NCBI GenBank assembly: GCA_030066655.1
Contig: JASJBE010000010.1
Span: 1 to 32,626, forward strand
DNA from: Woeseiaceae bacterium
GTDB taxonomy: Bacteria; Pseudomonadota; Gammaproteobacteria; Steroidobacterales; Woeseiaceae
Direction: 5' to 3'
Length of the DNA: 32,626 nt
Shown: positions 1-32,626 of the stretch, piece after piece
Layout of the letters: the number at the start of each line of letters is the position of its first letter
Numbering within the stretch: position 1 is the stretch's first letter
The notes under the pieces: generated by a model
The model's input: only the letters and a program-made list of their open reading frames with translations
What the model was told of the DNA's origin: nothing
Databases searched by the model: none
Made by a program: the position numbers and the translations under genes

Positions 1-216
1 GACGTTGAGGCTCAGTCGCGCTGACTGGGCCGGGCCTGCGCAGGCTGCGTCGAGACGAAACGGGAAGGTCAGCGTCGGCATGTCCTTCTGCTGGGTTTCC
101 GACACGCCGATCTCCGCGACGGCCGGCTGCGCCCTGAACAGGACGTAGTGTCCGTCGTCCGCGTGGACGACGGGCGCAAGCGTTAGCAGCACGAGAGCGA
201 GTCGTGATTTCGGCAT
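1..216 (-). CDS. Secreted hypothetical protein, N-terminal part (cut by left edge)
   Basis: An open frame starts with ATG at 216 and runs leftward off the window, giving 72 visible residues with no stop. The first 19 residues look like a signal peptide: a basic MPKSR start, a hydrophobic LALVLLTLAP core and a VVHA/DD cleavage site. The mature part begins DDGHYVLFRAQPA and contains one cysteine. I do not recognise the family from this fragment. It is divergent from the PGPGW-like gene at 281, with only 64 bases between them. No clear ribosome binding site is visible. Export is reasonably sure; function is unknown. Confidence 0.6.
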   Translation of the reverse strand, partial: MPKSRLALVLLTLAPVVHADDGHYVLFRAQPAVAEIGVSETQQKDMPTLTFPFRLDAACAGPAQSARLSLNV

Positions 217-280
217 TCGAGGGTTCCAGTCAATGGCTTGTCTTGCACTATCGTACCGGTTCGCGGTCTACTGATGCACG

Positions 281-538
281 ATGATCTTGAAGACCATTCA
301 CCTGACTTACAAGATGGCGCGGCGCATCGTCATCCTTGTCGTGGGCGCGACGGTGATGCTCGTTGGCGTTGTCATGATTGTGACGCCCGGGCCCGCCTTT
401 GTCGTGATCCCTCTCGGCCTGGCGATTCTCAGCATCGAGTTCGCCTGGGCGAGACACTGGTTGCGCAAGCTGCGTGAGCAGATATCCAACGGCACCGCCC
501 AACTCCAGTCGAACAAGATCGAGCAGCGGCGCAGGTAG
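281..538 (+). CDS. PGPGW-like small transmembrane protein
   Basis: This 85-residue protein has a hydrophobic stretch at about residues 15-50. Its core, VTPGPAFVVIPLGLAILS followed by EFAWARHWLRKLR, matches the pattern of the PGPGW family of small bacterial inner-membrane proteins: TPGPG, then a hydrophobic run ending in LGLAIL, then EF-WA-R and a basic helix. The second G of PGPG is replaced by A here. A polar C-terminal tail rich in Q, N and R would lie in the cytoplasm. The molecular role of the family is not known. The ATG at 281 was chosen because it gives a normal-length family member; ribosome binding is weak. The next gene on this strand is almost 600 bases away, so it appears to be transcribed alone. 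Confidence 0.75.
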   Translation: MILKTIHLTYKMARRIVILVVGATVMLVGVVMIVTPGPAFVVIPLGLAILSIEFAWARHWLRKLREQISNGTAQLQSNKIEQRRR

Positions 539-566
539 CGGATTCGGTTTGAGGGCGGCCTGCCGG

Positions 567-640
567 TAAAAACAGGCGCCGGAGTACTGAAACTAGTGAT
601 TGTCAGCGGGCCGATCCGACACGGAACGGACTCCGGCGCC
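567..640 (-). terminator. Candidate intrinsic terminator on the minus strand (11-bp stem, long loop)
   Basis: A perfect 11-bp inverted repeat is formed by GGCGCCGGAGT at 575-585 and ACTCCGGCGCC at 630-640. Read on the minus strand, the second arm is followed at once by TGTTTTTA (574-567), the usual U-run of a Rho-independent terminator. The 44-base loop is longer than normal, so inner structure would have to form first. In this direction it would end a transcript coming from the sigma-54 promoter at 1002-1017. On the plus strand the hairpin has no following T-run, so it is a poor terminator for the gene at 281. Confidence 0.5.
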
Positions 641-668
641 CGAGGGGTAACGGCAGGGGAGTGCCGCC

Positions 669-727
669 GGACCGAAAAGGTCCGTATTCGCCACCGGCCG
701 ACTGGCCGGTGTTATCGACCGAACACC
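669..727 (-). other. Row of hairpins in a non-coding block (540-837)
   Basis: Three perfect short inverted repeats sit next to each other. They are GGACC-GAAAA-GGTCC at 669-683, CACCGGCC-GACT-GGCCGGTG at 692-711, and GGTGTT-N8-AACACC at 708-727. The last two share bases and so would be alternative folds. A 10-bp palindrome CGAAATTTCG follows at 770-779. With the 575/630 stem this makes the block unusually structured. Overlapping open frames here (661-1008 plus strand, 603-857 minus strand) have no domain and poor starts. The block may be the structured 3' part of the transcript of the small gene at 838-945, or a small RNA. Strand is assigned from that context only. Confidence 0.4.
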
Positions 728-837
728 GACTCAAACAAGGGGGGAGGGTAGAGTCGATATCCTGCCGAACGAAATTTCGATATTTGTGCGTGGGGAGGGA
801 ATTCAAGCTCTCAGTCGAGAAGCTGAAGCGCGCCCAT

Positions 838-945
838 TTAGAAGTGTCGCCCTCCAAACGCTATGCCGACAAAGATCGCGAAACCGACGAAGAGCAGGGC
901 GCTCGCCGCGATCGTCGCAACCTGTGTCCAGAGTCGAGTTTTCAC
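838..945 (-). CDS. Predicted 35-residue single-span membrane peptide
   Basis: A short minus-strand frame begins with GTG at 945 and ends with TAA at 840-838, encoding 35 residues. It starts VKTRLWTQ and has a continuous hydrophobic run, roughly ATIAASALLFVGFAIFVGIA, then ends GGRHF. That fits one transmembrane helix with a basic N-terminus on the cytoplasmic side. AAAGGA lies seven bases before the GTG, a good ribosome binding site. An upstream in-frame TTG sits too close to that site to be preferred. A near-consensus sigma-54 promoter at 1002-1017 points at it, giving a leader of about 45 bases. I recognise no family. The call rests on the site, the helix and the promoter, so it could still be a chance frame. 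Confidence 0.5.
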   Translation of the reverse strand: MKTRLWTQVATIAASALLFVGFAIFVGIAFGGRHF

Positions 946-1001
946 ATTCAATTCCTTTGCCCAAGAAACAGTGCGCACGTGGCGCATACACAGATCAACA
1001 T

Positions 1002-1017
1002 TGCATGATGCGTGCCA
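1002..1017 (-). promoter_or_regulatory. Candidate sigma-54 promoter (-24/-12)
   Basis: Read on the minus strand, positions 1017 to 1002 are TGGCACGCATCATGCA. The sigma-54 consensus is TGGCACG-N4-TTGCW. The -24 block matches in all seven bases, the -12 block differs only in its first base, and the spacing between the invariant GG and GC is the required ten bases. The start of transcription would be near 991, about 45 bases before the GTG at 945. A sigma-54 activator gene lies immediately divergent, with a palindromic site array about 75-95 bases upstream of this start point. Confidence 0.62.
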
Positions 1018-1064
1018 AGACTAAAAAGCCAGCACGAACAATGAGTTAGAGATCCGATAATTCT

Positions 1065-1087
1065 ACGGTATTCCGTAAATAACGGAA
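1065..1087. promoter_or_regulatory. Overlapping palindromes, candidate activator binding site (enhancer/operator)
   Basis: Two overlapping inverted repeats share a central arm: ACGG-TATT-CCGT at 1065-1076 and TTCCGT-AAATA-ACGGAA at 1071-1087. A weaker ACGA-TTTT-TCGT follows at 1104-1115. The array lies between the sigma-54 activator gene (start 1127) and the sigma-54 promoter at 1002-1017. This is the position expected for an upstream activating sequence bound by the C-terminal Fis-type helix-turn-helix of such activators. It also sits just upstream of the activator's own likely promoter, so autoregulation is possible. Binding is inferred from position and symmetry only. Confidence 0.45.
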
Positions 1088-1114
1088 AAACGTGAATCAA
1101 GTAACGATTTTTCG

Positions 1115-1120
1115 TAGTCT
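1115..1120 (+). promoter_or_regulatory. Candidate -10 element, leaderless start of the sigma-54 activator gene
   Basis: TAGTCT is followed by six bases (CCCCGC) and then the ATG at 1127. No purine-rich ribosome binding site is present. A start of transcription seven bases after the hexamer would fall on the A of ATG. The -35 region (around 1092-1097, GTGAAT) is a poor match. The same arrangement is seen before the genes at 5057, 13137 and 23990. Confidence 0.35.
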
Positions 1121-1126
1121 CCCCGC

Positions 1127-2926
1127 ATGAGCGACCGGGACCATTACCGCTGGCTGTTCCGGCGTGCGCCGGCGTTGGCGACGTTTATCGGGGAGGATGG
1201 GACATACCTCGACGTCAGCGATGCGTTCGCAAGGCGCCTCGGCTACGCGCGAGACGAGATTCTCGGAAAATCGCCCGACACATTCATGACATCCGCGAGC
1301 GCGGAGCGCGCGAGGACGGAATTCCGGCCGGCGCTCCGCAGAACGGGGAAGCTCGAACGAAAGCCCATCAGCTTCGTCTCGCGTGACGGCGAGACCGTTG
1401 AATGTGTCGCGAACGCAATCGTCGAGCTGGACCCGGACGACGTCTTCGTCCGGACCGTTGCGATGTACCGGGAGATATCGGACGAGGCGCGGACGAACTT
1501 CAAGTATCGCGACCTCTACCGCGAGACGCCGGCCATGCTGCATACGCTGGATCCGGACGGACGGCTCGTCACCGTGACGGACCGCTGGCTCTCGAAACTC
1601 GGCTACGAACGGGACGAGGTTATCGGACGGCCGGTCATCGAGTTCTACAGCGAAGCGGACCGGGCGCGATGGGCCGACGGGAGACTGCAGGCGTTGATCA
1701 ACGCCGGCGACTTCAACAACCTCGAACGCCAGATGGTGACCAAGGACGGGCGGGTCCTGGACCTGCTCATGTCAGCCATCGCGCATCGGGGGGAGGACGG
1801 CGACGTCGACCAGTTGCTGATCGCGTCCAAAGACCTGACGGAACGCAAAGCGGCCGAGCGGGAGCTCCGCGAGACGCTTAAAGAAAACGCACGTCTCCGC
1901 GAAGAGCTCGAACGGGAGCGCGACTACCTCCGCGAGGAGGTCAACGTGGCGATGAACTTCGGGCGCATCGTCGGCAACAGCCCGTCCTTGAAACGGATGC
2001 TGCAGCGGGTCGAGGCAGTCGCCCAGACGCCCGCGAGCGTCCTGCTGCTGGGTGAGTCCGGCGTCGGCAAGGAACTGGTCGCTCGCGCACTTCACGCGCG
2101 TGGACCGCGGTCCGAGGGTCCGCTGGTCAAAGTGAACTGTGCGTCTATCCCGAAAGAACTGTTCGAAAGCGAGTTCTTCGGTCATGTAAAAGGCGCATTC
2201 ACGGGTGCGCATCGTGATCGGGTTGGGCGTTTCCAGCTCGCAGATGGCGGAACTCTGTTTCTCGATGAGGTGGGTGAAATCCCGCTGGAGCTGCAGGGCA
2301 AACTGCTGCGCGTATTGCAGGAGAGTGAGTTCGAACGCGTTGGCGACGATGAGACGCGCCGCGTTGACGTTCGCGTAATCGCTGCGACGAACAGGGACCT
2401 CGCCCAGCTGATTGATGCCGGCGAGTTTCGCGAGGACCTGTACTACAGGCTCAGCGTCTTTCCGATCGATGTGCCTCCGCTGCGCGAGCGCGGGGACGAC
2501 GTCGTGCAACTCGCCCAGGACTTCCTGAAGCAGACCTGCCAGGAATTCGGACGCGAGGGCCTGTCGCTGACGCGGGCACAGGCCGACCAGCTGATGCAAT
2601 ACGACTGGCCCGGCAACGTCCGGGAGCTCAAGAATGTCATCGAGCGTGCGGTCATTCTGTCGCCCGGCAACGTGCTGCGGCTGGAGGCTTCCTTACCGAC
2701 GTCCGGGCGTCGTATGCTGAAGGCCGTGGCGCAAGCCGATCAGGACACCATCATGACCGAGGCCGAGCTGAAGTCGCTGCAACGCAGGAACACGATTCGG
2801 GCGTTGGAGGCGACGGCGTGGCGCGTCTCTGGCGAGGGCGGTGCCGCAGAGCTTCTGGGCCTGAGGCCGACGACCCTGGCCGACCGGATCCGATCCATGA
2901 AGATCGAGAAGCCGCGTCGGACATGA
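1127..2926 (+). CDS. PAS-PAS sigma-54-dependent transcriptional activator
   Basis: This 599-residue protein is a bacterial enhancer-binding protein. Two PAS-type sensory domains occupy about residues 5-120 and 125-245. A charged coiled-coil linker (about 240-275) follows, then an AAA+ ATPase domain with Walker A GESGVGKE at 309-316, the sigma-54 contact loop GAFTGA at 356-361 and Walker B LFLDE at 377-381. The C-terminus (about 555-599) is a Fis-type helix-turn-helix: [15 protein letters not shown] then PTTLADRI. There is no phosphoacceptor receiver domain, so the input is probably a small molecule, heme or redox cue sensed by PAS, or a partner protein. It would remodel sigma-54 RNA polymerase by ATP hydrolysis. 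Palindromes at 1065-1087 and a sigma-54 promoter at 1002-1017 suggest its target is next door. Its TGA overlaps the next ATG by four bases. Confidence 0.93.
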
Positions 2927-3621
2927 CGAGACGCCAGGCTTTGCGACTGCTCGTCCTGGTCACGCTCGTGGCTGGCATTGCGCTGCTTCAATTTCTGCCG
3001 ATAAGAGACATGCTGGACGCCGTCACGGCGTTCGAGGCCCGGTCTCCGTTGCTCGCCGCCATCGTCTACGTGTCGCTGGCCGTGCTGATGATTGCCCTCA
3101 TGTCGCCCGGATGGGTCATCATGATGATGGCCGGGCTTATGTTCGGCGTCGTCCAGGGCGTAGCACTGGCGACGATAGCGATAACGCTGGGAGCGCTGGC
3201 GTCGTTCTTCGTGGGCAGGACGCTGGCGCGGGACTGGGTTCGTACCCGCATCAGCGGGAATGCGCGGCTGGAGGCGCTGGACCACGCGATCGAGAATCGT
3301 TCGTTTCGCATCGTGTTCCTGACCCGGGTGGCGCTCGTGCTGCCATTCAACCTGTTGAACTACGTTTACGGCGCCACCCGCGTGTCCGCCCGAACCTATG
3401 CAGCGGCGACCGCCGTCGGGATGCTGCCGCCGATCGCGCTGTATGTTTATCTCGGCAGTTTGAATGATGACATCGCCCAGATATTATCCCGGGAGCGCTC
3501 GTTGGACGCATCGAGTTGGGTCGCCATCGGCGTCGCGATTATCGCGATCGTCATCGTCGTGCGAGTCATTCGTAAAGCAGCCGATGAGGCGCTCAAGGAA
3601 CGACTGAGCGAAGAAGGATGA
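2923..3621 (+). CDS. TVP38/TMEM64 (VTT domain) family membrane protein
   Basis: This is a 232-residue inner-membrane protein with about six hydrophobic segments (roughly 8-25, 43-60, 62-80, 81-98, 128-180 and 198-216). The VTT-domain signature is clear: SPGW at 61-64, GLMFG at 71-75, FFVGRTLARDW at 95-105, and the conserved RVALVLPFNLLNYVYG at 135-150. Relatives (YdjX/YdjZ, DedA-like) are thought to be lipid scramblases or transporters. The exact substrate is unknown. The ATG at 2923 overlaps the stop of the sigma-54 activator gene (ATGA), and its own stop overlaps the start of dacB in the same way. The three are therefore probably translationally coupled. A longer upstream start at 2818 would lie inside the activator gene and is not preferred. 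Confidence 0.88.
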   Translation: MTRRQALRLLVLVTLVAGIALLQFLPIRDMLDAVTAFEARSPLLAAIVYVSLAVLMIALMSPGWVIMMMAGLMFGVVQGVALATIAITLGALASFFVGRTLARDWVRTRISGNARLEALDHAIENRSFRIVFLTRVALVLPFNLLNYVYGATRVSARTYAAATAVGMLPPIALYVYLGSLNDDIAQILSRERSLDASSWVAIGVAIIAIVIVVRVIRKAADEALKERLSEEG

Positions 3622-5036
3622 TTGTGTCTCGAACCATCGTTTGCTGGATCCTGCTGTTGGCTGCACCCGTCTGGGCGGCAGGCGATGCCCTGCCCCCGGG
3701 CGTTCGCAGCGTGCTGAATGTGCGGGACATACAGGACAATGAGATCAGCCTGTACGTCACCGACATCGAGAGCGGCGAGGTCGTTCTGGAATGGAACGCC
3801 GATGAACCACGTAATCCGGCCTCGACGATCAAGCTGATCACCACGCTGGTCGGGCTCGACGTCCTCGGCCCGGCTTACACGTGGACAACTGACATCTACG
3901 CGCTGGGCGAGGTGGAGAACGGTCGGCTCAATGGTGACTTGCTGATCAAGGGACACGGCGACCCGTTCCTGGTCACCGAGCGCGTGTGGCAAATGCTGCG
4001 CCTCGTTCGGCAGTACGGCATCCAGGAGATCGGCGGCGACCTGCTGATCGATGACTCGTATTTCCAGGTCCCTGACTTCGATCCGGCTGCGTTCGACAAC
4101 CAGCCGCTCCGGGCCTACAACGTCGGTGCCAACGCACTGCTGATGAACTTCAAGGTTGTGCGCTACTGGTTCGAACCGGACTTCGACAAGAACGCTGTGC
4201 GCGTCCTCGTCGACCCGCCGCTGGACAATCTGAAGGTCGATAACAGGTTGTCCCTGAAGCCGGGCAGCTGCCGTGGCTACCAGCGCGGTATCAGTATCAG
4301 CGCAAACGAGTCCTTCGATGAGATCGCTCTGTCCGGTCGATTCCCGAGCGGCTGTGAGCGATACGCGATGGACCGGTCCGTGCTCGATCACGCGGAGTTC
4401 GCCTACGGCCTCGTCTCGTCACTGTGGCGGGAACTTGGCGGCCAGTTCGACGGTGACTGGCGTCGAGAGATGGCGCCGGAAGAGGTCGAGCCACTGCTCG
4501 AGTTTCGCTCGTTGCCCCTCGGCCACCTGATCAAGCGCATCAACAAGTACAGCAACAACGTCATGGCGCGACAGATGCTGTACACGTTGGCGGCGGAAGA
4601 CGAGAAGCTGCCGCCGACCGAAGCGGCAGGTCGGCACCTGATCAAGACATGGCTTGAGGAGCGTGACCTGGACGGCGGCGGTTTCGTCCTGGAGAACGGT
4701 GCGGGCCTGTCTCGTGAGTCGCGGATCAGCGCCAGGCAGTTCGGCCGAATACTGTCGTATGCCTGGCAGCAGCCCTACATGCCGGAATTTCTTGCGTCGA
4801 TGTCGCTCTCCGGCCTGGACGGCACTGCCAGACGCCGCTTCAGGGATCCGTCCCTGTCCGGGCTTGCGCACCTGAAGACGGGGTCCCTGGACCATGTGTC
4901 GGCCGTTTCGGGGTACATGCAGTCGCGATCCGGTCGGCGCTTTGCGCTCGTCGTGTTGCAGAACGCCGAAGACATTCATCGTGGCCCGGGTGACGAGGTT
5001 CACATTGCCTTGATGAAGTGGCTTAACGACAAGTGA
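3618..5036 (+). CDS. dacB: D-alanyl-D-alanine carboxypeptidase/endopeptidase (PBP4, DacB)
   Basis: This 472-residue protein is a class C low-molecular-mass penicillin-binding protein that trims peptidoglycan stem peptides and cuts cross-links in the periplasm. A signal peptide covers about residues 1-21 (VCWILLLAAPVWA then AGD). The three active-site motifs are present: S69-T-I-K72 (nucleophile and base), S312-N-N314 and K420-T-G422. Conserved flanks include NPASTIKLIT, YSNNVMARQ and LKTGSLDHVSAVSGY. The length suits the PBP4 family (about 470 residues), with its inserted domain between the first and second motifs. It overlaps the preceding TVP38-type gene by four bases (ATGA). The next gene follows within about 20 bases. 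It is probably involved in cell-wall recycling or morphology along with the other wall enzymes at 21607-24490. Confidence 0.95.
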   Translation: MIVSRTIVCWILLLAAPVWAAGDALPPGVRSVLNVRDIQDNEISLYVTDIESGEVVLEWNADEPRNPASTIKLITTLVGLDVLGPAYTWTTDIYALGEVENGRLNGDLLIKGHGDPFLVTERVWQMLRLVRQYGIQEIGGDLLIDDSYFQVPDFDPAAFDNQPLRAYNVGANALLMNFKVVRYWFEPDFDKNAVRVLVDPPLDNLKVDNRLSLKPGSCRGYQRGISISANESFDEIALSGRFPSGCERYAMDRSVLDHAEFAYGLVSSLWRELGGQFDGDWRREMAPEEVEPLLEFRSLPLGHLIKRINKYSNNVMARQMLYTLAAEDEKLPPTEAAGRHLIKTWLEERDLDGGGFVLENGAGLSRESRISARQFGRILSYAWQQPYMPEFLASMSLSGLDGTARRRFRDPSLSGLAHLKTGSLDHVSAVSGYMQSRSGRRFALVVLQNAEDIHRGPGDEVHIALMKWLNDK

Positions 5037-5050
5037 GCTTGAGTTACACT
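5023..5050 (+). promoter_or_regulatory. Candidate promoter for a leaderless SH3b-protein mRNA
   Basis: TTAACG (5023-5028), a 16-base spacer and TACACT (5045-5050) resemble a sigma-70 promoter with four matches in each hexamer. Six bases (GCGCCG) separate the -10 hexamer from the ATG at 5057, so transcription would start at the start codon. No ribosome binding site precedes that ATG. The promoter would overlap the last codons of dacB. Confidence 0.35.
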
Positions 5051-5056
5051 GCGCCG

Positions 5057-5644
5057 ATGAGATCGATAGCTTTGATACTTCTCGCGTTGCCCGCCTTGGT
5101 GTCGGCGGAAACGGCGTATGTGACTGACGTGCTGCGTCTCGGCCTGCACCAGGCCGAGGACACGAATGACCGTGCGTTCCGCATGCTGGAAAGCGGCCAG
5201 GAGATGGAAATCCTGTCGAGGACGCGCCTATACGCGCAGGTGCAGCTGCCGGATGGCACGCAGGGCTACGTCAAAGCGGCCTACCTCGTGTCGGAGAAGC
5301 CGGCGAGGCTCGTTGTCGCCGAGGCCGAGGCAGCGACGGCGCAGGTTCAGCAGGAGCTGGAAGCTGTCAGGGCGGCGCTCGCCGACCCGGCCCAGACCAT
5401 TGATGCGCTGAATTCCGAGGTCGCCGGGCTGACGGAATCGTTGGCTCAGGCGAATGCCCAGCTCGACGGCGAGAAGGCCGAGCGGCAACGACTCGAGTCG
5501 CGCCAGGAACAGTATCGCTACAGCCTGCCGGTGAGTTGGGTCCTCGCCGCGATCATCGCGTGCCTGATCGGCGGCTTCCTGTTCGGCCTGTGGTGGGTCG
5601 ATCAGCGCAGCCGCAAGCGTCACGGCGGCATCCGCATCTACTGA
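5057..5644 (+). CDS. SH3b domain protein with coiled coil and C-terminal membrane anchor (YgiM-like)
   Basis: This 195-residue protein has a signal peptide (residues 1-17, cleaved after VSA), a bacterial SH3 domain (about 18-82, with TAYVTDVLRLGL at the start and LPDGTQGYVKAAYL near the end), a long charged coiled coil (about 84-152), one transmembrane helix (159-181) and a short basic tail. This SH3-plus-anchor layout is that of the TIGR04211 / E. coli YgiM family. The topology puts the SH3b and coil in the periplasm, where SH3b domains often bind peptidoglycan. A GTG at 5033 overlapping the dacB stop is an alternative start. I prefer the ATG at 5057 because the signal peptide begins there and a -10-like TACACT stands six bases upstream. 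Confidence 0.85.
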   Translation: MRSIALILLALPALVSAETAYVTDVLRLGLHQAEDTNDRAFRMLESGQEMEILSRTRLYAQVQLPDGTQGYVKAAYLVSEKPARLVVAEAEAATAQVQQELEAVRAALADPAQTIDALNSEVAGLTESLAQANAQLDGEKAERQRLESRQEQYRYSLPVSWVLAAIIACLIGGFLFGLWWVDQRSRKRHGGIRIY

Positions 5645-5676
5645 CCGCGACGGCGGTCGGCCGGTTGAAAATGGCT

Positions 5677-5722
5677 TCAGGCTACCCAAAAGGTCAGAAG
5701 GTCGGATATGGTTGTAGCCTGA
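5677..5722. repeat. 9-bp inverted repeat with 28-base loop
   Basis: TCAGGCTAC at 5677-5685 and GTAGCCTGA at 5714-5722 are perfect complements. The pair lies between the SH3b gene and the small tail-anchored protein gene. No T-run follows, so it is not a typical terminator. It could be an operator or a weak hairpin. The inner GGCTAC/GTAGCC hexamers recur in the inverted repeats around the dioxygenase gene, which may be chance. Confidence 0.35.
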
Positions 5723-5777
5723 CGTTGACGCAGGCGTGCCGACAGACGAACGGCCGCGGGATTCGGAGAGAATAATA

Positions 5778-6038
5778 ATGAGTGACGACAAGACACCGGA
5801 AAAACCGGAAGAGCAAAACAACAACGCGGCCGGCGACGGTTCTGCAGAATCGGCCTCTCAAGACTCGGCCCAGTCGGGTCCGACGTTCACGCAGAGCCCG
5901 GACCCACTTGCCGGCGTGAAGAAGAGCGCCACCGACGTGCTCGACAGCATGGAGGGTAAGACCGTGTCGATGAAGGTCTACGTCGGCTCGATCATCGGCG
6001 TCATCCTGCTGATGTTGCTGGCTCGTTGCGGCGGGTAA
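5778..6038 (+). CDS. Small tail-anchored membrane protein, hypothetical
   Basis: This protein has 86 residues. The first 45 are polar, acidic and probably disordered (MSDDKTPEKPEEQ, then a stretch of N, A, S, G, Q). A short amphipathic part (46-65) and a C-terminal transmembrane helix at 66-82 (KVYVGSIIGVILLMLLA) follow, and it ends RCGG. The cytoplasmic N-terminus and C-terminal anchor are inferred from this order. The ATG at 5778 is preferred over an upstream start at 5736 because GGAGAG stands eight bases before it and the protein composition changes there. I do not recognise a family. It is convergent with the Lrp-type gene. Confidence 0.7.
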   Translation: MSDDKTPEKPEEQNNNAAGDGSAESASQDSAQSGPTFTQSPDPLAGVKKSATDVLDSMEGKTVSMKVYVGSIIGVILLMLLARCGG

Positions 6039-6063
6039 CGAGCGGACTACCAGCGCTTTTAGA

Positions 6064-6092
6064 CACCGGTCGTCCCGGCAAGCAGACCGGTG
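6064..6092. terminator. Hairpin between convergent genes, possible weak bidirectional terminator
   Basis: CACCGGTC at 6064-6071 and GACCGGTG at 6085-6092 form a perfect 8-bp stem with a 13-base loop, midway between the stops of the convergent genes at 6038 and 6105. CTTTT lies before the stem and AAAA after it on the plus strand, which would extend the stem rather than give a T-run in either direction. It is therefore a hairpin in the right place but lacks the classic tail. Confidence 0.4.
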
Positions 6093-6104
6093 AAAACGAA
6101 CGCG

Positions 6105-6548
6105 TCAGGCTCGCTCGTCTTTCGGCGACGCTAGGCAGATGTGCGACGTAATGCTGTTCACGTTCGGCATTTCACCAAGGACGTTGGCGTGAAAATTCTT
6201 GTACGCCGCCAGGTCGGCTACCTCGACCCGTAACAGATATTCGATCGATCCCGTAACGTTGTGACACTCTCGCACCTCCGGCGCTGCGAGCACCGCTCGT
6301 TCAAAGGCGGCGGCGGACGCGTGGCTCTGGTTGCTGAGCCCGACCGAGACAAAAATCGTGAACCCGCCGCCCATGGCCGCCCGGTCCAGGATCGCGCGAT
6401 AGCCCTTGATGACGCCGCGCGACTCCATTGCCTGGACGCGTCGCAGGCAGGCGGAAGGCGACAGGCCTACCCGTTCTGCCAGCAGCGAATTGCTGATCCT
6501 CGCGTCGCCATCGAGTATTTGCAATATATGAGCGTCTATTCTGTCCAT
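6105..6548 (-). CDS. Lrp/AsnC family transcriptional regulator, probable regulator of the dioxygenase gene
   Basis: This 147-residue protein has the usual length and layout of the family. An AsnC-type helix-turn-helix covers residues 1-60 (MDRIDAHILQILDGDARIS, then LAERVGLSPSACLRRVQAME and GVIKGYRAILD), and a RAM ligand-binding domain covers about 65-140, with VRECHNVTGSIEYLLRVEV as the typical core. Members form octamers and sense amino acids. It is divergent from an indoleamine 2,3-dioxygenase gene with 111 bases between. In other bacteria Lrp-type KynR proteins control tryptophan-to-kynurenine genes, so a tryptophan or kynurenine response is a fair inference. The start is the ATG at 6548, with no strong ribosome binding site. 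Confidence 0.92.
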   Translation of the reverse strand: MDRIDAHILQILDGDARISNSLLAERVGLSPSACLRRVQAMESRGVIKGYRAILDRAAMGGGFTIFVSVGLSNQSHASAAAFERAVLAAPEVRECHNVTGSIEYLLRVEVADLAAYKNFHANVLGEMPNVNSITSHICLASPKDERA

Positions 6549-6624
6549 CAGTAGTAATCATTGCATTGAAAATGAGTATGGAGACATAAATAGCAGAAAA
6601 ATTGCGGAGTTGCACAACTATGAT

Positions 6625-6645
6625 GTAGCCATTCTATACGGCTAC
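6625..6645. promoter_or_regulatory. Inverted repeat in the leader/promoter of the dioxygenase gene
   Basis: GTAGCC (6625-6630), a nine-base spacer and GGCTAC (6640-6645) form a perfect inverted repeat that ends 14 bases before the ATG at 6660. TATACG (6635-6640), in and at the edge of the spacer, could be a -10 element, with TTGCAC at 6610-6615 as a -35 but at a long 19-base spacing. It may be an Lrp-type operator or a leader hairpin. A related repeat with the same TGTAGCC/GGCTACC arms lies at the gene's 3' end (7826-7841). Confidence 0.38.
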
Positions 6646-6659
6646 CTGGAGAGAGGGTC

Positions 6660-7829
6660 ATGCAACTTCGTCCGCTCGAGTCCTACGATGTGTCCCCAGA
6701 TCGAGGCTTTCTGTGCAAGTACGACCCGGCGCGCGTCGCGCTGCCGGATATCCTGCAGCCGGTCCGGTCACTGGCGCTGTCACTGCCCGAGCGAATTGTC
6801 GCCGGCCGCGCGCGACGGGATATCGAGGTCTTGGAACCGGTATCGCTCAAGAACCTGAACGAGATCGACGACGAGGCCGTTCTGCGAACTGCACTCGTTC
6901 ACTACACGTTCCTGGCGCAGGCCTACGTCTGGTGCGAAGAGAAGGTGCCTTCTTCACTGCCCGCGGCGGTCTCCCGCCCATTGTGGCTGTTGGCAGACCT
7001 CCTGGGTCAGCCGCCGATACTGACCTACTCCCAGTATGTGCTGGACAACTGGTCACTGATCGACAAACCGGGCCCGATCGACCTCGGCAACATCACCATG
7101 CCGCAGCATTTCGACGGAGGGATGGACGAGTCCTGGTTCGTGCTGATCCATGTCGGCATCGAGGCAGAGGCCGGGCGCATGCTCGGGCGCATCCCCGACG
7201 CAATCCGGGCGGCGAATGACGGCGATACGCAGGCACTCGCTCAGCATCTTGACGAGATGATCGGCGTGTGGGGCCGGATGCAGGACGTGTTCAATCGCAT
7301 GCCGGAGCGTTGTGACCCTTACATGTACTTCCAGCGGGTCCGTCCGTGGATCCACGGCTGGAGAGACAACCCGGCCCTGCCGAACGGCATTCTCTATGAC
7401 GGTGTCGAGGAGACACTGGGCAAGCCGCAGTCGTTTCGTGGACAGACCGGCTCTCAGTCGTCAATCGTCCCGGTCATGGACGCATTCTTAAGTGTCGGAC
7501 ACGGTCTCGACCCATTGCGAGGCTATCTCGATGAACTGCACATCTACCGGCCGCCGAAGCACCGGGAGTTCATCGACGAGGTGCGGGCGGCTAGCACCGT
7601 TCGTGATGTCGTGAAGCGGGCGGCGGACCCTTCGCTGACCGAAGCGTATAACGAATGCCTCGAGGCGCTGACTCGCTTCCGCACCCGCCATCTCGAATAT
7701 GCAGCGAGCTATATCGCGAAGCAGTCACGGGCCGGTGTCGGCAATGCGCCGGACGTCGGGACCGGCGGTACGCCGTTCATGAAGTACCTGAAGAAACATC
7801 GCGACGAGGCGGACGCGCATCGACTGTAG
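6660..7829 (+). CDS. Indoleamine 2,3-dioxygenase family protein (tryptophan to N-formylkynurenine)
   Basis: This 389-residue protein matches the animal/fungal-type heme dioxygenase that opens the indole ring of L-tryptophan. Diagnostic stretches are SFRGQTGSQSSIVPVMDAFL (from S258), HREFIDEVRAASTVRDVV, then a helix with RFRTRHLEYAASYI carrying H344 as the likely proximal heme ligand (human IDO1 H346), and GTGGTPFMKYLKKHRDE from G367. The N-terminal helical domain (1-110) includes YTFLAQAYVW and LPAAVSRPLW. The length is close to human IDO1 (403). GAGAGGG five bases before the ATG supports the start. No formamidase or kynureninase gene is in the window, so the fate of N-formylkynurenine cannot be read here. 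The divergent Lrp-type gene is its probable regulator. It is convergent with cysB. Confidence 0.92.
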   Translation: MQLRPLESYDVSPDRGFLCKYDPARVALPDILQPVRSLALSLPERIVAGRARRDIEVLEPVSLKNLNEIDDEAVLRTALVHYTFLAQAYVWCEEKVPSSLPAAVSRPLWLLADLLGQPPILTYSQYVLDNWSLIDKPGPIDLGNITMPQHFDGGMDESWFVLIHVGIEAEAGRMLGRIPDAIRAANDGDTQALAQHLDEMIGVWGRMQDVFNRMPERCDPYMYFQRVRPWIHGWRDNPALPNGILYDGVEETLGKPQSFRGQTGSQSSIVPVMDAFLSVGHGLDPLRGYLDELHIYRPPKHREFIDEVRAASTVRDVVKRAADPSLTEAYNECLEALTRFRTRHLEYAASYIAKQSRAGVGNAPDVGTGGTPFMKYLKKHRDEADAHRL

Positions 7830-7841
7830 CCGCGGGGCTAC
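7826..7841. repeat. Inverted repeat at the 3' end of the dioxygenase gene
   Basis: GTAGCC (7826-7831), four bases and GGCTAC (7836-7841) form a tight 6-bp hairpin that contains the dioxygenase stop codon (TAG, 7827-7829). No T-run follows. It shares the arms TGTAGCC and GGCTACC with the repeat in the gene's leader. It may act as a hairpin at the end of the mRNA or as a second regulator site. Confidence 0.35.
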
Positions 7842-7874
7842 CCACAGCGGGTGCTCCGCGGGCGGTGCTGCCTG

Positions 7875-8885
7875 TCAGGCGGCGGCGTTGACGTTGTTGC
7901 CGCAGCCGCTGCGCATGGGCAGCTCCGCATCGGCAAACAGGCTGTCGACGTCGGCCTGGCTCCGCGCTTCAACCGCCTGCTCGAGGTCTTTGTCGGATAC
8001 GTGCGGCGCGAACAGTTTGACGAAATCGGCCATGTAGCGCCTGAGCACCGCATCCTTTCGAAAACCGATCCAGGTTGTACTTCTCGGAAACAGTCCGGCC
8101 GCGTCGATAGACGTCAGGTCTTTCCGGTCAGCGCAGTCGTCCGCCATGCTCGCGACGATGCCCACACCCATCCCCATCTTCACGTAGGTCTTGATGACGT
8201 CGGCGTCGCGCGCGGTGAACACGACGTCGGGTTCCAGCCCCTCGTCGGCAAATGCACGCTTGAGTGAAGATTCGCCACCGAAACTGAAGACGTACGTGAC
8301 CAGCGGATGCTCGGCGAGATCGTGCAGCGTGACCTTCCGGTCGAGCCTCGTCAGCTCATGATCATTAGGCACGACAATGGTGCGTTCCCAGTGATAACTC
8401 GGTACGAGCAACAACTCGTCGAACAATTCCCGAGAACCCGTCGCGATCGCAAAGTCGATCTTGTTCGAGGCGATCATGTCAGCGATCTGCTCGGAGGTTC
8501 CCTGGTGCAGGTTCAGGCTGACGCGCGGGTACTGCTTGCGAAATTCCGCGACGATGTCCGGCAGCACATAACGGGCCTGCGTATGCGTTGTCGCGATGGA
8601 CAGCGATCCTTCTTCCTCTTCGTAGAAGTCGGAGGCGAGGCTCCGGATGTTGTCGACCTCCTGCATGATGACCCTGGCGCGGTCGATGACTTTGAGTCCG
8701 GCCGGCGTAATGCCATCGAGGCTCTTGCCCTTGCGGACGAAAAGCTGCAGGCCCAGCTCTTCTTCGAGCAATTTGAGCTGTTTGCTGACACCGGGCTGCG
8801 ACGTGTACATGCGCTCGGCGGCCGCCGTTATGTTGAGGCCGTTGTCGACAATCGCCAGCAGGTACTTAAGTTGTTGTAGTTTCAT
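7875..8885 (-). CDS. cysB: LysR-type regulator CysB of cysteine biosynthesis
   Basis: This is a 336-residue LysR protein. The N-terminal helix-turn-helix starts MKLQQLKYLLAIVDNGLNIT and contains AAERMYTSQPGVSKQLKLLE, with the CysB/Cbl-specific TSQPGVSKQ. The effector domain includes ATTHTQARYVLP, LNLHQGTSEQIADMI, FAIATGSRELFDEL and GMGVGIVASMA, all typical of CysB, which binds N-acetylserine/O-acetylserine and thiosulfate or sulfide analogues. The ATG at 8885 was chosen over an upstream ATG at 8948 because the CysB family starts at MKLQQL. The C-terminal tail (about 25 residues, ending RSGCGNNVNAAA) is longer and less conserved than in E. coli CysB (324). A divergent cysK gene is its expected target. 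Confidence 0.95.
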   Translation of the reverse strand: MKLQQLKYLLAIVDNGLNITAAAERMYTSQPGVSKQLKLLEEELGLQLFVRKGKSLDGITPAGLKVIDRARVIMQEVDNIRSLASDFYEEEEGSLSIATTHTQARYVLPDIVAEFRKQYPRVSLNLHQGTSEQIADMIASNKIDFAIATGSRELFDELLLVPSYHWERTIVVPNDHELTRLDRKVTLHDLAEHPLVTYVFSFGGESSLKRAFADEGLEPDVVFTARDADVIKTYVKMGMGVGIVASMADDCADRKDLTSIDAAGLFPRSTTWIGFRKDAVLRRYMADFVKLFAPHVSDKDLEQAVEARSQADVDSLFADAELPMRSGCGNNVNAAA

Positions 8886-9244
8886 TGAGCACCGTATCGC
8901 AACACGCTGTGTCCTCAGACCGGCAAAGCGCGCCATTGGTTTCATCAAATTCGTGCGTGGCCCGGTTTTGATCTCGCACCCGGCCCGGGTCCTTTTTCAC
9001 CGGTGCGGCCAGGCACGACTGGTATCCTGTAGGGTCTGAATAGATATAACACAATGTAATAAAGCCAGAAACAGAGCGTATTTTTTGCCGGGTATCCTGC
9101 TCGATATAGTCCGCGTTCCCGCACGCCCTGAAGACAGGCGCCCGATCTTGACCGCTATCGCCTCGAATCCCGTGCAGGATCGAGCGGCTATCGGCCTTTG
9201 GTTCGTAATCCACACCACCGAACGAGACAAAAAGAGACAAGAAC
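8886..9244. promoter_or_regulatory. cysB-cysK divergent regulatory region
   Basis: This 359-base gap holds no convincing gene; a 126-codon minus-strand frame that crosses it (9246-8866) has no domain and runs into cysB. The middle (about 9028-9085) is AT-rich. TATAAC at 9045-9050 is a good -10 for plus-strand cysK without a recognisable -35, as expected for an activator-dependent promoter. The nonamer GGTATCCTG occurs twice in the same direction, at 9021-9029 and 9091-9099, exactly 70 bases apart, and may mark regulator contacts. On the minus strand TACGGT lies five bases before the cysB ATG, a possible leaderless arrangement. Confidence 0.45.
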
Positions 9245-10198
9245 ATGATCTACGACAACATACTGGACACGATCGGAAGGACACCGGTCGTCCGGCTCAA
9301 TCGCATGGGGCCGGATAACGTCACCCTCTACGTCAAGGTTGAGTCCTTCAACCCGATGGCGTCCGTCAAGGATCGCCTGGCTTACGCGATCATCACGGAT
9401 GCGGAGCAGCGCGGGCTGATCAAGCCCGGGCAGACGGTCGTCGAGGCGACGTCAGGCAACACCGGCATCGCACTCGCAATGGTCTGCGCGGCCAAGGGCT
9501 ATCCCTTTGTCGCGACGATGGCGGAGTCATTCTCCGTCGAGCGGCGCAAAATCATGCGCGGCCTGGGTGCGAAGGTGATCCTGACGCCGGCCGCCGAGCG
9601 CGGCAGCGGCATGGTGCGTAAAGCGGAAGAGCTGGCGGAAAAACACGGCTGGTTCCTCGCACGCCAGTTCCAGAACCCGGCCAATCCCGCCTACCATGCG
9701 AGCACGACCGGGCCCGAGATTCTCAGCGACTTTGCCGGTCATCGCCTGGACTACTGGGTCACCGGCTATGGCACCGGCGGCACGATGAGCGGCGCGGGCA
9801 GGACGATCAAAACCGCACGTCCCGACGTGAAGATCGTTGCCACCGAGCCCGCCGGCGCCGCGCTGCTGTCTGGAGACGACTGGGCGCCGCATAAGATCCA
9901 GGGCTGGACGCCCGACTTCATACCCGAAGTTCTCGATCGCGACGTGTTCGATCAGCTGCTGACCGTGACGGACGATCGTGCGATCGAGGTCTCGCGAGAG
10001 CTCGCCGCAAAAGAGGGCATCTTCACCGGCATTTCGGGCGGCGGCACGCTCGCGACCGCGCTGGACGTTGCCGAGTCAGCTGAGGATGGCTCCGTCGTTC
10101 TCGCCATGCTGCCGGATACCGGCGAGCGCTATCTCAGTACGCCGCTGTTCGAAGGCGTCAACGAGGGATCCGATGACGACTGGCTGGAGTCCCTGTAG
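9245..10198 (+). CDS. cysK: Cysteine synthase A (O-acetylserine sulfhydrylase)
   Basis: This is a 317-residue PLP enzyme that makes cysteine from O-acetylserine and sulfide in the cytoplasm. The PLP lysine is K42 in NPMASVKDRLA. The substrate loop TSGNTG is at 69-74, the phosphate-binding glycine loop is GYGTGGT, and GISGGG and LPDTGERYLST follow near the C-terminus. PEVLDRDVFDQLLTV is typical of CysK. Length and motifs also allow CysM; MASVKDR is common to both, but the sequence overall reads more like CysK. It is divergent from cysB, which is expected to activate it under sulfur limitation. A purine-rich stretch (AAAAAGAGACAAG) precedes the ATG. The downstream GGDEF-EAL gene follows after 159 bases and is probably separate. 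Confidence 0.92.
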   Translation: MIYDNILDTIGRTPVVRLNRMGPDNVTLYVKVESFNPMASVKDRLAYAIITDAEQRGLIKPGQTVVEATSGNTGIALAMVCAAKGYPFVATMAESFSVERRKIMRGLGAKVILTPAAERGSGMVRKAEELAEKHGWFLARQFQNPANPAYHASTTGPEILSDFAGHRLDYWVTGYGTGGTMSGAGRTIKTARPDVKIVATEPAGAALLSGDDWAPHKIQGWTPDFIPEVLDRDVFDQLLTVTDDRAIEVSRELAAKEGIFTGISGGGTLATALDVAESAEDGSVVLAMLPDTGERYLSTPLFEGVNEGSDDDWLESL

Positions 10199-10226
10199 TC
10201 CAGCTCTTTCCAGGCTTCAGGCCGTT

Positions 10227-10242
10227 TGTCACGAGGGTTGCA
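10227..10242 (+). promoter_or_regulatory. Weaker candidate sigma-54 promoter upstream of the GGDEF-EAL gene
   Basis: TGTCACGAGGGTTGCA matches TGGCACG-N4-TTGCW except for one base, but that base is the second G of the -24 GG, which is usually required. The -12 element TTGCA is perfect and the spacing is correct. It lies 29 bases after the cysK stop and 116 bases before the GTG of the GGDEF-EAL gene. The match may be chance; the sigma-54 activator encoded at 1127-2926 makes it worth listing. Confidence 0.33.
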
Positions 10243-10357
10243 CCCGCCGGAACCGTATATGGTCGGCACGATGACGGTGCCTGCCTGAGAACCTAGTCAC
10301 ACCTGAGAAATTGACCAGCTGGCATGCTATGGGCTGTTCGATAACCTCGAGGCTCGC

Positions 10358-12574
10358 GTGACGGCCGACCTGCATCAATTCAACGCCATGAAAAACGTTG
10401 GCAAGGCCAGGGCCTTGCTGCACGCGCTCGTTCCGCGCGCTCAGTGCTTCTGCTTCTACGATGGCGAACGACAGTGCGTCTGGAGCAGTGACGGCGCGGA
10501 GGACTACGAAGTCGACAGCTTCATCGAGGAGCTGCCGGGGGCCGTACTCCGCGGCGAGCAGGGCGGCGAACCCTACCTGCGCCGGACGCTGAAATCGGGC
10601 CGCACCATTTTTTCTATGCCGGTCTTGACGGCCAACGAGTCTGCGCTGGGTCGTCTCGTCGTTGTCTTCTCGCGCAATGCCGGTAAATCATCGGCGTTCA
10701 ACCCGAGCCTGCTGTACGACATCTTGAAACCCGCGATCGATGTCGTCGCCGAGGGTCTGGACACCGAGAGACGCCTGCAGCGTGCGTTGTCAGACACGCG
10801 CGACTCGGCCAAGGAACTGCGACTGGTCTATGAAGTTGACGAGAAAGTGCATGGCAGCTCACACAGTCATGCGGGCCTTGCGCAGCTGGTCGGACAGAGC
10901 GGACGCTTCCTCGAGATTGCCTACAGCGTGCTGCTGATCCCGGGCAAGCGAATACGAATCAGCGCAACGCACTCTTCATGGAAGGGTGTCAACCGGAAGG
11001 TCCTCGATCGATACCTGATCGATCACATGATGCCGAAACTCGACGGCCGAAATTATCCGGTCGTCTTCGAAATACCGGCGTCGCCGGAAGCCGGACCGGA
11101 GCAGGATACGGGCTACCAGACGTTGCTCTGCCCGATTGTCGATCGTCATGGCAATGCCGAGGGCGTACTGGCGCTTCTCGGTCGCGTCAACAACAAGCAC
11201 TTCGAAGACAGCCACCGGCGATTCATGGCGCACATCGCCCGGAAGGTAGAGCTTGTCATACAACAGTCCTTCGACACGATGACCGGTGTAATGAACCGCG
11301 GCGGATTCGAGGCACAGATGCACGAGTCGTGGAAGGCGCTTGAAGACGACAAGGACACGCATCAGCTGATCTACTTCGATCTGGACAACCTGCAACTCGT
11401 CAATGACAAGTTCGGCCGGAACGCCGGTGACGAGGTCATTAAACGTCTCGCCGTGCTGCTGGAGGAAAACCTGCCACAGACGGCGGTTCTGTCTCGCCTC
11501 GGTGAAGACGACTTCTGCATTCTGCTGACACACGCAAACAGCGACCAGGCGATGGCGCTGGCTTCCGGTGTCCGCTCGTCCAGCGACCAGCTGCGATACC
11601 TGCAGGGCGATTCGAGTCTGCAAGTGACGATGAGCATCGGTATCGCCGAGTTCAACCGGGCGAATGGCCTGGACAACGGCGCATTGACGCATGCACGCAT
11701 GGCCTGTGAGTCCGCGAAGGAACACGGCCGGGATCGCGTCGAAGTCTATGACGGCGACAACCAGAGCATGGTCAGGCGCTACGACGACATGAACCTCGTT
11801 GCCGTCGTGCAAAAGGCGCTGGACTCCGACGGCTTCGACCTGATGGCGCAGCCGATACTTGGACTGTCCGAGGGCGACAGCGCCGTTCGCTACGAGATCC
11901 TCTTGAGGATGCGAGAGACCGAGGGCGAGGACGTCCCGACAGAGTCCTTCCTGTCGACGGCCGAGCGCTACCAGATGATGCCGCAGATCGACCGCTGGGT
12001 GGTGTCGACCTCGCTGCAACTGCTGGCCGAGCATCCGGAGATGCTGGCGGAACGCGACGCACGATTTTCCATCAACCTGTCCGGCCAGTCCTTGTCCGAC
12101 GACGAGATGCTCGACTTCATCCAGCAGGAACTCGATGCTGCCGAGCTGCCGGCCTCGTGTATCGGGTTCGAGGTCACGGAGTCAGCCGCCGTTTCTAATT
12201 TGAAGCGTGCCCAGCACCTGATCGACACCCTGCACGAGCGAGGCTGTCGTATTTCGCTCGACGATTTCGGAGCGGGACTGAGCTCATTTGCCTACCTGAA
12301 AAACTTCAAGGTCGATGCGCTGAAGATTGACGGCGGATTCATCCGGGACATCACCGACAACCGGATCTCCGAATCGATGGTCGCGGCGATTACGCAGGTC
12401 GCCAAAGTCATGGAACTGGAGACCGTGGCCGAGTATGTCGAGTCAGACGAAATCCGGAACCTGATCGAGCGGCTGGGCGTCGATTACGCCCAGGGCCACG
12501 CGATCGGCAAGCCGGCGCCACTCGCGGACGTGCTCGAGCAACTCGAAGACCTCGATCGCACCTGGCTGGCCTGA
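10358..12574 (+). CDS. GGDEF-EAL protein with N-terminal GAF-like region; degenerate cyclase, intact-looking phosphodiesterase
   Basis: This 738-residue protein would act on cyclic di-GMP. The N-terminal 300 residues are two GAF-like sensory regions with no membrane span, so it is cytoplasmic. The GGDEF domain (about 310-455) begins FDTMTGVMNRGGFE, but its signature is G382-E-D-D-F386 instead of GGDEF, which usually means no cyclase activity and often a GTP-binding regulatory role. The EAL domain (about 485-735) has Y512-E-I-L-LR, SINLSGQSL, FEVTESA, D635-D-F-G, LKIDGGF, VAEYVE and AQGHAIGKP. These cover the metal and catalytic residues, so hydrolysis to pGpG is likely. Start: GTG at 10358 with GAGG upstream; an ATG at 10388 is the alternative. 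It is convergent with the flavodoxin-like gene. Confidence 0.93.
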   Translation: MTADLHQFNAMKNVGKARALLHALVPRAQCFCFYDGERQCVWSSDGAEDYEVDSFIEELPGAVLRGEQGGEPYLRRTLKSGRTIFSMPVLTANESALGRLVVVFSRNAGKSSAFNPSLLYDILKPAIDVVAEGLDTERRLQRALSDTRDSAKELRLVYEVDEKVHGSSHSHAGLAQLVGQSGRFLEIAYSVLLIPGKRIRISATHSSWKGVNRKVLDRYLIDHMMPKLDGRNYPVVFEIPASPEAGPEQDTGYQTLLCPIVDRHGNAEGVLALLGRVNNKHFEDSHRRFMAHIARKVELVIQQSFDTMTGVMNRGGFEAQMHESWKALEDDKDTHQLIYFDLDNLQLVNDKFGRNAGDEVIKRLAVLLEENLPQTAVLSRLGEDDFCILLTHANSDQAMALASGVRSSSDQLRYLQGDSSLQVTMSIGIAEFNRANGLDNGALTHARMACESAKEHGRDRVEVYDGDNQSMVRRYDDMNLVAVVQKALDSDGFDLMAQPILGLSEGDSAVRYEILLRMRETEGEDVPTESFLSTAERYQMMPQIDRWVVSTSLQLLAEHPEMLAERDARFSINLSGQSLSDDEMLDFIQQELDAAELPASCIGFEVTESAAVSNLKRAQHLIDTLHERGCRISLDDFGAGLSSFAYLKNFKVDALKIDGGFIRDITDNRISESMVAAITQVAKVMELETVAEYVESDEIRNLIERLGVDYAQGHAIGKPAPLADVLEQLEDLDRTWLA

Positions 12575-12588
12575 CGCCCTGGCACTGC

Positions 12589-13053
12589 TTAGTAGATTCC
12601 GGCCTCGAGCCCGGCGGCCAGCGTCATGCCCAGCTCCCGGCATTCGGGCAGACGCGACTCGTCGAACTCGCCGGCCATTAAAAGAGGCTCCTGTATCTCG
12701 CGGACCGACAGCCCAGTCAGGATGCGGTGCAGGCTCGTGATCGCACCCGTCCCGTCGTTGCCGGCACGAATGAACAACGCATAAGGCTTGCCCTCCACCT
12801 TGCCTTCGCAGGGATAGAAGACACGGTCGAGAAAAGTCTTCATCGCACCGCTCATGTAACCGAAATTCTCCGGCGTTCCGAGTATGAATGCGTCGGCCGA
12901 CTGGAGATCTTCAGCGGTCGCCTCCAGGGCATCGCGAACGACGACGTCGACCCCGTCGATGGCGTCATCGCGCGCGCCGTCGATGACGGCCTCTGCCATA
13001 CGCGCCGTGCTTCCGGACTGGGAGTGGTAGACGATCAGAAGTTGTCTGGACAT
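12589..13053 (-). CDS. Flavodoxin-like FMN protein / NAD(P)H:quinone oxidoreductase-type
   Basis: This is a 154-residue protein of the flavodoxin fold. The FMN phosphate loop is HSQSGST at residues 10-16 after a hydrophobic first strand (LLIVY). FILGTPENFGYMSGAMKTFLDRVFYP is the second flavin-contact region, as in NADPH-dependent FMN reductases and WrbA/NQO-like proteins. It probably transfers electrons from a reduced cofactor to quinones or another acceptor; the partner cannot be told from sequence. It is divergent from glnE, 83 bases away, and convergent with the GGDEF-EAL gene, 14 bases away. GGCGGA upstream of the ATG at 13053 is a weak ribosome binding site. Confidence 0.85.
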   Translation of the reverse strand: MSRQLLIVYHSQSGSTARMAEAVIDGARDDAIDGVDVVVRDALEATAEDLQSADAFILGTPENFGYMSGAMKTFLDRVFYPCEGKVEGKPYALFIRAGNDGTGAITSLHRILTGLSVREIQEPLLMAGEFDESRLPECRELGMTLAAGLEAGIY

Positions 13054-13102
13054 GGAATCCGCCGTCGCTCATCGTAAGCCCAGTTTACCGTGAATGCCCT
13101 CA

Positions 13103-13130
13103 TTTACCCCGATCCGTTACACGGTAGACT
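13103..13130 (+). promoter_or_regulatory. Candidate sigma-70 promoter giving a leaderless glnE mRNA
   Basis: TTTACC (13103-13108), a 16-base spacer and TAGACT (13125-13130) match the consensus hexamers at four positions each. The sequence GGCGCC (six bases) separates the -10 from the ATG at 13137, so the expected start of transcription is the start codon. There is no ribosome binding site before that ATG. Of the four such arrangements in the window this has the best -35. Confidence 0.48.
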
Positions 13131-13136
13131 GGCGCC

Positions 13137-15995
13137 ATGATGGAGGCCGCGGTACAACTCGACGAGCTGGACCCCCTGCTGGCGCGCGGGGTCGAAAACT
13201 GGCGCGAGCGATTCGACGAGGCGCACGGGCTGGACAGCATCCCCGATGCGCTCTCGGCTTATGTGCTGCGCACGGTTGCCGCGAGCGAATTCGCCGCCGG
13301 CGTGGCTGTGAAGCAGTGGCCCTGCCTGTCGGGCGAGATTGCCGGGACGCGGACGCTAGCCGAACTCATCGACGACTTCGCCGGCCGGCTCACCGATTCC
13401 GGACAGGACGTTATGGCCGCGAAACGGGAGCTGCGCCAGTTCCGCCACCGGATGATGTTTCGCATCCTCGCCGACGAGCTCAACGGGCGGGCGTCAACCG
13501 TGGAGACGCTCGAGTCACTGTCGTTGCTTGCCGATCGATTGATCGACGTCGCGATGCGCCTCGGAAAGGCGTACACAGCGGAACGCTTCGGCGAATTGTT
13601 CGACAAGAACGATGTTCCGATACCGCTGATCACGCTGGGTATGGGCAAGCTCGGCGGCAGGGAGCTGAACTTCTCGTCGGATATCGACCTGATCTTCCTG
13701 TTCCCGCGCGACGGCGAGAGCAACGGTCGTCGCTCAGTGTCAGCGCAGGAATACTGCATGCGCTGGTCGCAGCAGATTGTGGGACTGCTCGATGACAACA
13801 CGACCGATGGCTTCGTGTTTCGTGTCGACACCCGACTGCGACCCTTCGGTGACAGCGGCCCGCCGGTCACCAGTTTCTCAGCGCTCGAAGCTTACCTGTT
13901 GCAACACGCAAGAACCTGGGAGCGATACGCCTACGTCAAGGCGAACATCGTCGGCACCGTGCCGACCGATGAGGACAGGCGAACCTTGTTCGAAGAACTG
14001 CTTCTACCGTTCGTCTATCGACGCTACCTGGATTACGGCCTGTTCGAATCGCTGCGCGAGATGCACCGGATGATCGACGCAGAGCGGCGGGGCCTGGCTG
14101 ACAACGTCAAGCTGGGACGTGGTGGCATACGGGAGATCGAGTTCATCGTCCAGTCGTTGCAGCTGTTGCGCGGTGGTTCGCGGCCTGAGCTGCAGACGCG
14201 AAGCCTGCGCTCCGCCTTAAACAGCCTCGCCGGCGAGCGCGACCTTTCCCTGGAGTCGTCGAAGCGCCTGGATGACGCTTACCTTTTTCTCCGCAAACTC
14301 GAGAACGTCGTGCAGGCGCGTAACGACCGTCAGACGCACGACCTCCCGACGACCGATGCGGACCGTGCTGCGGCAGCCTTTGCCATGGGCTATGACAGTT
14401 TCGAGCAGCTGTCTGTCGAGCTCGAGAAACACCGCGAGGCGGTTGCGGAGGAGTTCCAGTCAGTCGCGCACGTCGACGACGTGACGGAAGAGACCGACGA
14501 CGTCATCAACCTGTGGCACGCGATCGCAGACGAGCGGCATTGGCTGAACCTGATGGAGGAGAAGGGGCTGCCGGGGACTGAGCCTGTCGCACAGGAGCTC
14601 GCCAGCTTCGGCAAGACCTGCATACGACTGAAACCCGATGCCGAATCGCAAAAGCGCCTGGCCCTGTTTCTGCCGCGCCTCCTCGAGCTCGCGCGCGAAG
14701 CGCGGTCGCCGGCGGTGGCCATCAAGCGCGTACTGACGATACTGGAACAGATCCTGAAGCGCAGCGCGTACATCGCGCTCCTGAATGAGAGCCCGGCAAC
14801 TGCACAACGACTGATGTCGCTGTGCGAGCGCAGCACGTTTATCACCGAACAACTGGCGCGTTACCCGGTGCTGCTCGATGAGCTGCTGGATCCGGAAGTG
14901 TCCATCGAGGCTTACAGCAAGGCAGCGCTCGCCAAAGACCTTCAACTGCGGCTCGGCCCGGTCGACCCGTCAGATACCGAGCGCGTCACTGAAGAGTTAG
15001 CCCGATTCCAGCGCGTCAGCCTGTTCCGTATTGCCGTCGCCGATATCGGCGGCGGTCTGCCGTTGATGAAAGCCAGCGACAGCCTGACCTGGCTCGCGGA
15101 ACTGGTACTGGACGCCGCGTTGAAAGTTGCCTGGACCGACGTGGCGAGCCGTCACGGTGAGCCGACTTTCGTCGACGGCGGCGCGACCAAGAACGCCGGG
15201 TTCGGCATCATCGCTTACGGCAAGCTCGGTGGCCTCGAGCTGTCCTACGGCTCCGATCTCGATCTCGTGTTCCTGCACAACTCGCGCGGCGAAAAGCAGG
15301 TGACCGACGGCGAGCGCCAGATCGACAATGCCGTGTTCTTCGCTCGACTGGTCCGGCGCCTCGTTCACATCCTGACGACGCGGACGAGTTCGGGCGTGCT
15401 GTATGAAATCGATACGCGCCTCCGACCCAGCGGCCGTTCCGGGCTGCTGGTCACCAGTCTCGATGCCTTCGAGCGCTACCAGCGTGACGATGCATGGACC
15501 TGGGAGCACCAGGCACTCCTGAGGGCCAGGGCGGTGGCGGGCGATGTGAATGTCGGAGCGCGATTCGACGTCATCCGGGACCGAACGCTGCGGGAATTCG
15601 TGCGTCGCGACACGCTGAAGGCCGATGTTGTCTCGATGCGGCAGAAGATGCGGCAGCAGTTGGACAGCAGCGATAGCCGGACCTTTGACCTGAAGCAGGG
15701 CGAGGGCGGTATCGGCGATATCGAATTCATCGTGCAGTACCTGGTGCTGGAGCAGGCGGCGGAGCACCCGTCGTGCATCGAGTTCTCCGACAACATCCGC
15801 CAGCTCGATGCGCTCGCCGAAGCCCGCGTGCTCGACCGCGAGCAGGCCTTGTTGCTGCAGGATATCTACCGGCGATATCGGCGCGTATTGCATCACCGGA
15901 CGCTGGACGGTGCCGACAAACGGGTCTCCGGTTCAGACTTCGCCGAGGAACGCGCGGTCGTGGCAGACCTGTGGCGATCGGTTTTCGCGGACTGA
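13137..15995 (+). CDS. glnE: Bifunctional glutamine synthetase adenylyltransferase/adenylyl-removing enzyme
   Basis: This is a 952-residue enzyme that adds AMP to glutamine synthetase when nitrogen is plentiful and removes it when nitrogen is short, under control of PII (GlnB). The two nucleotidyltransferase halves are both visible. The N-terminal adenylyl-removing half has GMGKLGGRELNFSSDIDL (from G168, metal residues D182 and D184). The C-terminal adenylylating half has AYGKLGGLELSYGSDLDL (from A693, metal residues D707 and D709). RGGIREIEF and EGGIGDIEF repeat the pattern in each half. The length equals that of E. coli GlnE (946). Start: ATG at 13137, or ATG at 13140, with a promoter that would make the mRNA leaderless. 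The ilvE gene often found downstream in pseudomonads is absent here. Confidence 0.97.
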   Translation: MMEAAVQLDELDPLLARGVENWRERFDEAHGLDSIPDALSAYVLRTVAASEFAAGVAVKQWPCLSGEIAGTRTLAELIDDFAGRLTDSGQDVMAAKRELRQFRHRMMFRILADELNGRASTVETLESLSLLADRLIDVAMRLGKAYTAERFGELFDKNDVPIPLITLGMGKLGGRELNFSSDIDLIFLFPRDGESNGRRSVSAQEYCMRWSQQIVGLLDDNTTDGFVFRVDTRLRPFGDSGPPVTSFSALEAYLLQHARTWERYAYVKANIVGTVPTDEDRRTLFEELLLPFVYRRYLDYGLFESLREMHRMIDAERRGLADNVKLGRGGIREIEFIVQSLQLLRGGSRPELQTRSLRSALNSLAGERDLSLESSKRLDDAYLFLRKLENVVQARNDRQTHDLPTTDADRAAAAFAMGYDSFEQLSVELEKHREAVAEEFQSVAHVDDVTEETDDVINLWHAIADERHWLNLMEEKGLPGTEPVAQELASFGKTCIRLKPDAESQKRLALFLPRLLELAREARSPAVAIKRVLTILEQILKRSAYIALLNESPATAQRLMSLCERSTFITEQLARYPVLLDELLDPEVSIEAYSKAALAKDLQLRLGPVDPSDTERVTEELARFQRVSLFRIAVADIGGGLPLMKASDSLTWLAELVLDAALKVAWTDVASRHGEPTFVDGGATKNAGFGIIAYGKLGGLELSYGSDLDLVFLHNSRGEKQVTDGERQIDNAVFFARLVRRLVHILTTRTSSGVLYEIDTRLRPSGRSGLLVTSLDAFERYQRDDAWTWEHQALLRARAVAGDVNVGARFDVIRDRTLREFVRRDTLKADVVSMRQKMRQQLDSSDSRTFDLKQGEGGIGDIEFIVQYLVLEQAAEHPSCIEFSDNIRQLDALAEARVLDREQALLLQDIYRRYRRVLHHRTLDGADKRVSGSDFAEERAVVADLWRSVFAD

Positions 15996-16019
15996 CATGG
16001 ATGCCGCATCTGAACGGCG

Positions 16020-16025
16020 TATAAT
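16020..16025 (+). promoter_or_regulatory. Consensus -10 element for the zinc-finger/hldD/waaF operon
   Basis: A perfect TATAAT lies 24 bases after the glnE stop. No good -35 is present at 16-18 bases upstream (ATGGAT/TGGATG region). The expected start of transcription is near 16032, giving a leader of about 27 bases before the GTG at 16059. The following three genes are closely spaced and would form the transcript. Confidence 0.5.
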
Positions 16026-16058
16026 CCTGAGCCAGCAACCAGTAACCGAGAGCTCTTA

Positions 16059-16277
16059 GTGTCAGTGAAAATGGGAACGGCGGATCAGGACCTGATCCCA
16101 GCCAATGCACAGCATCGCTACCGCGTTCGTCACTCCGATCTTCCGCTGTCCTGCCCGATGCCGGGCATGTACCTGTGGAACTCGCACCCCAAGGTCTACC
16201 TGCCCATCGAGGAAACCGGAGAGGCAAAGTGTCCGTACTGCGGTGCACAGTATTATTTGAGCGACGAAGAGAGCTAG
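16059..16277 (+). CDS. CHCC-type zinc-finger domain protein (NDUFS6-like)
   Basis: This 72-residue protein carries the zf-CHCC signature: [20 protein letters not shown] followed by [10 protein letters not shown]. The metal ligands would be C32, H43, C58 and C61. The domain is the same as in the mitochondrial complex I subunit NDUFS6. In proteobacteria the protein is short and often encoded beside lipopolysaccharide core genes, as here before hldD. Its role is not established. The start is GTG at 16059 or ATG at 16071; GAGAGCT upstream slightly favours the GTG. The gap to hldD is 13 bases. Confidence 0.88.
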
Positions 16278-16290
16278 GCTAAGGATATCT

Positions 16291-17229
16291 ATGTACATCG
16301 TGACCGGAGGGGCCGGATTTATCGGCAGCAACCTCGTCAACAGCATGCTCGACGCGGGCTATGACGACATCGTCGTCGTCGATGACCTGACGGATGGCCA
16401 CAAGTTCGTCAATATCGCCGATTTGGAGATCGCTGATTACCTCGACCGCGATGACTTCCTGAAGCGCATGGACTCTGACAGGAAGTTCGTCGACGGCATC
16501 GAGGCCATACTGCACCAGGGCGCCTGTTCCGAGACGACCGAGTGGGACGGCCGTTACATGATGGAGACGAACTACGAGTACTCGAAGCGTCTCCTGCACC
16601 ACTGCATGGACCGCGATACCCCGTTCATCTACGCCTCTTCAGCTGCGGTCTACGGCGCGTCGCCGGAGTTCACCGAGACAGCCGAGAATGAGGTGCCTTT
16701 GAATGTCTACGGTTACTCGAAGCTGCAGTTCGATCGCTATGTACGCCGTGTGCAGCCCGAGTCGCAGGTCGTCGGCCTGCGCTACTTCAATGTGTACGGG
16801 CCGCGGGAGCAGCACAAGGGCTCGATGGCGAGCGTGGCGTTTCACTTCAACAACCAGGTCATCGAAGACGGCGAAGCGCGCCTGTTCGAGGGCGACGACG
16901 AATACGATGACGGTGAGCAACTCAGGGACTTCGTCTATGTGGACGACGTTTGCGACGTCAATCTCTGGTTCCTGGAGAACGGCGACAAGAGCGGCATCTT
17001 CAACTGCGGCACCGGCGTCGCGCAGACCTTCAACGACGTCGCCAACGCCGTCATTGACTGGCACGACAGCGGCGAGATTCGCTACATCCCGTTTCCCGAG
17101 CACTTAAAGGGCGCGTACCAGAGTTTCACCGAGGCGGATCTGACAGCGCTTCGAGCGACCGGCTGCGATGTCGAGTTTCGCGAAGTCGCCGACGGCGTGG
17201 AAGCCTATCTCGACCAGATCGCCGACTGA
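16291..17229 (+). CDS. hldD: ADP-L-glycero-D-manno-heptose 6-epimerase
   Basis: This is a 312-residue short-chain dehydrogenase/reductase-type epimerase that makes ADP-L-glycero-beta-D-manno-heptose for the lipopolysaccharide inner core. The NAD(P)-binding loop GGAGFIGSN starts at residue 6. The catalytic pair Y140-X3-K144 lies in [14 protein letters not shown], at the same numbers as in E. coli Hld[16 protein letters not shown] and MASVAFHF are further HldD-specific stretches. The length (E. coli 310) is full. AAGGA upstream of the ATG is a good ribosome binding site. waaF follows four bases after the stop, so the sugar-nucleotide supply and the transferase are made together. Confidence 0.96.
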
Positions 17230-17233
17230 CGGC

Positions 17234-18262
17234 ATGGCTGTGACCAGGATACTTGTCGTCGGCCCTTCCTGGGTCGGCGACATGGTCATGGCACAGTCAC
17301 TGTTCAAAACACTTAAACGCGATCGTCCCGATGCCATCATCGATGTCGTGGCGCCCGGATGGTCGCTGCCGATCGTCGCGCGCATGCCGGAGATCCGGCG
17401 AGGGATTGCACTGGACGTCGGGCACGGCGAGTTTGGCTGGAAGACTCGCCGCGCGTTGGGTGAATCGCTCAAAGCGGAGCGCTACGACCGCGCCATCGTC
17501 CTGCCGCGTTCGCTGAAGTCTGCATTGGTGCCGTGGTTTGCGGACATCCCGGTGCGGACAGGCTTTCGCGGTGAGATGCGCTACGGGCTGATCACCGACA
17601 TGCGAGCCTTCGACAAGACGCTACTCGACCAGACCGTCAAGCGCTTCGTTGCGCTGGGACTCGAAGCCGGGGATTTTCCGGATCACTGTGAGCCGCCGGA
17701 ATTGAAGGTCGATCCGCAGAAGCGCGCCGATGCGATGCGACGACTGTCGCTGCAGGCCGAACGACCCGTCGTCGCGATGATGCCCGGTGCCGAATACGGT
17801 CCGGCCAAGTGCTGGCCCATCGAGTACTTCGCCCGCCTGGCGGCAGAGCTCGACGAAGCCGGCTACGAGGTCTGGGTCCTCGGTTCGGAAAAGGACCGGC
17901 CGTCGGGCGAGCGCATCGCCGAACACAGCGCGGCCAAGAACGTCTGCGGGCAGACCAGTCTCGAGGACGTGATCGACCTGCTATCGATGGCTGGCCAGGT
18001 CGTCAGCAACGACTCAGGGCTAATGCACGTCGCCGCTGCGGTGGGTTGTCACGTGCACGCAATCTACGGCTCGTCATCGCCGGGTTTTACGCCGCCGCTG
18101 ACGGCGCGGCGCGATATCCACTATCTCGGCCTGTCCTGCAGCCCCTGCTTCAAGCGGGAATGCCCGCTGGAACACCTGAATTGTCTGCGGCAGATTGAAG
18201 TCGCGCAACTATTTGCATCGATTGAGCGTAACGCGTCGCTATCGGCGCCGATCGTCGGCTAA
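17234..18262 (+). CDS. waaF: ADP-heptose:LPS heptosyltransferase II
   Basis: This 342-residue family GT9 enzyme adds the second heptose of the lipopolysaccharide core on the cytoplasmic face of the inner membrane. Family features are ILVVGPSWVGDMVMAQSL at the N-terminus, MMPGAEYGPAKCWP in the middle, and VSNDSGLMHVAAAVG with AIYGSSSPGFTPPL in the nucleotide-sugar domain. LGLSCSPCFKRECP and HLNCLRQI near the end are typical of WaaF rather than WaaC. The ATG at 17234 was chosen because the family begins with this ILVVGPSWVGD strand; a longer start at 17168 would overlap hldD. It is convergent with another GT9 gene across an unusual AT-rich gap. Confidence 0.95.
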   Translation: MAVTRILVVGPSWVGDMVMAQSLFKTLKRDRPDAIIDVVAPGWSLPIVARMPEIRRGIALDVGHGEFGWKTRRALGESLKAERYDRAIVLPRSLKSALVPWFADIPVRTGFRGEMRYGLITDMRAFDKTLLDQTVKRFVALGLEAGDFPDHCEPPELKVDPQKRADAMRRLSLQAERPVVAMMPGAEYGPAKCWPIEYFARLAAELDEAGYEVWVLGSEKDRPSGERIAEHSAAKNVCGQTSLEDVIDLLSMAGQVVSNDSGLMHVAAAVGCHVHAIYGSSSPGFTPPLTARRDIHYLGLSCSPCFKRECPLEHLNCLRQIEVAQLFASIERNASLSAPIVG

Positions 18263-18304
18263 TTGCCTGTTTCGCGACAATGCGGGTACGGGCTCTAATC
18301 TCGT

Positions 18305-18606
18305 TAAATGCATCGATCACGCCTTTAAATGTGGCGAAATTCGAGTATTAAGAACTGGTTTGGTTTCCAGTACTCGTCAGGGCTGTTACGCTCGAGTTTT
18401 TCGCCTGAAATTAACGACAATTTTCGCTAAAAGCCGTTAAATATCCGCCTAAATCGATTAAAAGTAGCGAAAAACCGTAAAGTATCTGATTCAGTCTGTG
18501 AATGTCATACTCGTGCTGTTATCGCGCAAAAACGCTGCTAACCGACCATGTATAGTGCGCTAAAATCGTAGAAAATCTATCTAAAATTCTCTAAAAGACG
18601 TTAAAA
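18305..18606. other. AT-rich gap with phased A-tracts, predicted curved DNA
   Basis: Short A-tracts, mostly TAAA or TAAAA on the plus strand, begin at 18305, 18326, 18336, 18428, 18438, 18450, 18459, 18470, 18478, 18561, 18572, 18582, 18592 and 18602. Inside clusters the spacing is 8-12 bases, close to one helical turn, and gaps between clusters are near whole turns. Phased A-tracts bend DNA. The region lies between the 3' ends of waaF and a GT9 gene, so it is not the promoter of either. A hairpin also occurs at 18342-18376 (CGAGT and ACTGG pairing with CCAGT and ACTCG). No credible gene is present. It could bind nucleoid proteins or mark acquired DNA. Confidence 0.6.
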
Positions 18607-18615
18607 GCCGATGAA

Positions 18616-19659
18616 TCAGGCTTCGGACAGCAGATCGTCGATTTTTTGCGCAACGTCATCGACCGATATCATCGCCATCGCGTCCGGATTGCGTACCCGC
18701 TGGCCCCACCGCACCTCGTCGACGTCAAAGCCGAGATACTGCCTGAGGGCGTCGGGATAACGGTTGGCGACCCACTGACGCGAAAGATACGGACCGGTGC
18801 GATCCGGGTTTGACGTGGCGTACAGGCCGACGACCGGAACGCCGGCTGCCGTCGCCATGTGCGCAGGCCCCGAGTCGGGACAGATGACTAGCTCAGCCGC
18901 CGCAAAGACCGCGATCAGCTGTTTCAATGAGGTCTTGCCGATCAGGTTTGTCGCCCTGCACGCCGCCGCGATCTCCGTCCCGTAGCGCTGTTCGACGTCG
19001 GTCGGACCGCCGGTCAGCACGACATGCAGCCCGCGCTGCTCGAGGAAGTGGGCGATGTGAACGAAGCGATCCGCCGGCCAGTTGCGGAAATTGCGCGCCC
19101 GATTGCTGGTGCACGGACTGATGACGGCCAACCTGCCGTGCTGCGACGCAAGGTCGTCGGCGATGGCCCTGTCCTCGTCACCGACCGGTATGTCCCAGCG
19201 CAGCGGCGTCTCCTGTGCACCTGTCGCAGTCGCGAATCCCATCATCGCTTCCATCGCATGCTCTCGCTCGCCGACCGGGATGCGCTTGTTCGTGAACAGC
19301 CACTGGAAGTCGCGGGCCCTGGATTTGTCGAAGCCCAGGCGCAGCGGCGAGTCGATGAGTGGGTAGAGAATGTTGGCCCGCATCGACGCGTGCATACAGA
19401 GCGCCACGTCGAAGCTGCGGCCCTTGAGCTGACGGCGAATGTCGCGGTAGGCGCTCAGTCCGGCTGACTTGTCGAAGATGATAAACTCGACGCCTTCAAT
19501 GCCCGCCATCAATGCCGCTTCTGTCCGACCAATGATCCACGTAATTTTCGACCCAGGCCAGTTGTCTTGCAGACGACGCACGACCGCAAGCGCATGGCAG
19601 GTATCACCGATGGCAGACAGTCGCACGACGCAGATCGTGTCGGGTTGGGACGCTAGCAT
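18616..19659 (-). CDS. Glycosyltransferase family 9 (heptosyltransferase-type)
   Basis: This is a 347-residue GT9 enzyme. The N-terminal strand ICVVRLSAIGDTCHALAVVR is the family start. The acceptor/nucleotide domain has AVISPCTSNRARNFRNWP, VVLTGGPTDVE and LVICPDSGPAHMATAAGVPVVGLYATSNPDRTGP, which binds the ADP-sugar. It probably transfers a heptose, or a related sugar, to the lipopolysaccharide core. WaaC (heptosyltransferase I) is possible, but the middle region does not allow a firm choice. It is divergent from the Kdo kinase gene with only 24 bases between the start codons, and GGTGA precedes the ATG. It is convergent with waaF. Confidence 0.87.
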   Translation of the reverse strand: MLASQPDTICVVRLSAIGDTCHALAVVRRLQDNWPGSKITWIIGRTEAALMAGIEGVEFIIFDKSAGLSAYRDIRRQLKGRSFDVALCMHASMRANILYPLIDSPLRLGFDKSRARDFQWLFTNKRIPVGEREHAMEAMMGFATATGAQETPLRWDIPVGDEDRAIADDLASQHGRLAVISPCTSNRARNFRNWPADRFVHIAHFLEQRGLHVVLTGGPTDVEQRYGTEIAAACRATNLIGKTSLKQLIAVFAAAELVICPDSGPAHMATAAGVPVVGLYATSNPDRTGPYLSRQWVANRYPDALRQYLGFDVDEVRWGQRVRNPDAMAMISVDDVAQKIDDLLSEA

Positions 19660-19683
19660 GTCGACTTCACCGGGGCTTTCGCG

Positions 19684-20418
19684 TTGACCGAAACCGTCAT
19701 CAGGACAGACTCCGGGGCCATCCTATACGACCAGGCCAATATCAACCAGATATCGGATGAACAGTTCACGGCGAGCGGCTGGCGTCATTCCGAGCCGGTT
19801 ACCGGCAAACTGCGCTCGGCGGGACGCGGCACGACACAGTTCGTCGGCAACGTCCCCCGGCAATTCGTGCTGCGCCATTTCGTTCGTGGCGGTCTGATCG
19901 GCAAAATCGCTCATGACCGGTACCTGTTTACCGGAGAGGACGACACGCGTTCCTTCGCCGAGTGGCGGCTACTGGACAAGCTAGCGTCCAACGGACTGCG
20001 CGTCCCCCGACCGGCTGCCGCTCGCTACCAGCGCAGCGGTCCTTTCTATCGGGCCGACATCATCACGGTCAGCATTCCGAACGTCGAGCCGCTGTCGATG
20101 CACATTGCTGACGTCGACCGCGATCATGATTTCTGGGCATCGGTCGGGGCGGCGATCGCCGAATTTCACAACCTCGGCGTGCTGCACGCCGACATGAATG
20201 CCTACAACCTGCAGATCGATACGGACGGCGATCTCTGGATGCTGGATTTCGACAAGGGCAGGCTGGCCGCCCCGGGCGCGTGGAAACAGCAGACGCTTGC
20301 GCGGCTGCATCGATCGCTGGACAAGATCAAGCTGATGGATCCGTCTGTCTACTTCGACGAAAGCGACTGGAACGCCCTGCTGGAAGGCTACTTCAGCGAA
20401 TCCAGGTCTGAGCAGTAG
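19684..20418 (+). CDS. kdkA: 3-deoxy-D-manno-octulosonic acid (Kdo) kinase
   Basis: This 244-residue protein is a small kinase-fold enzyme that phosphorylates the inner Kdo of lipid A-Kdo, as in Haemophilus and Vibrio. QFVLRHFVRGGLIGKIAHDRYLFTG is the nucleotide and substrate region. The catalytic loop is VLHADMNAYNLQID (H168, D170, N175) and the metal loop is LDFDKGR. The start is TTG at 19684; no in-frame ATG or GTG lies upstream, and GGGG seven bases before it may bind the ribosome. The last codons (GYFSESRSEQ and the stop) lie inside the first copy of a 48/49-bp tandem repeat shared with the end of the convergent lpxL gene. Confidence 0.92.
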   Translation: MTETVIRTDSGAILYDQANINQISDEQFTASGWRHSEPVTGKLRSAGRGTTQFVGNVPRQFVLRHFVRGGLIGKIAHDRYLFTGEDDTRSFAEWRLLDKLASNGLRVPRPAAARYQRSGPFYRADIITVSIPNVEPLSMHIADVDRDHDFWASVGAAIAEFHNLGVLHADMNAYNLQIDTDGDLWMLDFDKGRLAAPGAWKQQTLARLHRSLDKIKLMDPSVYFDESDWNALLEGYFSESRSEQ

Positions 20419-20573
20419 TCAGGGGCATTCCACCTGCTATTAAAGCGGATCCAGGTCTGCGTAATAGTCAGGGTAAGAGTACTGCTACTTAAACGAATCC
20501 AGGTCTGAATAATAGTCAGGATAAGAGTACTGCTACTTAAGCGAATCCAGGTCTGAGTAATAGTCAGGATAAG
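20387..20573. repeat. Four tandem 48/49-bp repeats spanning the kdkA and lpxL 3' ends
   Basis: Copies begin at 20387, 20436, 20484 and 20532 (spacing 49, 48, 48); the last is partial and ends about 20573. The shared core is CCAGGTCTG (20402, 20451, 20499, 20547), followed by AATAGTCAGGATAAG in the last two copies. Copies 3 and 4 differ at only two positions over 42 bases, copy 2 at about seven, and copy 1 is the most diverged. Copy 1 overlaps the end of kdkA and copy 4 is the end of lpxL. On the minus strand each copy encodes PDYYSDLDSLK-stop or a near variant. Slippage duplication of the lpxL 3' end is the simplest origin. Confidence 0.9.
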
Positions 20574-21471
20574 ACGGCGGAAGATTCTTGAACTTCTTGT
20601 GCACCCAGAAGTACTGCTCCGGCGACTTGCGCACCTGCTGCTCCAGTAAGGCGACATAAGCCCGGGTGTCTTTCACCGGGTCCCCGCTCGGGAAGTCCTG
20701 CATCGGCGGAAAAATCTCGAAGACGTAGCTGCCGTCCGGTTTGCGCAGCGGAAAGAACGGCAGCACGGTCGCCTTGCCCAGTCGTGCCAGCGTTGACGTC
20801 GCCGTCGTGTGCATCGAAGGAACGCCGAAGAACTCGATAACCTCGGCGCCCTTGCGATCGTAACTCTGGTCCGGTGCATACCAGACCGGCCTGCCTTGTT
20901 TCAGGCTTCGCACCATTGCCTTGATGTCTCTCTTCTCTATCGTGTTCGCCGCCGCTTTCTCGCGACCGGTGCGCAGTATCTCGGTGATGAACGGGCTGCG
21001 GTTACGTCGATAGACGGCGTCAAACTCCCCGCACTCGATCGCCAGCAGGCGGCCGCTGATTTCGAGCGTCGTGAAGTGAGCGGACAACAGGATCACCCCC
21101 TGGCCAGCCTCTGTTGCGCGCAGCAGGTGTTCCTTGCCCTCGAGTCGGGCGATCTTTGAGTGATGAGCATCGCTTGCGAAGCGCGCGAGCCCCATTTCGA
21201 TCAGCGACATGCCCAGCGCCTCGAAATGTTCGCGGGCCAGCTTGTCTCTCTCGCTGTCGGAGAGCTCAGGAAAACACAGCCCGATGTTCTTCCTTACGAC
21301 CGCGCGTCTGCTGCCGGCGGCCCAATGCGCGAGCCGCCCGATGCCGCGACCGATGCTGAGCGCGACCCGGTGAGGCAACAGGCAGATCAGTCGCAACGCC
21401 CCGAGGCCAAGCCAGACGGGCCAGGTCGAAGGCGCGATGAAGCTACGCAGAGGTCGGCGTGGTTCAGCCAT
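20533..21471 (-). CDS. LpxL/HtrB-family lipid A late acyltransferase
   Basis: This 312-residue inner-membrane enzyme adds a secondary acyl chain to lipid A. A hydrophobic N-terminal segment (about 17-36) anchors it. The catalytic HX4E motif is H132-FTTL-E137 in LLSAHFTTLEISG. VYRRNRSPFI, WYAPDQSYDRKGAEVIEFFGVP and YFWVHKKFKNLP are conserved family stretches. LpxL versus LpxM/LpxP specificity cannot be decided from sequence alone. The C-terminal tail SYPDYYSDLDSLK is unusual and is one copy of a tandem repeat whose other copies follow the stop codon. TTTACA and CATAAG upstream on the minus strand (21508-21482, spacing 15) are a possible promoter. It is convergent with kdkA and divergent from mltD. 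Confidence 0.92.
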   Translation of the reverse strand: MAEPRRPLRSFIAPSTWPVWLGLGALRLICLLPHRVALSIGRGIGRLAHWAAGSRRAVVRKNIGLCFPELSDSERDKLAREHFEALGMSLIEMGLARFASDAHHSKIARLEGKEHLLRATEAGQGVILLSAHFTTLEISGRLLAIECGEFDAVYRRNRSPFITEILRTGREKAAANTIEKRDIKAMVRSLKQGRPVWYAPDQSYDRKGAEVIEFFGVPSMHTTATSTLARLGKATVLPFFPLRKPDGSYVFEIFPPMQDFPSGDPVKDTRAYVALLEQQVRKSPEQYFWVHKKFKNLPPSYPDYYSDLDSLK

Positions 21472-21606
21472 GCGCCGGAAGCTTATGAACCTCTCGGCCC
21501 GGTGTAAAGCGCGACGGGAACAAGCACGGCCGGTCGCAGTCGAAGCTCGTTGCTGTTGCCGGCAAAGCTTTATAGCATGCCGTCATTCTTCTGACTTCGA
21601 CCTGCG

Positions 21607-23523
21607 GTGACCAAGCTGTCCAGATTCCTGTTCGCGCTGCTCGCGCTCCTGTTCATCCTGCATCCCGCACGCGCGGAGGATTTTCCGCTGCCGCCTGAAC
21701 TGGAACCGGATGTCGAATTCTGGCTGTCCATCTTCACGCGCTACAGCACCAGCGAGGGCGTACTGCACGACAACCGGAACCTGGGCGTCGTGTACGAACG
21801 CATCGACGTGCCTCCGGGGGCCAGCCGCCGTGACAGGAATCGAATCGTCGGCCAACGGAGGAAGGCCATCTCTGCCGTACTCGAGCGCCTGGCGTCTGGA
21901 AAACGTGACAACCTGAGTGCGGAAGAGGCGAGAATACTCGGGCTCTGGTCCGACAACGTATCGAACGACACGCTCCGGGCAGCAAAGGGCCGGATTCGTT
22001 TTCAGCTCGGATTGTCCGACCGATTCAGACAGGGGCTCGAGCGATCGGGCCGCTGGCGCTCCTTTGTTCAATCGGAAATGTCGTCGCGCGGCGTACCGAT
22101 CGATCTCGTCGCGCTGCCGCACGTCGAGTCCTCGTACAACCCGGATGCCCGGTCGCACGTCGGGGCGTCCGGTATCTGGCAGTTCACCCGCAGCACCGGG
22201 CGACGTTTCATGCAGGTCGATCACGTCGTCGACGAGCGCAACGATCCCTTCGCGGCAACCAGCGCCGCAGCCGAGTTGCTGGCGTACAACTATTCGATCA
22301 CCGGCAATTGGCCGATGGCGATCACCGCGTACAACCACGGGCTGGCCGGCGTACGCCGTGCAATGCGCAAATTCGGCGACACGGCCTACGTCGACATCAT
22401 GCGCAAGTACAAAGGCCGCACGTTTGGCTTTGCGTCGAGGAATTTCTACGTGGCTTTCCTCGCGGCGCGCGAGGCGGATCGCAACGCGGACAAGTACTTC
22501 CCGGGGTTCAGGTACGAAGATCCCGTCGCGTATTCGACGACGAAGCTATCCGGCTATTTGCCCGTCGCGAAGCTGTCGTCGGCGACCGGCATCAGTGAAA
22601 GGCGCCTCGCGAGGTACAATCCGTCATGGCAGCCGACGATCTGGCAGGGCAGCAAGCACATTCCAAAAGGGCAGACGGTGCGTTTGCCGTCGGCGTCGCT
22701 GGACGCATCCCTGGACGAACTGCTGTCGTCGGCGGGCGACGGCATCTGGGCGAGCGAGCAGTTGCCGGACATGTTCCATCGCGTCGCCCGCGGCGACACG
22801 CTGTCCGAGATCGCGGAGACGTACAAGACCCGTGTCTCGACGCTGGTTGCCCTGAACGGACTTGGCAGCCGTCATCGAATTCGAATCGGTCAGCAGATTC
22901 GTCTGCCGGCGGCCGGGCCCGCGCCGGCGGTGGTGGCCGCGGCACCCGCTCCTGAAGTCGACGCCGAAGCGACCGCGGTCGCCAATGTCGAGGTCGCCGA
23001 CGTGAGCGAGCTCGAGCCGGCGGTGATGAGCGGTGACCCCGTCGAAGCCGTTGCCGCGACGAGCACAGTGGCGACGCAGACGGAACTGCTGTCCGACCCC
23101 AGCGACTACACGGTTGCCGAGGACAATACGATCGAGGTCCACCCGCAGGAGACTTTGGGGCACTATGCCGACTGGCTGGGAATTCGCACGCAGCGCTTGC
23201 GTGACCTGAACGGCATGGCGTTCCGCACGCCGGTCGAGGTCGGCAAGCGAATTCGCCTGAGGTTTGACGACGTCGATCGAAAGACCTTCGAGAGCCGCCG
23301 AATCGCCTATCACCGGCAGATTCAGGACGCGTTCTTCCGAGAGCACATGATCACCGGCGTCGCCGAGCACACGATACGCCGCGGCGAATCGGTCTGGCTG
23401 CTGTCGCTGCGAGATTACGATGTGCCGATCTGGTTGTTCCGACAATACAACCCGGGGCTGGATCCCAAGCGCGTGCAGCCCGGCACGAGAATTCGCTTCC
23501 CGGTATTCGCCAAGCAAAGCTGA
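21607..23523 (+). CDS. mltD: Membrane-bound lytic transglycosylase D with three LysM domains
   Basis: This is a 638-residue periplasmic enzyme that cleaves the glycan strands of peptidoglycan to 1,6-anhydro products. A signal peptide covers about 1-22 (LFALLALLFILHPARA then ED); it has no lipobox cysteine. The SLT domain (about 145-300) has the catalytic glutamate E174 in ALPHVESSYNP, then SHVGASGIWQFTRSTG and AITAYNHG. Three LysM peptidoglycan-binding repeats follow at about 390-435, 508-555 and 588-636 (for example VARGDTLSEIAETYKTRVST and IRRGESVWLLSLR). An Ala/Val/Glu-rich linker lies between the first two. The start is GTG at 21607. The stop overlaps the next ATG by one base (TGATG). Confidence 0.95.
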   Translation: MTKLSRFLFALLALLFILHPARAEDFPLPPELEPDVEFWLSIFTRYSTSEGVLHDNRNLGVVYERIDVPPGASRRDRNRIVGQRRKAISAVLERLASGKRDNLSAEEARILGLWSDNVSNDTLRAAKGRIRFQLGLSDRFRQGLERSGRWRSFVQSEMSSRGVPIDLVALPHVESSYNPDARSHVGASGIWQFTRSTGRRFMQVDHVVDERNDPFAATSAAAELLAYNYSITGNWPMAITAYNHGLAGVRRAMRKFGDTAYVDIMRKYKGRTFGFASRNFYVAFLAAREADRNADKYFPGFRYEDPVAYSTTKLSGYLPVAKLSSATGISERRLARYNPSWQPTIWQGSKHIPKGQTVRLPSASLDASLDELLSSAGDGIWASEQLPDMFHRVARGDTLSEIAETYKTRVSTLVALNGLGSRHRIRIGQQIRLPAAGPAPAVVAAAPAPEVDAEATAVANVEVADVSELEPAVMSGDPVEAVAATSTVATQTELLSDPSDYTVAEDNTIEVHPQETLGHYADWLGIRTQRLRDLNGMAFRTPVEVGKRIRLRFDDVDRKTFESRRIAYHRQIQDAFFREHMITGVAEHTIRRGESVWLLSLRDYDVPIWLFRQYNPGLDPKRVQPGTRIRFPVFAKQS

Positions 23524-23915
23524 TGACCCGGCAAGGGCTCGTCCGGCTGCTGCCATTGGTGCTCGGCGTCATCATTATCGGCGCCTGGTTCGCGGATGTG
23601 CAGCGCAATGGTCCCTACGTGGTCAGAAACCTGCTGCCGCCCGGGTTTGTCCTCGTGCTGGCCGCCTGGGTGCTCATCAAGACCGGTGGCACATGGAGCA
23701 TCAGGGACTGGCGCCTGCCGCTGGCGACAGTCGGCTACGCGATACCGGCGATCGGCCTGTCGACTTACCTGCACTATGCTTATGCGGTCAACCTCGACGG
23801 CCTGTTCACCGATGCGACGCGGCCGGGCGAGTTGTTCCGGTTCCTGCCGGTCTACACGAGCGTCGCCGGCCTGATCGGCTTCGCCATCGGCTGGATTATT
23901 GGCAGAAATGTGTAA
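23523..23915 (+). CDS. Small polytopic membrane protein, hypothetical
   Basis: This 130-residue protein has about four hydrophobic segments (roughly 7-25, 38-53, 66-86 and 107-126), so it is an inner-membrane protein. It starts MTRQGLVRLLPLVLGV and ends GFAIGWIIGRNV. I do not recognise a family and see no catalytic motif. The ATG shares one base with the mltD stop (TGATG), so the two are probably translated together, which links it loosely to peptidoglycan work. The L,D-transpeptidase gene follows after 74 bases. Confidence 0.75.
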   Translation: MTRQGLVRLLPLVLGVIIIGAWFADVQRNGPYVVRNLLPPGFVLVLAAWVLIKTGGTWSIRDWRLPLATVGYAIPAIGLSTYLHYAYAVNLDGLFTDATRPGELFRFLPVYTSVAGLIGFAIGWIIGRNV

Positions 23916-23977
23916 GCGGTCACAATGGCGGAACGCTTTTTGCCGCATCGCAGGCTTCAAGAGCCGCGAGGTTTTGA

Positions 23978-23983
23978 TATTCT
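23978..23983 (+). promoter_or_regulatory. Candidate -10 element, leaderless start of the L,D-transpeptidase gene
   Basis: TATTCT is followed by six bases (TCGCCC) and the GTG at 23990, with no ribosome binding site. The -35 region (TTCAAG, 23956-23961) is poor. This is the fourth case in the window of TAnnCT, six bases, then the start codon. Confidence 0.35.
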
Positions 23984-23989
23984 TCGCCC

Positions 23990-24490
23990 GTGACGCTTCG
24001 AATCTGCATCGCTGGTCTGCTCGCCTTCATTCTGTCCGCCCCGACAGCGGCGACGGGTAAATTCCCCGTTGCGGACTTCGTCCTCGTCGAAAAGGCCGAG
24101 AGAAAGCTCCACCTGATGAGAAACGGCGAGATATTCAGGACGTTTCCCATCGCTCTCGGGATTCGACCCACGGGCGACAAGCAGTCCGAAGGCGATTTTC
24201 GAACGCCGGAGGGCCGCTACACGCTGGACATGCGTAATCCTGATAGTGAGTTCTTCCTGTCGATCCGCGTGTCCTACCCGGATGCCAACGACCGTCTTGA
24301 GGCGGCCCGGATGGGCGTCGACCCCGGCGGCCAGATCATGATCCACGGCACGCCCAACATCCCGACCAAGTCCGAGGCTTACTACCGTACGCAGGACTGG
24401 ACGAACGGCTGCATCGCCGTGTCGAATTCGGACATGATCGATATCTGGCTGATGACCGGCGAGAACACGCCCATCGAAATTACCCCCTGA
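23990..24490 (+). CDS. L,D-transpeptidase (YkuD domain) family protein
   Basis: This 166-residue protein has a signal peptide (about 1-22, ending APTAATG) and a YkuD domain over most of the rest. The catalytic site is visible as H119 in IMIHGTPNIPTK and C141 in DWTNGCIAVSNSDM. The usual [ST]-x-G-C is T138-N-G-C141. Such periplasmic enzymes form 3-3 cross-links or attach lipoproteins to peptidoglycan; related short YkuD proteins with VEKAERKLHLMRNGE-type starts are common in gammaproteobacteria. The start is GTG at 23990. The ppnN gene follows four bases after the stop. It lies with mltD as a cell-wall group. Confidence 0.9.
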   Translation: MTLRICIAGLLAFILSAPTAATGKFPVADFVLVEKAERKLHLMRNGEIFRTFPIALGIRPTGDKQSEGDFRTPEGRYTLDMRNPDSEFFLSIRVSYPDANDRLEAARMGVDPGGQIMIHGTPNIPTKSEAYYRTQDWTNGCIAVSNSDMIDIWLMTGENTPIEITP

Positions 24491-24494
24491 TCTC

Positions 24495-25877
24495 GTGCTT
24501 CACCCGAGAGATATGCACTTCGTCGACGCCGAGGTATGGCCTGAGGGCAGCCTCGAGGTTCTGTCGCAGCTCGAGGTCGACCAACTGCGCAGCAGTGGCC
24601 AGAGCGGACTTTATCCGCTGCTTCGCCGGTGCATGCTGGCGGTACTGAACTCAGGCAGCGAGAGCGACGACACGCGCGAAGTGCTCGAGCGTTTCAAGGA
24701 CTTCGAGGTCGGCTTCATCCAGCACGACCGCGGCTTGAAGGTGTCACTGAAGTCCGCGCCGTCGATCGCATTCGTTGACGGCAACATGATCCGCGGAACG
24801 CGCGAGCTGCTGTTCTCGGTGCTCAGGGACATCGTCTTCACGCGCAACGAGATCATCGAGGATCCGCGCTTCGATCTGACCGATTCGTCGAGCATCACCA
24901 ACGCGGTGTTCCACATACTCAGGAACGCGCGCATGCTGACCGGCCCGGTCGACACGAACCTGGTCGTCTGTTGGGGTGGTCACGCGATTGCTCGCGGAGA
25001 GTACGACTACACCAAGCTCGTCGGTTACGAACTCGGACTCAGGGGCCTCGATGTCTGCACCGGCTGCGGGCCGGGCGCCATGAAGGGACCGATGAAAGGC
25101 GCCACGATCGGGCATGCCAAGCAGCGCGTCAGGAACGGCCGATATTTGGGTATTACCGAGCCCGGCATCATCGCCGCCGAGTCGCCGAACCCGATCGTGA
25201 ACTCGCTCGTCATCATGCCGGACATGGAGAAGCGACTCGAGGCATTCGTCAGGCTCGGCCATGGCATCGTCGTGTTCCCCGGCGGTGTCGGCACGGCCGA
25301 AGAGATCCTGTACCTGCTGGGAATCATGCTGCATCCGGACAACGCCGGCCAGCCGATGCCGATGATCATGACCGGGCCGTCGTCGGCCGCTGCCTACTTC
25401 GATCAGATAGACGACTTCGTCGGCAAGACGCTGGGTGCGAAAGCGCAATCGCGCTACCGGATCATCATCGACGACCCGCCCGAGGTCGCGCGGACCGTTC
25501 ACACGGCAATGAGAGAGGTGCGCGCGTTTCGTCGCGAGCACGGCGACGCGTTCTATTACAACTGGCGACTGAAGATAGACGACGAGTTCCAGCGGCCGTT
25601 CACGGCAACCCATGAGTCGATGAGCGGGCTCGACATTTCAGAAGACCTGCCGACCCATGAGCTCGCCGCGAACTTAAGACGCGTTTTCTCTGGCATTGTG
25701 TCCGGCAACGTTCGCGAAGATACGGCCGCTGCGATTGAGCAGAACGGTCCGTTCATGATCAACGGGTCAGACCGCATCATGAAGCTGCTGGACGCGTTGC
25801 TTCGCTCCTTCGTCAAGCAGAAGCGAATGAAGTTGTCAGCCGCGGACTACCAACCCTGCTATCGCGTCATCACCTGA
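24495..25877 (+). CDS. ppnN: Pyrimidine/purine nucleotide 5'-monophosphate nucleosidase (PpnN, YgdH)
   Basis: This is a 460-residue LOG-family enzyme that splits nucleoside monophosphates into base and ribose 5-phosphate. In E. coli it is stimulated by (p)ppGpp. It follows E. coli PpnN (454) closely throughout: LSQLEVDQL near the start, VCWGGHAIARGEYDY, LDVCTGCGPGAMKGPMKGA, EPGIIAAESPNPIVN, the LOG motif FPGGVGTAEEILYLLGI, YRIIIDDPPEVAR, LRRVFSGIVSGNVRED and the C-terminal YQPCYRVIT. The GTG at 24495 gives an N-terminus longer than in E. coli; ATG at 24513 is the other choice, but the GAGAG before it is too close. It probably shares a transcript with the L,D-transpeptidase gene. Confidence 0.93.
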   Translation: MLHPRDMHFVDAEVWPEGSLEVLSQLEVDQLRSSGQSGLYPLLRRCMLAVLNSGSESDDTREVLERFKDFEVGFIQHDRGLKVSLKSAPSIAFVDGNMIRGTRELLFSVLRDIVFTRNEIIEDPRFDLTDSSSITNAVFHILRNARMLTGPVDTNLVVCWGGHAIARGEYDYTKLVGYELGLRGLDVCTGCGPGAMKGPMKGATIGHAKQRVRNGRYLGITEPGIIAAESPNPIVNSLVIMPDMEKRLEAFVRLGHGIVVFPGGVGTAEEILYLLGIMLHPDNAGQPMPMIMTGPSSAAAYFDQIDDFVGKTLGAKAQSRYRIIIDDPPEVARTVHTAMREVRAFRREHGDAFYYNWRLKIDDEFQRPFTATHESMSGLDISEDLPTHELAANLRRVFSGIVSGNVREDTAAAIEQNGPFMINGSDRIMKLLDALLRSFVKQKRMKLSAADYQPCYRVIT

Positions 25878-25927
25878 CGCGCCGATTTCCCGTATGTGAC
25901 TTAAGAAATCGTGACGCAGGTCCCGGG

Positions 25928-25971
25928 TACGGCCTGTGATTAAGTAAAAACGGCCGTAAGTTACTATTTTT
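25928..25971 (+). terminator. Weak hairpin with late T-run after ppnN
   Basis: TACGGCC (25928-25934) and GGCCGTA (25952-25958) form a perfect 7-bp stem with a 17-base loop, 51 bases after the ppnN stop. A run of five T's (25967-25971) follows, but eight bases after the stem rather than directly. It may be an inefficient terminator. The rest of the gap 25878-26068 is AT-rich with no gene. Confidence 0.35.
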
Positions 25972-26068
25972 AATGAAAAAAAACAGGGATGACGTTGTGA
26001 CTCAGTTCCTGTCCTTGAGGTTCGGCGTTGCTTAGTATTTTGTCACACAGGATGACAGAGCAAGGGAT

Positions 26069-26323
26069 ATGCCTGATAGCAAGAACCTGGAGTGGCTGGG
26101 TAACTACCCGGAACAAGCCGAGGAACCGGCCGAAGCGATTACGCCTGACGCGCCGGCGGCTAACGATGCCGATGGATGGCAGCAATATCGTCACTGGATC
26201 TCCAAGGCGCCGGCGCCGAGTTCACGACGCGTGGGTATCGACCCGAGTCTTTACACGTGGCGCAGCTATCGCAGCTGGACCGAGGACGTGAAGCGCAATT
26301 GGCCCGATGAAGAGGACGATTGA
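26069..26323 (+). CDS. Small acidic, tryptophan-rich hypothetical protein
   Basis: This 84-residue soluble protein has six tryptophans spread along it (W9, W37, W43 and three near the C-terminus), a proline/alanine/acidic middle (EPAEAITPDAPAAND) and an acidic end (NWPDEEDD). The spacing of W-Y-W patterns (GWQQYRHWIS, LYTWRSYRSWTED) suggests a short conserved helical motif. I do not recognise the family. AAGGG before the ATG is a good ribosome binding site, and a strong terminator follows 26 bases after the stop. It is therefore very probably a real single-gene transcript. Confidence 0.72.
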   Translation: MPDSKNLEWLGNYPEQAEEPAEAITPDAPAANDADGWQQYRHWISKAPAPSSRRVGIDPSLYTWRSYRSWTEDVKRNWPDEEDD

Positions 26324-26348
26324 GCGACCCTTAAAACCCGATTCTCAG

Positions 26349-26373
26349 ACGCCGGCGATACGCCGGCGTTTTT
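26349..26373 (+). terminator. Strong intrinsic terminator after the 84-residue gene
   Basis: ACGCCGGCG (26349-26357), loop ATA and CGCCGGCGT (26361-26369) form a perfect GC-rich 9-bp stem that is followed by TTTT (26370-26373). This is a textbook Rho-independent terminator and supports the upstream small gene as a transcribed unit. Confidence 0.88.
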
Positions 26374-26535
26374 AGTTAAATGCCCGGCATTCCATGCGTA
26401 GTCAGTAGGCACTCGACGACCGGAACTGCGTCTGATTTCTGAGCAAATATCGACTCGATTTTGAATTCGTGACTGAAGCTGTGAACCGCCTCACGGAGGG
26501 GGTTCGGCGATGCTCCTATAGTCGTTAAAACACAC

Positions 26536-26554
26536 GTTACAAACTGGATGTAAC
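26536..26554. promoter_or_regulatory. Inverted repeat directly before the 63-residue gene
   Basis: GTTACA (26536-26541), seven bases and TGTAAC (26549-26554) form a perfect inverted repeat ending seven bases before the ATG at 26562. TATAGT at 26517-26522 is a possible -10 without a clear -35. The repeat would lie just downstream of the transcription start. It may be an operator or a hairpin covering the ribosome binding region, since only AAGAG is otherwise available there. Confidence 0.4.
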
Positions 26555-26561
26555 CAAGAGT

Positions 26562-26753
26562 ATGTCAAGCAAGCACGACAACACGGATGTTCGCGGCGCA
26601 ATGCTGAAGAATGAATTCACACGACAGCGCTGGGAGCTGTTTCATCGCGCGATCGCGCATGCGAAGCAGACCAATGACGCCTCTCTCGAGGAGTCGGATC
26701 TGACGTCCAGCAAGAGCAAACCGTCCGGCCCGATTCTGACGATCGTGCGCTGA
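26562..26753 (+). CDS. Small charged hypothetical protein
   Basis: This 63-residue protein has no hydrophobic segment. The middle is a predicted amphipathic helix (KNEFTRQRWELFHRAIAHAKQ), and the C-terminal third is rich in Ser, Lys and Pro, ending GPILTIVR. I recognise no family. The start ATG at 26562 has a weak AAGAG site and an inverted repeat just before it. The next gene begins four bases after its stop, so the two are probably co-translated. The coding frame is clean, but the protein is short, so confidence is moderate. Confidence 0.6.
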   Translation: MSSKHDNTDVRGAMLKNEFTRQRWELFHRAIAHAKQTNDASLEESDLTSSKSKPSGPILTIVR

Positions 26754-26757
26754 AGCC

Positions 26758-27003
26758 ATGGAATGCCTGCTGCAATACTGGGATGAACTCGACGACCTGT
26801 TCTGGTTGGTGCCCGCGCTGAAGGAACGGATACGACGCTCGTTTTTCGCACTGACCAGTCTCGCCGTGATCACCGCCGTAGCGGGCTTGAGTGTCCTGGC
26901 GGCGATGCAGAACCCGTCCTCGGCCCTCGTGATCGCAGCCGTCATGACCTACGGCCTGGTGCTACGCAAGACCTTCGGTGACCCCGACTTCGAGCAGGCC
27001 TGA
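26758..27003 (+). CDS. Small two-span membrane protein, hypothetical
   Basis: This 81-residue protein has an acidic/aromatic N-terminus (LLQYWDELDDLFWLVPAL), a basic patch (KERIRRS), then two likely transmembrane helices at about residues 29-48 and 56-70. It ends KTFGDPDFEQA. I do not recognise the family. It begins four bases after the 63-residue gene and probably forms a two-gene unit with it. A small hairpin with TTTT (27055-27073) in the htpG leader could end this transcript. Confidence 0.65.
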   Translation: MECLLQYWDELDDLFWLVPALKERIRRSFFALTSLAVITAVAGLSVLAAMQNPSSALVIAAVMTYGLVLRKTFGDPDFEQA

Positions 27004-27020
27004 TTGGGGCCGCTCCCGCC

Positions 27021-27048
27021 CTTGAAATAGGTCGTTTCGCCGCCATCC
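27021..27048 (+). promoter_or_regulatory. Heat-shock (sigma-32) promoter of htpG
   Basis: CTTGAAA at 27021-27027, a 13-base spacer and CGCCATCC at 27041-27048 match the sigma-32 consensus CTTGAAA-N13/14-CCCCATNT very well: all seven -35 bases and CNCCAT in the -10. Transcription would start near 27055, giving a leader of about 28 bases. CCCGT-AACAC-ACGGG-TTTT at 27055-27073 would then be a hairpin at the very 5' end of the mRNA. Confidence 0.78.
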
Positions 27049-27082
27049 TCCTTCCCCGTAACACACGGGTTTTGAGGGAAAG

Positions 27083-28981
27083 ATGAGCGACACAATCGAA
27101 GAATCCAAACAACACACGGAAGGTGTGCAAACGCACGGATTTCAGACCGAAGTCCGTCAGTTGCTGCACCTGATGATCCACTCGCTGTACAGCAACAAGG
27201 AGATCTTTCTCCGCGAGCTGATTTCGAACGCATCCGACGCCGCTGACAAACTCAGGTTCGAGTCACTGTCGCAGCCCGATCTCCTGGGCGACGATGCCGA
27301 GCTAGCGATCCGGATCGAATACGACCAGGAAGCCGGTACCGTGTCCGTCATCGACAACGGCATCGGCATGTCCCGAGACGAGTTGATCGCAAACCTGGGC
27401 ACGATCGCGCGGTCGGGAACCGCCGAGTTCCTCAAGCAGATGTCCGGGGACAGCAAGAAGGACGCCAGCCTGATCGGCCAGTTCGGCGTTGGTTTCTACT
27501 CCGCATTCATCGTTGCCGACCGCGTCGTCGTCGAAAGCCGCAGAGCCGGGCTCGAAGCGTCTGACGGCGTCCGCTGGGAGTCCGACGGACAGGGCGAGTT
27601 CACAGTATCGCCGGCCGAGCTCGAGCAGCGTGGGACCCGGATCCAGTTGTTCCTCAAAGACGACGAGAAGGAGTTTGCCGACGCCTTCAGGCTCGAAAAC
27701 CTGATTCGAAAATACTCCGATCACATCGGCTTCCCGGTGTCACTCAAGGGCGGCGAGGACGAAGCAAAGATAGTCAACTCGGCGACCGCTCTGTGGACCC
27801 GGTCTCGCTCGGACATCTCTGACGATGAGTACAAGGAGTTCTACAAGCACCTGTCACACGACTTCGCGGATCCGTTGACCTGGAGTCACAACCGGGTCGA
27901 GGGCAAGCGGGAGTACGTGAGCCTGCTGTACGTTCCGACAAACGCCCCCTTCGACCTGTGGAACCGTGAAGCGCCGCGTGGCCTGAAGCTCTACGTCCAG
28001 CGCGTCTTCATCATGGATGAGGTGGAGCAGTTCCTGCCGCTGTATCTCCGCTTCGTTAAAGGCGTCGTTGACGCTTCCGACCTGCCACTCAATGTCTCGC
28101 GCGAACTGCTGCAGCAGAATCCGGACCTGTCGTCGATGCGCGCGGCATTGACCAAGCGCGTGCTCGACATGCTGCAGAAGCTCAGCTCGAGCGATGATTA
28201 CGATGCGTTCTGGACGCAGTTCGGCGAGGTCCTCAAGGAAGGCGTGGTCGAAGACCCGGCCAATTCGGACAAGCTCCTGAAGCTGATGCGCTTCTCGTCG
28301 ACGGCGCTCGAGAGCGACGCGCAGACGCGTACGCTTTCGCAGTATGTCGAAGCGCAAGAAGATGGGCAGGACAAGATCTACTACCTGCTGGCCGAAAACT
28401 ACGCGACGGCCGCAGCCAGCCCGCATATCGAGAAACTCAAGGCGGACGGTATCGAGGTGCTGCTGCTGACCGATCGGATCGACCCCTGGCTGGCGGACAG
28501 CATGCGAGAGTTCGAGGGCAAGACCTTCGTCGACGCCGCCCGCGAAAAGCTCGACCTTCCGGATTCGGCGGGCGAGATGACGCAGGAAGCGGTCAACGAG
28601 GAGCACAAGCCGCTGCTCAAGAAAGTCAGGAAGGTGCTGAAAGATCGCGTCGAAGCGGTCAACATCAGCCAACGCCTCGTCGACTCGCCGGCATGCGTTG
28701 TCGCGGGCGAGAACGACCTGAGCCCGAGACTGCGGCAGATGCTGGAAGCGAGCGGGCAGGAACTGCCTGAATCGAAGCCGACACTGGAGGTCAACATCTC
28801 GCACCCGCTCCTTAAGCGGCTGGATCGCGAGACCGACGATCAACGCTTCACGGCTTTGTCCAACATCGTGCTCGATCATGCGCTGCTCGCCGAGGGTTCC
28901 CAGCTCGACAACCCGGCGGAATACGTGAGTCGGATGAACAACCTGCTGCTCGAACTTGATTCCGACGCCGACCGCAGCTGA
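27083..28981 (+). CDS. htpG: Molecular chaperone HtpG (Hsp90)
   Basis: This is a 632-residue cytoplasmic ATP-dependent chaperone; E. coli HtpG has 624 residues. The GHKL ATPase domain has [15 protein letters not shown] (N49-D52), [10 protein letters not shown] (91-100), [11 protein letters not shown] and [11 protein letters not shown] (132-142). The middle domain has [17 protein letters not shown] and the catalytic-loop region [16 protein letters not shown]. The C-terminal dimer domain follows. GAGGGAAAG before the ATG is a good ribosome binding site. A clear sigma-32 promoter lies 35-62 bases upstream. The msrB gene follows 22 bases after the stop and an FKBP lipoprotein after that, so the three look like a protein-quality group. 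Confidence 0.97.
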
Positions 28982-28983
28982 TA

Positions 28984-28998
28984 CTCCTGCTCAAGGAG
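28984..28998 (+). promoter_or_regulatory. Hairpin covering the msrB ribosome binding site
   Basis: CTCCT (28984-28988), loop GCTCA and AGGAG (28994-28998) form a perfect small stem starting two bases after the htpG stop. Its second arm is the msrB Shine-Dalgarno sequence, five bases before the ATG at 29004. Ribosomes ending on htpG could open it, giving translational coupling. The stem is short, so the effect may be small. Confidence 0.35.
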
Positions 28999-29003
28999 CA
29001 CCA

Positions 29004-29402
29004 ATGATGACCCGGGACAACGACAAAGACGCGATCAGGGCCAAACTGACGCCGGAGCAGTACGAGATAACGCAGAACAAGGGCACCGAGCGCCCGTTCA
29101 CCGGCAAGTATGTGGACTACAAGGCCGACGGCACCTATGCCTGCGTCGTCTGTGGCAGCGAACTCTTCAGCTCTGAGCACAAATACGACTCGGGTTCGGG
29201 CTGGCCGAGCTTCTGGCTGCCGCTCGCGGGCGACGCCGTTAAAACGATCCGCGACACGAGTCATGGCATGATTCGTGAGGAAGTCGTCTGCAGCCAGTGC
29301 AATGCGCATCTCGGTCATGTGTTCGAGGATGGGCCGCAGCCCACGGGCCTTCGCTACTGCATCAATTCCGCGTCGCTCGACTTCCAAGACGAGAATTCCT
29401 GA
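29004..29402 (+). CDS. msrB: Peptide-methionine (R)-S-oxide reductase
   Basis: This 132-residue cytoplasmic repair enzyme reduces the R form of methionine sulfoxide in proteins. The structural zinc is held by C47-X2-C50 and C96-X2-C99. GSGWPSF and [12 protein letters not shown] are family signatures, and the catalytic cysteine is C119 in [10 protein letters not shown]. The length is typical (E. coli 137). AAGGAG five bases before the ATG at 29004 decides the start against a longer frame beginning inside htpG. It is probably co-transcribed with htpG and so raised by heat shock. Confidence 0.95.
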
Positions 29403-29434
29403 AGCGTCTTCCTGAGAAACCAAGGAGTACCTGT

Positions 29435-29941
29435 ATGAAGAACCGCCTGATCGGTCTGGCAAGCTTGTTGTTCCTCGTCGCCTGCGGGCAGAGCGAGCCG
29501 CCCGCCGACGATCCCGCAGCAATGACGCAGCAGAAACCCAACGCATCCGCTGAGCCCGTGGAGCTCGTGCCGGGGTTGACCTACGTCACGACCCGAAACG
29601 GCAGCGGACGCATGGCCGTACCGGGCGACCTGGCCGAGGTGCATTACACCGGGTGGCTCTTTGACGCGGAAGCCGAAAACAACCGCGGTGAAAAGTTCGA
29701 CAGTTCCGTCGATCGCGGCAGCCCGTTCACGTTCCCGCTTGGGGCGGGGCGCGTCATCAGCGGTTGGGACCAGGGCGTTGCGGGTATGCTGATCGGTGAG
29801 AAACGCGTGCTGACGATCGCGCCGGAGCTTGCCTACGGTGCTCGCGACCGCGGACCGATTCCGGCGAACTCGACGCTGATCTTCGACGTCGAGCTGCTCG
29901 GTTTGCAGGGCCCGGGCGACGAGGCGTCGGGGTCGGAATAA
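29435..29941 (+). CDS. FKBP-type peptidyl-prolyl isomerase lipoprotein
   Basis: This is a 168-residue exported lipoprotein. The signal peptide ends in a lipobox L14-V-A-C17, so it should be lipid-anchored, and G18-Q19 after the cysteine allows outer-membrane sorting. A disordered Pro/Asp/Ala linker (18-43) leads to one FKBP domain (about 47-157) with VHYTGWLFD, KFDSS, VISGWDQGVAGM (W111), LAYGARDRGPIPANSTLIFDVELL. These residues make the FKBP pocket, so cis-trans prolyl isomerase activity is likely. AAGGAG before the ATG at 29435 sets the start. It directly follows msrB (32 bases) and abuts the convergent OmpA-like gene with no gap. Confidence 0.93.
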   Translation: MKNRLIGLASLLFLVACGQSEPPADDPAAMTQQKPNASAEPVELVPGLTYVTTRNGSGRMAVPGDLAEVHYTGWLFDAEAENNRGEKFDSSVDRGSPFTFPLGAGRVISGWDQGVAGMLIGEKRVLTIAPELAYGARDRGPIPANSTLIFDVELLGLQGPGDEASGSE

Positions 29942-30739
29942 TCAGTCGCGGCGGTCGATCGTGACTCGCCGATTCAGGTTACGGCCTTCCCAGGTTTCGT
30001 TCGACGCGACCGGTTCGCGATCGCCTCGGCCCTCCCACGTCAGCTGCGACTCAGCCACGCCGAGCGATAGCAGGTAGTTTGCCACGGCCTCTGCGCGTTG
30101 TTCGCTGACGACCTGGTTCCGCGCGCTCATCCCGAAGGCGTCCGAGTGGCCGATGATTCTGACGGCGATGCCGGGGCACCGTCTCAGGCTCAACGCAAGC
30201 CGGCTCAGGCGCGCATAGTCTTCGGTCTTCACCGACGAGAAAGTACGCCGGAACAGCAGGGGCTCGAAGTTCAGGCTGCCGAACAGCGTGTCGCAGACGG
30301 CGGCTTTGTCGACGGCAGAGACAACATTGACCTGTTCTTCGACGGAAAAGTCTTCCGGCAGCTTCTGTCTCAGCGCCGTCATGGCATCCGGCCAGGCCGC
30401 ATCCTCACCCCTCACTGCGCGAACGCGGAGTTCGTTCCGCGCCAGGTGAAACTGGCCCGACTGGGCCGTGTCTGCAAGCCGCAACAGCGCGCTAACGGCT
30501 GGCGCCCACCAGTCCGGCAATACGATATGACGGGAATACTCGACGTCGGAGATGTAGATGCCGTCTTTCGCAGATTCGGCAAGCAGGCTGTCTCTGGCGC
30601 GGCCTGACGGCAAATGGCCGCGGATGGCGACCGAGTGACGGGACTTCTCGGCGACAAACCCGGCTGAGGGCCAGTCACCGACCGGCGCGGAAAGTGCCGC
30701 GCTCCCGGACAGCAGAAGGATGCCGGCGAAGAGCAACAT
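29942..30739 (-). CDS. OmpA-family C-terminal domain protein
   Basis: This 265-residue periplasmic or outer-membrane-associated protein has a signal peptide (about 1-18, LLFAGILLLSGSAALSA). The middle (25-140) resembles the region before OmpA domains in some envelope proteins: GHLPSGRARDSLLAES, then ARNELRVRAVRGEDAAWP. The C-terminal OmpA/MotB domain (about 155-263) has IIGHSDAFGMSARNQVVSEQRAEAV split over a helix, and ends in GRNLNRRV. This domain binds the peptidoglycan peptide, with D and R as contact residues. No beta-barrel strands are seen. Its ATG overlaps the stop of the upstream helix-hairpin-helix gene by one base (TAATG). Its stop is directly next to the FKBP gene stop. Confidence 0.85.
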   Translation of the reverse strand: MLLFAGILLLSGSAALSAPVGDWPSAGFVAEKSRHSVAIRGHLPSGRARDSLLAESAKDGIYISDVEYSRHIVLPDWWAPAVSALLRLADTAQSGQFHLARNELRVRAVRGEDAAWPDAMTALRQKLPEDFSVEEQVNVVSAVDKAAVCDTLFGSLNFEPLLFRRTFSSVKTEDYARLSRLALSLRRCPGIAVRIIGHSDAFGMSARNQVVSEQRAEAVANYLLSLGVAESQLTWEGRGDREPVASNETWEGRNLNRRVTIDRRD

Positions 30740-31506
30740 TATTCGTCACTAGTACCCAGCAGTTCCCTCGCCTGTCGCTGCCAGTTGTCTGTCTGGCCAC
30801 GGGCTCCTTTGACCGTCTCTTCGATTCGCTCGAGGTCTTCGGGACTCGCATTGGCAAGGTCTGCGAGGTTTCGGAAGCCCTGCTTGGAGAGCCGTCGGTT
30901 GGTCGCGGGACCGATGCCCCTGACGAGCCGCAGTGAGTCGTCCGGCTCGGCCGCCACCATGTCGTTTGATGCGGCGGCACCGGTATCCGGGTCTCCAGGG
31001 GGATACGCGCCAGCCCGGGTCTCGTCGAATCGAGGTTGCTGTTCGTAGCGAGCGATGAGCGCCTGCGCCTCTGCCAGTTCGCCTTCGAGGCGCTTCGCAT
31101 CCGCGTCGCGCTGCCGAAAGCGCTCGATGACGGGCGGCACTCGTGCCTGCCAGTTCCGGATCTCATTCTCGAGTTTCGCGATGCGCCTGGCGGTCAACTC
31201 ATCGTTCTGGGTGTTGTTCGCGTCCTCAGGCGCGGCCGGTTCGGCGGCTGCTTCTGCTTGAGGCGTCTGCTCGCTGCTGTTCTGCTCGTTGACCCTGAGT
31301 TGTAATTCGCTGACCTGCCGCATCAGCGATCGGTTCTGGTGCTCGATTCTCTTGCGCTCTGTCGCCTGCGCATCGAACTGGTCACGCCAGCCGCTGTTGA
31401 TGGCGGCTTTTTCCGCGCGGCTGCGAGCGGCCCTTATGAGCCAGCCGACAATGCAGCCAGCTGCGAGGAAGGCAAAGGCGCCCAGGATGACCAGCGTGTC
31501 GGGCAA
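30739..31506 (-). CDS. Membrane-anchored coiled-coil protein with C-terminal helix-hairpin-helix domain
   Basis: This 255-residue protein has one N-terminal transmembrane helix (4-26), coiled-coil segments at about 40-75 and 103-156, disordered Ala/Pro/Glu linkers, and a helix-hairpin-helix module at 190-252 (LRLVRGIGPATNRRLSKQGF, LADLANASPEDLERI, NWQRQARELL). The same module is found at the C-terminus of some NuoE and ribosomal L21 proteins and may bind nucleic acid or protein. The protein would face the cytoplasm. Function unknown. The start is TTG at 31506, five bases after the aminotransferase stop; no ATG or GTG is usable. The stop overlaps the OmpA-like start, so three genes form one operon. 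Confidence 0.78.
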   Translation of the reverse strand: MPDTLVILGAFAFLAAGCIVGWLIRAARSRAEKAAINSGWRDQFDAQATERKRIEHQNRSLMRQVSELQLRVNEQNSSEQTPQAEAAAEPAAPEDANNTQNDELTARRIAKLENEIRNWQARVPPVIERFRQRDADAKRLEGELAEAQALIARYEQQPRFDETRAGAYPPGDPDTGAAASNDMVAAEPDDSLRLVRGIGPATNRRLSKQGFRNLADLANASPEDLERIEETVKGARGQTDNWQRQARELLGTSDE

Positions 31507-31511
31507 GTTGC

Positions 31512-32626
31512 TCAGCTGGCCATCCTGATTTCGTCCATCTCGGCGATGACGTCGCGAATCTGCTCGAAAGCCCAGTCAATTTCGGCCTGACCGATGATCA
31601 ATGGCGGCGCCAGCCTGACGACGGTTTCATGCGTCTCTTTCGACAGCAGGCCCCGAGCCATCAGCGCTTCACAGACGCTTCGTGCGCGCCCGTACCTCGA
31701 GTCGATCTCGATGCCGATGAACAGGCCGCGACCGCGAATGTCCTTGATCATCGGGCTGTCGATCGTCGCCAGCTGCGAGATCAGGTGCTCGCCCAGCCGC
31801 GCACTGCGATCTGCCAGTCCCTCGTCGACGAGGATATTCAGCGCTTCGAGCCCGACGGAGGCGCCGAGCGGATTGCCGCCGAAGGTACTGCCATGGTCCC
31901 CGGGACGGAATACTTCCATCACGGAGCGCCTGGCGAGGAACATCGACACCGGCAGTACACCGCCGCCGAGTGCCTTGCCGAGAATCAGGCCATCGGGCAG
32001 GACATCCTCATGGTCACAGGCGAGTAACTTGCCGGTGCGGCCGAGGCCGGTCTGGATCTCGTCCGCGATCATCAGGACGTTGTGCCGCTCGCACAGTGCG
32101 CGCACGGCCTTCAGGTAGCCGTAGGGCGGCATGATGATGCCTCCCTCGCCCTGGATGGGCTCGATGATGACGGCAGCCGTGTTCTCGTTAATGGTGCGCT
32201 TCAGGCTCTTGATGTCGCCGTAGTCGGCGATCCGGAACCCGGGCGGGAATGGTCCGAAGCCATGCTGGTACTGCGGCTCGTCTGACATGGCGACGATCGC
32301 GATCGTGCGGCCGTGGAAGTTTCCGGACATGCCGATGATTTCGGCCTTGCCTTCCGGCACGCCCTTGACCGTGTAGGCCCATTTGCGCGCGGCCTTGATG
32401 GCCGTCTCCACGGCCTCGGCGCCGGTGTTCATGGGCAGCGCCATGTCCTGGCCGGTCAGCTCGCAGGCTCGCTTCAGAAAGGGACCGAGCCGGTCCGTAT
32501 AGAACGCGCGTGAGACAATGTTGAGGTTGGCGACCTGCTGTTGCACGAGCCGGACCAATCTCGGGTGCGCGTGACCGTGGCTGACCGCCGAGTAGGCGCT
32601 CATCATGTCGAGGTATTTCTTGCCGT
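31512..32626 (-). CDS. rocD: Ornithine--oxo-acid aminotransferase (N-terminus cut by right edge)
   Basis: About 370 residues of a class-III PLP aminotransferase are visible; roughly 30 N-terminal residues lie beyond the right edge. The first readable residues are GKKYLDMMSAYSAVSHGHAHP, the ornithine aminotransferase pattern. PMNTGAEAVETAIKAARKW, NFHGRTIAIVAMS, EPIQGEGGI, IADEIQTGLGRTG, LGKALGGGVLPVS (PLP lysine) and STFGGNPLG all fit that enzyme. It converts ornithine and 2-oxoglutarate to glutamate semialdehyde and glutamate, a step in arginine/ornithine breakdown or proline supply. ArgD- or GabT-type activity is less likely. Two envelope-type genes follow in the same operon, an unusual pairing. 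Confidence 0.9.
   Translation of the reverse strand, partial: GKKYLDMMSAYSAVSHGHAHPRLVRLVQQQVANLNIVSRAFYTDRLGPFLKRACELTGQDMALPMNTGAEAVETAIKAARKWAYTVKGVPEGKAEIIGMSGNFHGRTIAIVAMSDEPQYQHGFGPFPPGFRIADYGDIKSLKRTINENTAAVIIEPIQGEGGIIMPPYGYLKAVRALCERHNVLMIADEIQTGLGRTGKLLACDHEDVLPDGLILGKALGGGVLPVSMFLARRSVMEVFRPGDHGSTFGGNPLGASVGLEALNILVDEGLADRSARLGEHLISQLATIDSPMIKDIRGRGLFIGIEIDSRYGRARSVCEALMARGLLSKETHETVVRLAPPLIIGQAEIDWAFEQIRDVIAEMDEIRMAS

Follow-up and report, generated by a model that had tools for sequence, protein, structure and literature searches.

A sigma-54-type regulatory circuit of Woeseiaceae, in which a PAS-containing activator faces its own candidate target, is real and has been overlooked, and its most novel part is a structured RNA that the preliminary description of this DNA had missed. 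Woeseiaceae are among the commonest bacteria of marine sediments. According to our working model, to which we give a slightly better than even chance, a dedicated activator controls one sigma-54-dependent dual-function transcript that would supply both a membrane peptide and a regulatory RNA with C-rich loops, the whole forming a closed module. Sigma-54 dependence, a single continuous transcript, a role for IHF and autoregulation are features that we infer from the DNA and its relatives.

The window, i.e., the entire stretch of 32,626 nucleotides that was analyzed, is contig C160 of a 3.6-Mb genome assembled in 167 contigs, which contains rpoN. A wider scan of genomes kept 80/245 relatives. 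The genome sets used for comparison comprised 37 genomes of the same genus, including the window's own, and 23 others of the order. Altogether, 122 loci were read, 90 of them distinct, and all 122 could be anchored on a -24/-12-like element. The nearest relative is L044, with 93% identity over the first 300 residues of the activator. The features of the locus are as follows.

568..640, minus strand: long terminator-like stem followed by GUUUUU (from the fold)
649..668, minus strand: hairpin P5, loop ACUCCCCU (stem nearly invariant)
668..684, minus strand: hairpin P4 (fold and alignment)
692..711, minus strand: hairpin P3 (fold and alignment)
716..767, minus strand: hairpin P2, loop UACCCUCCCCCCUUGUUU (covariation, C-rich loop)
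838..945, minus strand: small ORF of 35 codons plus stop, GTG start, one hydrophobic helix (translation and relatives)
1002..1018, minus strand: -24/-12 element TTGGCACGCATCATGCA, GG-N10-GC, with a start predicted near 991 (read directly, and relatives)
1036..1048, no strand: position of an IHF-like element, the window copy being off consensus (81/90 loci fit WWWCARN4TTR)
1065..1076, no strand: palindrome 1, ACGGTATTCCGT (ACG-N6-CGT)
1082..1093, no strand: palindrome 2, ACGGAAAAACGT (ACG-N6-CGT)
1104..1115, no strand: palindrome 3, ACGATTTTTCGT, adjoining the activator start (ACG-N6-CGT)
1127..2926, plus strand: PAS-PAS-AAA+-HTH sigma-54 activator, 599 aa (Pfam PAS families; Sigma54_activat, 6e-72)

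Promoter, operators and divergent activator

The preliminary description had read a minus-strand -24/-12 sequence with GG and GC at the right spacing, and the exact element indeed lies at 1018-1002. The pattern TTGGCACR-N4-WTGCA has one exact match in the window; when up to two mismatches are allowed, there are three matches versus 2.09 expected. Among the 90 distinct loci, the GG is present in all and the GC in 89, while the remaining locus (L035) proved intact after re-anchoring, giving 90/90. In the first 42 loci, 108-150 nt separate the element from the point where the activator match begins. Comparison across relatives shows that the predicted promoter element is kept as a real feature. 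A hairpin with a T-rich tail (992-972), located at or in the predicted 5′ leader, was scored as terminator-like and also occurs in L044; it might attenuate the transcript.

Palindromes had been claimed at 1065-1087. They are present, but there are three rather than two, the third being located at 1104-1115. Their proposed role as operators upstream of the -24/-12 element is supported by relatives, since ACG-N6-CGT palindromes number three in 79/90 distinct loci, two in 10 and one in a single locus. A strict tandem-palindrome pattern gave 32 matches in 17/36 genomes, all beside the activator, with 0 matches for the reversed control, and no match in 19/36 genomes, the window's own among them. 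The window also fails to match a first operator pattern because its middle palindrome misfits that pattern. When the triple operator was searched for with at most two mismatches, it was found once in the window's genome, at this locus and with 0 mismatches; the reversed-pattern control also had 1 match. Comparison shows the putative operators to be confined to this locus. The preliminary claim that the activator lies beside its own target is supported by comparison as well, the target being sigma-54-type as predicted from its promoter.

Between palindromes and promoter, an IHF-like sequence (WWWCARN4TTR) is found in 81/90 loci, at the same position in 75, versus 1/90 for the reversed sequence. 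The strict form WATCARN4TTR fits just 16/90 loci, and the window is among the 9/90 loci that contain neither form.

The gene starting at 1127 in the opposite direction had been described as a PAS-PAS sigma-54 activator, which Pfam confirms through PAS families and the sigma-54 interaction AAA+ domain (PF00158) at residues 281-447 (6e-72). A GAFTGA loop was recognized by eye in the translation and is conserved in an alignment of 42 orthologs. Orthologs occur in 35/36 other genomes of the genus (854-962 bits), and more distant ones in 6/23 other genomes of the order (640-762 bits); in G029, a genome that is 84% complete, the activator was not found. A class-wide search of 369 genomes with the first 300 residues yielded 4 matches at E 1e-40, namely the window's own, one from the same genus, one from the same order and a 1638-aa frame from another part of the class.

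The activator start lies 13 nt past palindrome 3 in 70/90 loci, no Shine-Dalgarno motif precedes it in any of the 90 loci, and TATACT-like boxes often adjoin palindrome 3 across these loci. This arrangement suggests that the activator mRNA may be leaderless and that palindrome 3 could shut it off. Because palindrome 3 adjoins the activator start, the activator probably limits its own synthesis. A leaderless activator mRNA (1104-1130) would also escape an anti-Shine-Dalgarno RNA.

As for neighboring genes, a PGPGW-family membrane protein gene (281-538) converges on the 3′ end of the RNA described below, and a similar frame was seen by eye in many relatives. The activator is followed by genes for a VTT-domain membrane protein and an S13 D-Ala-D-Ala carboxypeptidase with overlapping ends (2923-5036). 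An indoleamine 2,3-dioxygenase family gene (PF01231, 1.4e-86) lies at 6660-7829.

A small hydrophobic ORF of variable length

The GTG frame at 945-838, which had been described as lying behind AAAGGA and encoding a one-helix peptide, is present as claimed and encodes the 35 residues MKTRLWTQVATIAASALLFVGFAIFVGIAFGGRHF. Downstream of the promoter, 89/90 loci have a small ORF whose N-terminus is hydrophobic; these are all the readable ones, as the contig ends in L069. A ribosome-binding motif was scored in 87/89 of these ORFs, and the starts are ATG in 84 and GTG in 5; however, these counts are not independent evidence, as the ORF picker favors hydrophobic frames with a ribosome-binding motif. 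The window and L044 have the start, frame and length (35 codons, GTG) in common with no frameshift, and 6/9 of their differences fall at third codon positions. Over 61 loci, the entropies of the three codon positions are 1.05, 0.69 and 1.64. The pN/pS ratio ranges from 0.06 to 0.64 over 25 chosen pairs (0.44 for the window versus L044), with pooled values for short, mid and long forms of 0.20, 0.26 and 0.43, respectively. Comparison shows that the predicted ORF is coding and under purifying selection. The preliminary description had proposed relatives as a test of the circuit, in which loss of the promoter or of the small frame, or frameshifts in the latter, would speak against it. The promoter is retained in 90/90 loci and the small frame in 89/89 readable ones, and the frame of L044 is intact.

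About half of the loci (48/89 readable ones) carry a longer ORF, 81-113 codons in length except for one of 115, so that the 35-residue form looks like a reduction. Typical long forms start like MKSRNIENRLAYVGALIVLVGVTWAASSAFGAE, followed by some 60 more residues; by eye, they resemble a signal peptide joined to a helical part that is exported. For one long form, the protein collection contains 24 homologs. Any of these with a source name is called hypothetical protein, and none contains a Pfam domain. The predicted structure of a long form is helical, with low confidence (pLDDT 55.2, pTM 0.23). In L039 and L041, both from relatives within the order, the long small proteins contain EIVVTAPRP and MTVTAPR, motifs that we take to resemble TonB boxes.

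The small protein has no Pfam match, and its one NCBIfam similarity, to SecE (E 0.066, 13.4 bits), is far under the cut-off of 96. A toxin was considered and rejected, given the absence of a Pfam match, the distance of the SecE similarity from its cut-off and the hypothetical status of the homologs, none of which points to a toxin. The toxin-like action earlier suggested for the peptide has no result in its favor.

A structured RNA with C-rich loops and its possible roles

The unit had been thought to be confined to the promoter-peptide stretch, ending at 838. This limit does not hold, as a structured RNA follows the ORF at ~767-568, composed of hairpins P2-P5 and a long terminator. The stem at 568-640 is absent from a simple terminator scan, whose loop limit is 8; a terminator-like stem with a T-run is found in 78/85 loci that are long enough, a count without a shuffled control. 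Folding of the 278 nt located 3′ of the window's ORF gave a z-score of -4.39, and the whole 431 nt gave -3.43.

In the training alignment of 44 segments, changes on both sides were seen in 16/24 pairs. The resulting covariance model matches 77/90 distinct loci, once each; 44 of the 77 trained the model and 33 are outside the training set. In the fitted alignment, 93.3% of cells pair and 17/24 pairs change on both sides. Cells with both-side changes number 220 versus 62.8 in shuffled alignments, and 0/500 shuffles reach any of five covariation measures. P5 is without covariation because its stem hardly varies, and constancy is its only support. Comparison shows that a candidate structured RNA with covarying stems is present at the locus.

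Within the genus, the model matches 34/37 genomes, all with a match beside the activator, while 0/23 other genomes of the order are matched. Matching genomes have one copy each, except for G023, with two copies on different contigs, one of them truncated by the end of its contig. No match was obtained in G001, G005 and G029; the locus of G001 (L037) was weakly matched when searched alone (E 0.0025). A class-wide search of 274 genomes with stricter filters returned 2 matches, the window's own and one from the same genus. No Rfam match was found in window positions 1-3600 up to E 5, and in 10 relatives there were two, SorX in L042 and suhB in L027, both below the gathering score.

In this RNA, CCCC is present in the P2 loops of 77/77 matched loci and in the P5 loops of 73/77, and meanwhile the P2 stem changes freely. 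After the ORF, hairpins that have 7 or more pairs and a C-run in the loop occur in 86/87 testable loci, versus 23/87 for hairpins with a G-run loop. The outgroups from the order (L038-L043) have no model match, yet are among the 86 with C-run hairpins.

Under our working model, when its cue is present, the PAS-sensing enhancer-binding protein would bind the three palindromes and open sigma-54 RNA polymerase at 1018-1002, in most species with the aid of IHF-type bending. The transcript, predicted to be about 424 nt long and to run from ~991 to the terminator at 568, would encode the small hydrophobic peptide (35 aa here) in its 5′ part, and its 3′ part would fold into P2-P5 with two exposed C-rich loops. 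Most likely, these loops would lower the translation of other mRNAs by pairing with G-rich stretches close to their start codons, a mode of targeting proposed by analogy only, after the sX13 RNA discussed below. The peptide had previously been put forward as the circuit's output; a real hydrophobic ORF is there, but it is not the whole output, since it is followed by a covarying RNA whose loops are rich in C.

Screens for partners of the loops were carried out on both other mRNAs and the transcript itself. A G-rich pattern complementary to the P2 loop was searched for ahead of ATG and exceeds its reversed control in most of 60 genomes; as it also does so in members of the order without the RNA, it mainly reflects ordinary ribosome-binding sites. 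The motif UUGGGC in the 5′ UTR was rejected as a general partner of the C-rich loops, being above the shuffled level in 13/89 loci only, and GGG in the 5′ UTR is below shuffled expectation (40/89 loci versus a mean of 50.3). In the window, a TTGGGC listed at 857-941 is part of a hairpin loop immediately upstream of where the ORF starts.

Alternatively, only the small protein might matter, and the 3′ structure would then protect the mRNA as a stable untranslated tail with a terminator. In keeping with this reading, the ORF is a constrained coding sequence, and no model match was obtained for the outgroups L038-L043, whose ORFs are long. A mere stabilizer, however, needs no fixed loop, whereas the loops of P2 and P5 remain rich in C although the P2 stem varies on both sides; moreover, every one of the 41 loci with an ORF below 60 codons retains the RNA. 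We regard this explanation as unlikely. Equally improbable in our view is that the RNA, rather than pairing with mRNAs, holds a protein, which could be CsrA (via GGA loops), Hfq or some other C-binding protein. Both csrA and hfq are present in the window's genome, and GGA occurs in 51/77 P3 loops and 46/77 P4 loops, which makes a role for CsrA possible. On the other hand, neither P3 nor P4 of the window has GGA in its loop, and the most widely kept loops are the C-rich ones. That the ORF and the RNA are separate genes, the RNA arising from its own promoter or from processing unrelated to the sigma-54 circuit, is highly doubtful: the P2 C-rich motif does start anywhere from ~23 to 137 nt past the stop codon, but a simple scan of 500-1160 found no sigma-70-like site (0.3 expected), and the model-matched RNA is always beside the activator and downstream of the sigma-54 element, save the contig-end piece of G023.

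To return to the dual-function transcript, on a tree of the activator, built by a quick method with a midpoint root and containing several long branches, the ORF-length classes need 11 changes versus 36.1 in shuffles (L069 counted as short), and the deep lineages carry long ORFs. The covariance model is positive in 41/41 loci with ORFs of less than 60 codons and in 36/48 with long ORFs. In one long-ORF locus (L123), the ORF seems to run into the RNA, with the P5 motif 6 nt past the stop, and this locus may represent a damaged short form. The overall pattern fits a putative shrinkage of the protein while the RNA was kept, although 44 of the 77 matched loci had served to train the model. More speculatively, and with less than even confidence, we suggest that the locus is an mRNA turning into a regulatory RNA. 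Its ancestor would have encoded an exported protein of some 80-115 aa, followed by a C-loop hairpin. Within one family, this protein would have been cut repeatedly to leave a membrane helix of 30-50 aa, and the 3′ end would have been fixed as a four-hairpin RNA with two C-loops, now the main output of a single-operator regulator. The peptide may then serve the RNA, for example by holding it at the membrane during translation.

Relation to known regulatory RNAs

The weak SorX (RF02784) similarity in L042 (positions 705-771) occupies the place of the C-loop RNA (31 bits, E 0.0013, gathering score 46.6); neither the window nor any of the other 9 scanned relatives gave a SorX match.

In Vibrionaceae, Qrr1 is a sigma-54-dependent regulatory RNA located directly upstream of luxO in the opposite direction, as given in the accessible part of the source (PMC8043402). 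The present locus resembles that arrangement, as far as it is described there, in that the candidate RNA is divergent from and adjacent to the activator, with activator and sigma-54 sites in between (PMC8043402). Unlike LuxO, however, the activator has PAS regions, and its score for the LuxO equivalog is 297.1 bits versus a cut-off of 800. The RNA also differs from Qrr1 in having a conserved ORF and C-rich loops, in lacking an Rfam match in the window and in being present normally at one copy per genome. By the tests made, the locus is not a member of the Qrr/LuxO system.

The Xanthomonas RNA sX13 acts without Hfq to repress mRNAs whose start regions contain G-rich motifs, and like the candidate RNA it has several stems with C-rich apical loops, according to the part of the source consulted (PMC3771888). 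Whereas sX13 is 115 nt long, the RNA described here is preceded by an ORF and a sigma-54 element. In the Rfam scan of window positions 1-3600, no homology to sX13 was found.

The gene glnA is sigma-54-driven. Its 3′ UTR gives rise to GlnZ, an sRNA that requires Hfq and RNase E and, within the portion of the report available, offers a parallel for a regulatory RNA downstream of a coding sequence on the same transcript, a single transcript being presumed in our case (PMC9731577). GlnZ follows a metabolic enzyme; the candidate RNA, in contrast, follows a small, shrinking membrane peptide and carries C-rich loops.

No paper on a regulatory RNA of Woeseia or Woeseiaceae was found in PubMed Central, as far as the searchable excerpts show. 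The locus provides a candidate dedicated regulatory RNA of Woeseiaceae that has a known address and comes with a structural model as well as a predicted start and a predicted activator. Traits that usually occur separately are combined here, namely a putative sigma-54 RNA next to its activator, loops rich in C and a conserved peptide encoded by the same strand, and the graded ORF lengths over 89 loci allow a direct comparison of how an mRNA becomes a regulatory RNA.
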